Shown: in pieces, positions 1-64,000 of the stretch
How positions within the stretch are numbered: position 1 is the first letter of the stretch
How the letters are laid out: the number at the start of each line of letters is the position of its first letter
Assembly (NCBI RefSeq): GCF_011039075.1
Contig: NZ_JAAKEG010000004.1
Location: 62,001-126,000, forward strand
Reading direction: 5' to 3'
DNA: 64,000 bases
Origin: Adlercreutzia sp. ZJ304
Lineage (GTDB): Bacteria; Actinomycetota; Coriobacteriia; Coriobacteriales; Eggerthellaceae
Program-made: the position numbers and the translations under genes
Notes under the pieces: model-generated
Databases searched by the model: none
Seen by the model: the letters and a program-made list of their open reading frames with translations, nothing else
Told to the model about the DNA's origin: nothing

Positions 1-1
1 T

Positions 2-91
2 TATGCTGCCTATGCGCAAAGAGGGAAATGTGCTTTAGAGGAATATATAGACTGTCTGAAGCGACTAGATCTTTTTCCTAAGCGCTATTGA
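2..91 (+). CDS. C-terminal end of an upstream gene (partial)
   Basis: An open frame enters from the left edge and stops with TGA at 89-91, leaving 29 codons (YAAYAQRGKCALEEY...). It ends 11 nt before xerC and so is probably in the same operon. The fragment is too short to identify. A TrmFO-like C-terminus is one possibility, because trmFO precedes xerC-type genes in many Gram-positives and its tail often has this R-A-L-x-x-Y pattern, but that is a weak guess. Confidence 0.4.
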   Translation, partial: YAAYAQRGKCALEEYIDCLKRLDLFPKRY

Positions 92-102
92 TGTGATTAA
101 AA

Positions 103-1071
103 ATGGCGAATCACAATTTGAAAGATATAGATTGTATCAACGACGAGGATTTGCATGGGTATGCTTTAGTAGAGGCATTTTGTGAAGCTATTTTGTTTGA
201 GAGGGGTGCCTCTTCGCATACCGTCCGCAATTACAAAGCCGATCTTTTAGGATATTTGAGATGGGCACAACGTATGCAGATAGATCCTCTATCTGTAAAA
301 CACAGGCAATTGCGAAGATATTTAGCCGATTTAGACGCTGCCGCCTATGAACGTACCACAATTAACAGGCATCTTTCTGCGTTGCGTTCGTTTTTTAAGT
401 GGCTAGGCGCATCTCAGCTTGCCGACAAAGATCCCGCAGCTGCCATACAAGGACCTGCTAATCCTCATAAACTCCCCAAGCCTATGACAGATGCCGATGT
501 GGAGCGTTTGCTGGATGTGCATATCTCCGCCATGCAGCAAGACGATTTAAATGCAATATCTATGGCGCGCGAAATGCGAGATCAAGCTATTCTGGAGTTT
601 ATATATGCTTCCGGTGTGCGCGTATCGGAGGCTTCATCAGTAAGGCTTTTAGATGCAGATATACCTAATCGAATAGTAAAGGTATTTGGCAAAGGCTCTA
701 AAGAACGCATCGTTTTAATTCATGATAAAGCAGCTCAGGCTATGAATGATTATTTATATCAAGCGCGTCCACTGTTGTTGAGTTCCAAAGATTGTGAATT
801 CTTTTTCGTATCTTCTAGGGGCAATCGCTATTCTAGCGACAGTATAAGGCGTATGTTCAAACGTACTTTAGCTGCCGCTGGTTTAGATAGTGCGTATTCA
901 CCACATTCGTTAAGACATGCTTTTGCTACCGATATGCTTGAAGGTGGTGCCGATTTGCGCAGCGTGCAGGAAATGTTGGGTCATTCAAATTTGTCCACTA
1001 CTCAAATATATACACATGTCTCGCCTGAACGATTAAGGTCGATTCACAGCATGGCTCATCCGCGAGCGTAA
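103..1071 (+). CDS. xerC: Tyrosine recombinase XerC/XerD
   Basis: A site-specific tyrosine recombinase of 322 aa, the usual Xer length. It has an N-terminal SAM-like core-binding domain (about residues 20-105) and a C-terminal catalytic domain with the full catalytic set: R173 in SGVRVSE, Lys near 197-200, H268 and R271 in PHSLRHAFAT, H294 in LGHSN and nucleophile Y303. The family resolves chromosome dimers at dif during division. Its chromosomal setting, with no mobile-element genes nearby, suggests the housekeeping enzyme. XerC and XerD cannot be told apart here. There is no clear Shine-Dalgarno before the ATG, so translation may depend on the gene ending 11 nt upstream. Confidence 0.9.
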   Translation: MANHNLKDIDCINDEDLHGYALVEAFCEAILFERGASSHTVRNYKADLLGYLRWAQRMQIDPLSVKHRQLRRYLADLDAAAYERTTINRHLSALRSFFKWLGASQLADKDPAAAIQGPANPHKLPKPMTDADVERLLDVHISAMQQDDLNAISMAREMRDQAILEFIYASGVRVSEASSVRLLDADIPNRIVKVFGKGSKERIVLIHDKAAQAMNDYLYQARPLLLSSKDCEFFFVSSRGNRYSSDSIRRMFKRTLAAAGLDSAYSPHSLRHAFATDMLEGGADLRSVQEMLGHSNLSTTQIYTHVSPERLRSIHSMAHPRA

Positions 1072-1210
1072 GTGGTGCGGTAACGATACGTTTTCAAGAA
1101 TTTTCCAATAGTTACTCAATGTGGCTTTGAGCTATAAGGATGCGATTTATCCCGTTATCATCCGATATGTAAAAGGCTTAGCGACAAATTACTTACGATC
1201 GGGCGATATT

Positions 1211-1309
1211 ATGAGCAAGAGAAAAGCAAAAATGCTATTTGCAGCCGCGCTGGTAGCTTTAACATTTGCGCCATTTCTTACGCAAAGCGGTGGCATCGGC
1301 ATGATATGA
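1211..1309 (+). CDS. Possible small membrane or secreted peptide (32 aa)
   Basis: The peptide starts MSKRKAKM, followed by a hydrophobic run (LFAAALVALTFAPFL) and a short Gly-rich tail. That is a positively charged N-terminus plus one membrane span or a signal peptide. The open frame continues upstream to 1121, but the hydrophobic peptide architecture begins at the ATG at 1211. The ribosome-binding site is weak. It lies in the 350-base gap between xerC and uvrA, which otherwise holds only the uvrA promoter. It could be a real small protein or chance. Confidence 0.3.
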   Translation: MSKRKAKMLFAAALVALTFAPFLTQSGGIGMI

Positions 1310-1352
1310 GACGCAAAAACTCTATATCTCTAAGTAGATCTTTAAGATTTAA

Positions 1353-1381
1353 CGAACAAATTTTCGTATTTTTGCTAGAAT
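1353..1381 (+). promoter_or_regulatory. uvrA promoter with LexA (SOS) box
   Basis: CGAACAAATTTTCG at 1353-1366 is an imperfect palindrome close to the Gram-positive LexA box (CGAACRNRYGTTYG), with one clear mismatch at the central G. An extended -10, TGCTAGAAT, lies at 1373-1381, so the box covers the expected -35 region where a repressor would block polymerase. The downstream gene is uvrA, a classical SOS gene. Confidence 0.65.
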
Positions 1382-1421
1382 GTTCGCGTAAGATTCATTG
1401 ATCTGTATGGAAGCGAGAAGA

Positions 1422-4301
1422 ATGTCGCAAAGCGAAATAGTTATAAAGGGCGCTCGTGAGCATAACCTTAAAAATATAGATTTAACCATACCGCGAGATA
1501 AACTAGTTGTCATTACCGGTCTTTCCGGCTCAGGAAAATCTAGTCTTGCCTTCGATACTATGTATGCCGAAGGGCAGCGTAGATATGTTGAAAGTCTTTC
1601 CAGCTATGCGCGGATGTTTTTAGGTCAAATGAACAAACCTGATATCGATTCTATAGACGGGCTTTCTCCTGCTGTATCTATTGACCAGAAGACTACATCT
1701 CGTAATCCTAGATCGACTGTGGGTACCACTACGGAAATATATGATTATCTTCGTTTGCTTTATGCGCGTGTAGGAATACCTCACTGTCCTGTTTGCGGGC
1801 GCGAAATAAAGCGTCAAACCACCGATCAAGTTACAGACGAGATTTTGGGATTAGGCTCTGATGATACACGCGCTATGATTATGGCTCCCGTTGTAACCGG
1901 GCGCAAAGGTGAATTCACAAAACTTTTTACCGACCTTCAAAAAGAAGGGTTCGTGCGCGTGCGTATTGATGGAGAAGTTGTACGTTTAGAAGGCGAACCC
2001 ATAACTCTCAATAAGAAAATAAAGCACTTCATAGATGTTGTGGTGGACAGAGTAACTTTAAAAGATTCAGCGCGCAGTCGCATAGCTCAAGCCGTAGAAA
2101 CTGCTACAAAATTAGCTGATGGACGAGTGCTAGTTCAGGTGCTAGATAAAAACATTAACGCAGATGTACGAGATTCTAGCGTTTCTTCCGGTGCGAAAGG
2201 TGGTCTTGGAGAAGGGGAGTATGTTTTTTCGCTTGCTTTGGCTTGCCCAGAACACGGTTTCTCTATGGATGAATTGCAACCTCGCGACTTTTCTTTTAAT
2301 GCGCCATATGGTGCTTGTCCTGCTTGTTATGGCATAGGAAATAGGGAAGAGGTCGATCCGTCGTTAGTTGTGCCCGATCCTTCACTTACTTTGGAAGAAG
2401 GTGCTGTAGCTCCATTAAAAAATGGCAATTACTATCCACAGATACTTAAAGCGGTTGCTAATCATATGGGTGTAGCACCTGATACGCCATGGGAGGATAT
2501 GCCCAAAAAAGCTCAGACGGCAATAATGAATGGTTTAGGTAGCCAGAAGATTCGTGTTGACTATGTAACGGTGGATGGGCGCAACACATATTGGTTCATA
2601 GAGTGGGAGGGCGCACTAGAAGTTATACGTCGCCGTTATGCCGATGCTGATACTGATGCAAAGCGCGAAAAATTGGAAGTCTATTTCGATACTGTGTCGT
2701 GCGAAGAATGCAAAGGAAAACGTTTACGTCCTGAAATACTAGCTGTAACTATCAACGATAAATCTATCTTCGATGTAACCAATTTGTCTGCTGCCGACTC
2801 GCTTAAGTTTTTCAAGAGTTTAAGTTTTACTGGGCAAGATGAAATGATAGCAGCACCTATTGTGAAAGAGATAGTTGCAAGGTTGCAATTTTTGGTTGAT
2901 GTAGGGTTAGACTACCTTACTTTAGAGCGTGCTACAGCTACACTTTCCGGTGGAGAAGCGCAAAGAATTCGCCTTGCCACACAGATTGGTGCGGGCTTGA
3001 TGGGAGTTCTTTATATTTTGGATGAACCTTCCATTGGGTTGCATCAGCGCGATAATGCAAGATTAATATCTACTTTGAACCATCTGCGCGATTTAGGTAA
3101 TACCGTTATCGTAGTTGAACATGACGAGGATACCATGCGCTCAGCCGACTTTTTGATAGATATGGGACCGGGCGCGGGCGAACACGGCGGATATGTTGTT
3201 GCATCAGGTACGCCTAAACAGGTTATGAGGGCTAAAAACTCGCTTACTGCCGATTATTTATCGGGTAGAAAAGTTATTGATGTGCCAAAGGAAAGGCGTA
3301 ACCCCAAACGTGGAACACTGAAGATAACAGGGGCTTGCGAAAATAATTTACAAGATGTTACGTTAGAAATTCCTCTAGGTACTTTAACGGTTATCACAGG
3401 TGTATCGGGTTCGGGCAAGAGTTCTCTTATTACAGACACTTTAGCTCCGGCTATGGCAAATCGTCTGAATCGCGCGCACCGCAAATGTGGACCGTATAAG
3501 AAGATATCTGGGTTAGATAAATTGGATAAAGTTATCAACATAGATCAGAGCCCTATTGGGCGAACTCCAAGATCTAATCCGGCTACATACATAGGGCTTT
3601 GGGATGATATTCGCGCGCTTTTTTCGTCTACAGCAGAGGCAAAGGCTAGGGGATATTCACCGGGACGTTTTTCATTCAATGTTAGCGGGGGCAGATGCGA
3701 GGCTTGTAAAGGCGATGGTCAGATAAAAATTGAGATGCATTTCCTACCGGATGTTTATGTTCCTTGCGAAGTTTGCGATGGTAAGAGATACAACCGAGAA
3801 ACGCTAGAGGTTACATATCGAGGGAAAAACATATCGGATATATTAGATATGACCGTAGATGACGCATTGGCATTTTTTCAGAATATACCCGGAATTAAAC
3901 GTAAGCTTCAAACCTTATATGATGTAGGCTTAGGTTATATCAGGCTTGGGCAGCCGGCTACTACATTATCTGGTGGCGAAGCTCAACGCGTGAAGCTTTC
4001 TAGCGAATTACAAAAGCGCTCTACTGGCAAAACGTTCTACATCCTTGATGAACCGACTACAGGTTTACATTTTGAGGATGTGCGTCAATTGCTTGTTGTA
4101 TTGCAAAGATTAGTAGATGGCGGAAACACAGTCTTAATTATTGAGCATAATCTTGATGTTATAAAATGCGCCGATCATATTGTTGATTTGGGTCCTGAAG
4201 GTGGCTATAAAGGCGGTAAGATTATTGCAGCCGGCACTCCTGAAGAGATTGCGCAAACTGAAGGTAGCTTTACTGGTGAATTTCTTAAACGTATATTGTA
4301 G
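1422..4301 (+). CDS. uvrA: Excinuclease ABC subunit A
   Basis: The damage-recognition ATPase of nucleotide excision repair. About 959 aa from the chosen ATG, matching the family's 940-950. Two ABC modules are visible: first Walker A GLSGSGKS (residues 33-40), first zinc module CPVC, an LSGGEAQR signature, second Walker [10 protein letters not shown], the CEACKGDG...CEVC zinc finger, a second LSGGEAQR and [13 protein letters not shown] 1422 is preferred over in-frame TTG 1398 and ATG 1407 because [17 protein letters not shown] matches the normal UvrA N-terminus and GAGAAG lies just upstream. It is separated from uvrC (about 19 kb) and uvrB is not in the window. A LexA-like box lies in its promoter. 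Confidence 0.97.
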
Positions 4302-4350
4302 GGTGCCAATAGTTCAGCAGATAGTATAGCTAAATCGGGTCAATCCGGTC

Positions 4351-4356
4351 TATAAT
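4351..4356 (+). promoter_or_regulatory. -10 box (TATAAT) for a probable leaderless transcript
   Basis: A perfect TATAAT ends 8 nt before the ATG at 4365. Transcription would begin at or within a couple of bases of the start codon, and no Shine-Dalgarno is present. No convincing -35 was seen. Confidence 0.55.
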
Positions 4357-4364
4357 CTTTCCTC

Positions 4365-5099
4365 ATGGAGAACCGTACTCGGGAAAAAGTCGGGCTGATT
4401 ATCTTTTTTGTGCTAATCCTTTTGGGTGGCGCAATATTGTTGGGGTATTTTGCCACCGGTCTTACTTGGACTGTATATGCAACTATGGTAGATGATACTG
4501 TAGGCAATATGGGCGGATACACCGCTGTAGTGTATCAGGGTACTACTAGTGAAGATGAACCAAGCGATTCTGAAAACACTTCAAACAACGAGGAAGATCA
4601 GGATGATATTCCGATAGTAGTTGACACTATGGGTCTTCGGATTATGTCGTATTATCCCGGTATTTATTCTGATGACTATTCGGGCGTGTATATTTCTGAT
4701 GTAAGAGACTTATACGAGAAAAAAGATGCCGAGGTTGTAACTATTGACACTCAAAGCATTTTAAATTCTGAACCGCAAATTCTTCATGCCGGCAATAAAG
4801 TTATTGGTGTATTTGGGGCAAAGTCTTACGTTACGAAGCCGGCATTAAAAAAGATAGTTGCGGGGCTAAAAGACAAGGGTGCAGATGTCATAATTTGCGT
4901 GACGAAACGTATGGCGCTTCTTTCGTCTCTTGAAGGAATAGATGTGGTGATATTAACGGATAATTCTGAAGAATACTCTGTAACTGGCACGCGCGAAGGA
5001 GATACGCTTATTGTTCAGGCACCAAAAACGGGCGAAGCCGGTGTGGTGCTATTCTCTAGCAACAACATCGCCTCCGCCCGCTCTATAGACGCGCTATAA
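4365..5099 (+). CDS. Membrane-anchored 5'-nucleotidase-like protein, probably catalytically dead
   Basis: 244 aa: a short charged N-terminus, one membrane span (about residues 10-35), an acidic Ser/Glu/Asp linker (about 60-85), then an extracytoplasmic domain. The domain reads like the second half of the CpdB/UshA metallophosphoesterase fold: a VIGVFGAK strand, LKDKGADVIICVT, GIDVVILTD and TLIVQAPKTGEAGVVLF. Normal members have metal ligands in LTH and GHTH motifs at these places; here they are VTKRM and TDNSEE, and no DxH or NHE motif is seen earlier. It is likely a pseudoenzyme with a binding or structural role. It follows uvrA by 63 nt but has its own -10, and converges on gdhA. Confidence 0.6.
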   Translation: MENRTREKVGLIIFFVLILLGGAILLGYFATGLTWTVYATMVDDTVGNMGGYTAVVYQGTTSEDEPSDSENTSNNEEDQDDIPIVVDTMGLRIMSYYPGIYSDDYSGVYISDVRDLYEKKDAEVVTIDTQSILNSEPQILHAGNKVIGVFGAKSYVTKPALKKIVAGLKDKGADVIICVTKRMALLSSLEGIDVVILTDNSEEYSVTGTREGDTLIVQAPKTGEAGVVLFSSNNIASARSIDAL

Positions 5100-5111
5100 G
5101 TTTAGCTACAA

Positions 5112-6479
<1,368 letters not shown>

Positions 6480-6657
6480 TTATATTGCCCGAATCCATTT
6501 GGAAATCAATAATTAATACGTTGGAAACATTGAGAAAGCTCTGCGGCTAAATAGATATCTAGTATGGTTTTAGACCTGTGAAATTCTAATGCTTATCAGG
6601 AAATACCTAGCTAGGTTAAAATGAACAGACAAATGCCGCTAATGGAGGGGAACTAAG

Positions 6658-7899
6658 TTGATCGAGAGAATCGAAAAACTTGTGTTGTTGGTAGTAGTCA
6701 CAATTATATTAGGCGTTGTTGCTGGCGCTGTATGCTGGACATTCTTTTTCCTGATGAATAATGGAATCAAACTAATATGGGAGACTTTACCTAATGCATT
6801 AGGCATAACAGGTTTTTGGATGCCGCTTGTTGTCTGCACCGTTGGAGGCATTCTTGTTGGACTTTTTCAAAAGAAGTGGCCCGGACAGCCTCAGGAAATG
6901 GATGAGGTTTTGGCTGAGGTAAAGGCAAATGGAAGATATGAATATCAAAATATTGGCGTGGGGTTTGTAGGTGCTTTGGTACCGCTGCTGTTTGGTGGTT
7001 GCTTGGGCCCAGAGGCTGGTCTTACTGGTGTTATTGCTGGTCTATGCACATGGGTTGGAGATCGCCTGAAATTCTTGCGTAAAGAGTTTAAAGAGCTATC
7101 GTCAGTTGGAATTGCTGCTGTTATAACTGCTGTTTTCAATGCGCCGCTTTTTGGTCTAGCTGTTCCTATATTCGGCAATGCTGAAGGTGAATTGCATGGC
7201 GACACAATTAAGGTTCCAAAACCTGCCAAGATTGCGATATATCTTCTGGCTATCGCAAGTGCTTTAGGTTCTATGATGGGGCTAGGGCTATTGTTAGGCG
7301 GTATGGGTGGTCTGCCGCATTACAGCGATGTTGAGATAGGATGGATAGAAATTGCAATTCTTATTCCGTGTGCTATAGCTGGTGCCTTAGTAGGTTGGCT
7401 GTTTCATTGTTATGGTGCTTTTGCAAAAATGATTAGTTGCAAAATTGGAGACAAGCCGGTTGTTAAAGCATTGGTTGCTGGTGTTGCATTAGGCGCTTTA
7501 GGTGTTGTTTTACCTTTTACGATGTTTGCTGGCGAAATACAAGTTGAAGAGCTTGACGGAATATGGTTAGAGATGGGCGCTTTAGTTCTAATTGCAACCG
7601 CTCTAATCAAACCGTTTTGTTTGCAGTTTTGCTTGAATATGGGATGGCGCGGTGGTAAGTTTTTTCCAATGATATTCTGCGGAATATCGCTTGGCTATGG
7701 AATCGCTTATCTAAGCGGTGCCGATCCGGTATTTTGTTTGTGCGCATGTACGGCTGGTGTCTTAGGTACTATGATGCGACAACCGTTAATGGCGACGCTT
7801 CTTTTGTTTCTGTGTTTTCCCCTTAAGAGCGTTTTCGTTCTTCTTGTGGCGGCGGTTATTGGATCGGTCGTTCCTGTTCCCAGAAAGTGGCTTTCCTGA
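6658..7899 (+). CDS. ClC-family anion channel/transporter
   Basis: 413 aa with about ten hydrophobic segments. ClC landmarks are recognisable but divergent: GGCLGPEAGLTG corresponds to the G-(R/K)-E-G-P selectivity/gating region with the glutamate kept, and GGKFFPMIFCG corresponds to GxFxP. There is no C-terminal CBS domain. The start is TTG with GGAGGGG eight bases upstream; a TAAAAT -10 lies at 6617-6622. No fluoride riboswitch was recognised upstream, so halide specificity is open. The last 114 bases run antisense to the 3' end of the DEAD-box gene. Confidence 0.8.
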   Translation: MIERIEKLVLLVVVTIILGVVAGAVCWTFFFLMNNGIKLIWETLPNALGITGFWMPLVVCTVGGILVGLFQKKWPGQPQEMDEVLAEVKANGRYEYQNIGVGFVGALVPLLFGGCLGPEAGLTGVIAGLCTWVGDRLKFLRKEFKELSSVGIAAVITAVFNAPLFGLAVPIFGNAEGELHGDTIKVPKPAKIAIYLLAIASALGSMMGLGLLLGGMGGLPHYSDVEIGWIEIAILIPCAIAGALVGWLFHCYGAFAKMISCKIGDKPVVKALVAGVALGALGVVLPFTMFAGEIQVEELDGIWLEMGALVLIATALIKPFCLQFCLNMGWRGGKFFPMIFCGISLGYGIAYLSGADPVFCLCACTAGVLGTMMRQPLMATLLLFLCFPLKSVFVLLVAAVIGSVVPVPRKWLS

Positions 7900-9261
7900 G
7901 CGATTATTGCGCACTTTTTTGTCGCCGCTGTTTTTTCGCTTTTTATTCGGGCGATTAGAGTCTTGCTTCTTTTTGTTGCGAAGATTGCCCCATCCTTCGT
8001 AGTTGTAATCGGATTGCTCTTCTTTGTTGTGCTTTTTTCGCCGCGCAGCACGCACTTTTCCAAAATTTGCTGCACGTTTATCCGAGTGTGATACTTGCCG
8101 CTTTTCTCGCCGCGATTGCAGTAGTTGTATATCGGGCTCATATTTCGACAGTTTCTTTATAGGGATATCGTGTCCAAGCAATCGTTCTATACTGGCTAGT
8201 GCCTTCGTGGAATTTTGGCTTACAAATGATATCGCCATGCCTGTCTCGCCAGCGCGCCCAGTGCGTCCAATACGATGTATGTAATCTTCAGCCATATCGG
8301 GCAGGTCGTAGTTAATTACATAGTCAACAGCTGGAATATCTATTCCTCGCGCTAAGACATCGGTAGCAACAATTACCTGAACCTTGCCTTTTCGAAACTC
8401 AGTCAAGGCGCGCCTTCTGTCGGCTTGTGTTTTGTCGGAATGAATACATGTTACTTTTACATCTGCACGCTCTAGTAAGTCGGTTACATCTTCTACGCGA
8501 GTCTTTGTGCGCGCAAATACAATAATTCTTTCTCCATGAAATTCGTCTAGTACCGACATTAGCAAATCGGGTTTATTCTTTTGTTTTATTGGCACGATAA
8601 AATGTTCAACGCTAGCTGCTGTTTGTCCTTTTTGCGCAATTTGTATCGTTTTGGGGTTGTTTAACAAGTTGCCAAGATTGCGCCTTATAGAGCTATCTAT
8701 AGTTGCCGAAAATAGAAGCGTCTGCCTGTCGTCTGGCAGTTCATTCACTATTCTGGTTACATCTGGCAGAAAACCCATATCTAACATTCTGTCTGCCTCG
8801 TCAAGTACAAGAACTTCTATATCTGATAGGCAAGCTACTCCACGATCTAAAAGATCGTTTAAGCGTCCGGGGGTTGCAATTACCACATCGCAGCCGTTAC
8901 GCAGTTCTCGAATTTGCTTTTGGTATTTTGTTCCGCCGTATAGCGTTGTAACAAACTGGTCAGTTGCGCGTCCTATCACCATGGCTGTATTCGAAATTTG
9001 TTGCGCAAGTTCTCGCGTAGGGGTGACAACTAGCATTCTAGGGGCGCGTCCACTATCTTTCTTATTGGGAAGCGAACTCATTGTGGGAAGTAGAAATGCG
9101 GCGGTCTTGCCGGTGCCTGTACTTGCGGCGGCAATGATGTCTTCGCCGTTCAATATTGCCGGTATGGCACTCGATTGTACAGGCGTTGGCTTTTCAAAGC
9201 CAAGTTTATCTACTGCTATAAGTGCATTTTTGGACAAGCCGATATCATTGAATGAAGGCAT
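7786..9261 (-). CDS. DEAD-box ATP-dependent RNA helicase
   Basis: About 491 aa. It carries the Q motif (GFEKPTPVQ), Walker A ASTGTGKT (near 50), VLDEAD, SAT, and the C-terminal RecA domain ending HRIGRTGRAG. A tail of about 110 residues rich in Lys, Arg and Asn replaces any folded RNA-binding domain, as in RhlE/CshA-type helicases that act in RNA decay or ribosome assembly. Start ATG 9261 (MPSFNDIGLSK) is preferred over ATG 9267, which would sit directly on the TTAGG ribosome-binding site. It lies 36 nt after fabH on the same strand, probably one operon. Its final 38 codons overlap the ClC gene in antisense. Confidence 0.93.
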   Translation of the reverse strand: MPSFNDIGLSKNALIAVDKLGFEKPTPVQSSAIPAILNGEDIIAAASTGTGKTAAFLLPTMSSLPNKKDSGRAPRMLVVTPTRELAQQISNTAMVIGRATDQFVTTLYGGTKYQKQIRELRNGCDVVIATPGRLNDLLDRGVACLSDIEVLVLDEADRMLDMGFLPDVTRIVNELPDDRQTLLFSATIDSSIRRNLGNLLNNPKTIQIAQKGQTAASVEHFIVPIKQKNKPDLLMSVLDEFHGERIIVFARTKTRVEDVTDLLERADVKVTCIHSDKTQADRRRALTEFRKGKVQVIVATDVLARGIDIPAVDYVINYDLPDMAEDYIHRIGRTGRAGETGMAISFVSQNSTKALASIERLLGHDIPIKKLSKYEPDIQLLQSRREKRQVSHSDKRAANFGKVRAARRKKHNKEEQSDYNYEGWGNLRNKKKQDSNRPNKKRKNSGDKKVRNNRSGKPLSGNRNDRSNNRRHKKNENALKGKTQKQKKRRH

Positions 9262-9297
9262 AAGCATCCTAATAATTGTTTTTGGGCATTTAAGAGT

Positions 9298-10440
9298 TTA
9301 GGCTTCGAACAATACTGCACCAGAGGTAAGACCGCCTCCAAATGCAACTATTATTACTTTGTCTCCTCGTTTAATGCGTCCGTTCGTGTATGCATCCGCT
9401 AAAGCCATAGGTACACTTGCCGAGCTGGTGTTTCCGGTATGATCGATTGAAAGTTGGAATTTATCTTCCTCTATTCCGAGTTTTTTGGCTGCGAAGCGAA
9501 TAATGCGCTCATTTGCTTGATGGGGCACTATGCAATCAATATCGTCTAAAGAAAGCCCTGTATTATCAAGTACCGTTGTAACAGCATTTGTCATTGCATT
9601 GCTTGCAAACTTAAATATAGTGCGACCATCCATTCTTATTACTTGTCGCATTTTTCCGTTTGCAACATCTTCGGATATGCCCAGCATTTGATCGATACTG
9701 AAGATGGACTCATCTGGTTTATCCGCCATAGCAACATTTACGCCATCTGTACAGAATGGTTGTAAAGCCTCAATAGCATTTGCACAGGTTAAAGAATTTT
9801 TAATATCGTCATCGTTGCGTATATAGCTTGCCATTATTCCTGTTTTTTCCGGTTGCCAATCTAGCACGGCTGCTCCGGCGCCATCGCCAAACAACACGCA
9901 TGTGTTGCGATCTTGCCAGTCGGTTAAGCGAGATAGCCTGTCCACGCCTACAACTAGTGCACGCTTAAAAGAATTTACGCGAACTACATTATCGCAGGCA
10001 TTTGACGCTGCTAGCATGGCTTCTGCAACAGTCATGTTGTAAATAAAGCCTGTGCATGCAGCATTAACATCCATAGCAACCGCATTTGTTAGACCTAAAT
10101 TGCGTTTCAACAACGCAGCGCACGACGGAACAATAGCATCTGGACTAACGGTTGCGTATAAAACCAAATCGATACTACTGGGGTCTATTGAATTTTCGCA
10201 CCATCCGCTGCCGTGTGTCTGTGGGAAAACTGTATTTTCAATTCCCATTGCTGCGCAAGATGCTGCGTAGGCAAGCTCTTGAGCAGATTCATCTACCGCT
10301 ATGTGTCTTGTTGATATTCCGGTTCTAGAACTTATCCATTCATCGTTTGTATCAACAAGTGCTTTCAGTTCATCATTTGCAACCTCTAGCCGTGGAAGCG
10401 CTTTTCCGCTTCCGATAATAACAGCCCCCACAAGCAGCAC
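9298..10440 (-). CDS. fabH: 3-oxoacyl-ACP synthase III (FabH-like), enlarged
   Basis: Starts fatty-acid elongation by condensing acyl-CoA with malonyl-ACP. The catalytic triad is complete: C129 in AACTGF, H307 in PHQAN and N337 in TGNTSSAS. At 380 aa it is about 60 longer than usual FabH (about 320). The extra length lies around residues 66-85 and 215-265, the latter in the region between the two thiolase halves. No other fab genes are adjacent, so a specialised KAS III role is possible. The start is GTG at 10440 with only a weak GAAAGAG upstream. An extended -10 lies on the same strand at 10488-10480. Confidence 0.85.
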   Translation of the reverse strand: MLLVGAVIIGSGKALPRLEVANDELKALVDTNDEWISSRTGISTRHIAVDESAQELAYAASCAAMGIENTVFPQTHGSGWCENSIDPSSIDLVLYATVSPDAIVPSCAALLKRNLGLTNAVAMDVNAACTGFIYNMTVAEAMLAASNACDNVVRVNSFKRALVVGVDRLSRLTDWQDRNTCVLFGDGAGAAVLDWQPEKTGIMASYIRNDDDIKNSLTCANAIEALQPFCTDGVNVAMADKPDESIFSIDQMLGISEDVANGKMRQVIRMDGRTIFKFASNAMTNAVTTVLDNTGLSLDDIDCIVPHQANERIIRFAAKKLGIEEDKFQLSIDHTGNTSSASVPMALADAYTNGRIKRGDKVIIVAFGGGLTSGAVLFEA

Positions 10441-10479
10441 CGCTCTTTCGTTTTGTGATTGATTACGAAGTATCTATTT

Positions 10480-10488
10480 ATATTATCA
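10480..10488 (-). promoter_or_regulatory. Extended -10 for fabH (TGATAATAT)
   Basis: Read on the minus strand, TGATAATAT matches TGnTAnnnT and sits about 40 nt before the fabH GTG. The divergent patatin gene has its own -10 about 100 bases away. Confidence 0.5.
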
Positions 10489-10590
10489 GGAAATCTATTA
10501 GATGCGTACAATCAGAAAGGTTATGTTCGTAAACGCTGTCTGGTATGCAACGGATTAAAAACATTGCTCGTCGTGCGGTGAAATGTGAGT

Positions 10591-10596
10591 TAGACT
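10591..10596 (+). promoter_or_regulatory. -10 box (TAGACT) for a probable leaderless patatin transcript
   Basis: TAGACT ends 6 nt before the ATG at 10603, and no Shine-Dalgarno is present. The spacing puts the transcription start on the start codon. Confidence 0.45.
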
Positions 10597-10602
10597 GTTG
10601 AT

Positions 10603-11529
10603 ATGAAGTACGCAAGAACAGATAAAGATATACCGGCAATCAATGTTAGAGATACAGCCCTTATATTTGAAGGTGGCGGTATGCGCGCTAGTTATACAGC
10701 AGGTGTAGTTGGTGCGCTTATAGAATCAGATATTAATTTTTCGAAAGTATATGGGATATCTGCTGGCTCTAGCCATTGCGCAAATTACCTATCACGTGAC
10801 GTGCCGCGTGCGTACCATTCTTTTACCCGCCATGTGGTTGATCCTCGCGCTGTAGATAAGATGGGCGTTGTGAACGGACGAGGCTACTTCAATTCGAAAT
10901 ACCTTTACGAGGGAGTGGCTGAAGAGCTAGACGGTACCGATAAGCCTATGGCGTTCGATTTTGAGATGTTTACAAAAAATCCAGCGCAGATACACATTGA
11001 GGCTTTCAATCGCGAAACAGGCGAAACTGTCAGCTTTGAAAAAGAAGATATGCCCACTATGCTAGAAATGATGCTTGCTGTGCGCGCCAGTTCGACAATG
11101 CCTTTGTTTATGCCGCCTACTGAATTTAATGGCAATACCTATATGGATGGGGGATTAGGCAGTAGTTGGGGAATATGCATTGATGCCGCCAAACGTGATG
11201 GGTTCGATAAATTTTTCATCGTGAGAACCCAGCCTCGTGAATATAGAAAAAAGCCTCTCGATGCAGTTTCCAGAACGCTGTTTCGGCTAGTTTTTAGGCG
11301 ATATCCTTTAGTAGCGCAACGAACTATTGAACGTTGGCGCGAATATAATCGCGTTTGTGATGAAATAGAAGAACTTGAAAAGACGGGTGCCGCATATGTG
11401 TTTTATCCGTCATCTATGGAAGTCGAAAATAAAACAACTGATATTTCGAAATTGACAGCTTCCCTTAATGCTGGCATAGACCAAGCCGCATCTGAAATTG
11501 ATAAGTGGCGTACTTGGTTGTCTCTATAG
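10603..11529 (+). CDS. Patatin-like phospholipase
   Basis: 308 aa. Serine hydrolase of the patatin family: oxyanion loop GGGMRAS (24-30), nucleophile elbow GISAGS (S53) and the DGG motif (D182), giving the Ser-Asp dyad used to cleave lipid acyl esters. There is no signal peptide, so it is expected to be cytoplasmic, as in the RssA/YjjU subgroup. It is divergent from fabH, an arrangement consistent with lipid turnover but not proof of it. The start is set by the ATG directly after the -10 and is probably leaderless. Confidence 0.9.
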   Translation: MKYARTDKDIPAINVRDTALIFEGGGMRASYTAGVVGALIESDINFSKVYGISAGSSHCANYLSRDVPRAYHSFTRHVVDPRAVDKMGVVNGRGYFNSKYLYEGVAEELDGTDKPMAFDFEMFTKNPAQIHIEAFNRETGETVSFEKEDMPTMLEMMLAVRASSTMPLFMPPTEFNGNTYMDGGLGSSWGICIDAAKRDGFDKFFIVRTQPREYRKKPLDAVSRTLFRLVFRRYPLVAQRTIERWREYNRVCDEIEELEKTGAAYVFYPSSMEVENKTTDISKLTASLNAGIDQAASEIDKWRTWLSL

Positions 11530-11576
11530 TGTTTATATATTTACAAGTGTCCTAATAGTGGGACACATAACACTAT
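11526..11576 (+). repeat. Nested inverted repeat after the patatin gene
   Basis: Outer arms ATAGTGTT (11526-11533) and AACACTAT (11569-11576) enclose inner arms GTGTCC (11547-11552) and GGACAC (11561-11566). There is no T-tract after it, so it is not a clean intrinsic terminator. It begins on the patatin stop codon and lies just upstream of the Sel1 gene's probable -10 (TATTAT near 11587), so it could be a terminator-like stem or an operator. Confidence 0.5.
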
Positions 11577-11619
11577 TTATAAGCATATTATCCCTATATC
11601 GAAATTAGGAGGGATTGAT

Positions 11620-12624
11620 ATGTCTGCATTGCAAAGCGTTGTACCACTTAGGTTTTTCCCGGAAAATAGGGCTAGTATGGTAGGTATGTTGTCGCGATCT
11701 ATCTGCACTTTGTTTGGTTCACCTAGTTTTATGCGTGCAAATGGCATTTGCGAAACCGGAACTATTGCTAAGGCAGCAAGCAAATTTCAGAAGCGCCGGA
11801 AATGTTCAGTTCCGGTATTCCAGATAGATAGACGAGGGTCCCTAAAAGGTGAAACCTTGCCAAAGTTGTGGCTTTCAGAGCCTGATTTGCATGCAGAAAA
11901 CGAGAATAACACTAAGAGGAAATTTGTATGTAGCTATCCAATTGGGCGAGATGCGGGCGGTATGCGCGCTTTAGAGTTGGCAGAAAAGTATTTCTCGGAA
12001 GGGCTAGCGCACTTTGGACAGGATTGTTCTATAGCCTGTTTTCAGGCGGCAGAACTTTTGTATATGCATGCATGTAATAAAGGAAATGTTGAAGCCTATA
12101 CGCGCTTAGGGGTGCTCTACAAATTTGATATGTGCAAGGGAAACTATTGGAAAGATACGCTTAGTACGCATGCAAAACATGCTGCCGATTCTGTAATTGA
12201 AAAAGCAGTACGTGCGTTTCGACGGGCTGCTGCAAGAGGTTCATCGGAGGCAAAGTGGCAATTGGGGGATATGGTTCACGGAGCTATAGGATGTCAAGCA
12301 AATGAGGCATTGGCGTACAATTTATATATCGGGTCATTTTCTAGAGCCGCATGCTGCTCATTGACAGACATCAAGGCTGCGCACGATAGCAACACAATTT
12401 TGGCGCTTGTTGAAGGGTCTGCTGTTAATCTAATTCATGCTGGTTGTGCAGCTAGACGCATCGCGCTGTGTATGGAGTTGGGTAGTGGATGCGCGAAAAA
12501 TATACAGTTGGCAAAAGCGTGGTATACGGCTGCAGTTTATTTGCTAGATTCGTGTGTAGCTGGTGGTTCTTGGTATTATGCAGAAGAGCTTGCCAAGGCT
12601 CAAATTGCTTTAGGGCGCTTATGA
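11620..12624 (+). CDS. Sel1/TPR-like repeat protein of unknown function
   Basis: 334 aa. An N-terminal part of about 100 residues has no recognisable motif. It is followed by helical repeats with Sel1 character: AAELLYMHACNKGNVEAYTRLG, AVRAFRRAAARGSSEAKWQLGDM and ELGSGCAKNIQLAKAWYTAA. Such repeats bind other proteins; no enzymatic motif is visible. It is unusually rich in cysteine and has no signal peptide. The start is supported by AGGAGGG seven bases upstream. It stands alone between the patatin gene and addB, closed off by a hairpin. Confidence 0.7.
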   Translation: MSALQSVVPLRFFPENRASMVGMLSRSICTLFGSPSFMRANGICETGTIAKAASKFQKRRKCSVPVFQIDRRGSLKGETLPKLWLSEPDLHAENENNTKRKFVCSYPIGRDAGGMRALELAEKYFSEGLAHFGQDCSIACFQAAELLYMHACNKGNVEAYTRLGVLYKFDMCKGNYWKDTLSTHAKHAADSVIEKAVRAFRRAAARGSSEAKWQLGDMVHGAIGCQANEALAYNLYIGSFSRAACCSLTDIKAAHDSNTILALVEGSAVNLIHAGCAARRIALCMELGSGCAKNIQLAKAWYTAAVYLLDSCVAGGSWYYAEELAKAQIALGRL

Positions 12625-12683
12625 TATTTGTAGTTTTATACATATAATATGTATAAAGACATGCATATGATGTGAAAGCCGGA

Positions 12684-12739
12684 GAAGCTGTGTTTAAAAT
12701 ATTCGCAGCTTTCACTTTGCTTTTTCAACTTTATTGATG
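12684..12739 (+). terminator. Probable terminator, part of a two-copy intergenic block
   Basis: Arms AAGCTGTG (12685-12692) and CGCAGCTT (12704-12711) with one T-G pair form a stem, followed by CACTTTGCTTTTTC. The block from GCAGCTTTCACTTTGCTTT to TGATG closely matches the one at 48767-48801, with identical spacing. It separates the Sel1 gene from addB. Confidence 0.55.
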
Positions 12740-12767
12740 CAGCGCGGTAATTGCAAAAGGAACAAAT

Positions 12768-15392
12768 TTGACGCTAAGCTCTAAGACATACATATTCCGA
12801 AGCAGGGAACAGGCTGATTTTGCTCTGAAGCATATGGCAGATTTGCGTATAGGTTTTGGTGTGGATGCCACAACACCGCTATCGTTTGTTACCTCGAAGT
12901 GGGAATTATGGGGCGACGGGCGAAATGTCGTATCCAGCATACAACGCAGAATTCTTATTGCCCAATTATTGTCATTGCAATCAGATATTCCTGCAACTGC
13001 GGGTTCTGTCGATGTTATATCTTCATTTGTGCAGCGAATTAGCGGAACTGTGGAATTAGCGAATGCGCTAAATTGTATAGAGGAATTTGACGCATCGAAT
13101 TGCGCCGTATTACGTTTGATTCAAGACTACCTTAAAGCTCTGCATAACTTTAATTTAATTGAGCCCGCAGAGGCTGCATCTATCATGTCTGCTATGTCGA
13201 TTCCTGTATCCGTAGAGATTGAAAGTCAATTCGATCTTCCTGTTGCTGTTGAGCGCTTCTTTCATATTGAACGCGCAATGGTGGAAACTTTGCAAAGTAA
13301 TACCTATGTTTCAGAAACCAAATTTTTGTTTGCTACCCCTACGGGCTCTTCTGCAATATTTAGTTCATTGGTTGAACTTATTGACGCTGTAATCTTGGAC
13401 GGGTGTGAAGATATCCTCATTTTTGCAAAAAATCCAAAAGTGCTTTTTGAGCAAATAACTCCTTTTGTTAGAAACTTAAAAGCGTCTGTAACTCTTGAAA
13501 CATCTGCGCTTTTGTCGGATACCCAATTTGGAAGGGCGCTTTTGGCTGTGCGTGCCATACAAGAAAATGACGGAATGGCATTAGAGCATGCTGTTGATTT
13601 CGCTTATTCAAAATGGTCTGGTATTGCTTCAATACAGGCATCTAAGCTAGATACTAACTTTCGATCTAACAGGCTGACCGATATTGAGTATATAGAACAG
13701 GTATTGTGTAGCACATCTTGTTCGTATGAGATTTTTACAGATCTGATAAAAGGTAAGTTATTAAATGATGAAGCGATTGAAAAACTTCAGTCGGTTATTC
13801 AGGCAGCATCGGGTATTAGGCAAGTTGATAAAACTGCTGAAATTGCAGCTTTAAGGCAATATTGCGAAATACTTGAGCAACTACATTCACTTACAGGAAA
13901 TATATCTGACGCTGCTTCGTTATTGGGAAATGCATCTGTATCGATACGTAATGTGGTGCAGATAGATGATGGGTCGCCCATATCATTAGTGATACGAGAT
14001 ATGCAGGCTATGAATGCTGCAGCCTCTAATTCCTTTGATGCGGTTATTGTGGCTGATGCCAGCGAAGATGCGATAGATTTATCTTCTAAGGATAACTGTT
14101 TGGCTGCACTAGAGATGCAGCTGGGTTTTCCACCGCGTTTATCTGCATCGGATGAAGCTAAGTATTCTTTTGTAACGGCTCTACTTGCTGCGAAATCGCA
14201 TTTTGCTTGCATAATTCCTAAACGTAACGCAGATGGCAAAGCAGCATATCCATCGTTTGTTGTTGAAGATTTATTGTCGCAGTTAACCGGTAAACCGGTC
14301 GATGTGAATCAAGTTTATGATGCAATACTAGCTATTGATCCTTCAAACATAGTTTTTGGTGAAGATGATTTTGTCTTGTCTGTTGGAAAATGCCTCCAGA
14401 AGCCGCACAACATAATAAAGATGGAACAGCCACAGCGTGGGCACTTGCGCACTTTTAATCTAATTGATTTTCTTAAAACTGAAAATTCTGCAATCACTCA
14501 AATGCCAATTCTTTCGCCATCTGCGATAGAGAAATATGTTCACTGTCCGTATTCTTGGTTTATAGATTGTCGGATAGCGCCTAGCGGCATTGATGAGGGC
14601 TTTGGCGCATTGGAAATGGGCACTTTTGTGCACGAAGTAATGGCAGAATTTTATGCGCGAGGCAAAGAGGCGGGATATGCTCGTGCAGAGTTAATGGACA
14701 ACTGTGACGGTTTGCTTGATGAGGTATTTGAACAGGTGTTAAGTCGTCAGTTTCAGAGATGTCTAGGAAGACGATTTGTTCCGCTAGGTGTGGCAGAGAC
14801 TATAGAGGTTAAACGATTGCAATCGCAGTTGCATTTTTTTGTGAACCTTCTCAAAGACTTACCGCAAGCATATATTCCCGAAGCACTTGAGATGTCTATT
14901 GATGCTGACGAGAGGCTTGTATATGCAGGCGCAATACTAAATGGAAGAATTGACCGGGTAGATGTTGATGAAAACGGCAATTTTGTCATTTTTGACTATA
15001 AGGGTTCAATTGCTGGTCATGCGCTGGGGAATTGCGAACAAGGCTTAGATAGCTCTTATCTTATTCCACAAAAAACACAGGCGCTAATATATGCTCAAGC
15101 ATATAAGAAAACGTATCCAGATTTGAAGTGCGCCGCAGCGCTGTATCTTTCATATAGGGCTCAAAAAGTCTCAGATCTTATGGCGGGGGCTTATGATCCG
15201 TCTCTCTATAATGCTGATAAGTACGCTTCGAAATCTTCTAGAGTTTGTAATATGGCTGACGTTTTGGACAATGTTGAAACGTCCATTAAGACACAAATTG
15301 AAAATCTAGTGGCAGGTGATATAAGCATTTCGCCAGATTCAAAAAATATATGCGAACATTGCTCTTTTGTCGGATGCGAAGGTGTGCATTAA
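12768..15392 (+). CDS. addB: AddB-like subunit of the AddAB helicase-nuclease
   Basis: Partner of AddA in processing double-strand DNA ends for recombination. 874 aa, shorter than typical AddB (about 1100-1200). The nuclease domain is clear: NGRIDRVDVD...IFDYK near residues 720-745 (PD-(D/E)XK type). Fe-S cluster cysteines are conserved in pattern: one in YVHCPYSW (near 591) and C862, C865, C870 at the C-terminus. No Walker A is visible in the N-terminal region, so this subunit is probably a helicase-dead scaffold. The start is TTG with AAAGGAA upstream. The stop codon overlaps the addA start (TAATG), implying translational coupling. Confidence 0.85.
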   Translation: MTLSSKTYIFRSREQADFALKHMADLRIGFGVDATTPLSFVTSKWELWGDGRNVVSSIQRRILIAQLLSLQSDIPATAGSVDVISSFVQRISGTVELANALNCIEEFDASNCAVLRLIQDYLKALHNFNLIEPAEAASIMSAMSIPVSVEIESQFDLPVAVERFFHIERAMVETLQSNTYVSETKFLFATPTGSSAIFSSLVELIDAVILDGCEDILIFAKNPKVLFEQITPFVRNLKASVTLETSALLSDTQFGRALLAVRAIQENDGMALEHAVDFAYSKWSGIASIQASKLDTNFRSNRLTDIEYIEQVLCSTSCSYEIFTDLIKGKLLNDEAIEKLQSVIQAASGIRQVDKTAEIAALRQYCEILEQLHSLTGNISDAASLLGNASVSIRNVVQIDDGSPISLVIRDMQAMNAAASNSFDAVIVADASEDAIDLSSKDNCLAALEMQLGFPPRLSASDEAKYSFVTALLAAKSHFACIIPKRNADGKAAYPSFVVEDLLSQLTGKPVDVNQVYDAILAIDPSNIVFGEDDFVLSVGKCLQKPHNIIKMEQPQRGHLRTFNLIDFLKTENSAITQMPILSPSAIEKYVHCPYSWFIDCRIAPSGIDEGFGALEMGTFVHEVMAEFYARGKEAGYARAELMDNCDGLLDEVFEQVLSRQFQRCLGRRFVPLGVAETIEVKRLQSQLHFFVNLLKDLPQAYIPEALEMSIDADERLVYAGAILNGRIDRVDVDENGNFVIFDYKGSIAGHALGNCEQGLDSSYLIPQKTQALIYAQAYKKTYPDLKCAAALYLSYRAQKVSDLMAGAYDPSLYNADKYASKSSRVCNMADVLDNVETSIKTQIENLVAGDISISPDSKNICEHCSFVGCEGVH

Positions 15393-18300
15393 TGGATACG
15401 CAACTTTGCACGTCTGGTCAATTAAAAGTTATAAAGACCCTAGATCGTCCGCTTATGGTAAGCGCCGGGGCTGGTTCTGGTAAAACTTTTACATTAACTC
15501 AGCGAATTGTGGAAGCAATTGGCGAAGATGGTCCTTTATCGTCAATAGAGGAAATTTGCGCCATAACTTATACCAATGCTGCTGCCGCAGAATTACGTTC
15601 GCGCATAAAGGCGCTGCTGTTGCAAGAAGGAATGCCTGCGCAAGCTCGCATGACTGATAACGCATGGATATCTACAATTCATTCTATGGCAGCGCGAATA
15701 CTTCGAGAAAATGCTATACGTATAGGAATAGATCCGGGCTTTGAAATTATAGATTCAACCGAGCGCGACATCTTACTTGCTCGCGCAATAGATGAAGTTG
15801 CTGCAAATGTGTTGGAATCGGACGACGAACGTCTGCATCGAATAGTAAAACAAGAACCGCTAGTCGCTCAGGGTAGCTTTGGTCGCGGCATTATGGATGA
15901 TGTTGCGTATCTTTTATCTCGTGTTCGCACAATGCCAGATGGGTTTGATGGTATAAAAATGCCAACTGGTGGGCGTAGTTTGTGCTCTATTTTGTCTGAC
16001 ATGATTCAGGTTGGGCGTACTTTCTTGCATTCAGCGCAGGAATGGTCAGAGCAGTCTTCAAAAGACATACAGTTTCTAGAGATGCTTTCAGATGCTGTAT
16101 CGAATGCGTCTTCGTATGCTGAAAGCAACGATGCTGATTTATTCAGAGAGATGCTGTACGCATTTCCGCACTCTTCTAAATATCGCTCTAACAAAAATAA
16201 CGCTGCTTTTATGGAGTGTTACAACGAATATAGAGCGTGCTATGCAAAACTTTCAGAAGAAGCTGAATGCACGCTTGGAATAGATCGTGTGCAAGCTGTA
16301 ATAGACTTAGCGAAGATGGTGGATAAGACGTTTTCTAATTTGAAGGGGAAATCCAGATTAGATAACGACGATTTACTACGTAAATGCCACGAGGCGCTTA
16401 TAAATGACTCGTATATTGCAGAGTCGTACAGAGATCGCTTCAAATTAATAATGATTGACGAGTTTCAAGATACCGATAAACTGCAGACCGCTATAGTCTC
16501 TGCATTGGCAAAGCCCGACTTAAGCAATGTTTGTACTGTGGGAGATGCGCAGCAGAGCATCTATAGATTTCGCGGTGCTGATGTAAATGTGTTTCTGGAT
16601 TACAAAAAAAATCTGAAGCGTACAAATAGCGAAGCTGTAATGGTGGAATTGCCTGACAACTTCAGAAGCCATGGCGACATATTGAAGATGGTTGATGCAA
16701 TATTTGCTTCTGAGGATATGTTTGGTAGTAATTTCTTGCACTTGGAAGCCCGCGGCGCTATCAATAATGTAGAAGATGCTGTATTTGCCAATATTCCAAG
16801 AGTGAACATTGATGTGGTTCACTACCAGCGCAAGCAGAATGGTCCAAGCGCTACATCGGCTGATGCGCTTCAGATAGCTGCAAAAAATATTGCGGCTCAT
16901 TTTGCGAAGCTGCACGAAAACGGTGCACCGGCAAGCGATATGGCTTTACTTTTGGGTGGCATGTCTAATGCACAGACTTATGCTGAAGCGCTTCGCGAAG
17001 TTGGTTTAGAGGCGCAAATAGTTGCCGGATCAATATTTCAACTTGCACAAGAGGCGCAGTTGGTGGCAGATCTTTTAAGAGTAGCACGCAATATTTATGA
17101 CGAAGAAGCGCTGCTGCATATATTAATGTCTTCAATGTTTGCCATTACCGATGATGTGTTGTTAGCTTTGGCTTCTCGCTTAGATGATGGCGCTATAAAG
17201 AAAAACTCAATTGCGTCTGGATTTATAGCGCCGGATAAAGAATTATCAAATTTGCTTTCTGAAAGCGATTTAACAGCGCTGAATTGCGCTAGGTGCTGTC
17301 TGAAAGAATTCATGGAAGAGGCACAAAGCGGAAATGTGTCATATGCTATGCGCAGATTGTTGCTTAGTTGTGGGTTGTTAGACAGATTGCAACGCGAAGG
17401 TGTAGAAGGTCTTGCCGCAGCGGGTAATTTTGAAAAGGCTTGTCGATTAATTGAGATACTTCAAAAAGAATCGTGCGGAATTGCGGAAGTGTCGCGGCGC
17501 TATATTGAACATCTTAGGTTAGAGAAAGAAACACCCGGTCTTTTAGCACCTATTGATGGCAACTATGTAACCATAATGACGATTCATGGTTCGAAAGGTC
17601 TTGAATTTCCACATGTCGCTGTGGCAGAGCTTAACAATCGCAGAATTTCTGAAGCAGCTTTTGTGGTGGAAAACATAGAAGACAATACGTATGTCTGCGG
17701 TAAAGCAAAATCTTGGGGAGATGCGGCAACTAGAATAAAAGCTTTGAAAAAGTTCCGTCCAGCGCCAGATAGTAGACGTTCGTTTGAAAATATGACCATA
17801 CAAGACATATTTGCAGCCCTTAGTGGATATATGACTGAGCAGGTTGAATCTGAATCGAAGCGGTTGCTTTATGTTGGGCTTACGCGCGCTGTCAAGTCAA
17901 TATTTTTATCTTTGAAGATGCAGGGAGATCCGAAGAATGGCTACGATAACAATGTTTTAGCTAGAGGGTTATATCGCGCTTTTTCGTGGCAGCTAGATTG
18001 TGCAGATTCCGTTTCTATGGTCGATTTTGGCGGCAGCACACCTGCAAAAGTTTCATTTACGTATTTGCCTTCTAGTAATGCGTCTACCTCTGAGGAAGAT
18101 GCTGAAAACAACAATTCTTTTGAAGAAGATTCTGCGCTTGATAAATGCGCTGAAGCAGCATTTGAAATTCCTATACGCAATTTGGAATATCCTGCACCTC
18201 GGCTATCTTCTGGTAATTCTCGATCTGGGATGTATTCGTATACATCGCTTTCTAGCGCGTTGCATGCCGACGCGCTTAAAGAAACCACTTCATCGGATTT

Positions 18301-18931
18301 GTGCGAGACTGATAAGGATGCTCGCACTTGCGTAGTTGATGCTGATAAAGCAACAGATTTGGGGACGGCTTTTCATAGGTTGGCACAGCAGTCTATAGAG
18401 CGCGCTTCTGCTTCGCATAATTTGGCACCAGTTTTTCCAGAAGCTAGCGATATTTGCGCTCAAGAAAGAATATGCAACCTCTCCGATGCTCAAAAAACTA
18501 GATTGGAGTCATCTATTTCTCGATGGCTTAAAAGTAAAAAAGCCAGTGAATTTTTCTCGTATGAAAACATTGCTGCCGAAGTTCCGTTTTGCGTTGCTGT
18601 AGGCAGCGGGGAAGAAAAGTTTTACTTAGTAGGCGAAATAGATGGACTAGCGCATTCGGATGAATATGCACATTTGATAGATTACAAAACCGGCGGTATG
18701 GCGGATGAATCATCTGCGCATTTGCATGAGAAGCATCTCTTGCAAGCGCAATGTTATGCCTTTGCGTTGCTTAGCTCTGGCTATAGTGAAGTTTCTGCCG
18801 ATTTTATACGTGTGGAGCAAAGCGATATAGCAGACATTTCTCAGCCGCAGATTGTCTCATATCGATTCAATAAAGCTGACTTGCCGGCTATTGAAAATGT
18901 TCTTATTCATGCACAAAAAGATGTTCAATAA
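15392..18931 (+). CDS. addA: AddA helicase-nuclease subunit
   Basis: An SF1A (UvrD-like) 3'-5' DNA helicase fused to a nuclease, about 1179 aa. Walker A SAGAGSGKT (24-32), motif II MIDEFQDTD, motif III GDAQQSIYRFRGAD, motif V region TIHGSKGLEF, motif VI LLYVGLTRA, and a C-terminal nuclease motif GEIDGL...LIDYKTGG (near 1081-1102). Start ATG 15392 shares bases with the addB stop; the frame is open 14 codons further upstream, but that would lie inside addB. With AddB it should perform Chi-regulated end resection. Confidence 0.93.
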   Translation: MDTQLCTSGQLKVIKTLDRPLMVSAGAGSGKTFTLTQRIVEAIGEDGPLSSIEEICAITYTNAAAAELRSRIKALLLQEGMPAQARMTDNAWISTIHSMAARILRENAIRIGIDPGFEIIDSTERDILLARAIDEVAANVLESDDERLHRIVKQEPLVAQGSFGRGIMDDVAYLLSRVRTMPDGFDGIKMPTGGRSLCSILSDMIQVGRTFLHSAQEWSEQSSKDIQFLEMLSDAVSNASSYAESNDADLFREMLYAFPHSSKYRSNKNNAAFMECYNEYRACYAKLSEEAECTLGIDRVQAVIDLAKMVDKTFSNLKGKSRLDNDDLLRKCHEALINDSYIAESYRDRFKLIMIDEFQDTDKLQTAIVSALAKPDLSNVCTVGDAQQSIYRFRGADVNVFLDYKKNLKRTNSEAVMVELPDNFRSHGDILKMVDAIFASEDMFGSNFLHLEARGAINNVEDAVFANIPRVNIDVVHYQRKQNGPSATSADALQIAAKNIAAHFAKLHENGAPASDMALLLGGMSNAQTYAEALREVGLEAQIVAGSIFQLAQEAQLVADLLRVARNIYDEEALLHILMSSMFAITDDVLLALASRLDDGAIKKNSIASGFIAPDKELSNLLSESDLTALNCARCCLKEFMEEAQSGNVSYAMRRLLLSCGLLDRLQREGVEGLAAAGNFEKACRLIEILQKESCGIAEVSRRYIEHLRLEKETPGLLAPIDGNYVTIMTIHGSKGLEFPHVAVAELNNRRISEAAFVVENIEDNTYVCGKAKSWGDAATRIKALKKFRPAPDSRRSFENMTIQDIFAALSGYMTEQVESESKRLLYVGLTRAVKSIFLSLKMQGDPKNGYDNNVLARGLYRAFSWQLDCADSVSMVDFGGSTPAKVSFTYLPSSNASTSEEDAENNNSFEEDSALDKCAEAAFEIPIRNLEYPAPRLSSGNSRSGMYSYTSLSSALHADALKETTSSDLCETDKDARTCVVDADKATDLGTAFHRLAQQSIERASASHNLAPVFPEASDICAQERICNLSDAQKTRLESSISRWLKSKKASEFFSYENIAAEVPFCVAVGSGEEKFYLVGEIDGLAHSDEYAHLIDYKTGGMADESSAHLHEKHLLQAQCYAFALLSSGYSEVSADFIRVEQSDIADISQPQIVSYRFNKADLPAIENVLIHAQKDVQ

Positions 18932-18981
18932 GTTTGCGGTCTAGGTTAGGTTAAACGATATACCCCTTATGCATAAGCCTG

Positions 18982-18990
18982 TGATAACAT
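18982..18990 (+). promoter_or_regulatory. Extended -10 for uvrC (TGATAACAT), probably leaderless
   Basis: TGATAACAT fits TGnTAnnnT and ends 6 nt before the uvrC ATG. No Shine-Dalgarno precedes that ATG. Confidence 0.5.
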
Positions 18991-18996
18991 CATTTT

Positions 18997-20976
18997 ATGA
19001 GTGACAACACATTTGAAACACAAGAAGAAAAGCTTGCGCGCATTAAGCGAGAGCTTTGTAATGTTCCTGCGCTTCCGGGTGTTTATTTGTGGAAGAACAA
19101 AGAGGGCGAAGTTTTATATGTTGGTAAGGCGAAGCAGCTTCGCGCTCGTATGCGTCAATATGTTAATTTCCAAGATGAACGTGCAAAAATTCCACTTTTG
19201 GTAGAGCAGATAGATTCGTTTGAATATATTGTAGTTTCAAATGAACATGAATCTCTTGTTCTGGAGAAGAACTTAATAAACGAGCATGAACCTTTCTATA
19301 ACGCCGATTTCAAAGACGATAAAAGCTATCCGTTTATTGCCATAACCAAAGGTGATGTATTTCCTGCTATCAAATACACCAGAGAAAAACATAGAAACGA
19401 CACGCGATATTTTGGACCCTATACCGATAGTCGGGCGGCGCGCAGGTTGGTAGACATTTCCAGACGCGTGGTTCCTTTATGTAGTGCTTCATGTGCCGAA
19501 TGGCGATCTTTGAACAGAAGACTGCATAAATTCTTAGACAAAAAAACTAAGGTGTCAGAAGATGTCTGCGAAACGCAATACGAGGAGTTTCTTGCATCAA
19601 CAGCAGATGCGCGTCCTTGTTTCGATGCGCACGTGGGGCTTGGACCGGGCGCTTGCTGCGGGCATATAACGCCTGAAAAATACAGGGAAAACGTGCATGC
19701 AATTGAGCGCTTTTTGGCGGGTCAGAGGACTGAATTTATCGATAATTTAGAAAGCGAAATGCGCGAGGCGGCTGCCGATCTTGACTTTGAGCGTGCTGCA
19801 CGCACAAAAGATAGAATTGACACAATACGCTCTTTGAATGACAAACAGCATGCTGTGTCTTCGCATAACTTAGATGCCGATGTATTTGGCTTTTATCGTG
19901 AGGAAACAATAGCTGGTGTACACGCTTTAATTGTTCGAGAAGGGCGCATAATTAACTCAAACGAGTTCATCTTAAACCGCGGCAGCGATGTGTTCGATTC
20001 AGACCTTCAGCACAATTTCCTTTTGCGCTACTACGATGCTACGGAGTCTATTCCGCATGAGGTAATACTTAGGGATATGCCAGAAGATTCAGATGTCATG
20101 GAGGGTTGGCTTAGTGAAAAACTTGCATCTGCGCATGGTGCTAAGGTTCACTTTTTTAGTCCTAAACGTGGCGAAAAATTAGCGCTAATTGAAATGGCGG
20201 AAACTAACGCCAAGCATACGCTTATGCGATATAAAGTTCGTACAAACTATGATGATAAGCGCATAAATACAGCACTTTTGCAACTGGAAAGTGCGCTTGC
20301 CCTAGATGCGCCACCTATGCGCATAGAATGCTTCGACATTTCTACAATTCATGGTTCATATACGGTAGCTTCAATGGTGGTGTTTACTGGTGGTAAGCCT
20401 GACAAAAACCAGTACAGGCGCTTTAAAATAAAAACTCCGCTAGATGAAGCGAACGATTTTTTAAGCATGCAAGAAGTTATGAGCCGCCGTTATTCTGCGC
20501 GTCGTATGGCTGACAAACGATTTGGCAGTAAGCCCGATCTGGTAATTTTGGATGGTGGCAAACCGCAGTTAAGTGCTGCTATTCAAATGTTTGAAGAAAT
20601 GGGAATAGACGATATACCGTTAGTCGGTCTTGCCAAGCGCGACGAAGAGCTTTTTGTGCCGTGGCAAGATAGCGGTCCTGTAGTTCTTCCGGGGGGTTCA
20701 GCTTCTCTTTATCTTGTGAAACAGGTACGTGATGAGGCTCACAGATTTGCAATCACATTTCACCGTGAACTTCGCGGTAAAGGAATGACAGCATCGATAT
20801 TAGATGATGTGGCAGGATTAGGTCCTGTTCGTAAGAAAGCGCTATTGAAGCATTTTAAGTCTTTTCGTAATCTTAGAAGCGCTTCTTTGGAAGATATTAA
20901 AGAGGCGGGAGTGCTTCCCGGTGAAGTGGCAGAAGAACTCTATTTGGTGCTGACGCAGTATAATGTTCAGTCTTGA
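18997..20976 (+). CDS. uvrC: Excinuclease ABC subunit C
   Basis: The dual-incision nuclease of nucleotide excision repair. 659 aa. The order is a GIY-YIG domain (GVY at 28-30, YVGKAKQLRAR from 41) for 3' incision, a UVR motif (DLDFERAARTKDRI), an RNase H-like domain (IECFDIS, LVILDGGKPQLSAA, GLAKRDEELF) for 5' incision and C-terminal helix-hairpin-helix (GLGPVRKKALLKHF). It heads the run uvrC-rapZ-yvcK-whiA that is conserved in many Actinomycetota. It is probably translated from a leaderless mRNA. Confidence 0.97.
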   Translation: MSDNTFETQEEKLARIKRELCNVPALPGVYLWKNKEGEVLYVGKAKQLRARMRQYVNFQDERAKIPLLVEQIDSFEYIVVSNEHESLVLEKNLINEHEPFYNADFKDDKSYPFIAITKGDVFPAIKYTREKHRNDTRYFGPYTDSRAARRLVDISRRVVPLCSASCAEWRSLNRRLHKFLDKKTKVSEDVCETQYEEFLASTADARPCFDAHVGLGPGACCGHITPEKYRENVHAIERFLAGQRTEFIDNLESEMREAAADLDFERAARTKDRIDTIRSLNDKQHAVSSHNLDADVFGFYREETIAGVHALIVREGRIINSNEFILNRGSDVFDSDLQHNFLLRYYDATESIPHEVILRDMPEDSDVMEGWLSEKLASAHGAKVHFFSPKRGEKLALIEMAETNAKHTLMRYKVRTNYDDKRINTALLQLESALALDAPPMRIECFDISTIHGSYTVASMVVFTGGKPDKNQYRRFKIKTPLDEANDFLSMQEVMSRRYSARRMADKRFGSKPDLVILDGGKPQLSAAIQMFEEMGIDDIPLVGLAKRDEELFVPWQDSGPVVLPGGSASLYLVKQVRDEAHRFAITFHRELRGKGMTASILDDVAGLGPVRKKALLKHFKSFRNLRSASLEDIKEAGVLPGEVAEELYLVLTQYNVQS

Positions 20977-20999
20977 GGTATGTGAGCTTAGGAGTAAAA

Positions 21000-21956
21000 A
21001 TGAGTGACAAGAATGAGATCCTAGACTTAGAACTCATGCCAGAGCTTGTTGTTGTAACAGGGATGAGCGGTGCTGGACGCACCGAAGCGATGCATGTTTT
21101 TGAAGACTTAGGTTTTTTCTGCGTTGACAACTTGCCGTCTAGTCTTATAGAAAATTTAGTTGATATGCGCTGTAATTCCGATGATGGACCTAATCGCTTA
21201 GCAGTTGTTTGCGACGCTCGTAATGGAGATTATTTCGGATCGCTAACAGATGAACTGATTGCCCTGAAGAACAAGGGTATCAATTTACACGTTATATTTT
21301 TAGATGCTGATGATGAAAAGTTAGTTGCTAGATATAAATCAAGTCGCCGTCGTCATCCGCTGTGTAGCGATGGCACAACAATAGCTCAAGGTATTCAGCT
21401 AGAGCGCACCCTTCTTATGAGGTTGCGCAGCATGTCCGATACTGTTATTAATACAACGGATATGATGCCATCTGCTTTGCGCGATACAATAAGACAGCTT
21501 TTTGCGAAGGGCGACGAACGTAGAGGTTTAGCTGTTACTGTTTATTCGTTTGGCTTTAAGCACGGAGCTCCAGTCGATGCCGATGTAGTGATGGATGTAC
21601 GTTTCCTTCCGAATCCGTATTACGATCCAGATTTGCGAGGGTTAACTGGCCTAGATGAACCTGTGCGCGATTTTGTTATGCTTCGCGATGAAACAATAGA
21701 ATTTAAGAAGCGCTGGCACAGTTTGTTAGACGTATTGATGCCCGGATATGTTGCTGAGGGAAAGCAACAGTTAGCTATTGGGGTAGGTTGTACTGGAGGT
21801 CAGCATCGCTCTGTTGCGCTTGCTGAATCTACTGGCGATTATCTGAAGTCGAAGGGATATAGGGTATCTGTTGCGCACCGAGATTTGAAACTGGCAGAGC
21901 GTGGCGGTAGAGTTGATTATTCCACTGAAACTCCTGATGTGCACGCTGCTGTGTAG
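21000..21956 (+). CDS. rapZ: RapZ/YvcJ nucleotide-binding protein
   Basis: An NTP-binding protein of about 318 aa. The P-loop is GMSGAGRT with Arg in place of the usual Lys, as in actinobacterial members. It also has FFCVDNLPSSL, a C-terminal GCTGGQHRSVAL motif, and FGFKHGAP. In E. coli, RapZ is an RNA-binding adaptor controlling glucosamine-6-phosphate synthase; in Gram-positives the role is less clear and is linked to cell wall and nucleotide-sugar metabolism. Start ATG 21000 is chosen for the AGGAG just upstream; the frame extends to TTG 20973 overlapping the uvrC stop. Confidence 0.95.
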   Translation: MSDKNEILDLELMPELVVVTGMSGAGRTEAMHVFEDLGFFCVDNLPSSLIENLVDMRCNSDDGPNRLAVVCDARNGDYFGSLTDELIALKNKGINLHVIFLDADDEKLVARYKSSRRRHPLCSDGTTIAQGIQLERTLLMRLRSMSDTVINTTDMMPSALRDTIRQLFAKGDERRGLAVTVYSFGFKHGAPVDADVVMDVRFLPNPYYDPDLRGLTGLDEPVRDFVMLRDETIEFKKRWHSLLDVLMPGYVAEGKQQLAIGVGCTGGQHRSVALAESTGDYLKSKGYRVSVAHRDLKLAERGGRVDYSTETPDVHAAV

Positions 21957-21976
21957 ACAAAACTAAAGGTGATATA

Positions 21977-23107
21977 TTGAAAAAACCTTTCAACATAGAT
22001 CCATCAGCTACATCCGCATTTAATCTTCGTGGCGACTTTGAGACGCTAGATGTTACCGAGATGCTAGAAAGACCTGTAAAGGCTGTTGTTATAGGCGGTG
22101 GTACAGGTGCGCCAATGTCTATTCGCACGCTTCTTTCTATGGGGATAGACACTAGTGCTGTAGTTGCAATGGCGGATGACGGTGGCTCTACCGGCTTGCT
22201 GCGGGAAAAGGCTGATGTAACGCCTCCCGGAGATATTCGGAAATGTATTACAGCTTTTGCCGGTAATCCGCTAGATCCATTTGTTCGAGCGTTCAAATAT
22301 AGGTTAAGCATTGCCGACGATCACGCTTTGGGAAACTTAATCTTAGCTGCGCTTGAAGATGCGTGCGGGTCGTTTCCGGATGCTATATCTATATGTGAAA
22401 CTTTGGTGGGTGCGCAAGGGCATGTGTATCCATCAACTTTAGATCATGTAACTTTGTCTGCCGTAACGCGCGATGGCCGCCGTCTTGATGGGCAGGCGGT
22501 TGCGTGCCATTCACGTACCGCTCTTGAAAAAGTTAATATCCACGGTCAGAATGGCTGTGAAATTTGCGCATATACTCCGGCGCTTCAGGCAATAGAAAAT
22601 GCTGACTTAATAGTTTTAGGGCCGGGTTCTTTATTCACCTCCATTATTCCAAATTTGCTTGTTCCCGGAATAACCGATGCTATACGTCGTTCAAAAGGCA
22701 GCACTCTTTTTGTGTGTTCATTGGCTGATATGCAGGGAGAAACTTGGGGATTAACAGCTTATGAACATGTTGCATCGTTGCTAGATCATGGAATGGGTGG
22801 CTTGCTTGACTATGTGTTAGTCCATACGCCGCGTCCGCTAGAGCCACCAAAGACGCAGGATACATTAGGCGTTGTATCCAGCGAGCAATTTGAAGACCGA
22901 AGCAACTTAAAAGCAAAAACCCGCCATGGTCTTGTACGTCCGGTACACATAACGTATCACGATATGCAAGAAATACAATCGCTTGGTCCGATAGTAATAG
23001 CGCGCGATTTAGCCGATTTTGAGCACCCTACATGGCATTCGCCTTCGGCACTTAGGGACGCATTCTTGCAAGTTTTGCGCCTAATGCATGCGAGAAAGAC
23101 GTTATAA
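21977..23107 (+). CDS. yvcK: YvcK/CofD-like gluconeogenesis factor
   Basis: 376 aa, CofD/YvcK fold: VVIGGGTGAP at about 35-45, ADDGGSTGLLR, PPGDIRKC and GPGSLFTSIIPNLLV. In Bacillus and mycobacteria (CuvA) it binds UDP-GlcNAc and is needed for peptidoglycan synthesis on gluconeogenic substrates. The start is TTG with AAAGGTG upstream, 20 nt after rapZ. It sits between rapZ and whiA as in most Gram-positive genomes. Confidence 0.95.
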   Translation: MKKPFNIDPSATSAFNLRGDFETLDVTEMLERPVKAVVIGGGTGAPMSIRTLLSMGIDTSAVVAMADDGGSTGLLREKADVTPPGDIRKCITAFAGNPLDPFVRAFKYRLSIADDHALGNLILAALEDACGSFPDAISICETLVGAQGHVYPSTLDHVTLSAVTRDGRRLDGQAVACHSRTALEKVNIHGQNGCEICAYTPALQAIENADLIVLGPGSLFTSIIPNLLVPGITDAIRRSKGSTLFVCSLADMQGETWGLTAYEHVASLLDHGMGGLLDYVLVHTPRPLEPPKTQDTLGVVSSEQFEDRSNLKAKTRHGLVRPVHITYHDMQEIQSLGPIVIARDLADFEHPTWHSPSALRDAFLQVLRLMHARKTL

Positions 23108-24040
23108 ATGTCGTTTACTTCAGATGTACGCGACGAATTAGCGCACATAGAGCCCGTATGTTCTCATTGCGATAAAGCAACATTAGCTGCCTTGGTGCGT
23201 ATAGAGGGCACTCTTTTTGTAAGCGGTCCCGGTAGATATCGTGTGGAAATTGCCACTGATGCTCCATCGGTGGCACGTTTGGTAATCCGCCTAATTCATA
23301 ACATATACAAACTGCGTACCGAATTGACAGTGCGGCGCTCTGTTTTGCATAAAACTCCAAATTACTTGATAGAAATACCCGCTCAGGCTGGATTGGCAGC
23401 AGCTCTTAAGGATATGGGTGTTATATCAGATGATGGCGGTTTGCAGTTAGGAATAAACTCTTCTCTTATAGCAAAACAATGCTGCGCAGCAGCTTATCTG
23501 CGAGGTGCGTTTTTGGGTTCTGGCTTCATATCAAACCCTAAAAGTGATTTCCATTTTGAAATTATTGTAGAAAGCGAAGATCTTGCAAAAGGTCTTGTGC
23601 GCATTATGGGTGAAAAGGGTATAAAAGCTCGCATAATGCAGCGTCGCAGCTCGTATATGGTGTACTTGAAAAGCGGAAGTGCAATTCTAGAATTTCTTGC
23701 ATTTACAGGCGCTCATCATGCGGCGCTAAGCCTTGAGCAAGAGCGGGTGGTTAAATCCGTGCGCAACGATGTAAATAGGCAAATAAATGCCGAATTGGCG
23801 AACCAGCAGAAAGCATCTAGTGCGGCTGTGGGGCAGCTGATGAGTATAGCTCGTGTTGTTGAGCACTATGGTATGAAATCGCTTCCACCTGCTTTACAGG
23901 AATTTATTAAACTTCGCGTTCGTCATCCAGATTCTTCCATGAAAGAACTTGGGGCTTTTGCAAACCCACCTCTTTCAAAATCGGCGATAAATCATAGGAT
24001 GCGCCGTATTGAGCAAATGGCTAAAGAACTAGAAGATTAA
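23108..24040 (+). CDS. whiA: WhiA DNA-binding protein
   Basis: 310 aa, starting on the base after the yvcK stop. An N-terminal LAGLIDADG-derived domain (AYLRGAFLGSGFISNP) precedes a C-terminal helix-turn-helix (SMKELGAFANPPLSKSAINHRMRRIE), the standard WhiA layout. It is a sporulation regulator in Streptomyces; in non-sporulating Gram-positives it influences division and chromosome segregation. It ends the uvrC operon; gapA has its own promoter. Confidence 0.96.
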   Translation: MSFTSDVRDELAHIEPVCSHCDKATLAALVRIEGTLFVSGPGRYRVEIATDAPSVARLVIRLIHNIYKLRTELTVRRSVLHKTPNYLIEIPAQAGLAAALKDMGVISDDGGLQLGINSSLIAKQCCAAAYLRGAFLGSGFISNPKSDFHFEIIVESEDLAKGLVRIMGEKGIKARIMQRRSSYMVYLKSGSAILEFLAFTGAHHAALSLEQERVVKSVRNDVNRQINAELANQQKASSAAVGQLMSIARVVEHYGMKSLPPALQEFIKLRVRHPDSSMKELGAFANPPLSKSAINHRMRRIEQMAKELED

Positions 24041-24094
24041 GATAGCCGCATTCCCAACTGTTTGCCAATAAAGGTATGGTTAACAAAAACAGCG

Positions 24095-24103
24095 TGGTAA
24101 TAT
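24095..24103 (+). promoter_or_regulatory. Extended -10 for gapA (TGGTAATAT)
   Basis: TGGTAATAT fits TGnTAnnnT, 55 nt before gapA, in the 118-base gap after whiA. No strong -35 is visible. Confidence 0.55.
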
Positions 24104-24146
24104 CTTTTACATGTTCGTATGTGGCATTAAGCCGCAAAAGTCGTAA

Positions 24147-25160
<1,014 letters not shown>

Positions 25161-25207
25161 TAACTTGCGGTGTGAAGCCAGTCTTGCAAAATAGATGAAA
25201 GGTTAAT

Positions 25208-26395
25208 ATGGCTGATATTAAAAGCATTGATGATGCTGATTTGGCGGGTAAAAAGGTTCTTGTGCGCGTTGACTTTAACGTTCCGCTAAAAAATGGCGAA
25301 GTGACTGACGACACGAGAATTCGTGCTGCGCTTCCCACTATACAAAAACTTATTGATAGTCGCGCTCGTGTTATTTTAGTAAGTCATCTGGGCAGACCGA
25401 AGGGTAAAGGCTTTGAGGCTGATTTTTCTTTGAAGCCAGCTGCGCAGCGCTTGTCTGAAATTTTGGCTATGCCGGTTGTGTTTGCTAGCGACACCGTGGG
25501 TGGCGATGCTAAAGAAAAAGCGGCTGCTCTAAAAGATGGCAACGTGTTAGTTCTTGAGAACTTACGCTTTGATTCTAGAGAAAAAAGCAACGATGCCGAT
25601 TTTTGTAGAGAACTTGCCAATTTGGCTGATGTGTATGTAAATGATGCATTTGGTACTGCGCACAGAGCACATGCTTCCACAGCAGGTGTTGCAAAATTGC
25701 TTCCTGCATACGCTGGTTATCTTATGCAGAAGGAAGTGGAAACCATAACTGGTATGTTAGATGCTCCCAAACGTCCCTTTGTGGCGATACTTGGAGGCTC
25801 TAAAGTATCCGACAAGATAAAAGTTATAGATTCGCTTTTAGACAAAGCCGATACTTTAATAATTGGCGGCGCGATGTGCTTTACGTTCTTGCTTGCTCAG
25901 GGCAAAGATGTTGGTTCCTCTCTTAAAGAAGATGATTGGGTAGACCGAGCCGCTCAGATGATAGAAAAAGCCAAAACCAATGGCGTGAAGCTTCTTCTTC
26001 CGCAAGATGTAGTTGCTGCAGGTGCAATTGATGAGAATGCTGAGTGTGAAGTTGTTTCAGTGGATGATATTCCAAGCGATATGATGGGACTAGATATAGG
26101 ACCTGTTACATCTCGTGTGTATTCTGAAGCCATAGCACAAGCAAGTAGCGTATTTTGGAATGGTCCAATGGGTGTTTTTGAAATGGAACCCTTTGCTGCG
26201 GGAACAAAAGCTGTAGCGCAAGCGGTTGCTGACAATGCTTTGGCAGATACAATAATTGGCGGCGGCGATTCTGTGGCTGCTGTAAACAAATTTAACTTGG
26301 CAGATAAAATGACGTTTATATCTACAGGTGGCGGCGCTTCTATGGAATTAGTACAAGGAGAGGCTTTACCGGGCGTAGAAGCCCTTAGACGATAG
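25208..26395 (+). CDS. pgk: Phosphoglycerate kinase
   Basis: Makes ATP from 1,3-bisphosphoglycerate. 395 aa, the normal length. RVDFNVP near residue 22, SHLGRPKG, the hinge region FVAILGGSKVSDKI, nucleotide site GPMGVFE, and GGGDSVAA...STGGGASME at the C-terminus. 47 nt after gapA with AAAGG before the ATG. Confidence 0.98.
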   Translation: MADIKSIDDADLAGKKVLVRVDFNVPLKNGEVTDDTRIRAALPTIQKLIDSRARVILVSHLGRPKGKGFEADFSLKPAAQRLSEILAMPVVFASDTVGGDAKEKAAALKDGNVLVLENLRFDSREKSNDADFCRELANLADVYVNDAFGTAHRAHASTAGVAKLLPAYAGYLMQKEVETITGMLDAPKRPFVAILGGSKVSDKIKVIDSLLDKADTLIIGGAMCFTFLLAQGKDVGSSLKEDDWVDRAAQMIEKAKTNGVKLLLPQDVVAAGAIDENAECEVVSVDDIPSDMMGLDIGPVTSRVYSEAIAQASSVFWNGPMGVFEMEPFAAGTKAVAQAVADNALADTIIGGGDSVAAVNKFNLADKMTFISTGGGASMELVQGEALPGVEALRR

Positions 26396-26403
26396 GAGTC
26401 AAA

Positions 26404-27183
26404 ATGACACGCAAACCGCTCATTGCCGGAAATTGGAAGATGAATAATACTATTAGTGAAGCCGTAGTGCTTGCTCAGGAGATTTCAAACGAATTCGACA
26501 GAGACTGGCTTGACAATGTAGATGTTGCGGTTTGTCCTCCTTATATAGACTTAAAACCAGTTCTTACGGTTTTTGAGTTTGATCGTCTTAAGGTTGCAGT
26601 TGGTGCGCAAAATGTTTATTGGGAGCCCAGTGGCGCATATACTGGTGAAATATCGGTAAATATGTTGCGTGAGATTGGCTGCAAATATTGCATCGTTGGT
26701 CATTCGGAGCGTAGGAATTTACTTGGCGAAACAAATGAAGATGTCAATGCAAAAGTTAAGGCTTTGATAGGCGAGCACGTTGACCCTATTAACCCTATAG
26801 TGTGCGTAGGCGAATCGCTAGCTGTGCGCGATGAAGGCACATATATTGAATTTATTACCGCACAGGTGAAAGCTGCTTTTGCGGGGCTTAACCAAAGCGA
26901 TGTTAAAAATGCTGTAGTTGCTTATGAGCCTGTTTGGGCTATTGGTAGTGGCAGAACAGCCACGCCTGAGCAGGCTCAGGAAGTTTGCGCAGCCATTAGA
27001 TCAACATTAAGTGACATGTTTACAGACGAGTGTGCGCAAGGCATGCGAATTCTTTACGGTGGCTCTATGAATGAAGGCAACGCAAATCTGTTGTTGGCGC
27101 AGCCCGACATAGACGGCGGTCTTATAGGCGGTGCTTCTTTGAAGGCGAAATCGTTTATATCTATCGTGAAAGAAGCGCTGTAA
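26404..27183 (+). CDS. tpiA: Triosephosphate isomerase
   Basis: Interconverts dihydroxyacetone phosphate and glyceraldehyde-3-phosphate. 259 aa TIM barrel: N-terminal GNWKMNN, electrophile His in VGHSERR, catalytic Glu in YEPVWAIG and phosphate loop YGGSMNEGNA / GGLIGGASL. AGGAGTC directly upstream, eight bases after pgk. Confidence 0.98.
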   Translation: MTRKPLIAGNWKMNNTISEAVVLAQEISNEFDRDWLDNVDVAVCPPYIDLKPVLTVFEFDRLKVAVGAQNVYWEPSGAYTGEISVNMLREIGCKYCIVGHSERRNLLGETNEDVNAKVKALIGEHVDPINPIVCVGESLAVRDEGTYIEFITAQVKAAFAGLNQSDVKNAVVAYEPVWAIGSGRTATPEQAQEVCAAIRSTLSDMFTDECAQGMRILYGGSMNEGNANLLLAQPDIDGGLIGGASLKAKSFISIVKEAL

Positions 27184-28749
27184 ATGACATGTTCTATTAG
27201 TAGGGAAAATTTGCGCTTACCGGCGTGTTTGATAATAATGGATGGCTTTGGGCTATCTGCTGAGGGAGACGGTAACGCTATCTCGCTTGCCAATACTCCG
27301 GTTTTAGATAGCCTTTTTGCCAGCCGTCCATGGACTACTCTTCAAGCCTCTGGAAATGCAGTTGGGCTTCCTGCTGGTCAGATGGGTAATTCAGAAGTAG
27401 GGCATCTAAACATTGGTGCGGGACGCATAGTTCACCAAGAACTTACTCGCATTGATAACGCTTGCGAAGACGGTTCGCTGGCATCTAATTCTGTTATTCA
27501 AAATGCTTTTGCAGGTGCAAAAAACAACAATGGTGTCGTTCATATGATGGGTCTTTTAAGCGACGGGGGAGTACATTCTTCAAATTCGCATCTTTACTCA
27601 TTGTTGAAAGCAGCTGCGGAATTCGGAGTGCCGCGTGTTTTTATCCACTGTTTTCTTGATGGCAGAGATGTGCCCCCGGAAAGCGGATCTGGCTATGTTC
27701 GCAAATTGCAAAGCAAAATTGACGAACTAGCGCTTGAATACGACGGTGCATGTGAAATGCGCATAGCAAGTATTGAGGGGCGATACTATGCAATGGACAG
27801 AGATAATCGTTGGGAGCGCATAGAGAAAGCCTACAATGCAATTGTATGTGCAGCAGATGCAGAAAGTATTGATCCTGTTGAAGTGGTAGAGCGCTCGTAT
27901 GCAAATTCTGTTACCGATGAATTTGTAGTGCCAGTTGCTTTAAACGATCGCGGCATGCGCGATGGAGATTCTGTTATTTTCTTCAATTTCCGACCCGACA
28001 GGGCACGCCAAATTACTCGCGCCATTGTAGATGAAGATTTTTCCGGATTTGATAGGGCTTGCAATCCAAATGTAGAGTTTGTTTGTCTTACGGAATACGA
28101 TCCTGATATAGCGGCTCCTGTCGCTTTCCCAAAGACGTTCCCAGAAAATGTTCTCGCTGATGTTCTAGCCGATTTAGGATTAAAGCAGCTACACATTGCA
28201 GAAACTGAAAAATATGCGCATGTTACTTTCTTCCTTAACGGGGGAAAAGAAGAGCCTAAGTGCGCAGAGGAACGCATTTTGGTGAACAGTCCAAAAGTGG
28301 CAACATATGATTTGCAGCCAGAAATGAGTGAACCAGAGGTTACAAATAAACTTGTGGACGCTATTAACTCCGATTTAGCTGATGTTTACATTGTAAACTT
28401 TGCAAATTGCGATATGGTCGGACATACAGGCGTTATACCTGCTGCGATAGCTGCAGTTGAGGCGGTTGACGGCGGGGTTGGAAAGGTGCTTGATGCTATA
28501 GGGCGCAAAGGCGGTATAGCCTTTGTCACTGCAGATCATGGCAATGCCGATGTTATGATAGCTAAGGATGGCTCTCCTCACACGGCACATACTACGGCTC
28601 CTGTTCCTTTTATATTGGTCGATGAGACGGGTTCTAACTTAGACCTTCAAAAAAAAGAAGGAAAGCTGGCAGATATAGCCCCTACTTTGCTGTCTGCTAT
28701 AGGGCTTGCTGTGCCGTCTGTGATGACAGGATCGAATTTGCTTGCTTGA
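27184..28749 (+). CDS. gpmI: Cofactor-independent phosphoglycerate mutase
   Basis: Manganese-dependent 3-/2-phosphoglycerate mutase of the alkaline phosphatase superfamily. 521 aa: IMDGFGLS metal-binding start, nucleophile Ser in GNSEVGHLNIGAGR, FLDGRDVPP, NFRPDRARQ, and C-terminal TADHGNAD and SPHTAHT metal ligands. It begins on the base after the tpiA stop, so translation is probably coupled. Enolase is not in the window. Confidence 0.97.
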   Translation: MTCSISRENLRLPACLIIMDGFGLSAEGDGNAISLANTPVLDSLFASRPWTTLQASGNAVGLPAGQMGNSEVGHLNIGAGRIVHQELTRIDNACEDGSLASNSVIQNAFAGAKNNNGVVHMMGLLSDGGVHSSNSHLYSLLKAAAEFGVPRVFIHCFLDGRDVPPESGSGYVRKLQSKIDELALEYDGACEMRIASIEGRYYAMDRDNRWERIEKAYNAIVCAADAESIDPVEVVERSYANSVTDEFVVPVALNDRGMRDGDSVIFFNFRPDRARQITRAIVDEDFSGFDRACNPNVEFVCLTEYDPDIAAPVAFPKTFPENVLADVLADLGLKQLHIAETEKYAHVTFFLNGGKEEPKCAEERILVNSPKVATYDLQPEMSEPEVTNKLVDAINSDLADVYIVNFANCDMVGHTGVIPAAIAAVEAVDGGVGKVLDAIGRKGGIAFVTADHGNADVMIAKDGSPHTAHTTAPVPFILVDETGSNLDLQKKEGKLADIAPTLLSAIGLAVPSVMTGSNLLA

Positions 28750-28764
28750 TAGGATATCAATCGC

Positions 28765-28770
28765 TATAAT
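28765..28770 (+). promoter_or_regulatory. -10 box (TATAAT) for secG
   Basis: A perfect TATAAT, 45 nt before the secG start in the 66-base gap after gpmI. It suggests secG can be expressed independently of the glycolytic operon. Confidence 0.5.
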
Positions 28771-28815
28771 TTCAGTTTTGCGTACTAGAAACGTAAACAA
28801 AAAGGACGTGACGTT

Positions 28816-29073
28816 TTGACTCCATTGGTAATCATATTTTTGATTTTGCTCGTACTCTCCGGAGTAGGCTTAGTCATATTTATTCTTATGCATTCAGGAA
28901 AGGGAACTGGCATATCGGATGCTATTGCAAGTTCTATGTATTCAACCCAGACGGGTACCAGCATCATAGAAAAGAACTTAGACCGCATAACTATTATATG
29001 TGCAATAGTTTTTATGCTGTCTCTTCTGGTGCTTATGATTATCTTTCCTCACGGCACTATAAGCCAAGGATAG
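28816..29073 (+). CDS. secG: Preprotein translocase subunit SecG
   Basis: 85 aa with two membrane spans (about 4-25 and 55-75) and the intervening SecG loop HSGKGTGISDAIASS...TGTSIIEKNLDRIT. A non-essential helper of the SecYEG channel. The start is TTG, with AAAAAGGACG upstream. Location at the end of the glycolytic operon is common in Gram-positives. Confidence 0.93.
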   Translation: MTPLVIIFLILLVLSGVGLVIFILMHSGKGTGISDAIASSMYSTQTGTSIIEKNLDRITIICAIVFMLSLLVLMIIFPHGTISQG

Positions 29074-29092
29074 TTTTTCGCGCAGTTGCCGG

Positions 29093-29120
29093 TTGTCCGC
29101 GTCCGTGCATCTGCTAGAAT
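29093..29120 (+). promoter_or_regulatory. tRNA-Leu promoter
   Basis: TTGTCC (29093-29098), a 16 bp spacer and an extended -10 TGCTAGAAT (29112-29120). The -10 and the following bases (GCTAGAATAGTCAAGC) are nearly identical to the tRNA-Pro promoter near 50069. Confidence 0.65.
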
Positions 29121-29143
29121 AGTCAAGCATTCGCGGAATACGT

Positions 29144-29232
29144 GTCGGAGTGGTGGAATGGCAGACACGCCAGCTTGAGGTGCTGGTGCCCACATATCGG
29201 GTGTGCGGGTTCAAATCCCGCCTCCGACACCA
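29144..29232 (+). tRNA. tRNA-Leu (GAG)
   Basis: An 89-nt class II tRNA. Acceptor GTCGGAG pairs with CTCCGAC, discriminator A and encoded CCA. The anticodon loop TTGAGGT gives anticodon GAG (reads CUC/CUU). It has a long variable arm and the TTCAAAT T-loop. Followed by an intrinsic terminator. Confidence 0.97.
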
Positions 29233-29241
29233 AGAAATTTC

Positions 29242-29266
29242 AAGCCGCCTTCGGGTGGCTTTTTTA
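29242..29266 (+). terminator. Intrinsic terminator after tRNA-Leu
   Basis: Stem AGCCGCC / GGTGGCT with a stable TTCG loop and a run of six T. Confidence 0.9.
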
Positions 29267-29285
29267 TATATGCAGGTTTTGAAGA

Positions 29286-30200
29286 TTGGGACGAATGTTG
29301 CAGACGAACTTATTGCATACAAATTCACATGCACGTTCTGTGGCTCGAGTGCTTGCTGTTGTTTTTGTTTTAAATGTTGTTGTAGCGTTAGCGAAACTAT
29401 TGTGGGGCATTATGTCTCAATCTATGTCTATGAGCGCTGACGGCATGCACTCACTTATAGATTCTTTAGGCAACGTTGTTGGATTAATAGGTATTTTTAT
29501 TGCTGGGCGTCCGGCTGACAGCACGCATCCATATGGGCATTCCAAATTCGAATTGTTTGCTTCGCTTGTTATAGGATGTTTTTTGATTATTGCCGCTTTT
29601 GAAGTAGGTTCAGGTGCCATAGAACGTATATTTTCAGGTGTGTATGTCGCAACAATAACTCCTATGTCGTATACGGTAATGGGAATAACACTAGTTGTAA
29701 ATTTGTGTGTCACCACATATGAGCGAAAGTGTGCAAAGCGTTTCTCTAGTTCAATTTTGGCAGCTGATGCTATGCATACTTTATCGGATGTTTTAACGTC
29801 TATTGGAGTAATTGTCGGGCTTGTTTTGGTACAGGCTGGGTTTCCTATAGCCGATCCTATAATGGCTCTTGTTGTCACCGTATTTATAGTTATTTCAGCA
29901 ATAAGTGTATTTCGCAGTTCTCTTCGACCGCTTTCCGATCATTCGCAAATTCCAAAGGAACGCATTTTGGAAATGGCAAAAGGCATCCCCGGCGTAGTAG
30001 ATGTGCATGCTGTCAGATCGCGAGGGACAGAGGCGGAAGTTTATTGCGATTTGCATCTTTTGGTAGATCCGCAAATGACTGTATTAGAAGCGCACAGATT
30101 AGGCGACAAGCTAGAAAGCAAATTGAAAGATGCTTTTCCTAGTTTAGTTGAGGTTCTTGTACACGTAGAACCATATGGATATGACGATGACGTGTTATAG
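29286..30200 (+). CDS. Cation diffusion facilitator (cation efflux) protein
   Basis: About 304 aa. Six membrane segments, with the family's metal site motifs SADGMHSLIDSLGN (HxxxD) and AADAMHTLSDVLTS (HxxxD), and a cytoplasmic C-terminal domain (VDVHAVRSR...VDLHLLVDP-like, ending HVEPYG). It exports divalent metals such as Zn, Mn or Fe by proton antiport; the metal is not predictable. The start is uncertain: TTG 29286 or ATG 29295, both with only weak ribosome-binding sites. It lies alone after the tRNA-Leu terminator. Confidence 0.9.
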   Translation: MGRMLQTNLLHTNSHARSVARVLAVVFVLNVVVALAKLLWGIMSQSMSMSADGMHSLIDSLGNVVGLIGIFIAGRPADSTHPYGHSKFELFASLVIGCFLIIAAFEVGSGAIERIFSGVYVATITPMSYTVMGITLVVNLCVTTYERKCAKRFSSSILAADAMHTLSDVLTSIGVIVGLVLVQAGFPIADPIMALVVTVFIVISAISVFRSSLRPLSDHSQIPKERILEMAKGIPGVVDVHAVRSRGTEAEVYCDLHLLVDPQMTVLEAHRLGDKLESKLKDAFPSLVEVLVHVEPYGYDDDVL

Positions 30201-30252
30201 ACGCTAGTTTCTAAGCCGATACAAATTTTTTCTTTCGCATAGGCAAATCATC

Positions 30253-30261
30253 TGTTAATAT
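30253..30261 (+). promoter_or_regulatory. Extended -10 for the tRNA-Val/Gly/Cys array
   Basis: TGTTAATAT fits TGnTAnnnT, 33 nt before tRNA-Val. Confidence 0.5.
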
Positions 30262-30293
30262 ATCGAACCGTTGCACGTCAGAGGCACTTAGAC

Positions 30294-30369
<76 letters not shown>

Positions 30370-30418
30370 TTACCTCTTGCATGCAATGAAGCGTTTTAGT
30401 ATCATTTACGCTTGCGAT

Positions 30419-30494
30419 GCGGACATGGCTCAGCTGGTAGAGCACCACCTTGCCAAGGTGGGGGTCGCGGGTTCGAACCCCGTTGTCCGCTCCA
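30419..30494 (+). tRNA. tRNA-Gly (GCC)
   Basis: 76 nt. Acceptor GCGGACA / TGTCCGC, discriminator T, encoded CCA. The anticodon loop TTGCCAA gives GCC. Confidence 0.97.
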
Positions 30495-30506
30495 TTAGAA
30501 ACACGA

Positions 30507-30535
30507 GGCCGGTCAGAGAATGGCCGGCCCTTTTT
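30507..30535 (+). terminator. GC-rich hairpin with T-tract between tRNA-Gly and tRNA-Cys
   Basis: GGCCGGTC and GGCCGGCC pair over 8 bp (one G-T) around AGAGAAT, followed by CTTTTT. It looks like an intrinsic terminator, yet only 14 nt separate it from tRNA-Cys, so some read-through or an overlapping promoter is needed for that tRNA. Confidence 0.75.
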
Positions 30536-30549
30536 CTAAAGACTGAATT

Positions 30550-30623
30550 GGCGACGTGGCCAAGTGGTAAGGCAGAGGCCTGCAAAGCCTTCATCCCCGG
30601 TTCGAATCCGGGCGTCGCCTCCA
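30550..30623 (+). tRNA. tRNA-Cys (GCA)
   Basis: 74 nt. Acceptor GGCGACG / CGTCGCC, discriminator T, encoded CCA. The anticodon loop CTGCAAA gives GCA. Its 3' end is one base from the stop codon of the convergent minus-strand gene. Confidence 0.97.
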
Positions 30624-30624
30624 A

Positions 30625-31503
30625 TTACGAGTAAATCCTAATTCCTACATAAATTGCATTTTCGGGTAGCCCCGATTGACTGTAAACTGCTGAAAGCGGC
30701 ACGGCTGATACACGCCACGAGTAAGACTTGCCGTCTATGTCTGTAGCACCGGATATATATGTGTTTCCTGACGAGTCTTCGCCGGAATCAATATTTCCAT
30801 TAGTGTCAAACTCTTGACTGTGGGCAGCTTCACTTATAGCCTGCTCAATGGTTCCAGACTTGAAATCGGCATAATGAATTCCCATGTTTATACCTTTTTC
30901 GCGGTTCACTGTTAGATCCCATGAACCGTTTAAAAGAAGTGCTGCTTCAGATGCCGACAGCGATGATATTCCCTGAAGATATAACGCTGCGGCATCGGCA
31001 AGTGCTACATCAGCTGGAAGTTTGATAACTTCAAAAGGTTTTTCTGAACCAACGGGTACTTTTTCATATAGTGTTGCGCCGCTTTCTTGGAGTTTTGCAA
31101 GAATTGAAGCATCATCTAGCGAAACGAGCGTTTGTAGATTCGGCAAACCTAAGTCAACTTCTTTTTGAATATTTTCTTCTAGCTTTTGTTGTTCGCGCAA
31201 AGGAGCGTTAAATACTCCATCCAGATAAATGAAGAGAAATATACCGCCAATCACAGCAGCGATAATAATCAAAATTAACGATGCTCTTACAATTTTTTTA
31301 GGCGGCAAAATTGGTCTTTCAAGAGCCTCGCCACTTAGATAGTAAATTTTTCCATCATCAGAAATATTTTTATTTGGAGCTTTGTAACTGTTCGTAATCT
31401 TAGGCGCTCGATTTGTGGGGATAAACGTATCTGGTAGTTGAGTAGTATCTTCCGTTATGCTGGATTTATGATTTGGCATGTCGGTTTCTGGCCCGCTAGG
31501 CAT
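30625..31503 (-). CDS. Unknown single-span membrane protein
   Basis: About 292 aa, not recognised. A Pro/Lys-rich cytoplasmic N-terminus of about 75 residues, one membrane span (ASLILIIIAAVIGGIFLFIYL, about 75-95), then an extracytoplasmic domain of about 190 residues that contains short Asp/Gly/Ser-rich stretches. Start ATG 31503 is preferred over TTG 31527 because GGAG lies five bases upstream. It is divergent from terC and tail-to-tail with tRNA-Cys. A cell-envelope role is possible; no catalytic motif was seen. Confidence 0.65.
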   Translation of the reverse strand: MPSGPETDMPNHKSSITEDTTQLPDTFIPTNRAPKITNSYKAPNKNISDDGKIYYLSGEALERPILPPKKIVRASLILIIIAAVIGGIFLFIYLDGVFNAPLREQQKLEENIQKEVDLGLPNLQTLVSLDDASILAKLQESGATLYEKVPVGSEKPFEVIKLPADVALADAAALYLQGISSLSASEAALLLNGSWDLTVNREKGINMGIHYADFKSGTIEQAISEAAHSQEFDTNGNIDSGEDSSGNTYISGATDIDGKSYSWRVSAVPLSAVYSQSGLPENAIYVGIRIYS

Positions 31504-31573
31504 ACGCGCTCCTACGCTCCTAAACAATTGGGTATCGAAGGCAGATTATACCATTGCGCAGAAAGTCTCACTC

Positions 31574-31582
31574 TGTTAGCCT
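31574..31582 (+). promoter_or_regulatory. Extended -10 for terC (TGTTAGCCT), probably leaderless
   Basis: It fits TGnTAnnnT and ends 7 nt before the terC ATG at 31590. No Shine-Dalgarno is present. Confidence 0.45.
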
Positions 31583-31589
31583 AAGCATC

Positions 31590-32408
31590 ATGGATTTAAG
31601 CATATTTACAACCCCCGAAGCATGGATCAGTCTTCTTACGCTGACTTTCCTAGAAATCGTACTAGGTGTAGATAATATTGTCTTCATTTCTATAACGACG
31701 AACCGTCTAGCTCCTGAAAAGCGCCACATTGGCAGGAAGTTGGGGCTTGCCGGTGCGTTAATTATGCGCGTGCTGTTTTTATGCTTCGCTAGCTGGCTTG
31801 TTCATATGACATATGGGCTGTTTACAGTTAACATTGGTGCGTTTGTGCACGAATTTACAATACGCGATATTGTTATGTTGGCTGGTGGCGCTTACTTAAT
31901 ATATAAAGGTATTCGGGAACTTCTAGATATGTTGCAATTGACCGAGTTAAAGGCGCAAACATCTAAAGAACACAAGCAAGCTCATCTCATATCATTGCCG
32001 CAGGCAATAGGAACGATAATGATTATGGACATTGTCTTTTCTATAGACTCTGTTATTACTGCGGTAGGTTTAGCTGAGCATCTTATAGTAATGATTTTGG
32101 CAGTCATTATTGCGATTGTAGTAATGATGGTCTTTATTGATCCAATATCTGATTTCATTAATAAGAATGTGGAAATGAAGATACTGGCACTTGTATTTAT
32201 AGCGGCTATTGGTGTGTTGCTGGTGCTAGATTCCTGCGGAATTACCACGGGAATAGAAGTGCTTGACATGCACTTAGAGAAACTGATGGTTTATTTTGCA
32301 ATGGTATTTGCAATTGTTTTGGAACTTATTCAAATGCGCTATAACTCTAATGTGCGCGCCTACAGACTACAGCAGTGCAAGGACAATTCTGCTGCGAATC
32401 AGGAATAA
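31590..32408 (+). CDS. TerC-family integral membrane protein
   Basis: 272 aa with about seven to eight membrane spans and conserved acidic signatures FLEIVLGVDNIVFISI and MDIVFSIDSVITAVG, which mark the TerC/Alx family of metal (Mn) exporters and tellurite-resistance proteins. There is no CBS or CorC domain. The frame is open back to 31554, but the ATG at 31590 begins the family's usual N-terminus and sits 7 nt after a -10. The stop overlaps the convergent lipid-kinase gene by 10 bp. Confidence 0.9.
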   Translation: MDLSIFTTPEAWISLLTLTFLEIVLGVDNIVFISITTNRLAPEKRHIGRKLGLAGALIMRVLFLCFASWLVHMTYGLFTVNIGAFVHEFTIRDIVMLAGGAYLIYKGIRELLDMLQLTELKAQTSKEHKQAHLISLPQAIGTIMIMDIVFSIDSVITAVGLAEHLIVMILAVIIAIVVMMVFIDPISDFINKNVEMKILALVFIAAIGVLLVLDSCGITTGIEVLDMHLEKLMVYFAMVFAIVLELIQMRYNSNVRAYRLQQCKDNSAANQE

Positions 32409-33307
32409 AGCTTCAAGCATTCATCTGATACTACAAACGTAGCTGCAGCTGGCATCATTCGAACTTTAAATGGCGTATTTGTGCTGGTAACTTCTCCATC
32501 ATACTGCACGAGTAAAGACGGATCGGCTTTTACCTCTATCGTGGTACCTCTGTAAACTTCTAAAGCGTCTGTGCGCTCTGGAAATTCGCCATTGCGATCT
32601 AAGATTGCGGCAAATAAAGCCGGGATTAAGCCAAACGCATCTTTTGTATGAAAGACCACTACGTCAAAAGCGCCATCGCGCGGTTCGTTTTGATGTACTA
32701 AAGATATGTCAAATTGTATTTTTGAGAAGTTGATGATAAGCACACCAACGCCGCTTGTGTGAATAATTTCATTGTCAATGGTAAGTTCAAACTGCGAATA
32801 CTGGGGAGTTGCGTTTGCAAAAGCGGATGTGAAATATGCCACAGGACCTAAGAGTTTTTTGCCGAATTCAGCAGATTTCATTATGGTGGCATCATATCCG
32901 GCACCGGCTATTAGCGCGAAACCGAAACGCTGACCGTCGCTAAGTTCAATTTCACCAAAGTCAAATTCCATAGTATTCATTTGGCGTGCCATTTTTACAA
33001 ACTCGTGAATATCGCTTGGCGATGCTAGATTCATGGCAAGTAAGTTGGCTGTTCCTGCCGGATAAGGAAGAATTGGGATGCCTGTATTAGCCAACATGTA
33101 AGCTACTGAAGAAACAGTGCCGTCGCCTCCTGCAGCTACAACGCAGTCGAACTTATCAGCATCTCCTAGAAACGTGCGCAAATCGCTCGTTCCGTTTGTT
33201 GTTCTAATGATAATCTCGTCGCCATCTTCGGCAAATGCGCGGCAAAAATCGAAAACTGATAAGTCTCCTAAGCCCGATGCCGTATTGTTAACAACGAGTA
33301 ATTTCAC
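32399..33307 (-). CDS. Diacylglycerol/lipid kinase family protein
   Basis: 302 aa with the DAGK catalytic fold: VVNNTASG at the N-terminus and the nucleotide-binding GGDGTVSSVA motif (60-69), then PYPAGTANLLAMNLA. The family includes DgkB, YegS and related lipid kinases that recycle diacylglycerol in Gram-positives; the substrate is not predictable. The start is GTG with AAGGGA upstream. Divergent from rnd. Confidence 0.9.
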   Translation of the reverse strand: MKLLVVNNTASGLGDLSVFDFCRAFAEDGDEIIIRTTNGTSDLRTFLGDADKFDCVVAAGGDGTVSSVAYMLANTGIPILPYPAGTANLLAMNLASPSDIHEFVKMARQMNTMEFDFGEIELSDGQRFGFALIAGAGYDATIMKSAEFGKKLLGPVAYFTSAFANATPQYSQFELTIDNEIIHTSGVGVLIINFSKIQFDISLVHQNEPRDGAFDVVVFHTKDAFGLIPALFAAILDRNGEFPERTDALEVYRGTTIEVKADPSLLVQYDGEVTSTNTPFKVRMMPAAATFVVSDECLKLYS

Positions 33308-33376
33308 TTCAATTTCCCTTCTTGATAAGATGTTACTAACACATAGTACATTAATGCATTAAGCGAAAGGTTTGTT

Positions 33377-34540
33377 TTGCTCTATATTTCTAACCAAAAA
33401 CAGCTAATTGATTTTGCGGAAAGAGCGTCTAAATCTAGCGTTCTTGCAATAGATACAGAATTTATGCGCGAAAAATCTTATTATCCGAAACTTTGCCTGA
33501 TGCAATTGGCGACAGATAGCGAAATAGCAATAGTAGACCCATTTACATGCGGAGAACTTAGCGTACTCAAACCGCTATTAAGCAATGAAGACATTATGAA
33601 GCTTTTTCATGCTGGCAGCCAAGATATTGAAATACTACTGCGCGAGGTAGGATGCTCGCCGTGGCCTTTATTCGATACGCAAATTGCGGCTGCGCTGTTG
33701 GGGCAGTCGCATCAGGTTGGTTTTGGTTCTCTTGTGCATACAATGTGTGGGGTTAGGCTTAAAAAGCGAGATTCTTATACCGACTGGGCGAAGCGCCCAT
33801 TAACCGATTCTCAAATACGTTATGCAGCTGATGATGTTGCGTATCTTCCGCGCCTATATGAAAGCATGCGCGCTTTGTTGGAAGAAAAGGGTAGACTACA
33901 TTGGTTAGATGCCGATTTTCAAGAACTTGCCGACCCAGAAAAATACAAAGTAGACCCGTATGCGCGCTATATCCGATTAAAAAGAGTAAACCAACTTTCA
34001 GGAACGCAGCTTGCAGCTGCCAGAGAGGTTGCTGCTTGGCGCGAGATAACAGCTAGGAAACGTAACATTCCAAGAAAATGGGTTATGGGCGATGAAGAGA
34101 TTGTAGAAGCTTGCAAGCGTGAAGCTACTAATATTAACGAACTTTTCATGGTGCGCGGCGTTAAGCAACACGTATCTACGCGCGATGCGAGAGATGTTGT
34201 TGCGTGCATAAATAAAGCGATGAAAATTCCAGAAGACGAACTGCCCCAACTGTACGCTTCTCAGCACAACGAACCAAATGTAGATGCTGCGCTAGACTTG
34301 ATGCAGGCACTGGTAAGACTTCGTGCGAAGGAAAATGAAATAGCTATGCAGACGCTTGCCTCACATAGCGATTTGTCGCTTGTTGCCCGAGGGCACACAG
34401 AGCATTCTGAAGTTATGAAAGGGTGGAGGCGCGAACTTGTGGGGGATGAGCTTATAGCGCTATTAGATGGAAAGATGTCTATGCGTCTTTGCAACGGAGA
34501 ACTTGTTGTAGACAAATCAAGCGAATTGGAAGTTGATTAA
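33377..34540 (+). CDS. rnd: Ribonuclease D
   Basis: A 3'-5' exonuclease of the DEDDy class, 387 aa. Exo I is AIDTEF (D26, E28), Exo II HAGSQDIE, Exo III YAADDVAYLPRLYE. C-terminal HRDC-like helices follow (REVAAWRE...PRKWVMGDEEI). It trims tRNA and other structured RNA 3' ends. The start is TTG with GCGAAAGG upstream. Confidence 0.93.
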   Translation: MLYISNQKQLIDFAERASKSSVLAIDTEFMREKSYYPKLCLMQLATDSEIAIVDPFTCGELSVLKPLLSNEDIMKLFHAGSQDIEILLREVGCSPWPLFDTQIAAALLGQSHQVGFGSLVHTMCGVRLKKRDSYTDWAKRPLTDSQIRYAADDVAYLPRLYESMRALLEEKGRLHWLDADFQELADPEKYKVDPYARYIRLKRVNQLSGTQLAAAREVAAWREITARKRNIPRKWVMGDEEIVEACKREATNINELFMVRGVKQHVSTRDARDVVACINKAMKIPEDELPQLYASQHNEPNVDAALDLMQALVRLRAKENEIAMQTLASHSDLSLVARGHTEHSEVMKGWRRELVGDELIALLDGKMSMRLCNGELVVDKSSELEVD

Positions 34541-34572
34541 GTAACCGTTTCTTAAAGTCTAAGTTTGCAATA

Positions 34573-34600
34573 TTGATATCGAACTTTTGTATGTTAATAT
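34573..34600 (+). promoter_or_regulatory. Promoter for the zinc peptidase-xseAB run
   Basis: TTGATA (34573-34578), a 16 bp spacer and an extended -10 TGTTAATAT (34592-34600). The spacer holds CGAACTTTTGTATG, a half-matching LexA-like sequence that may be fortuitous. Confidence 0.6.
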
Positions 34601-34631
34601 CTTTTCAAAACTAGAGAAGGGATAAGTAGTA

Positions 34632-35294
34632 ATGGACTATAGTTATTTAATGCTGATAGTGGTTACTTTGGCTATCGGGCTTGGGGCTCAGGCTTATGTA
34701 AATTCCAAATTGCGCCAGTATTCTAAAGTTCGTGTTCAGAACGGCTTAACAGGGGCTCAGGCGGCACGTCAGATGCTTAGTTATTACGGAATACAGGGAG
34801 TCGAAGTGCGCCAAGGTGGAGCAGGTCAAGACTTTTTTGATCCCAGAACCAATTCGGTTACTCTGTCGCCAGAGGCATATTCTGGCAGTAGTGTTACAGC
34901 TACCGCAACTGCATGTCATGAGGTTGGGCATGCGTGCCAATATGCCGCAGATTACACTCCCATGAAGGTTAGAACATCTATTGTGCCAGCTGTTAACTTA
35001 GCGTCTAATGCTTGGATATTTATACTTATATTAGGTATCTTTTTGAATATTGTCGGTCTTGTTTGGGTGGCAATCATAATGTATGCCGTGGTAGTTTTAT
35101 TTCAGCTTGTAACTTTGCCAGTAGAATTTAATGCTTCCAGACGCGCCATGGTTTATATGGGCACTATCGGTTTGCCTGCGGCAGAGCAAAAAGGTGCTTT
35201 TGATGTTTTGCGTGCATGTGCTCTAACATATTTAGCTGCTGCATTAACATCTATTTTGCAGTTACTTTGGCTGTTGGGTCAAAATCGCGAATAG
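34632..35294 (+). CDS. Membrane zinc metallopeptidase (YugP family)
   Basis: 220 aa. N-terminal span (about 5-23), HEVGH zinc motif (H96, E97, H100) with HACQYA following, then several membrane spans (about 120-165 and 195-215). This matches the neutral zinc metallopeptidase family of B. subtilis YugP. Substrate unknown. AGAAGGGA precedes the ATG. It lies 18 nt before xseA and is probably co-transcribed. Confidence 0.9.
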   Translation: MDYSYLMLIVVTLAIGLGAQAYVNSKLRQYSKVRVQNGLTGAQAARQMLSYYGIQGVEVRQGGAGQDFFDPRTNSVTLSPEAYSGSSVTATATACHEVGHACQYAADYTPMKVRTSIVPAVNLASNAWIFILILGIFLNIVGLVWVAIIMYAVVVLFQLVTLPVEFNASRRAMVYMGTIGLPAAEQKGAFDVLRACALTYLAAALTSILQLLWLLGQNRE

Positions 35295-35312
35295 TCAATT
35301 GGCGCAAGAATT

Positions 35313-36680
35313 ATGGAGCAAAACGAAGGTAAATCAAATGCGCTAAGTGTATCGGCTGCTATGGGGCTTGCTAAAAGCGCTTTAGAAGGCGTTGTAATAA
35401 ATATCCTTGGTGAAGTATCCGAAGTTTCAATTAACGCCAGATACAAAGCGGTTTATTTCACTATAAAAGATGAGAAATCTTCGCTTCCGTGCATGATGTG
35501 GAATAATCGCTATTCTGCATCAGGTGTTCAGCTTAATGTTGGAGCCATGGTTGAACTATCGGGAAGATTTACTCTGTATGCAGCTAAAGGTCGAATGAAC
35601 TTTGATGTATTTAGCATATCTTTAGCTGGTGAAGGTATGCTTCGGATGCAAGTTGCAAATTTAGCGGCACGACTAAAGGCAGAAGGTCTTTTTGATTCTA
35701 GCCGCAAGAAGGTTATTCCAGCAATTCCCGAGCGAATAGGTCTTGTTACGTCACCTAGAGGTGCGGCGGTTCACGATGTGTTGCGAACCCTTAGAAGACG
35801 CCTACCGCTTTCAAAAGTATTATTTGCCGGTGTTCCTGTTGAGGGAAATACTGCTCCAAGTGAAATAGCTTGCGCATTGAAGCTAATCGCTGATAGGCAC
35901 GTAGATGTTATATTGCTGGTTAGAGGCGGTGGTTCATTTGAAGATTTAATGCCTTTTAATGATGAAATGCTTGTTCGAACCATAGCTTCTTTAGATGTTC
36001 CCATTGTGACTGGTATAGGACACGAACCCGATACTTCAATTGCTGACATGGCTGCAGATTTACGAGCATCTACTCCTACAGCTGCTGCAGAGGCGGTATC
36101 TGCGTCTGCTGATGCAATAAGATCTAGCCTAGATTCAATGTCGTATCGCATGCATCATGTCATGGAAAGAAAAATAGGATATCTTCAATCTGCTTTAGAT
36201 TCTTGTAGTTTAAGGTTGCCTATTGCTGATCCTATGAGAATACTTGAGCCTTACGCCAGATCTTTAGATGAGATTTCGTCAAAATTGGAAGGAGCCTTAC
36301 CGTCTTATATTGCCAGTATGCAGTCCAAGTTGATATTAATGCGCTACTCGCTTCTTAACAATTTGAAGCGCGTATCCGCAATACCGCGCCGCGATCTGGC
36401 AACATCTGCGGCAAATTTGCAAAGAGTAGGGCATCACATCTTGGACGGCTTTTATGAAGATATGGCTTTATCTGCGGCTAGATTGAACGATCTTTCACCT
36501 CTTTCTGTTGTTGCTAGAGGATATTCCATAGCCATAAATTGTAACGGCGCGCTTGTTACATCTGTCAAGCAGATAGATTCCGGCGATAAGTTGGAAGTAA
36601 TGGTAAGTGATGGATATATAAATTGTTCAATAGATAAAACTAGGGAAGTAGCATTATCTTTAGAGAATTTGAAAGGATAA
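35313..36680 (+). CDS. xseA: Exodeoxyribonuclease VII large subunit
   Basis: 455 aa. An N-terminal OB fold (ILGEVSEVSINARYKAVYFTIKD) followed by the catalytic Exonuc_VII_L domain (RIGLVTSPRGAAVHDV, LVRGGGSFEDLMPFNDE, VTGIGHEPDTSIADM) and a coiled-coil region. With XseB it degrades single-stranded DNA processively. The ATG has only a weak ribosome-binding site. Confidence 0.96.
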   Translation: MEQNEGKSNALSVSAAMGLAKSALEGVVINILGEVSEVSINARYKAVYFTIKDEKSSLPCMMWNNRYSASGVQLNVGAMVELSGRFTLYAAKGRMNFDVFSISLAGEGMLRMQVANLAARLKAEGLFDSSRKKVIPAIPERIGLVTSPRGAAVHDVLRTLRRRLPLSKVLFAGVPVEGNTAPSEIACALKLIADRHVDVILLVRGGGSFEDLMPFNDEMLVRTIASLDVPIVTGIGHEPDTSIADMAADLRASTPTAAAEAVSASADAIRSSLDSMSYRMHHVMERKIGYLQSALDSCSLRLPIADPMRILEPYARSLDEISSKLEGALPSYIASMQSKLILMRYSLLNNLKRVSAIPRRDLATSAANLQRVGHHILDGFYEDMALSAARLNDLSPLSVVARGYSIAINCNGALVTSVKQIDSGDKLEVMVSDGYINCSIDKTREVALSLENLKG

Positions 36681-36684
36681 ACTT

Positions 36685-36936
36685 ATGTCAGATTCATCTA
36701 TAAATGACCTTACTTTCAATGAGGCGATGACTGAATTGGAAGGTATAGTTGGTGTCTTAGAAACAGGAACATTGGAACTTGAACAAAGTCTTGAAAAATA
36801 TTCTCGAGGTGTGGCGCTTCTTGCGAATTTGCAAGATAGATTAAACGATGCCGAACAGAAAATTGAAGTACTTATGGGAGAATTGGCTGAGGCTCCCTCC
36901 GACGATGTTCAAGACACAACACTTCTAAAAGCCTAA
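36685..36936 (+). CDS. xseB: Exodeoxyribonuclease VII small subunit
   Basis: 83 aa; the family motif TFNEAMTELEGIVGVLETG...LEQSLEKYSRGV is complete. Begins 4 nt after xseA, so co-translated with its partner. Confidence 0.95.
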   Translation: MSDSSINDLTFNEAMTELEGIVGVLETGTLELEQSLEKYSRGVALLANLQDRLNDAEQKIEVLMGELAEAPSDDVQDTTLLKA

Positions 36937-36950
36937 AGAAAGGACTGATT

Positions 36951-37301
36951 GTGGTTAAAGACGATTGCATTTTTTGCAAAATTGTATCTGGAGAAATTGA
37001 ATCGAATAAGGTGTACGAAGACGAACATATTGTGGCATTTGAGGATTTGAATCCTATGATGCCTGTACATACGCTGATAATTCCTAAAGATCATTATGAC
37101 AATATAGCCGATAATATTCCTGACGAGACTATGGCTCATATAATGCAAACAGTAGGCAAGATTGCAGATATAAAAGGTATACGCGAAAGCGGTTTCCGGG
37201 TAATTGTTAACACGAACGACGACGCTTGCCAATCCGTTCATCATATACATGTGCACGTATTAGGTGGAGGGAAGATGAATGACGGAGATCCATCGCTTTA
37301 A
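36951..37301 (+). CDS. HIT-family nucleotide-binding protein (HinT-like)
   Basis: 116 aa. N-terminal CIFCKIVSGEI and histidine triad HIHVH (H98, H100, H102) in the form VHHIHVHVLGG. Family members hydrolyse adenosine phosphoramidates such as acyl-AMP adducts. GTG start with AAAGGA upstream, 14 nt after xseB. Confidence 0.94.
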   Translation: MVKDDCIFCKIVSGEIESNKVYEDEHIVAFEDLNPMMPVHTLIIPKDHYDNIADNIPDETMAHIMQTVGKIADIKGIRESGFRVIVNTNDDACQSVHHIHVHVLGGGKMNDGDPSL

Positions 37302-37400
37302 GAGCCCACTCGCCGAAAGAAATACCAGTTAGAGGGCATGATTCTTGGTATCGCTATATTATTGTTGGACTAAGTAAACCGCACATACGGAGGCATTGTT

Positions 37401-38600
37401 TTGAATGTTCTCGTTCTTAATGCAGGTTCATCTTCACTGAAATATCAGTTAGTGAATCTTGAAACCAGAACTGTTCTTGCAAAAGGGATATGTGAACGGG
37501 TTGGCTCTAAAGAGGCATTCCATAAACATGGGATAGACGATAACGAAGTTGTTATAGATACTGAAATGGCTGACCACGATCAGGCAATGTCGCTTGTTCT
37601 GGAAGCTTTGACCACCGGTCCTAATAAGGCTGTAAATTCGCTTGATGAGATTGATGCAATAGGGCATCGAGTTGTACAGGGTGGAAAATATTTTGACAGA
37701 TCAGTTCTAATTGACGATTACGTTATTGAGAAAATTGACGAATTAGCCGAGCTGGCTCCACTTCATAATAAAGCTGCTTTGATGGGAATAGAGGCGTGTC
37801 GCAATCATATGCCTGATAAACCTATGGTTGCTGTTTTTGATACATCTTATTTTCAAACATTGCAGCCAAAAACTTATATGTATCCAATTCCATACGAGCT
37901 TTATGAGAAATACGCTATCAGAAAATATGGAGCTCATGGCACATCGCATCGTTATCTTGCCGAGCGAGCTGCAGCATTAGTAGACGAGCCGTTGGTCGAT
38001 CTGAAGCTTATTACATGTCATCTTGGAAATGGGTGTTCTGTTTCAGCTATTGACCACGGCGTGGCTATAGATACTTCTATGGGTCTTACTCCCTTAGATG
38101 GTCTTATGATGGGCACTCGTTCAGGTGCAATTGACCCAGCAATTGTTACTTTCATCATGGAGCACGAAAATCTAACTGCTGCCGAAATGAACGATCTGTT
38201 GAATAAAAAATCAGGTCTTTTAGGTATATCTGGTATCTCAAACGACCTTCGTTCTGTTCGTACAGCATCGGAAGAAGGCAATGAGCGCGCACAACTAGCT
38301 TATGAGATGTACTCTAATTCGGTTAAGAAGTATATTGGGCAATATATTGCTGTAATGGGCGGTGTTGATATTATCGTGCTTAGTGCCGGTGTCGGTGAAA
38401 ATTGCGACAAGATGCGTCGTCTCATTTTCGCAGGTCTTCAACCTTTGGGAATAGTGCTCGATTTAGAGAAAAACAAGTTGCGTGGTGGAGAACGCAGAAT
38501 ATCTTCTGATGATTCTGCGGTAGATATTCTAGTTATCCCCACTGATGAAGAATATATGATTGCCCGCGATACATTCGATATCGTACACGAATGTATTTAA
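37401..38600 (+). CDS. ackA: Acetate kinase
   Basis: Makes ATP and acetate from acetyl phosphate. 399 aa; NAGSSSLKYQ at the N-terminus, GHRVVQGG, FDTSYFQT, HGTSHRY, and GAIDPAIVTF. TTG start, with ACGGAGG upstream. Convergent with pta rather than in the usual pta-ackA operon. The last dozen codons form the stem of a terminator hairpin. Confidence 0.97.
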   Translation: MNVLVLNAGSSSLKYQLVNLETRTVLAKGICERVGSKEAFHKHGIDDNEVVIDTEMADHDQAMSLVLEALTTGPNKAVNSLDEIDAIGHRVVQGGKYFDRSVLIDDYVIEKIDELAELAPLHNKAALMGIEACRNHMPDKPMVAVFDTSYFQTLQPKTYMYPIPYELYEKYAIRKYGAHGTSHRYLAERAAALVDEPLVDLKLITCHLGNGCSVSAIDHGVAIDTSMGLTPLDGLMMGTRSGAIDPAIVTFIMEHENLTAAEMNDLLNKKSGLLGISGISNDLRSVRTASEEGNERAQLAYEMYSNSVKKYIGQYIAVMGGVDIIVLSAGVGENCDKMRRLIFAGLQPLGIVLDLEKNKLRGGERRISSDDSAVDILVIPTDEEYMIARDTFDIVHECI

Positions 38601-38612
38601 CGCGGGCTTTTT
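38562..38612 (+). terminator. Intrinsic terminator formed partly by ackA codons
   Basis: GCCCGCG (38562-38568) plus ATACATTCG (38569-38577) pair with CGAATGTAT (38588-38596) and CGCGGGC (38601-38607), with TTAA bulged, followed by TTTTTC. The 5' arm and most of the inner stem lie inside the ackA reading frame. Confidence 0.85.
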
Positions 38613-38625
38613 CGGGCTTTTTCGG

Positions 38626-39618
38626 CTAGTTAATATTTTGTGCTTGTACGCAAGTAATGGCAGCTACGCCAAATATGTCTTCTGCGCTGCATCCTCTGGA
38701 TAAATCGTTAACGGGTGCAGCAATTCCCTGTGTTATAGGACCATACGCTTCTGCTTTGGCTAATCTTTGTACCAGTTTGTAGCCAATATTGCCAGCGTCT
38801 AGGTCTGGGAAAACAAGTACATTTGCTTTCCCTGCAACCTGCGATGCAGGGCATTTTGCAGACGCTACATCAGGGCAAAGCGCAGCATCTAATTGCAGTT
38901 CTCCATCGATAGCTTCATCTGGCGCAAGTTCTTTCGCTATGCGAGTAGCTTCTACCACTTTAGTTGCATCGTCGTTTTTGGCCGATCCGTATGTTGAATG
39001 TGAAAGCATTGCCACATATGGTTTTGCTCCAATAAGCGTTCTGAAAGATTTAGCAGAATTCACAGCAATATGAGCTAGACGCTCAGAGTCCGGCTGAACC
39101 TCTAAGCCGCAATCGGCAAATACAAACGTTCCGTTATTGCCGTAATTACAATCGGGAACAACCATGACAAAAAACGAACTAACCAATTTTGTCCCGGGTG
39201 CAGTCTTTAGAATCTGTAGGGAAGGGCGCAGTACATCTCCTGTAGAATGGCAGGCTCCGGCAACCATACCGTTTGCGCGATTGGTTTTTACAAGCATTAC
39301 ACCGAAATACAATACATCGCATATCAGCGTTTGCGCTTCTTCTATTGTCATGCCCTTGTGTTTGCGAAGTTCAAACAGTTCATTGGCTAACTCTTCTCGC
39401 AATTGCGATGTTTGCGGATCGATTAGATTTGCGCCTGTAAGGTTGTATTTGCTATTGGCTATTTCATCTGCATTGCCAAGTATTATAAGATCGGCAACAT
39501 TCTGATTAAGGAGTTGCTCGGCTGCTTTAAGAGTGCGTTCGTCGTTTCCCTCTGCAAGAACAATAGTTTGTTTGCGCGATTTGGCACGACTTACCATTTC
39601 GTCTAAAAATGTGCTCAT
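38626..39618 (-). CDS. pta: Phosphate acetyltransferase
   Basis: Converts acetyl-CoA and phosphate to acetyl phosphate. 330 aa, only the catalytic PTA_PTB domain: VLAEGNDERTLKA, GMVAGACHSTGDVLRP, MLSHSTYGSA, GELQLDAALCPDVA, NVLVFPDLDAGNIGYKL and GPITQGIAAPVNDLSRG. AAGGAG lies seven bases before the ATG. It faces ackA tail to tail; the two enzymes act in sequence. Confidence 0.97.
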   Translation of the reverse strand: MSTFLDEMVSRAKSRKQTIVLAEGNDERTLKAAEQLLNQNVADLIILGNADEIANSKYNLTGANLIDPQTSQLREELANELFELRKHKGMTIEEAQTLICDVLYFGVMLVKTNRANGMVAGACHSTGDVLRPSLQILKTAPGTKLVSSFFVMVVPDCNYGNNGTFVFADCGLEVQPDSERLAHIAVNSAKSFRTLIGAKPYVAMLSHSTYGSAKNDDATKVVEATRIAKELAPDEAIDGELQLDAALCPDVASAKCPASQVAGKANVLVFPDLDAGNIGYKLVQRLAKAEAYGPITQGIAAPVNDLSRGCSAEDIFGVAAITCVQAQNIN

Positions 39619-39796
39619 GTCTACTCCTTAAATTCGATTCTTACGAAATTCTAACTGCTGTTTGCTGTTCGGGTTGTTTGAGGTTGTGTGATGTGCCCTA
39701 TATCTACTTTGGGCGGGAATTTTAATAAGTAATGCGCCTAATGGTTCATTTCGCTAAAATATAACTATCTATAAATTGCATGAAAGGAAACAGCCC

Positions 39797-41050
39797 GTGA
39801 GCGTTTCGTACATCGATTTCAAAGACGTAGATATTTCGAAATATAAAGCAATAGTTGTTGGTAGCGGTTTTGCCGGCGCGGTCAGTGCGCGCCAGTTGGC
39901 TGAAAAATGTAATTGCAAAGTATTGGTTTTAGAAAAGCGTAGTCATATTGGCGGCAATATGTATGACGAATATGATGATGCGGGAATTCTTGTTCATCGC
40001 TATGGTCCGCATATTTTTCACACAAACGACTCGAAAGTGTTTAACTACTTGCGTCAATTTACGGGTTGGATTGGATACCAGCATCATGTGTTAGCCGACT
40101 GGTATGGCACATATATTCCGGTACCATTTAATAAAAATTCAATGGAAACAGTTTTTGGAGAAGAGCGTGCTGCGGAATTAATCCAAAAACTTATCGATGT
40201 ATTTGGAGACGAGCGTAAAGTAACCATAAACGAACTTCGTGAGCAGCGCGATCAGGATTTAGTCGAGATAGCCGATTTTGTATACAAAAACGTTTTTCTT
40301 TATTACACGCAAAAACAATGGGGTCAAACACCCGATCAGGTAGACCCATCTGTTACTGCGCGTGTTCCGGTTTTTATATCGAGAGATAACAGATACTTCC
40401 AAGATACTTACCAAGGAATGCCAGCTTCTGGATACACCGATCTTTTCGAAAAAATGCTGGATTTTGAGGGGATAGACATTTGCTTAAATACTGACGCTAC
40501 CAGTGTTTTCGAATTAGTGTTTCAGGGTGGAGAAGAGGATTCAGCCTTATCAGCTATCAAAGTTAAAGACGAGGTATTTACAGGTCCAATAGTATATTCT
40601 GGCCCTCTAGATGAACTTTTCTTGGGGCGCTTTGGTCGTCTTCCATACAGAAGTCTCAATTTTGTGTATGAAACTTTTGATGAGGAATACAAGTTTCCCT
40701 GTGGAACTGTTAACTATACGGTTTCGCAAGACTACACCCGCATAACCGAGTTTAAGCATCTAACGGGTCAAACGGCTCCGAATACAACAATAATGAAAGA
40801 GTATTCTTGCGAATATACCGATCCGGAAACGCAAATTCCTTATTATGCAATTATTAATGAAGAGAATAATGCTCACTATCAGCGCTATCGCAAAATGACC
40901 GAAAGTCTTTCGAACTTTTTCCCGCTTGGGCGCTTGGCAGAATATCGGTACTACAACATGGATAAAATCATAGGACTTGCATTAGAGCTTTCCGAAGAAA
41001 TTGCTGCAAAAATGGACAATGGCGACTTTAATGCAAAGGAATCTGTCTGA
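39797..41050 (+). CDS. glf: UDP-galactopyranose mutase
   Basis: A flavoenzyme making UDP-galactofuranose for cell-surface glycans. 417 aa from GTG 39797: FAD-binding VVGSGFAGAVSARQLAE, NMYDEYDDAGILVHRYGPHIFHTN (substrate flap), TQKQWGQTPDQVDPSVTARVP, and C-terminal GRLAEYRYYNMDKII. The GTG is chosen for GAAAGGA eight bases before; an in-frame TTG at 39776 lacks one. Followed without a gap by a glycosyltransferase. Confidence 0.95.
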   Translation: MSVSYIDFKDVDISKYKAIVVGSGFAGAVSARQLAEKCNCKVLVLEKRSHIGGNMYDEYDDAGILVHRYGPHIFHTNDSKVFNYLRQFTGWIGYQHHVLADWYGTYIPVPFNKNSMETVFGEERAAELIQKLIDVFGDERKVTINELREQRDQDLVEIADFVYKNVFLYYTQKQWGQTPDQVDPSVTARVPVFISRDNRYFQDTYQGMPASGYTDLFEKMLDFEGIDICLNTDATSVFELVFQGGEEDSALSAIKVKDEVFTGPIVYSGPLDELFLGRFGRLPYRSLNFVYETFDEEYKFPCGTVNYTVSQDYTRITEFKHLTGQTAPNTTIMKEYSCEYTDPETQIPYYAIINEENNAHYQRYRKMTESLSNFFPLGRLAEYRYYNMDKIIGLALELSEEIAAKMDNGDFNAKESV

Positions 41051-42066
41051 TGAGGACGATTACCTTTGCGGTACCGTGCTATAACTCTGCGGAGTATATG
41101 GACAAGTGTATAGAGTCTCTTTTAGATTGTGGCGAAGATATAGAGATCATCATAGTAAATGATGGTTCAACTGATAATACAGCTGAAAAAGCTGATGCGT
41201 GGCATCAGAAATACCCCGATATTATTCGCGCTATACACAAAGAGAACGGTGGGCATGGCTCGGCGGTTAATACTGGTCTTGCAAATGCTAAGGGGCTATA
41301 TTACAAGGTCGTAGATTCTGATGATTGGCTAGATGCTAAATCTATGGGCGACATAATGACCTACCTTCGCAAACAAAGCGAAGTTGCCACCCCAACCGAT
41401 TTGGTTATAGCAAATTATGTATACGAGAAAGTGTTTGAGAACACTCGGACAGAGATCCGCTACAACAATGTATTTCCAGAGAATCGCGTATTTACTTGGT
41501 CTGATGTGGGCTCATTTAATCACTCGCAGTATTTACTTATGCATTCTGTAATCTACAGAACAGATCTTCTTCTTGATATAAATTTACAACTTCCCGAGCA
41601 TTGTTTTTATGTTGACAATATTTTCGTGTATGTACCACTACCGCATGTTCGCAGTATGTATTACATAGATACGCCAATGTATCGATATTTCATAGGTCGA
41701 GAAGGTCAGTCGGTCAATGAATCTGTAATGATGAATCGCATAGATCAGCATTTGCGTGTTGTACGTGAAATGATTGACGATGTAGATGTAATGTCGCTTG
41801 AACCTAGGCGACTTCGCAAGTATATGGAAAGCTATCTCTCTATGATGATGTGTATTGCGTCTGTTTTTTTGCGAATGCGCAATACACAAGAAGACGATAG
41901 GAAGCTAGCCGATATTTGGGAATACCTAAAACGGAAAGACCAGTCTCTGTACAGGCGTATACGTAGCAATGTGCTAAATCTTGGTACAAACATTCCAACG
42001 GAATTGGGTAGAAAAGTTGGTCTTGGTGGATACCATTTAGCTCAGCGTATATTCCACTTTAATTGA
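41050..42066 (+). CDS. Family 2 glycosyltransferase
   Basis: 338 aa, GT-A fold: VPCYNSAEYMDKCIESL, sugar-nucleotide motif VNDGSTDNTAEKA and the metal-binding DSDDW. Its ATG overlaps the glf stop (ATGA), so it probably uses the UDP-galactofuranose made by that enzyme; that substrate is inferred from position only. No membrane span is obvious. Convergent with dinB, ten bases away. Confidence 0.88.
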   Translation: MRTITFAVPCYNSAEYMDKCIESLLDCGEDIEIIIVNDGSTDNTAEKADAWHQKYPDIIRAIHKENGGHGSAVNTGLANAKGLYYKVVDSDDWLDAKSMGDIMTYLRKQSEVATPTDLVIANYVYEKVFENTRTEIRYNNVFPENRVFTWSDVGSFNHSQYLLMHSVIYRTDLLLDINLQLPEHCFYVDNIFVYVPLPHVRSMYYIDTPMYRYFIGREGQSVNESVMMNRIDQHLRVVREMIDDVDVMSLEPRRLRKYMESYLSMMMCIASVFLRMRNTQEDDRKLADIWEYLKRKDQSLYRRIRSNVLNLGTNIPTELGRKVGLGGYHLAQRIFHFN

Positions 42067-42076
42067 TTTGACTAGG

Positions 42077-43348
42077 CTACTTATAGTCGGCGGGATTTTT
42101 TGAAGACGTACCGGTGGTTTTCTCTTCGTTGAGTATTTCATGCCCGAACCGTACAGCTTTTTCGCCGAACCTGTTTTTTAGATTATCTGTAGCATTGGAA
42201 AGGCTGCGATGTTTTTCGTATAGGCTTTTGTCGGATTCATTTTCTTCCGGAAAGAGAGAATCTTGCACAACTTCGTTTTCGTTGAATTTTGATATTCCAA
42301 CACCAACGAGGCGTACATGCATTCCCTCTTCCCAAACGCTTTTCAAAAGATCTAGCAATACCGGGATTAATACCGCATCATTGTCGGTTGGGTGTGTAAG
42401 TTGAGTTTGTATCGTATGTGTTTCCATGTTGCTGAAGCGAATTCGCAATGTGATAGTGCGTCCGCGTAAGTTTTTAAGGCGCAGTCTGCGAGCGACTTGC
42501 GTTGTAAGAGTAGATAATGCCGATTTAAGTTCGGTGTATGTACTTATATCTTCGGCAAAAGTTATTTCTTTAGAAATCGATTTAACTTCATCGTGCGTAT
42601 CAATATCAGAATCGTTTAAGCCAAGCGCGCGCATGCGCATCATTTCGGCATTTTTGCCAAATATACTTGTTAATAGCACCTCGCTGGCTTCAGCAAAATC
42701 TTTCAGCGTGTTTACCCCGGCAGCTTTTAGTCTTTTTTCAGCAGATGGTCCTATACCGCTCATAGTGCGTATTGGTAGCGGATCTAAAAATATACGTTCG
42801 CTTCCGGGATAAACTACAGTTAAACCGTGCGGTTTGTCCATATCGGATGCAATCTTGGCTATCGATTTTGAAGTGCCTACACCAATAGAACAGGTAATGC
42901 CGAGTGCATCTACTCGCTTTATTATTCGCTTGGCTATATTAACTGGATGCTCCTTGTTTACTCTTGTAGGCGACACATCCATAAACGCTTCATCTATAGA
43001 TACTTGCTGAACTAAAAGCGTTTCATCGCGCAGGATGGCCATTACTTGACTGGACAGTTTTTTATATCTGTCGAAATGACCGTGTGTCCATATGGCATCA
43101 GGGCATAATCTTTCTGCTATGGCGGCGGGCATTGCGCTGCGTACCCCATACGCTCGGGCTTCGTAAGAGCACGTGGAAACCACACCGCGTGATGATGCTT
43201 TGCCACCAACTATTACAGGCTTGCCTCGCCATTCGGGGTGATCTAACTGCTCGACGCTGGCAAAAAAGGCATCTAAGTCTACCAGCAGGATTGCTGGGGC
43301 TTTCCATTCGGGAAGTAAGCCTGAATCTATCTGCTCTTTAGCGCTCAC
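42077..43348 (-). CDS. dinB: DNA polymerase IV (Y-family)
   Basis: A translesion polymerase of 423 aa. Catalytic LVDLDAFFASVEQLDHPEW, SYEARAYGVRSAMP, SIDEAFMDVSPT (DE metal ligands), GVGTSKSIAKIASDMDKP, a helix-hairpin-helix (MSGIGPSAEKRLKAAGV) and a little-finger domain. It lacks an obvious beta-clamp peptide QLxLF; DSLFPEE near the tail is a candidate. GTG start inside the last codons of degV (11-nt overlap). No LexA box was found upstream of degV. Confidence 0.94.
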   Translation of the reverse strand: MSAKEQIDSGLLPEWKAPAILLVDLDAFFASVEQLDHPEWRGKPVIVGGKASSRGVVSTCSYEARAYGVRSAMPAAIAERLCPDAIWTHGHFDRYKKLSSQVMAILRDETLLVQQVSIDEAFMDVSPTRVNKEHPVNIAKRIIKRVDALGITCSIGVGTSKSIAKIASDMDKPHGLTVVYPGSERIFLDPLPIRTMSGIGPSAEKRLKAAGVNTLKDFAEASEVLLTSIFGKNAEMMRMRALGLNDSDIDTHDEVKSISKEITFAEDISTYTELKSALSTLTTQVARRLRLKNLRGRTITLRIRFSNMETHTIQTQLTHPTDNDAVLIPVLLDLLKSVWEEGMHVRLVGVGISKFNENEVVQDSLFPEENESDKSLYEKHRSLSNATDNLKNRFGEKAVRFGHEILNEEKTTGTSSKNPADYK

Positions 43349-44210
43349 AAGCTAAGAAAAAGAGAGCCAAAGTTCCCGGACCAGAGTGTGCGCCAATAAC
43401 TGGGTCAACGTAATTTATTGTTATGTCGGTAACGCCGAAGCGCTCACGTACAAGATTTGCTACATACTCTGCATCTTCTATGCAGTCTCCATGCGTAATA
43501 AATACTTTCTGATCTTCTATCGGATGGTTGGCTGTTTGCTCCATATGATCTACTAAGGCGTTTAAAGACTTGCGCCGTCCGCGAACTTTTTCGAGAGGAA
43601 TTAAGTGACCTTCGTTATCCATATGCATGACAGGTTTTATATTCAATAGCGTTCCTGCCCAAGCGCTAGTTCTCGAGACGCGCCCGCCGCGGAAAAGAAA
43701 CATTAAATCATCCACAGTAAACCAATGTGCTAAATGAAGTTTGTTTTCCTCTAACCAGTCGCGCACCTCATCGATAGATTTCCCTTGTCGTCTAAGCTGT
43801 ACGGCATACCAAACTAGCAAACCTTCACCACATGATGCTGCAAGCGTATCTACTGTGTATATCTTTCTATCAGGGTAGTCAGGAGCAAGGGCGCGGCTAA
43901 GAAGATCTACCGCTTCGTATGTTCCTGAAAGCCCACTTGAAAAGCCGATGTAGAGAATATCTTGCCCTGCATCTAATACTTGGCGCATTGTTTCTTCAGC
44001 ATCAGTTAAATTTGGAAGGCTGGTCGTTATAATTTTGCCTTCGCGCATCATGGTATAAAACTGCTTCAAATCAGTTTTTTCACCCTTTAAATAACTTTGA
44101 TACTGTGTGCCGTCTACCATAAAAGTAAGAGGTAAAATATGAAGTCCGAAATCTTCTATCATATCTTCGGGTAGGTTACAGCTAGAATCAGTGATAATAT
44201 CGAAGCTCAT
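43338..44210 (-). CDS. DegV-family fatty-acid-binding protein
   Basis: 290 aa. FDIITDSSCNLPEDM at the N-terminus, then TSLPN, DILYIGFSSGLSGTYEA, and VDPVIGAHSGPGTLALFF at the C-terminus. DegV/FakB proteins present fatty acids to a kinase (FakA) for phospholipid synthesis; no fakA is in the window. TAGGAGC precedes the ATG. Overlaps dinB by 11 nt. Confidence 0.93.
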   Translation of the reverse strand: MSFDIITDSSCNLPEDMIEDFGLHILPLTFMVDGTQYQSYLKGEKTDLKQFYTMMREGKIITTSLPNLTDAEETMRQVLDAGQDILYIGFSSGLSGTYEAVDLLSRALAPDYPDRKIYTVDTLAASCGEGLLVWYAVQLRRQGKSIDEVRDWLEENKLHLAHWFTVDDLMFLFRGGRVSRTSAWAGTLLNIKPVMHMDNEGHLIPLEKVRGRRKSLNALVDHMEQTANHPIEDQKVFITHGDCIEDAEYVANLVRERFGVTDITINYVDPVIGAHSGPGTLALFFLACER

Positions 44211-44286
44211 GTTTGCTCCTATCTAGTAGTACCTGAGTTCATGTAATTCTACTCCTTGGTTGGTGGAACAAGCGTGTGGCTTTTAA

Positions 44287-44292
44287 TATAAT
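44287..44292 (+). promoter_or_regulatory. -10 box (TATAAT) for ileS
   Basis: A perfect TATAAT 38 nt before the chosen ileS start. The short leader leaves no room for a T-box riboswitch, and none was recognised. Confidence 0.6.
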
Positions 44293-44330
44293 CTTTTAGT
44301 TTGATGAATTGTAAAGAAAGGCTCTACAAG

Positions 44331-47165
44331 ATGGCTGATTATAAAGACACCATGATCTTGCCAAAGACCGATTTCCCTATGAGGGGCAATCTTCCCACGA
44401 ACGAGCCGAAGCGCTTGGAGAAGTGGCAGGAGATGGATCTTTATAGGAAGATCCTTGAGAAAAATCGCGATGGAAAACCTTTTGTGCTGCACGATGGTCC
44501 ACCATATGCAAACGGACCTATTCATATTGGTCATGCTTTCAATAAGATATTGAAAGATTTTGTTGTGAAAAGCCATGCGCAGCGTGGCTATTTCACGCCG
44601 TATGTTCCCGGGTGGGATTGTCATGGACAGCCGATTGAACATATGGTGGAGAAGACTCTTGGCGCGAAGAAAATGGCTGAAACTTCTCAGCCAGAACTTC
44701 GACAAAAATGCCGCGACTGGGCAACTGAATATGTAAGCATTCAGCGCGAAGGATTTAAGCGCTTGGGCGTAAATGCCGATTGGGATAATCCTTACTTAAC
44801 ATACACTCCCGATTACGAAGCTGGCAACGTAGAGCTTTTTAAGAAAATGTATCTGGATGGGTCTATTTATCGCGGACGTAAGCCAATACATTGGTGCATG
44901 CGCTGTCATACTGCTTTGGCTGAGGCTGAAATTGAGTACGGTGATGAAAGTTCACCTTCTATATATGTGAAATTTAAGCTAGATGCTATGCCCGGTGTCT
45001 TCGAAGCTGCAGGTGCCGATGGCGATGCATACATGCTTATATGGACAACTACACCATGGACTCTTCCCGCTAACACAGCTGTATCTTTAGCGCCCGATGC
45101 GGCGTATGTTATGGTGCAGGTTGCAGGTTCAAATATGATAATGGCTGAAGAACTTGTAGAGCAAGTTGCTCAAGCAGCCGATTGGCAAGATTATTCGCTT
45201 GTGGCAGATGCATCGGGTGAACCTGTGCGAATACCGGGGAAACAACTTTGTGGGGTTTCGTATACGTGCCCTGTACGAAACGACTTAAAAGGTAGCGTTA
45301 TTTATGGCGATCATGTTACTTTAGATACTGGTACAGGCGCTGTTCATACAGCTCCGGGGCATGGTCAAGATGACTATTTGGTTGCGCTTGAATTTGATAT
45401 ACCGCTGCTTATGCCCGTTGATGATAACGGAGTGTTAACAGATGAGGCTGGACCATTTTCTGGTTTGAATGTTAACGATGCAAACCCGAAAATTATTGAG
45501 TGGTTGCGCGAGCAGGGCACCCTTGTTGCCGAGCAGACAATAAGTCACTCCTATCCACATTGTTGGCGTTGTCACGAACCTGTTATTTTCCGCGCTACAG
45601 ATCAGTGGTTTGTTTCTATGGATAAAAATTCGCTGCGGGAAAATGCGCTAAATGTAATAAACAATGAAGTGCGTTGGATTCCTGAATGGGCTTCGCGACG
45701 CATAGGTGCTATGGTGTCCGATCGCCCCGATTGGTGCATTTCGCGTCAGCGTTCTTGGGGTGTGCCAATTCCTGTATTTAAGTGTGGAAAATGCGGCTCT
45801 ACTATTGCTAACGAAGCAACATTTGATGCTGTTATAGAGCTTTTCCGTACCGAGGGTTCGGATGCGTGGTTTACTAAAGATCCGAAAGAGTACTTACCTC
45901 GTGGGACAAAATGCGAAAAGTGCGGTTGCGCTGATGTAGTTCCCGAAAAAGACATTTTGGATGTTTGGTGGGAATCTGGAGTGTCTCATACCAGTGTATT
46001 GAAGCATCGCTGTGATGAAGGACTGCGTTTCCCGGCTGACATGTATCTTGAAGGTTCTGACCAGCACCGTGGTTGGTTCCAGTCGTCTCTTCTAACTAGT
46101 ATGGGAGCATATGGAGTTGCGCCTTATAAATCGGTTATGCACTGTGGGTTTACAGTAGATGCCGAGGGCAGGAAGATGTCAAAGTCGCTTGGAAATGGAA
46201 TTGACCCTGCTGACATAATGAAAAAATCTGGTGCCGATGTACTGCGCCTGTGGGTTGCCAGCGTAGACTATTCTCAGGACGTAAGTATTTCCGATGAAAT
46301 TTTGCAGCGCACATCCGATGCATACAGGCGCATTCGCAATACATTCCGCTTCCTCTTGGGAAGTTTGGATGATTTTGACGATGAAAACAACGCTGTGCGC
46401 ACTTGGGATGAACTTGAACCTTTAGATAAATGGATGCATGTGCGTACATTACAGTTGCTGCAAGACGTTACTAGCGCTTATGAAGAATATAAGTTCCACT
46501 ATGTTTATCGCGCCATCTACGATTTTATTGTAAACGATCTTTCTGCGGTTTATATGGATGCTGTCAAAGACAGGCTGTATTCGGAAGCGATTAATTCGCT
46601 GCGCCGCAGGGCAGCCCAAACCGTTTTAATGAACGTGCTAGAGGTACTAGTGCGAATATTAGCGCCTATTCTTTCGTTTACGGCAGATGAAGTGTGGGAG
46701 TGCTATCCGCCGGCAATTCGTAATAAGCAAGGTCGCGTTGAAAGCGTGCAACTTGCCGGGTGGCCTCAATCTTGCGACTTTGTACCGCAAATGCCAGAAG
46801 GCGCAAAAGCTGCAATACAATCAGATTTCGATGTGCTTTTAGAAATACGCGATGCAGTAACAAAAGCTTTGGAAGCGGCACGCAACGATGGCGAAATAAA
46901 AAAGAGTCAAGAAGCTGATGTTGTGGTCAGCGCACCACAAGAAGTGATTGATGTTGCTTCGAAATACACAGAGCAAATGTTCCAAGAGATGTTAATTGTG
47001 GCAACTATTGAGTTCCAGAAATCAGATGAACTAGTAGCAAAAGTTAGCCATACTAGCCTTCCAATGTGTGAGAGATGCTGGAATTATCGCGAGCTTGACA
47101 AGAATGCTAACCACTCTGATGTATGTAAGCGTTGTGAAGATGTGTTAGAGAAAATGGAAAGCTAA
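44331..47165 (+). CDS. ileS: Isoleucyl-tRNA synthetase
   Basis: 944 aa. HIGH motif as HIGH (65-68), editing CP1 region (WTTTPWTLPANTA), the WWESG and DQHRGWFQSS motifs, KMSKS near 615, and a C-terminal zinc finger (CERCWNY...CKRCE), as in type 1 bacterial IleRS. Start ATG 44331 follows AAGAAAGG; in-frame ATGs at 44301 and 44304 would extend it by about ten residues. Followed three bases later by lspA. Confidence 0.97.
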   Translation: MADYKDTMILPKTDFPMRGNLPTNEPKRLEKWQEMDLYRKILEKNRDGKPFVLHDGPPYANGPIHIGHAFNKILKDFVVKSHAQRGYFTPYVPGWDCHGQPIEHMVEKTLGAKKMAETSQPELRQKCRDWATEYVSIQREGFKRLGVNADWDNPYLTYTPDYEAGNVELFKKMYLDGSIYRGRKPIHWCMRCHTALAEAEIEYGDESSPSIYVKFKLDAMPGVFEAAGADGDAYMLIWTTTPWTLPANTAVSLAPDAAYVMVQVAGSNMIMAEELVEQVAQAADWQDYSLVADASGEPVRIPGKQLCGVSYTCPVRNDLKGSVIYGDHVTLDTGTGAVHTAPGHGQDDYLVALEFDIPLLMPVDDNGVLTDEAGPFSGLNVNDANPKIIEWLREQGTLVAEQTISHSYPHCWRCHEPVIFRATDQWFVSMDKNSLRENALNVINNEVRWIPEWASRRIGAMVSDRPDWCISRQRSWGVPIPVFKCGKCGSTIANEATFDAVIELFRTEGSDAWFTKDPKEYLPRGTKCEKCGCADVVPEKDILDVWWESGVSHTSVLKHRCDEGLRFPADMYLEGSDQHRGWFQSSLLTSMGAYGVAPYKSVMHCGFTVDAEGRKMSKSLGNGIDPADIMKKSGADVLRLWVASVDYSQDVSISDEILQRTSDAYRRIRNTFRFLLGSLDDFDDENNAVRTWDELEPLDKWMHVRTLQLLQDVTSAYEEYKFHYVYRAIYDFIVNDLSAVYMDAVKDRLYSEAINSLRRRAAQTVLMNVLEVLVRILAPILSFTADEVWECYPPAIRNKQGRVESVQLAGWPQSCDFVPQMPEGAKAAIQSDFDVLLEIRDAVTKALEAARNDGEIKKSQEADVVVSAPQEVIDVASKYTEQMFQEMLIVATIEFQKSDELVAKVSHTSLPMCERCWNYRELDKNANHSDVCKRCEDVLEKMES

Positions 47166-47168
47166 TAG

Positions 47169-47714
47169 ATGTGTATGAGCTCTTTTAGCTTAAGTAATAA
47201 TGAAGCAGATAAAGAAGTGTCCGCTAAACGTGGTCGCAATGCGGTTATATTTATTGTTGTAGCCGCATTGCTTTTTATTACCGACCAGCTTAGTAAGACC
47301 ATATTTAATGTGTATACCCCGGGGCAGGTTATCGCAGAGCCAATTCCCGGTGTTTTGGGTCTAAAACTTATCCATAACACAGGCGGCGCGTGGGGAATAT
47401 TTGGCGGTATGACGCAAGCGCTGGCTATTTTCTCATTTATTATGTGTGCGGTTATTGTTTTGTATTTGTTTGTAATTGCTCCTTCTTCATCCGCGATGAT
47501 GGCTGTAGGTTTAGCGCTTGTTTTTGCGGGCGGGGTGGGGAATTTGATAGACCGTATTGTGAACGGCTATGTAATTGATTTTATACAGCTATTGTTCATA
47601 GATTTTCCAGTATTCAATGTGGCTGACATGGGCGTTACTTGTGGCATTGTTGTTGTGTTAGTTGCTTTAATGATTGAATCGCGCAGCGATTGTCGAACGA
47701 ATGGTGCTAATTAA
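47169..47714 (+). CDS. lspA: Lipoprotein signal peptidase
   Basis: The aspartic protease that cleaves prolipoprotein signal peptides. 181 aa, four membrane spans, NTGGAWGIF, and catalytic Asp motifs GNLIDRIVNGYVIDFI and FNVADMGV. Three bases after ileS; ileS-lspA-rluD order is common in bacteria. Confidence 0.95.
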   Translation: MCMSSFSLSNNEADKEVSAKRGRNAVIFIVVAALLFITDQLSKTIFNVYTPGQVIAEPIPGVLGLKLIHNTGGAWGIFGGMTQALAIFSFIMCAVIVLYLFVIAPSSSAMMAVGLALVFAGGVGNLIDRIVNGYVIDFIQLLFIDFPVFNVADMGVTCGIVVVLVALMIESRSDCRTNGAN

Positions 47715-47715
47715 T

Positions 47716-48729
47716 ATGGCGCGTTCAGTATGTCATGTTGCAACAGATGCGGATTGCGGCAAAAGGATAGATTTGCTTTTGGCTGAACTTGGTTTGTATA
47801 AAAGCCGCTCGTCAGCCGCTAAAGCAGTATCGAAAAAATGCGTATTAATTTCCGGAAAACCTGCATTGAAAAGCCATGTAGTATGTGTTGGAGACGTTAT
47901 AGTATGTGAGCTAGATGAAGAAGTCTCTCAGTTTTCAATTATTGGTGAGCCTATTCCTTTAGATATTCGTTTTGAAGATGACGACATGATTGTGCTAAGC
48001 AAACCAGCAGGAATGCTTACGCATCCCTCTGCCGATCACAACACAGCAACACTGGTGAATGCTCTTATCAATCACTGTGGTTCGCAAAATTTGTGTAATG
48101 TTCAGGGTGATAATGATAGACCCGGTATAGTGCACAGACTTGATGGAGACACCAGTGGTCTTATGCTGGCAGCGAAAAGCAACGTTGCTGGCGAAGTGTT
48201 AATGGAAGCCATACGAACACGTGAAGTTGATAGACGCTATGTTGCGTTGGTGCATGGAATAATTCCACATGATACAGCCATGATAGATGCTCCTATTGCG
48301 CGTCATCCCAGTGAACGCACGCAAATGGCAGTAATAGATTCTCCAAAAGCGCGTGATGCTATAACTACTATTAGAGTGTTAGAACGTTTTTCGGGCAACG
48401 CGCATGATAACGGTTATACATTGGTGGAATGTAAATTATTCACGGGCAGAACACATCAAATACGCGTACATATGCAATATGCCGGGCATCCTGTAGTGGG
48501 CGATCAGACATATACAACAGGTATGCCGCGAGATAGACGTGCCCAGCTTGGTTTGTCTAGGCAATTTTTGCATTCCTGTTGCATAGCGTTCAATCATCCC
48601 ATTACAGCTAAGAGCATGTCTTTCCGCGATCATATTCCGACCGATTTAATGGATGCTTTGGAAGCGATTCGAGAAAGATCGCTTGGTGTTACCGATGCGG
48701 GGCGCGAGCTTGCCGATATTGTGCAATAG
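47716..48729 (+). CDS. rluD: Pseudouridine synthase RluD family
   Basis: 337 aa. N-terminal S4 RNA-binding domain (RIDLLLAELGLYKSRSSAAKAV), catalytic HRLDGDTSGL with the Asp nucleophile, and C-terminal FTGRTHQIRVHM. It modifies uridines in 23S rRNA, or another RNA in paralogues. ATG 47716 begins one base after the lspA stop; ATG 47701, inside lspA, is the alternative. Confidence 0.93.
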   Translation: MARSVCHVATDADCGKRIDLLLAELGLYKSRSSAAKAVSKKCVLISGKPALKSHVVCVGDVIVCELDEEVSQFSIIGEPIPLDIRFEDDDMIVLSKPAGMLTHPSADHNTATLVNALINHCGSQNLCNVQGDNDRPGIVHRLDGDTSGLMLAAKSNVAGEVLMEAIRTREVDRRYVALVHGIIPHDTAMIDAPIARHPSERTQMAVIDSPKARDAITTIRVLERFSGNAHDNGYTLVECKLFTGRTHQIRVHMQYAGHPVVGDQTYTTGMPRDRRAQLGLSRQFLHSCCIAFNHPITAKSMSFRDHIPTDLMDALEAIRERSLGVTDAGRELADIVQ

Positions 48730-48744
48730 GCTATTTAAGACCGG

Positions 48745-48801
48745 GAAGGCTGCGTTCAGAAGTCGTGCAGCCTTCACTTTGCCTTCACGGTTTCGCTGAT
48801 G
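48745..48801 (+). terminator. Probable terminator, second copy of the intergenic block
   Basis: GAAGGCTGC (48745-48753) and GCAGCCTTC (48767-48775) form a perfect 9-bp stem with a 13-nt loop, followed by ACTTTGCCTT. The block GCAGCCTTCACTTTGCCTT...TGATG matches 12705-12739. It lies between rluD and coaBC. Confidence 0.6.
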
Positions 48802-48844
48802 TAATTTAATTGAGTAGGGCTAGCAGTAAAAGGAGATGTACGCA

Positions 48845-50050
48845 ATGAAGATTCTTCTGGGAGTTACAGGTTGTATAGCGGCTTACAAATCTTGCGAAAT
48901 ATTGCGTGCGCTTCAAAAAGCCGGTGCAGATGTGTCGGTTGTTATGACAAAAGCTGCTACTTCGTTTGTAGGAGAGCAGACATTTGCCGCACTTTCGGGG
49001 CATTCAGTTGCGCTGAATACATTTGGCAACTTGGACGATGCTATTGTGCATATTAGACTAGCCAAAGAATGTGATGCTTTTTTAATAGCTCCGTGTACAG
49101 CCAATATTTTGGCAAAACTTGCGTGTGGTATTGCAGATGATTTACTTACATCGACAGCGCTTGCATGTGTGTCACCTATTATTGTGGCACCAGCTATGAA
49201 TGTGCATATGTATGAAAACGTGGCAACGCAAGAAAATATTAAAAAGTTAAAGGCACGCGGCTTTTATGTGTTAGATCCTAGTAGCGGTTATCTTGCATGC
49301 GGAGATGTAGGGTTGGGAAAGTTGCCCGATCCGCAAGACATTGCCGATGCGACTATTTCCATACTGGAGAAGTCTGTTAAAAATACCAAACTATTGAATG
49401 GGCGAAAAGTATTAATAACATCTGGTCCAACTATTGAACCGATAGATTCAGTGCGTTTTATTTCAAATCGTTCCAGTGGCAAAATGGGTGCAGCTTTGGC
49501 ATTGGCTGCTTTAGAGGCGGGCGCAAATGTTGAGGTTGTTAGCGGACCGGTTTCTGCAGTTTATCCGCGAGAGGCAAAAGTTGTTTCGGTGGAAACTGCA
49601 CAGCAAATGCTTTATACGACTGAAAACGCATCGCATGATGCAGATATTGTTATTTGTGCAGCTGCTGTGGCAGATTTTAGACCGGCTGAACAAATGGAAG
49701 GAAAGTTGAAAAAGGGTATAGATGATGCGGCGCTGTGTGAGTTACGCATGGTGCGCAATCCAGATATACTAAAAACTCTGGCAGAATCTAAAAAAGACAG
49801 TCAAGTAATAATAGGTTTTGCTGCTGAAACCAGCAATATTCGCGAAAATGCACTTAGTAAACTTAAATTGAAAAATGCCGATATGATTGTTGCAAATGAA
49901 GTGGGTGCAGGCATTGCATTTGGAACCGATAATAACAAAGCTATGTTAGTTACGCGCGCTGGTGTTGAAGAACTAGAGATGATGCCTAAGATAGAACTTG
50001 CCCGCCATATAATCAATAAAGCATGCAACTTGTTATCACATTCCTCTTGA
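48845..50050 (+). CDS. coaBC: Bifunctional phosphopantothenoylcysteine synthetase/decarboxylase
   Basis: Coenzyme A synthesis. About 401 aa: N-terminal flavin decarboxylase CoaC ([38 protein letters not shown]) and C-terminal synthetase CoaB ([45 protein letters not shown]). ATG 48845 is chosen because AAAGGAG ends nine bases before it; the ATG at 48836 abuts the ribosome-binding site. The stop codon overlaps the -35 of the tRNA-Pro promoter. Confidence 0.97.
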
Positions 50051-50074
50051 AACGATATGATTTTACGCTAGAAT
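50047..50074 (+). promoter_or_regulatory. tRNA-Pro promoter
   Basis: TTGAAA (50047-50052), a 16 bp spacer and TAGAAT (50069-50074). The -35 covers the coaBC stop codon. The -10 region is nearly identical to that of tRNA-Leu. Confidence 0.7.
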
Positions 50075-50102
50075 AGACAAGCTGCTTTTTCGCAGTAATT
50101 TA

Positions 50103-50179
<77 letters not shown>

Positions 50180-50187
50180 TTAAATTT

Positions 50188-50222
50188 AAAAACCTGAACC
50201 GAATTTCCGGTTCAGGTTTTTT
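50188..50222 (+). terminator. Intrinsic terminator after tRNA-Pro
   Basis: AACCTGAACCG pairs with CGGTTCAGGTT around AATTTC, followed by a run of T. Confidence 0.92.
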
Positions 50223-50467
50223 AGTGCTATTTGCAAATTACGTATTGAAGAAGAGGGTGTTCTGCCATTCGCGCTTGTTATTACGCCGCTCATATTTGAC
50301 AGTTTTGATCCAACAAACCCCTCGCCGAACAAATGACTGCTATGTTTCCCGTGAACACTTTCAGCGAAGTCTTAAATAGTAAAGTCGTATAAGGAAAACG
50401 TTATTCTATACCTCTGAATAACTGTCGGTCATTCCTAGTTTAGGAAAACAAGAAGGGAACATAGCGG
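50223..50467 (+). other. Intergenic region upstream of the ech operon
   Basis: 245 bases with no convincing gene or RNA. It must hold the ech promoter. TATAAG-like and TATACC-like boxes occur near 50398-50412, but none has a good -35 partner. AGAAGGGAA before 50468 is the echA ribosome-binding site. Confidence 0.4.
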
Positions 50468-52384
50468 ATGCAAATCATCGGTTTTCTGATAATCTTCCCG
50501 TTGATAGCTGCTTTGGCGCTTTTGCTTATAAGGCAAAATACAGCGCGCAACGTTATAGTCTATATATCTGGAGCAGCCATAGCGTGCGGATCAATAGTTT
50601 TAGCAGCTACATATATGGGCGCACAAGCTGTCTATTTCGAGTTTGCATCTGAGATTGTTGATTATTTATGTACTGCTGTCAGCTGTATATGTGTTGTTAT
50701 TATTGTGGCATTTGCGGTTAAGTATAAGAATGTCTTTGCTGCAATATTGGCTTTAATACAAATGGTCGTTGTACTGTATGTTGAATTCTCATTTGCAAGC
50801 CAGATGGAAGTGGAATTTGGGCTGTATGTAGATTCTCTTTCCGTAATAATGTCTCTCATAATTGGAATAATTGGTTCAGGCATCTGCGTTTACGCGATAG
50901 GCTATATGGAAGACTTCCAAGCGCACGAGCCCGAAACAGCCAAAGATCGCAGACCGACTTTCTTTGCAATAATGTTCATATTCCTATCTGCGATGTTTGC
51001 GATAGTTCTTTCGAACAACATGTCTTGGATGTTCACCGCTTGGGAAGTAACAACACTTTGCTCATTCTTGCTAATCGGTTATACCAAAACAGAAGAAGCT
51101 ATACGCAATGCATTTCGCCAGATCATAATGAACCTAGCTGGCGGCATAGGTTTCATTGTGGCTCTCTGGTTTTGCGCCGCACAGGTAGGCACGCTTTCTT
51201 TTGCCGATTTCCTATCGATTGGTATAAACAATCCGCAAATTGTAGCTATACCAATTACTTTCTTAGCATTTGCGGGAATAACAAAAGCGGCTCAAATGCC
51301 ATTTCAAACATGGCTGCTTGGCGCTATGGTGGCACCTACGCCTACAAGCGCACTATTGCATTCTTCCACAATGGTTAAGGCCGGCGTATTTTTGCTTGTG
51401 AAGTTAGCTCCGCTGTTCCTTTTAAACCCAATTGCTTCAGTTATGGTAATGCTTGTGGGTGGCGTTACGTTTTTGCTCTGTTCATTTATGGCTATTTCGC
51501 AAAGCAATGCCAAGCGTGTGTTGGCGTATTCAACAATTGCCAACTTAGGTCTTATAACAATGTGCGCCGGTGTTGGCACGCCAGAGGCTGTATGGGCGGC
51601 TATTTTCTTAATTGTTTTCCATGCAATAGCGAAAAGTTTGCTATTTCTTTGTGTTGGCACGGCAGAACATCACATCGGTAGCCGCGATATTGAAGACATG
51701 GATTTGCTCTTTGAGCGCATGCCGCGTCTAGCTCGTTTAATGATGCTTGGCATAATGTGCATGTTTATCGCTCCATTCGGTATGCTGGTAGCAAAGTGGG
51801 CAGCATTGGTTTCGTTTGTGAATATGGACCAAGTGGCGCTTATTTTGATTCTAGCTTTCGGTTCAGCTGCAACGTTTATGTTCTGGGCAAAATGGCTTGG
51901 AAAGTTGGCTGGAGTTGCTGGGCAACCTAAAAATGTTGAACTAGATGTGCATGTAAGCGAATGGATAGCTATTATGCTTATGGCTATCTTATTAGTTTTC
52001 GCATGCGTAGCTTTGCCTGTTATATCTGCATATATGGTTGAACCTTATGTGGTAGAGGTTTACGGCTTCTTAGGACAAGACATTTCATTTGATAATTTGT
52101 TCATTGCAAGTATCTGTGTTGTTGTAGTTGTGATTGCTCTGTTTGCTGGTCTTGGGCGCTCAAAGGCACGTCAGGTAGATATTTACTTGGCTGGCGTTAG
52201 CAAAGATAACGAAAAGCGCGAATTCCAGAATTCACTTTCTGGGCAAACAGTAGCAACAGCTCGGAATTGGTATATGAACGATATATTCGGAGAAGCGCGC
52301 ATAGCGCCTGTGGGAGTCATATTCAACAGCGTGATAATGTGTTGCGCCATTGTGCTTGCCCTTGTTGGCATCACGCTTATTTAG
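50468..52384 (+). CDS. echA: Ech hydrogenase subunit EchA (NuoL/HyfB-like ion pump)
   Basis: The large membrane subunit related to NuoL and Mrp-type antiporters. 638 aa with about 16 spans. Antiporter core: FTAWEVTTLCSFLLIGYTK (Glu), TKAAQMPFQTWLLGAMVAPTPTSALLHSSTMVKAGVFLL (Lys), and KRVLAYSTIANLGL. It is expected to move H+ or Na+ when ferredoxin is oxidised. First gene of a six-gene run; AGAAGGGAA precedes the start. Confidence 0.9.
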   Translation: MQIIGFLIIFPLIAALALLLIRQNTARNVIVYISGAAIACGSIVLAATYMGAQAVYFEFASEIVDYLCTAVSCICVVIIVAFAVKYKNVFAAILALIQMVVVLYVEFSFASQMEVEFGLYVDSLSVIMSLIIGIIGSGICVYAIGYMEDFQAHEPETAKDRRPTFFAIMFIFLSAMFAIVLSNNMSWMFTAWEVTTLCSFLLIGYTKTEEAIRNAFRQIIMNLAGGIGFIVALWFCAAQVGTLSFADFLSIGINNPQIVAIPITFLAFAGITKAAQMPFQTWLLGAMVAPTPTSALLHSSTMVKAGVFLLVKLAPLFLLNPIASVMVMLVGGVTFLLCSFMAISQSNAKRVLAYSTIANLGLITMCAGVGTPEAVWAAIFLIVFHAIAKSLLFLCVGTAEHHIGSRDIEDMDLLFERMPRLARLMMLGIMCMFIAPFGMLVAKWAALVSFVNMDQVALILILAFGSAATFMFWAKWLGKLAGVAGQPKNVELDVHVSEWIAIMLMAILLVFACVALPVISAYMVEPYVVEVYGFLGQDISFDNLFIASICVVVVVIALFAGLGRSKARQVDIYLAGVSKDNEKREFQNSLSGQTVATARNWYMNDIFGEARIAPVGVIFNSVIMCCAIVLALVGITLI

Positions 52385-52393
52385 GAGGCTTTC

Positions 52394-53299
52394 ATGGAAT
52401 TCTTTGAAGGACTTATCATAACAATTGCAGCAAGCGTGGTGTTTGCTATTATTGCTCCTGTTGTAGGGTGTTTACTCGCCGGTGTTGATCGCGTAATTTC
52501 TGCACGTATGCAGGGTAGAGTTGGACCACCGCTTCTGCAGCCTTACTATGATGTGCGCAAGCTAATGGGTAAAGAAAAGGTGTCTGTTAATACTGTGCAA
52601 GGTGCCTATGTTGTGTGCGCTTTTATATTTGCATGTTTAGCGGGTGGAATTTTCTTTTCAGGCGGCAACCTACTAATGTGCGTATTTGTTATTACGCTTT
52701 CTAGTCTGTTTTTAATAATGGCTGCATGGTCTAGCAGGTCGCCATATTCTGAGGTTGGAGCATCGCGCGAAACTTTACAAGTCATGTCGTATGAGCCGAT
52801 GGTGCTTATATTTGCCGTTGCGTTTTATATGGCTACAGCTTTAATTTTGCCGCTAGATGGTTTGGGGTCTTTCAATGTATCTTCAGCATTCATGCTGAAT
52901 GTTCCGGTTATAACTTATGTATGGCCGGTATTCATTGGATTGTTATTTATATTGACAATTAAACTGCGTAAATCTCCGTTCGATTTATCAATGTCGCACC
53001 ATGCTCATCAAGAAATTGTTCGGGGCATTACTACCGAAATGAGCGGTCCTACGTTGGCTTTAGTTGAAATACTTCACTGGTGTGAAAATGTGCTTTTCCT
53101 CGGATGGGTTGGTGTATTTTTCATCTGGGGTACGTGGTGGTCTGTTCTAATTGCTATAGCAGTTGCTTTAGTGGTTTATTTCATTGAAATATTAATTGAC
53201 AATAATTTCGCTCGTGTGAAGTGGCAGTTTATGCTGAAATCGGCATGGGTGGTTGCACTTATAGGTGGCGTAAATATTGCTGTTCTGGCATACATGTAA
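52394..53299 (+). CDS. echB: Ech hydrogenase subunit EchB (NuoH/HyfC-like)
   Basis: 301 aa, about eight spans. RMQGRVGPPLLQPYYDVRKLMGKE matches the conserved NuoH/EchB loop contacting the peripheral arm; SPFDLSMSHHAHQEIVRG matches the second loop. It anchors the hydrogenase module to the membrane pump. Ten bases after echA. Confidence 0.92.
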   Translation: MEFFEGLIITIAASVVFAIIAPVVGCLLAGVDRVISARMQGRVGPPLLQPYYDVRKLMGKEKVSVNTVQGAYVVCAFIFACLAGGIFFSGGNLLMCVFVITLSSLFLIMAAWSSRSPYSEVGASRETLQVMSYEPMVLIFAVAFYMATALILPLDGLGSFNVSSAFMLNVPVITYVWPVFIGLLFILTIKLRKSPFDLSMSHHAHQEIVRGITTEMSGPTLALVEILHWCENVLFLGWVGVFFIWGTWWSVLIAIAVALVVYFIEILIDNNFARVKWQFMLKSAWVVALIGGVNIAVLAYM

Positions 53300-53310
53300 G
53301 GAGCTCTACT

Positions 53311-53754
53311 GTGGGATATGCTTCAAAATCGCCATGGGTTATTCATTATGACGGATCAAGCTGTAATGGCTGTGATATAGAGGTACTGGCGACCCTCTGC
53401 CCCGGGTTTGATGGTGAGCGCTTTGGCGTTATAAACACAGGAAACCCGAAACATGCCGATATATTCCTTGTTACCGGGTCGGTAAACGAGCAAAACATAA
53501 GTGTTGTTCGTGAGATATACGACCAGATGATAGAGCCAAAAGTGGTAGTGGCTTGCGGAATCTGTGCCTGCACAGGAGGCATTTTCAAAGACTGCTACAA
53601 CGTAATTGGCGGTGTGGATCAGGCAATTCCTGTAGATGTTTATGCTCCCGGATGCGCTGTTCGCCCCGAAACGCTTATAGATGCAATCGTTAAAGGCGTA
53701 GCCGTTTTGGATGAAAAAGCTGCCAGTCTTAAAGCAACCGAGAAGGCGAGGTAG
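53311..53754 (+). CDS. echC: Ech hydrogenase small subunit EchC (NuoB-like)
   Basis: 147 aa from GTG 53311, placed by AAGGAG upstream; the frame extends further back only inside echB. Proximal [4Fe-4S] cysteines in SSCNGCDIE, CGICACTGGIF and PGCAVRPETL, matching NuoB/HycG/EchC. It passes electrons to the NiFe site in EchE. Confidence 0.93.
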   Translation: MGYASKSPWVIHYDGSSCNGCDIEVLATLCPGFDGERFGVINTGNPKHADIFLVTGSVNEQNISVVREIYDQMIEPKVVVACGICACTGGIFKDCYNVIGGVDQAIPVDVYAPGCAVRPETLIDAIVKGVAVLDEKAASLKATEKAR

Positions 53755-53759
53755 GGCAG

Positions 53760-54305
53760 ATGGAATTCAAGCAGAGTTTTGAAGAACTTGCTGCGCAGGA
53801 TGTGCATGCAGAGGCGCAACGCCGTAAAGATAGCGGCTGGCGCTATGTTCAAATATTAGCTGTGAATTTAGATAACGGAGTCGATGTAATCTATTCGTAC
53901 ATGCTAGATGGCAATTTGCAAAATCTTGTTGTTAAGGATATGCCTCGCGATGGGCAACTTGAATCTATTGGCGATATTTTTCTAGAGTCTTTTGTTTGCG
54001 AAAACGAAATACACGATTTGTTCGGTATATCGTTTACGGGTATGCCGATAGATTTTCATGGAAAATTTTATAGATTATCTTGCGATAAGCCGATGACGAT
54101 AATTTCTCCCGAGCAGCTTGCGCGTCGCGAAAAAGAAGCAAAGGCAAAAGCTGTGGCAGCTGCCAAGAAAGAGAAAGACGCTCAAAACGCATCCGATGCT
54201 GACATGGAGGCGAAACTAGCCGCTATGGATCCTGAAAAGGCTGCAAAAGTTCGTGCTGCTATGGAAGCAAAGCGTGCCAAAGCTGCGCAAAAGGAGGCTG
54301 AATAA
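53760..54305 (+). CDS. echD: Ech hydrogenase subunit EchD (NuoC-like) with charged tail
   Basis: 181 aa. The first about 120 residues form the NuoC/30-kDa domain (GWRYVQILAVNLDNGVDVIYSY, ICENEIHDLFGI-like segment). The last about 60 residues are almost only Ala, Lys, Glu and Asp, a likely long helix or coiled coil not part of the usual NuoC fold. Five bases after echC and overlapping echE by one base. Confidence 0.88.
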   Translation: MEFKQSFEELAAQDVHAEAQRRKDSGWRYVQILAVNLDNGVDVIYSYMLDGNLQNLVVKDMPRDGQLESIGDIFLESFVCENEIHDLFGISFTGMPIDFHGKFYRLSCDKPMTIISPEQLARREKEAKAKAVAAAKKEKDAQNASDADMEAKLAAMDPEKAAKVRAAMEAKRAKAAQKEAE

Positions 54306-55393
54306 TGGGAAAGGCAACCGTTATACCTTTTGGTCCTCAGCACCCAGTGCTACCAGAGCCGCTACATTTAGATCTTGTAGTAGAAGATGAAACCGTTGTT
54401 GATTGTATTCCTCAAATTGGTTTTGTTCACCGTGGGCTTGAAAAGCTAGTTGAGACACGCGATTACAATCAATTCATTTATGTAGCAGAGCGTATATGCG
54501 GTATATGCGCTATGGGTCATTCGCTTGGATATGCCGAAACTGTAGAAAGCCTAATGAATGTAGAAGTGCCTAAACGGGCACAATATTTACGTGTAATTTG
54601 GCATGAACTTTCTAGGATACATTCTCATTTGCTTTGGTTGGGTTTAGCAGCTGATGCATTTGGCTTTGAAAGTATGTTTATGCATTGTTGGCGACTTCGC
54701 GAACGTGTTTTAGATATATTTGAAAAGACGACAGGCGGACGCGTAATATTGTCTGTAGTGTCGGTTGGGGGCGTTGTCCGCGACATGGACTCTGCCACGC
54801 TTCAGTGGATCTGTGAAGTGCTAGACGGAATAAAAGATGAGTACAGCAAAATTATGAAAACTCTTCTAACTGATTATTCAATCAAGAATAGAACAGTTGG
54901 AGTTGGCTTTATTTCCAAGGAAGAGGCTGTAAATCTTAGTATTGTTGGTCCATTTGCGCGCGCTTCAAACGTTAACTATGATGCGCGTTTGTTTGGCAGA
55001 GGCGCCTATGGCGATTTGTCCGATTTCCAGCCAATCTTAGATGCGCAGGGAGATTGCTATGCGCGCGTTAAGGTGCGTTGTTTAGAGGTACTTCAGTCTA
55101 TCGACATCATAAAAGAGCTAAGTGCAAAAATTCCTGAGGGCGATATTGCGGTTAAAGTAAAAGGCAATCCGGAAGCGGGTGCGCAGGCATCAAATGTTTT
55201 AGAGCAGCCCCGTGGCGAATGCTATTACTATGCTAGAGGAAATGGCTCGAAATATCTTGAACGTATGAGGATGAGAACGCCAACATCTCAGAATTTAGCC
55301 GGCATGACCGTTGCTCTTAAAGGGTGCGATTTGGCAGACGTTAACATGATAATACTGACAATCGATCCATGTATTAGCTGCACGGAAAGGTAG
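54305..55393 (+). CDS. echE: Ech [NiFe]-hydrogenase large subunit EchE
   Basis: 362 aa. All four nickel-ligand cysteines are present: RICGIC (C65, C68) and DPCISC (C356, C359), which separates it from NuoD. The protein ends three residues after the last cysteine (TER), so there is no C-terminal extension for a maturation protease, as recalled for EchE and CooH. It should interconvert H+ and H2 with ferredoxin. Nickel insertion genes (hypA-F) are not in the window. Confidence 0.94.
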   Translation: MGKATVIPFGPQHPVLPEPLHLDLVVEDETVVDCIPQIGFVHRGLEKLVETRDYNQFIYVAERICGICAMGHSLGYAETVESLMNVEVPKRAQYLRVIWHELSRIHSHLLWLGLAADAFGFESMFMHCWRLRERVLDIFEKTTGGRVILSVVSVGGVVRDMDSATLQWICEVLDGIKDEYSKIMKTLLTDYSIKNRTVGVGFISKEEAVNLSIVGPFARASNVNYDARLFGRGAYGDLSDFQPILDAQGDCYARVKVRCLEVLQSIDIIKELSAKIPEGDIAVKVKGNPEAGAQASNVLEQPRGECYYYARGNGSKYLERMRMRTPTSQNLAGMTVALKGCDLADVNMIILTIDPCISCTER

Positions 55394-55399
55394 AGTGTC

Positions 55400-55768
55400 G
55401 TGGGAAGTTTCAAATTAGGTGGTATGACTTTCGGATCATTATTCAAAAAGCCCGAAACTCTGCTTTATCCAGTTCAGACAAAAGAGCCTTACGCTTGTCA
55501 GAAGGGTCATGTCCTCAACAATGTTGAGGAATGCATATTGTGTGGCATGTGTCAGCGCGTATGCCCCTGTAATTGCATTGTGGTTGACAAGAAAATACGA
55601 CGTTGGGTAATTGATCCATTTTCTTGCGTGCAATGCGGAAGCTGTGTTCGGGCGTGTCCTACGAAATGTTTAAGCATGCAACCACAGTGTACGCCTGCTG
55701 GGGATGCGAAATATAGCATTGACTTAGATGTTCCCGACAAAAAGGCTGCTAAACAGGAACAAGCATAA
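55400..55768 (+). CDS. echF: Ech hydrogenase ferredoxin subunit EchF
   Basis: 122 aa. Two [4Fe-4S] motifs: CILCGMCQRVCP (C45, C48, C51, C55) and CVQCGSCVRACP (C76, C79, C82, C86). Accepts electrons from soluble ferredoxin, as in NuoI/EchF. GTG start with AAAGG upstream. Last gene of the operon; a 7-bp hairpin follows. Confidence 0.93.
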   Translation: MGSFKLGGMTFGSLFKKPETLLYPVQTKEPYACQKGHVLNNVEECILCGMCQRVCPCNCIVVDKKIRRWVIDPFSCVQCGSCVRACPTKCLSMQPQCTPAGDAKYSIDLDVPDKKAAKQEQA

Positions 55769-55790
55769 TGTATTCAGTGTGATGTTTGGC

Positions 55791-55810
55791 AAGATAAAAT
55801 CGCTTATCTT
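55791..55810 (+). terminator. Weak hairpin after the ech operon
   Basis: AAGATAA and TTATCTT around AATCGC, followed by T-rich sequence. AT-rich and therefore weak, but it is the only candidate terminator between echF and pgsA. Confidence 0.45.
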
Positions 55811-55828
55811 CAATATTCTTCTTTTAGC

Positions 55829-55837
55829 TGCTAGAAT
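55829..55837 (+). promoter_or_regulatory. Extended -10 for pgsA (TGCTAGAAT)
   Basis: Identical nine-base -10 to those of uvrA and tRNA-Leu, 46 nt before pgsA. Confidence 0.6.
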
Positions 55838-55883
55838 GACCTGAATTGGCTCATATCAGATTGTTTAAGCTACGAATTGGGGT

Positions 55884-56549
55884 ATGAAAACAAGAATGGT
55901 CGAACAGGGCGTTGTCGCAACGGAGGAACAGGTAAGTAATAAGATTTTTACTGTACCTAATGTAATCTCGTTTGCGAGACTATGTCTTGTGCCGGTTTAC
56001 TTTTTTGTACTTTTTGCTGGATACAATATTGCAGCTACTATTATTTTTGCTTTTGCAGCTGCTACCGATTTTGTAGATGGGCAAGTTGCAAGGCGCACTC
56101 ACTCTGTTTCGAAATTGGGCAAGTTATTAGATCCTGCTGTTGACACTATTCTTATGATAAGCGGTGTAGTGGGTGCTTTTGCTATAGGAAATTTACCCCT
56201 ATGGATTATGGTTCTCATTTTTGCCAGAGAACTATTTCTGCTCATTGGCGGTTCTGTGTTATTGTCAAAATTTGGTATAAGTGTTGCAGTTATTTATCCG
56301 GGTAAATTTGCTACAACATTTTTATTCTTCGGACTAGCTGGATTGCTGCTAAATACGCCTCTTGTTCCGGGGCTAGGTCTATTTAGCGTTTCATGGCTTC
56401 CGGGATTTGGCATTGAACCTGTTTCTTGGGGAATATGGTGTGTCTACATTGGGCTTGCATTGCAAATTGGGGTCACAGTTTATTACTGTATTGTGGCGTG
56501 GAAGAAATTGAACAATGCGCTTCATGCAGATAATGTAAAGGCAAGTTGA
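55884..56549 (+). CDS. pgsA: CDP-alcohol phosphatidyltransferase (PgsA-like)
   Basis: 221 aa, membrane enzyme with the CDP-alcohol motif DFVDGQVARRTHSVSKLGKLLDPAVDT. Probably makes phosphatidylglycerol phosphate; cardiolipin or inositol specificity cannot be excluded. It ends inside the start of the next gene (TTGA). Confidence 0.88.
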   Translation: MKTRMVEQGVVATEEQVSNKIFTVPNVISFARLCLVPVYFFVLFAGYNIAATIIFAFAAATDFVDGQVARRTHSVSKLGKLLDPAVDTILMISGVVGAFAIGNLPLWIMVLIFARELFLLIGGSVLLSKFGISVAVIYPGKFATTFLFFGLAGLLLNTPLVPGLGLFSVSWLPGFGIEPVSWGIWCVYIGLALQIGVTVYYCIVAWKKLNNALHADNVKAS

Positions 56550-58825
56550 TTCTTGTGGATGATAGATATCGTCGTACAAGACAGCAAAATCGCACAACAA
56601 GAACTAGCGCTTCGCGTCAAAGTGTAAGTCGAAATACTAGTCGTCCTGCAGCTTCATCTTCATCGCGAACTAGAAATTCGGCATCAACACGGATGCGGGC
56701 AAGTCAATCAACCGCACGCCAATCTGGTGCTATGCCGCGTTCATCTTATGAATCACCTAGAAGATCTACTTCATCTTCTAGATATGGTTCGCATTATTCT
56801 TCAACGTCTTCTTATAGATCGCAATCATCTGCACCTAGACATTTAACATCTACCACTAAAAGAAAGCATGCCGCTAATACCAAAAAATCTGGTTCAAACA
56901 GGACAGGAAATATATTTTCTGCGCTATGGAAAAAAAGTCGCATAGCGTGTATTGCAGTTATTCTTGTTCTGATTGGAGTTGTTGGTTTTGGAGTAGATAG
57001 CATCGTTTCAGCTGGACATATTAGACATGGCGTTCAAATAGGCGAAGTTGATGTCTCTGGAATGACGACACAAGAGGCGCAAGATACTGTCAATGCAAAA
57101 TACGCTGACAATCTGCAGGCAACCACCGTATTTATCTTTGATAGTGAGGAAACAGAGCAATCAGCCAATATTGATGAACTCTTACTAGAAGAGGAAGCAT
57201 TAGCTGAGCAAATATCGCTTGAAGATTCTAAGTCTTCAAAGCAAATGTGGAGAGCAAATGCTGAATCGCTAGGGGCTAGCGTCCCAACAGATGAACTTGT
57301 CCAACAAGCGCTAAATGTTGGACGCAGTTTCAACATAATAGATAGACTATCGGCTGCCATATTCGGGTGGGACATTCCCGTATACTTAAATTTCAGCGAC
57401 GAAAATTTAAGAAAACTGGTTGAAGATATTGATTCTTCATTAGGTCAGATCAGGGTTGATTGGAATATAGAAGTAGAAGACGGTGTGGCAAAAACCACTC
57501 CGGGCAATGACGGAAATATGATAAACGAAGCGGAATTTCGCGAAGAAATTACCGAAAAGTTTTTAGCTGATGCTGCCGAGCGTCAAACTATGGTTGCAAA
57601 ACTCGTTTTTACCCCTATGCGAATTGATGAGCAGGCTGCTCAAAGCACCTGCGACGCTGTAAATTCCGCTATAAAAGATGGTGCTACGTTTGCATATGAT
57701 GGCAATACGTTAGAAACATCGGCGGATATGATGGGCGATTGGGTTTCTACCGATGTAGTAGCGCGTGGCGATGCTTATTTCCTTTCGCCATATTTCAACT
57801 TAGATGATGCATCGAAATCCATAGCTTCTTCACTAACAGAGGGAGAAACCGGAAACGATATAGCCGTAAGTTTTCAGGTATCAGGCGACAGCGTAAGTGT
57901 TATTCCTGATGCACCTGTTGTTATACCGTCGGTAGACAGCGCGGTAAAAACTCTTGACAGCAACCTATTTGGAGCGTTTCGTGAAAATGGTGCATACGAA
58001 CAACGCGGCACTAGATTTGATATTCCTATAGATACAGCTATTGTTGAAGGACCGTTTACATTTGATGAAGCATATGCCAATGGGGTTATCACGCGTATAT
58101 CGCTTTATACAACAAGCTATACGAATACGAAATCTACGCAGAATCGTAACTCGAATATTCGTCTGGCAGCAGACTATCTGCAAAACTCTGTCATAGGGCG
58201 AAATGGTGGCACTTGGTCTTTTTCGGCGTTGGTAGGGGAATGTACTCCGGAAAAAGGCTATAAAGATGCGAACAACATTGTAAACGGCGAAATAGTTGCT
58301 GCGCCCGGTGGAGGGGTCTGTCAGGTATCAACAACGGTATTCAATGCTGTATACGAATCTGGTTTTCCGGTAAATGAGCGCCATAATCACTCGCTTAGAA
58401 TGAACAGTTATCCCGATGGTCGCGATGCTGCCATAGCGTATCCGGTGAAAGACCTAAGATGGACAAACGATTCAGGTTCTGATGTATTGCTTCGAACCAG
58501 CTATACAGATACTACTGTATCTGTTGCGCTTTATGGGGTTTCTCCGGGTTATTCTGTAAAGTCGTATACCGCCGATTGGGTGGAGGGTGAAAAGTTCAAA
58601 ACCAAAGTGAAGGTTGATGATACTAAACCAGAAGGCTATAAGAAAACAGAAACTATGGGCACTAATGGCGTAAGCATATACGTAACACGTACAGTAACCG
58701 ATGAAAATGGGAACGTAGTGCGCAAAGACCGCTTTGATTCCGTATACTCACCAGTGAACAAGGTTATAGTGACTGGTCCAAATACCCCAGTCGATCTTGA
58801 TCAAGAGTCACAAACTAGCACGTAG
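56546..58825 (+). CDS. VanW-domain cell-wall protein with Ser/Arg-rich N-terminus
   Basis: 759 aa. Residues 8-118 are low-complexity Ser/Arg/Thr, then one span (about 133-150), an extracytoplasmic YoaR-type peptidoglycan-binding region (about 160-500) and a VanW domain (about 537-680: WSFSALVGECTPEKGYK, AAPGGGVCQVSTTVFNAV, ERHNHS). VanW and YoaR are linked to the envelope and glycopeptide-resistance clusters, but function is unknown. The start may be TTG 56546 (overlapping the pgsA stop) or GTG 56555. Confidence 0.82.
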   Translation: MILVDDRYRRTRQQNRTTRTSASRQSVSRNTSRPAASSSSRTRNSASTRMRASQSTARQSGAMPRSSYESPRRSTSSSRYGSHYSSTSSYRSQSSAPRHLTSTTKRKHAANTKKSGSNRTGNIFSALWKKSRIACIAVILVLIGVVGFGVDSIVSAGHIRHGVQIGEVDVSGMTTQEAQDTVNAKYADNLQATTVFIFDSEETEQSANIDELLLEEEALAEQISLEDSKSSKQMWRANAESLGASVPTDELVQQALNVGRSFNIIDRLSAAIFGWDIPVYLNFSDENLRKLVEDIDSSLGQIRVDWNIEVEDGVAKTTPGNDGNMINEAEFREEITEKFLADAAERQTMVAKLVFTPMRIDEQAAQSTCDAVNSAIKDGATFAYDGNTLETSADMMGDWVSTDVVARGDAYFLSPYFNLDDASKSIASSLTEGETGNDIAVSFQVSGDSVSVIPDAPVVIPSVDSAVKTLDSNLFGAFRENGAYEQRGTRFDIPIDTAIVEGPFTFDEAYANGVITRISLYTTSYTNTKSTQNRNSNIRLAADYLQNSVIGRNGGTWSFSALVGECTPEKGYKDANNIVNGEIVAAPGGGVCQVSTTVFNAVYESGFPVNERHNHSLRMNSYPDGRDAAIAYPVKDLRWTNDSGSDVLLRTSYTDTTVSVALYGVSPGYSVKSYTADWVEGEKFKTKVKVDDTKPEGYKKTETMGTNGVSIYVTRTVTDENGNVVRKDRFDSVYSPVNKVIVTGPNTPVDLDQESQTST

Positions 58826-58842
58826 TATTTAGGAGGACATGC

Positions 58843-60156
58843 ATGGGCGAGTATTTTCAACCCGAAATTGAGACTATGCCGCGCGAAAAATTGCGCGAGC
58901 AGCAACTTGAAAATCTGAGATGGAGCGTGCGTCATGCGTATGACAATGTTGACCTTTACAGGCAGCGCTTCGACGATGCAGGTGTTTCTCCTGATGATAT
59001 TCAAACTCTTGAAGATATTCAGAAGTTTCCTTTTGTAGTGAAGCAAGACATGCGTGATGCGTATCCATTCGGTATGTTTGCGCTAGAAAATAAAGATATT
59101 GCACGCATCCATGCATCTTCTGGAACAACTGGGCAGGCAACAGTAGTGGGTCACTCAAGACGCGACTTAGACAATTGGGGAAATTGCTTTGCTCGCGGTA
59201 TTGCTATGGTTGGCGGCTCCGAGAAGTCTACTATACAAGTGTCGTATGGATATGGCTTATTTACAGGCGGTCTTGGAGCACATGATGGTGGCGAGGCTAT
59301 GGGTTGTACAGTTATCCCCACTTCTTCTGGCAACACAAAACGTCAAGTTCAGATGATGCGCGACTGCGAAACCGACATTTTGGCGTGCACTCCGTCGTAT
59401 GCACTCTTAATAGCCGATACGGCAATAGAGATGGGCTACAATCCTGCCACTGAATTTAAGATTTCGGGTGGCATATTTGGTGCGGAGCCTTGCTCTGAGA
59501 ACATGCGTCAAGAAATATCTGACAAGCTTGGTATTCAATATTGCGACGTGTACGGCTTATCCGAAATAATGGGACCGGGCGTGGCAATGGAATGCAAAGA
59601 GCGCGGAGGTCTGCATATTGCAGAAGACCAGTTCTATTGCGAAATTGTAGATCCTGATACCGGTGAAGTTCTTCCCGATGGTGAATGGGGAGAGCTGGTT
59701 ATAACCACACTTACACGCGAATGCAGCCCCATGATTCGCTACAGAACACGCGATGTTACTCGCATTATTAGCGAACCGTGTGCTTGTGGTCGCACGCATC
59801 GCAAAATTGATCGCTTGCGTGGTCGCACTGACGATATGCTTATTATTCGTGGTGTGAATGTATTCCCAAGCCAGATCGAGCAAGTTATAACTGCGTTCCC
59901 TGAAATTGCTACGCAGTATCAGATTATTCTTACAAACAAAGGACCACTTGACTCTATAGAGCTTCAGGTGGAAACTGAACCTGATTTCCAAATAGACGAA
60001 GTGCGTAAGCTAGAAGATTTGAAAGCAAGATTGCAAGCTGAACTTAAGAGTAATTTGCAAGTGAACGTGAATGTAAAAATCGTTGAGCCTAAGACTATTG
60101 AGCGATCAATGGGGAAGGCGAAGCGAGTTATCGACCTTAGAGGTCAGGAGGCGTAG
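58843..60156 (+). CDS. paaK: Phenylacetate--CoA ligase family protein
   Basis: 437 aa, AMP-forming adenylating enzyme. ATP loop HASSGTTGQATVVGH (91 onward), YGLSEIMGPG, RYRTRDVT, and C-terminal GRTDDMLIIRGVNVFPSQIE. Joins CoA to aryl-acetates such as phenylacetate or indoleacetate. AGGAGG before the ATG. Directly followed by an ACT protein and, three genes on, iorA, so its substrate is probably an aryl-acetate made by or fed to IorA. Confidence 0.92.
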   Translation: MGEYFQPEIETMPREKLREQQLENLRWSVRHAYDNVDLYRQRFDDAGVSPDDIQTLEDIQKFPFVVKQDMRDAYPFGMFALENKDIARIHASSGTTGQATVVGHSRRDLDNWGNCFARGIAMVGGSEKSTIQVSYGYGLFTGGLGAHDGGEAMGCTVIPTSSGNTKRQVQMMRDCETDILACTPSYALLIADTAIEMGYNPATEFKISGGIFGAEPCSENMRQEISDKLGIQYCDVYGLSEIMGPGVAMECKERGGLHIAEDQFYCEIVDPDTGEVLPDGEWGELVITTLTRECSPMIRYRTRDVTRIISEPCACGRTHRKIDRLRGRTDDMLIIRGVNVFPSQIEQVITAFPEIATQYQIILTNKGPLDSIELQVETEPDFQIDEVRKLEDLKARLQAELKSNLQVNVNVKIVEPKTIERSMGKAKRVIDLRGQEA

Positions 60157-60579
60157 ATGGTATCTCAGTTAAGCATTTTCCTTCAGAACGAGAAGGGGCA
60201 TTTATCGAAAGCTGTTTCAACCATTGCTGATGCCAATATCAATATGCATGCTCTATATTTGGCTGACACTCAAGATTTTGGCGTAGCGCGCGTTTTTTGT
60301 GACACACCAGATGTAGCCGCCAAACTTCTAACAGATGCAGGTTTTAAGGCTTCGGTAACTCCTGTAGTAGCCGTTCGGATTCCTAACGAACCGGGTGGAT
60401 TGGCGCGTCTTTTGCGCTTCTGTGATGACTCTGATATGAATATTGAATACGCCTATTGTTTCGCTGTTAAAGATGAAAGTGCAATAGATGTACTCAAGAT
60501 AAACGGCGAAGATGTTGAACAGAAATTAAGAGACGCGAATTTTGACATCGTGGAGCATGGCGAGATATATGCCATCTAA
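60157..60579 (+). CDS. Tandem ACT-domain protein
   Basis: 140 aa, two ACT domains (about 1-65 and 68-140: QLSIFLQNEKGHLSKAVSTIADANINM and VVAVRIPNEPGGLARLLRFCDDSDMNIEY). ACT domains bind amino acids; the neighbour genes suggest an aromatic amino acid signal. The ATG follows the paaK stop directly, with AGGAGG inside paaK. Confidence 0.9.
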   Translation: MVSQLSIFLQNEKGHLSKAVSTIADANINMHALYLADTQDFGVARVFCDTPDVAAKLLTDAGFKASVTPVVAVRIPNEPGGLARLLRFCDDSDMNIEYAYCFAVKDESAIDVLKINGEDVEQKLRDANFDIVEHGEIYAI

Positions 60580-61963
60580 AATAAGCTCTGTCGTTCATAA
60601 ATCCTGTACAGAATGCGTGCGCTCTATAGCGTGCGCATTCATGCTATGTTTCGCCCTTATATTTTCTATATCTATACCTACAACTGAAGCTTTAGCGGAA
60701 GTAAAAAGTAGCGATTGGATTTGCAGTTCATCAGTTGCTGAAAGATCGTTAAGCGCATCTCTATGCCCTTCAATTGAAGCTGAACATGCGATATTAGTTG
60801 ACCCAGATGGTAAGGTTTTATTTGCGCGAGGCGCTTATGATCGCGCCAACATTGCTTCTATTACTAAGGTTATGACCGCAATTGTTGCGCTAGATATTGC
60901 TCCACTAGATACAAAAGTAACGGTTACGCAAGATGCGGGTAGTGTTGGAGAATCTAGCGCTAGGCTTCTTGTAGGAGATGTGCTTAGTTTAGAGAATGCC
61001 CTTAAAGCACTAATGATTCCATCGGGAAACGATGCGGCTTTGGCTATATCTGAAAGCCTTGGCAAAAGCATCTTGGGAGCTAAGAGCGATGAAGATGGCA
61101 ATGCGGCATTTGTAAAGAAAATGAACGAAATGGCTCAAAGCATAGGGTGCACAGATACCGTTTTTGAAAACCCACACGGGCTTGATTTTGATAAATATGC
61201 AGGCGATCTTCATTCTACTGCTGCCGATGTGGCGAAAATGGTTGCTTACGCTATGCAAAATGAACTATTCCGTTCGATAGTAGATATGAGTTCGGCGCAA
61301 ATTCCTGTTGAAAGAGGTGGCGCTACCACAACTGTAGAAGTTCTAACCACCGACTTACTGCTTGGTAATTACGAGGGCGCATGTGGTGTCAAAACGGGAT
61401 ATACAGAACTTGCGGGTGCTTGTTTTGCAGGAGCGTGCAATAGGGGAGATGGATACATTTATGCAATAGTGTTAAATTCACCTTCCGAATCGCAGCGCTT
61501 TACCGATACAACTACTCTTTTCAACTGGTATTACAAGTATAAAACCGACTATAAATTGGCTAACAGCGAAGAGATTGTAAGTGCCAATATAGGAAGTGCG
61601 ACTGAAGTTCCCGTAGTTGCAAAAGTTGCTCTTTCTGGATGGCTAGACAAAACAGTAAACGCTACATTTGCAAACCCCGATGCTACGGTTCGCATTTTTG
61701 AATTAAAAGGTAACGTCAGTCAAAGTTTTGAGTTTTTTGATGTTGGCGGTTCGGTTGAAGTAGGCGAAGTTATAGGAAAAGCCTATTTTTGGCAACATAA
61801 CGAACTAATAGCCGAACAAGACATTGTTTCTTGTGAAAAAGTTGAACCTCCGGGTGTTTTAGATACGCTGCACATAGGTTGGGAGAGATTTTTAAGTTTA
61901 TTCACCGGGGCAAGTACAAGTGCCAAGTCGATTATCCTTAACGATACTCCGATAATTCTTTAA
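60569..61963 (+). CDS. D-alanyl-D-alanine carboxypeptidase (PBP5 family)
   Basis: 464 aa. Signal peptide about 1-43 (MPSKISSV...FMLCFALIFSISI, cleavage after ALA), then catalytic SITK (S97, K100), SGN (152-154) and KTG (275-277), and a C-terminal beta domain. Trims peptidoglycan pentapeptides. ATG 60569 overlaps the ACT gene by 11 nt. It is an unexpected insertion in an aryl-acid operon. Confidence 0.92.
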   Translation: MPSKISSVVHKSCTECVRSIACAFMLCFALIFSISIPTTEALAEVKSSDWICSSSVAERSLSASLCPSIEAEHAILVDPDGKVLFARGAYDRANIASITKVMTAIVALDIAPLDTKVTVTQDAGSVGESSARLLVGDVLSLENALKALMIPSGNDAALAISESLGKSILGAKSDEDGNAAFVKKMNEMAQSIGCTDTVFENPHGLDFDKYAGDLHSTAADVAKMVAYAMQNELFRSIVDMSSAQIPVERGGATTTVEVLTTDLLLGNYEGACGVKTGYTELAGACFAGACNRGDGYIYAIVLNSPSESQRFTDTTTLFNWYYKYKTDYKLANSEEIVSANIGSATEVPVVAKVALSGWLDKTVNATFANPDATVRIFELKGNVSQSFEFFDVGGSVEVGEVIGKAYFWQHNELIAEQDIVSCEKVEPPGVLDTLHIGWERFLSLFTGASTSAKSIILNDTPIIL

Positions 61964-61974
61964 AAGGTTTAGAC

Positions 61975-61983
61975 TGTTATAAA
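61975..61983 (+). promoter_or_regulatory. Possible promoter for the FHA gene
   Basis: TGTTATAAA resembles an extended -10 but ends in A rather than T; 29 nt before the FHA gene. It would allow FHA-iorA to be expressed apart from the upstream genes. Confidence 0.35.
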
Positions 61984-62011
61984 TACTTTTACCGCTTGAT
62001 AGGAATTTATA

Positions 62012-62446
62012 ATGAGCGACAAATGCCCGGTTTGCCAATCGCAAATTACCCCGAGGGATAACACTTGCCGTGTATGCGGATTTAACCTTATTGGTAAAAC
62101 CAGCCGCTTTCAGCCGGTGCCCTCTCAGCCGCTTGAAGCCAACAATAATGAACGCACCGGGCGAGCATCTCTGCGTACTATTCGCGGATTGCAAGTAGGT
62201 GTGTCGTATACACTTTCTCAAAGTCTTACATCTATTGGTCGAGATCCGAAATGCACTATATTCTTGAATGATATGACTGTTTCGCGTGCACATGCCACCA
62301 TAACTCGTGAAGATGATTGCTATGTTATACGCGACAATGGATCATTTAACGGCGTGTGGGTTAACAATATGAATGTTGAAGCAAAAACACTGCAAGATGG
62401 CGATGTGATACAAATCGGGTCATTCGCTTTTGTTTTTGAAAATTAG
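62012..62446 (+). CDS. Zinc-ribbon plus FHA-domain protein
   Basis: 144 aa. An N-terminal zinc ribbon (CPVCQSQITPRDNTCRVCG, residues about 4-23), a linker, then an FHA domain (about 60-144) with the phosphothreonine-binding GRDPKC, SRAHATI and NGVWVNN pattern. FHA domains read Ser/Thr kinase marks. No kinase is in the window. GGAA precedes the ATG. Located between the carboxypeptidase and iorA. Confidence 0.9.
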   Translation: MSDKCPVCQSQITPRDNTCRVCGFNLIGKTSRFQPVPSQPLEANNNERTGRASLRTIRGLQVGVSYTLSQSLTSIGRDPKCTIFLNDMTVSRAHATITREDDCYVIRDNGSFNGVWVNNMNVEAKTLQDGDVIQIGSFAFVFEN

Positions 62447-62467
62447 TACGGCGGTATTGGAGAGTAT

Positions 62468-64000
62468 ATGGAACTTCTTTCTGGAAATGAAGCTATCGCA
62501 CAAGGCGCTTGGGAGGCGGGGGCAACAATAGGTGCAGCTTACCCGGGTACTCCATCTACTGAGACTATGGAGGCATTTGCGCGAAAACCAAATGTGTACG
62601 CTGAATGGTGCACTAATGAAAAAGTGGCTGTAGAAGTTGCATTGGGAGCATCGGCTGCAGGGGCGCGTACATTAGTAACTATGAAGCATGTCGGTGTAAA
62701 TGTTGCTGCTGACCCTCTTTTTACAGCTGCATATACCGGTGTTGGTGGCGGTATGGTTGTACTTGCGGCAGACGATCCCGGGATGTATTCATCGCAAAAT
62801 GAGCAAGATTCTCATTACTATGCACAGGCGGCTCATATTCCTATGCTAGATCCGTCGGATTCTCAGGAAGCACTTGATTTCACAAAAGAAGCCTACTCTC
62901 TTTCTGAGCGCTTTGATGTACCTTTCTTTATTCGTTCTACTGTTCGCATATCTCATACACGCACAACAGTGGAAACGGGTGAGCGTATTTCTGAAAATGA
63001 TATTAAGGGATACGAAAGCGACCCTAGCAAGTGGGTTATGATGCCTGCATTTGCAAAGCCACGTCGCAAAGTGCAACTAGAGAGAATAGATGCGCTGCGT
63101 AAGTGGGCAGACGAATGCAGTTTCAATAAACGAATCGATGGCGTGCAAGCTCTTGGAATAATTTGTTCAGGTGCGGTTTACCAACATGTATTGGAAGCGC
63201 TGCCACAAGCATCTATTCTAAAATTAGGCGTAACATGGCCGCTTCCAGAAAAAACTATTAAGGAATTTGCAGATAAAGTTGACGCACTTTATGTAATAGA
63301 AGAAGCGTCTACTTACTTAACAGATGCCGTAAAAGCATTAGGCGTCAAGGTTAGCAAACCGCCCTATTCAATTTCTTTGGCAGGCGAACTTACGCCCGGT
63401 TTAATAAAAAACGCCTTTAATGGATTAGCATCTATAGATTATTCTAATATTGATGGTCTTCCGGCAAGACCTCCGGCATTGTGCCCGGGATGTCCGCATA
63501 GGCTAGTGTTTCGGGAATTAAAGCGCCTGAAGGCTATAGTTACAGGCGATATAGGATGCTATACACTTGGCGCGCTACCTCCTTTAGCATGTATGGATAC
63601 ATGCGTAGACATGGGGGCTTCTGTTTCCATGGCGCACGGGTTTGAGTTGGCGCTAGGCACCTCTGAGCACAGACCTGTTGTTGCGGTAGTAGGCGATTCC
63701 ACATTTGCGCATTCAGGGCTTAGTTCTCTTATTTCTACTGCATACAATAAGGGTGCAGGTACTGTGTGTATTCTTGACAACAGAACAACTGCGATGACTG
63801 GTCGGCAAGGTAATCCGTTTAATGGGAAGACTCTACAGGATAGACCTAGTCGCGAATTAGACATAGAAGGTATTATATCTGCGCTGGGGATTGATAACGT
63901 AAATCTTGTAGATCCTAACGATATGATGGCTGTCAGAAGTGCATTAAAAGAGGCTACTTCTAATACAGATAGGTTGGATGTAATAATATTTAGAAGCCCT
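62468..64000 (+). CDS. iorA: Indolepyruvate:ferredoxin oxidoreductase alpha subunit (partial)
   Basis: 511 codons, open to the right edge; full IorA is about 600. The N-terminus matches (ELLSGNEAIAQGAWEAGATIGAAYPGTPSTETME), a pyrimidine-binding region follows, and a TPP domain runs from CPGCPHR to VVAVVGDSTFAHSG...ILDNRTTAM. The C-terminal ferredoxin domain lies beyond the window. It oxidises aryl-pyruvates to aryl-acetyl-CoA with ferredoxin, or runs in reverse. GGAGAG precedes the ATG. Confidence 0.96.
   Translation, partial: MELLSGNEAIAQGAWEAGATIGAAYPGTPSTETMEAFARKPNVYAEWCTNEKVAVEVALGASAAGARTLVTMKHVGVNVAADPLFTAAYTGVGGGMVVLAADDPGMYSSQNEQDSHYYAQAAHIPMLDPSDSQEALDFTKEAYSLSERFDVPFFIRSTVRISHTRTTVETGERISENDIKGYESDPSKWVMMPAFAKPRRKVQLERIDALRKWADECSFNKRIDGVQALGIICSGAVYQHVLEALPQASILKLGVTWPLPEKTIKEFADKVDALYVIEEASTYLTDAVKALGVKVSKPPYSISLAGELTPGLIKNAFNGLASIDYSNIDGLPARPPALCPGCPHRLVFRELKRLKAIVTGDIGCYTLGALPPLACMDTCVDMGASVSMAHGFELALGTSEHRPVVAVVGDSTFAHSGLSSLISTAYNKGAGTVCILDNRTTAMTGRQGNPFNGKTLQDRPSRELDIEGIISALGIDNVNLVDPNDMMAVRSALKEATSNTDRLDVIIFRSP

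Follow-up and report, generated by a model that had tools for sequence, protein, structure and literature searches.

In a window of 64,000 nucleotides from Adlercreutzia sp. ZJ304 (genome G000; 2.0 Mb, 98% complete) we have studied a gene whose product we take, with a probability of about 0.6, to be a maintained, membrane-anchored and probably extracytoplasmic pseudoenzyme that binds a partner as a scaffold. Because the metal-binding residues have been lost, the protein probably works by binding its partner and not as an enzyme. It is a lineage-restricted variant of a known theme, in which the fold of an enzyme is kept without its chemistry.

The Gene and the Organization of Its Product

The gene is a separate open reading frame of 244 amino acids with an ATG start. 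It begins 63 nt after the stop codon of uvrA (open reading frame 1398-4301), and on its other side lies the convergent gdhA (5112-6443, reverse strand); in the window both names come from Pfam. For comparison we read 70 of the 102 copies detected in the family of the gene's carriers, taken as the Eggerthellaceae. One was dropped, leaving the 69 orthologues to which the counts below refer. The dropped copy (L098:1494-2369, in G063, a 75% complete genome) contains one in-frame TGA and is the only broken one among the 70.

The encoded protein has a single membrane span near its N terminus, followed by a strand, an acidic linker of low complexity and a compact α/β core. The features, with the evidence for each in parentheses, are:

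4365-5099, + strand: whole gene, encoding a predicted membrane-tethered, metal-free 5′-nucleotidase-type phosphoesterase domain of 244 amino acids
4351-4356, + strand: TATAAT, putative -10 box, 8 nt upstream of the start codon (conserved in orthologues)
4365-4466, + strand: residues 1-34, short basic N-terminal stub and single membrane span (conservation; model)
4467-4541, + strand: residues 35-59, juxtamembrane segment W-x-V-x-A-x-x-V-D-D-x-x-G-x-M leading into the first core strand TAVVYQ and G59 (conservation)
4548-4682, + strand: residues 62-106, acidic linker, variable and for the most part disordered (composition, length variation, pLDDT)
4683-5096, + strand: residues 107-244, compact α/β core, the rest of the phosphoesterase domain (pLDDT, structure and profile comparison)
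4749-4772, + strand: residues 129-136, short turn replacing the GD and GNHD segment of the 5′-nucleotidase L058 (8 versus 72 residues)
4899-4907, + strand: residues 179-181, VTK where the metal ligand motif LTH would be (H at 181 in 0/69)
4956-4973, + strand: residues 198-203, TDNSEE in place of GHxH (GH.H in 0/69)

Residues 2-39 form one long helix in the AlphaFold2 model. Three K/R and two D/E precede the span, and from these few charges we infer a cytoplasmic stub and a domain on the envelope side. The linker contains 13 D/E and a single K/R, acidic residues outnumbering basic ones in 63 of the 69 orthologues. It occupies the place of the loop that bears the first metal motif in active relatives. 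The spacing between G59 and Y117 ranges from 23 to 192 residues over the 69 sequences, and residues 65-105 have pLDDT values below 50. Computation thus bears out the proposal, made in an earlier note on this DNA, that the protein is tethered by one span and an acidic linker.

The Core Is Predicted to Fold as a 5′-Nucleotidase Phosphoesterase Domain

A structure was predicted with AlphaFold2 using an alignment of 30 orthologues (A1), giving block means of pLDDT between 87 and 96 for residues 111-240. In a Foldseek search the top ranks were taken by SoxB and human CD73, with 15 chains at E values of 5e-5 to 2e-4. The best structural match is the sulfate thiohydrolase SoxB, with a VIA-align Z of 13.0 over 161 residues, an rmsd of 3.1 Å and 19% identity (model residues 43-244); UshA gave Z = 10.8 over 152 residues at 3.1 Å (model residues 50-244), and CD73 Z = 10.4. 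A divergent orthologue modeled from its own alignment of 28 sequences (A2) adopted the same fold, with Z = 13.8 for SoxB and 12.5 for UshA. Members of the VPS29/YfcE branch were matched at E values of 2e-3 or worse with probabilities up to 0.91, ranking below the 5′-nucleotidase branch.

Profile-profile comparison of the core of the 69 sequences with 11 reference 5′-nucleotidases gave E = 4.7e-9 and a probability of 96. The reference set had been filtered to require two of the metal motifs and included one duplicate, leaving 10 distinct proteins, three of which (L058, L059 and L060) are matches of the orthologue profile itself. Nine controls (one reversed, five column-shuffled and three unrelated proteins) gave E values of 0.04-0.7. 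The stretches IGVFG, GADVIICV and GIDVVI align with the 5′-nucleotidases. Computation therefore shows that the predicted fold is that of the N-terminal (phosphoesterase) domain of the 5′-nucleotidase/SoxB type; the earlier note had recognized a CpdB/UshA-type fold, and the calcineurin-like model agrees.

Searching Pfam, NCBIfam and the PDB with the single protein, or the PDB with the orthologue profile, returned nothing above chance, and this was also true for Pfam searches with 30 members, in which the best E value was 0.003 (Wzz, two members). The window protein has no match to Metallophos (PF00149) at E ≤ 10, and Metallophos is absent from the 15 Pfam families matched by any of the 30 members at that threshold. 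So is the C-terminal 5_nucleotid_C domain, which is likewise unmatched in the window protein. A library of viral structures gave no match at E ≤ 0.001. Since neither Pfam nor NCBIfam offers a family for it above chance, the protein would probably be labeled hypothetical.

The metal enzyme SoxB carries a C-terminal domain, and its gene has thiosulfate-oxidation genes as neighbors. UshA, CpdB and CD73, which combine Metallophos and 5_nucleotid_C domains, have the phosphoesterase-domain fold in common with the window protein. The latter differs in lacking the metal motifs, the GD/GNH[D/E] segment and the C-terminal domain, and in possessing an N-terminal membrane span.

The Metal Site Has Been Lost throughout the Orthologues

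The dinuclear metal site of 5′-nucleotidases is formed by the motifs DxH, GD, GNH[D/E], H and GHxH. The earlier note had claimed that the first was missing and that LTH and GHTH had become VTK and TDNSEE, and this is how the sequence reads: strand TAVVYQ is followed by G-T, and the two replacements lie at residues 179-181 and 198-203. The GD and GNH[D/E] segment has been deleted, not just mutated, since the connection from strand 2 to the next strand is 8 residues long as against 72 in the active-looking L058, some 64 residues fewer. This deletion and the lack of a C-terminal 5_nucleotid_C domain go unmentioned in the earlier note.

We sought orthologues with intact metal sites, and each of the patterns D.HG, GN[HE][DE] and GH.H was found in none of the 69. 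Position 181, where the histidine of LTH would lie, is never histidine and is most frequently proline (34 sequences). A histidine occurs between positions 196 and 204 in L004 and L007, and loose patterns find stray matches outside the core (D[AG]GD in the linker of L096, [LIV][TS]H in the juxtamembrane part of L097). As a yardstick, we examined 30 loci with a 5_nucleotid_C match, taken without selection, and all four motifs were present in 20. Of the other ten, at least two (L083, L085) had been read in a wrong frame, the motifs being present at these loci; three gave short frames (L082, L090, L091), four were one motif short each (L066, L086, L088, L089) and one had no motif (L063). Since the loss of the chemistry is common to all 69 orthologues read, it is old in the family.

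On these residues the two-metal route of hydrolysis is ruled out, as far as a sequence and a predicted model can do so, and hydrolysis of nucleotides is judged very unlikely. The C-terminal domain of 5′-nucleotidases recognizes the nucleoside; its absence excludes recognition by that domain and makes binding of nucleotides unlikely as well.

We have considered whether the protein could be an enzyme with a new active site, either metal-free or differently metallated. In many copies the former GHxH loop contains acidic clusters (STQDE) that could in principle bind a cation, but the old H and GHxH loops (positions 181-185 and 197-203) have no polar residue common to more than 39 of the 69 orthologues, and we regard this reading as very improbable. 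The old loops have residues specific to groups of orthologues, the groups being assigned by eye (TPR or TPD; STQDE). Together with the invariant G59 at the entrance to the former active site, these group-specific residues mean that another activity or a cation site may remain.

The Gene Is Maintained, with Strongest Constraint on the Membrane Side

The protein had been called decayed in the earlier note, a description that the selection analysis contradicts. Over 41 pairs of orthologues the median dN/dS was 0.25, with a range of 0.04-0.46, indicating purifying selection, and for this reason we regard the protein as a maintained pseudoenzyme. The pairs (at least 64% identity, dS up to 1.2) share sequences and are not independent; we restricted the analysis to them because distant pairs gave saturated values. 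That the gene is a decaying remnant of a 5′-nucleotidase is scarcely credible. The domain has indeed been shortened and its motifs lost, and one of the 70 copies (L098, in G063) has an in-frame stop, but the other 69 are open, all 41 close pairs have dN/dS of 0.46 or below, and the putative -10 box is conserved.

Constraint is distributed unevenly. The median dN/dS of residues 1-62, comprising the N-terminal span and juxtamembrane segment, was 0.10, compared with 0.28 for the core. Positions conserved in at least 80% of the 69 sequences include, in the N-terminal part, R6 (69 sequences), E7 (66), A10, L11 (68), F14, Y28 (69), N36, A39 (67), D43 (68), D44, G47 (67), M49, Y52 (66) and G59 (69), and in the core Y117, K120, A122, Y134, G148, P220, G226 and S237. 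The window protein deviates at two of these, having T at N36 and N at Y134. The strongest constraint is on the membrane side, although the invariant G59 is placed where the former active site opens.

This distribution bears on the suggestion that a small molecule (a nucleotide, phosphate or sulfur compound) is bound in the old pocket, the protein acting as a sensor or carrier. The invariance of G59, the group-specific residues of the old loops (TPR; TPD with STQDE) and D128, present in 53 of the 69 orthologues, would be consistent with such a role. Nevertheless, there are no metal ions to hold a phosphate, the C-terminal domain is missing, strand 1 leads into a disordered linker that varies between orthologues, and the N-terminal and juxtamembrane part is under more constraint than the core. 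We consider a small-molecule ligand rather unlikely.

Distribution and Genomic Context

Eggerthellaceae inhabit the gut of people and animals. Of the 138 family genomes searched at the protein level, 102 have a homologue at E ≤ 0.01, including 73 of the 92 of high quality. The remaining 36 (19 of high quality) have no detectable copy, and so the gene is not needed throughout the family. Within the genus of the window, G010 is the only other genome with the gene. A scan of genome contigs yielded one close relative.

A profile of the 30 orthologues of A1, searched against 395 genomes of the order, gave 106 matches at E ≤ 0.001, corresponding to the same 102 and four more among 257 order genomes outside the family. 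These four have E values between 2.7e-4 and 8.5e-4 and align with positions 161-230 of the profile, and every one lies in a protein that is 5′-nucleotidase-like by Pfam. In three the motifs are kept, the match lying at VVCLSH or VICLTH and then GHEH or GHDH; the fourth (L061) has no motifs. Since only about 0.26 chance matches would be expected at E = 0.001 in 257 genomes, the occurrence of four in one enzyme family is informative. When we sampled 246 genomes of the class and 296 of the phylum, sets that overlap the order, matches outside the family appeared in G304 and G314 only, and these are two of the same four. Beyond the family, the genomes sampled yielded no full-length member, the matches there being to 5′-nucleotidases only. 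Among the open-access PMC papers listed by literature searches, none dealt with this protein family.

The L061 protein (L061:1154-2824), from another family of the order, is a full-length 5′-nucleotidase-like lipoprotein that has also lost its metal motifs. It matches 5_nucleotid_C (E = 4e-18) and not Metallophos. Its relatives L162-L164 keep DxHG, GNHE and GHxH, and the loss in L061 is probably a second, independent one.

The gene might encode a subunit or regulator of an active 5′-nucleotidase in the same cell, as pseudoenzymes often are. It has the same type of fold, and in one sample of carrier genomes 12 of 19 also contain a 5_nucleotid_C gene. However, the other seven, the genome of the window included, have no 5_nucleotid_C match, making such a helper role decidedly unlikely. 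The window's genome, 98% complete, also has no match to Metallophos (PF00149), which is found in all 14 control genomes.

uvrA lies upstream on the same strand at at least 47 of the 69 orthologue loci, and gdhA downstream at at least 35 (counting matches with 55% identity or more); the flanks extend only about 1.5 kb, which makes both counts minimum values. The position directly after uvrA noted earlier holds in the window and is not fixed elsewhere, an intervening gene being present in some genera: EamA in L008 and L010, GNAT in L021, L022 and L026 (by Pfam). An EamA gene comes after the orthologue in L004, and a LytB gene before it in L006; the neighbors identified at orthologue loci are thus uvrA, gdhA, EamA, GNAT or LytB genes. 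In four family genomes without the gene (L137, L139, L141 and L143) uvrA is followed by gdhA, the latter recognized by eye. Tying the function to uvrA or gdhA by gene order is weakened both by the intervening EamA and GNAT genes and by the adjoining of uvrA and gdhA where the gene is absent. No full-length 5′-nucleotidase was seen at the uvrA site of other families among the 15 of 30 loci that were readable, six of them from other families; in 14 of the rest the pattern recognized no uvrA end, and one ended there.

A Proposed Scaffold at the Membrane

A binding role, as suggested in the earlier note, is the most parsimonious account and a likely one, and our preferred reading, that of a pseudoenzyme scaffold, can be set out as a mechanism. 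The N-terminal hydrophobic helix would anchor the protein in the membrane, and the conserved stub, span and juxtamembrane segment may bind a membrane partner. The core would act as a rigid module, devoid of metal, for binding a protein or a component of the envelope, and the acidic linker would cover the old active site as a flexible loop. We suggest tentatively that this is a family-wide Eggerthellaceae envelope scaffold, in which a dead 5′-nucleotidase domain, with a variable, disordered acidic loop replacing the first metal loop, uses its membrane-proximal surface to hold a family-specific integral membrane partner. The alignment offers R6, Y28, D43, G47 and G59 as concrete residues for tests of scaffold binding.

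Comparable cases occur in eukaryotes, with VPS29 as the precedent. The B-subunits of DNA polymerases keep an inactive calcineurin-like phosphoesterase domain as a structural subunit; this belongs to a different branch from that of the window protein and is bound to the polymerase. VPS29, a soluble protein, is part of retromer. Its phosphatase-type fold is concluded to serve as a metal-independent rigid scaffold (PMC3101248). The window protein resembles it in its predicted phosphatase-related fold and would likewise be a metal-independent scaffold. VPS29 differs in being eukaryotic, in belonging to another branch of the fold and in binding metal weakly. The present family provides a well-sampled bacterial case of an enzyme fold retained without its chemistry.

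Expression Signals

In 39 of the 69 orthologues the exact sequence TATAAT is found 6-10 nt upstream of the start codon, compared with a mean of 0.1 in shuffled sequences; for TANNNT the figures are 55 and 6.1. A Shine-Dalgarno-like stretch is seen in only two. Leaderless genes are marked by TA-like signals some 10 nt upstream of the start, and they make up on average 19.2% of genes in the Actinobacteria analyzed (PMC3160421). Judged from these sequence signals, the transcript is probably leaderless. A two-hexamer promoter scan of the window did not list the TATAAT site, and no terminator was detected in the intergenic stretch behind uvrA. Transcription may therefore also read through from uvrA. 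Seven of the 14 copies that lack TANNNT lie 11-57 nt after uvrA, as co-transcription would predict, yet L112 and L113 have the box at 24-25 nt after uvrA.
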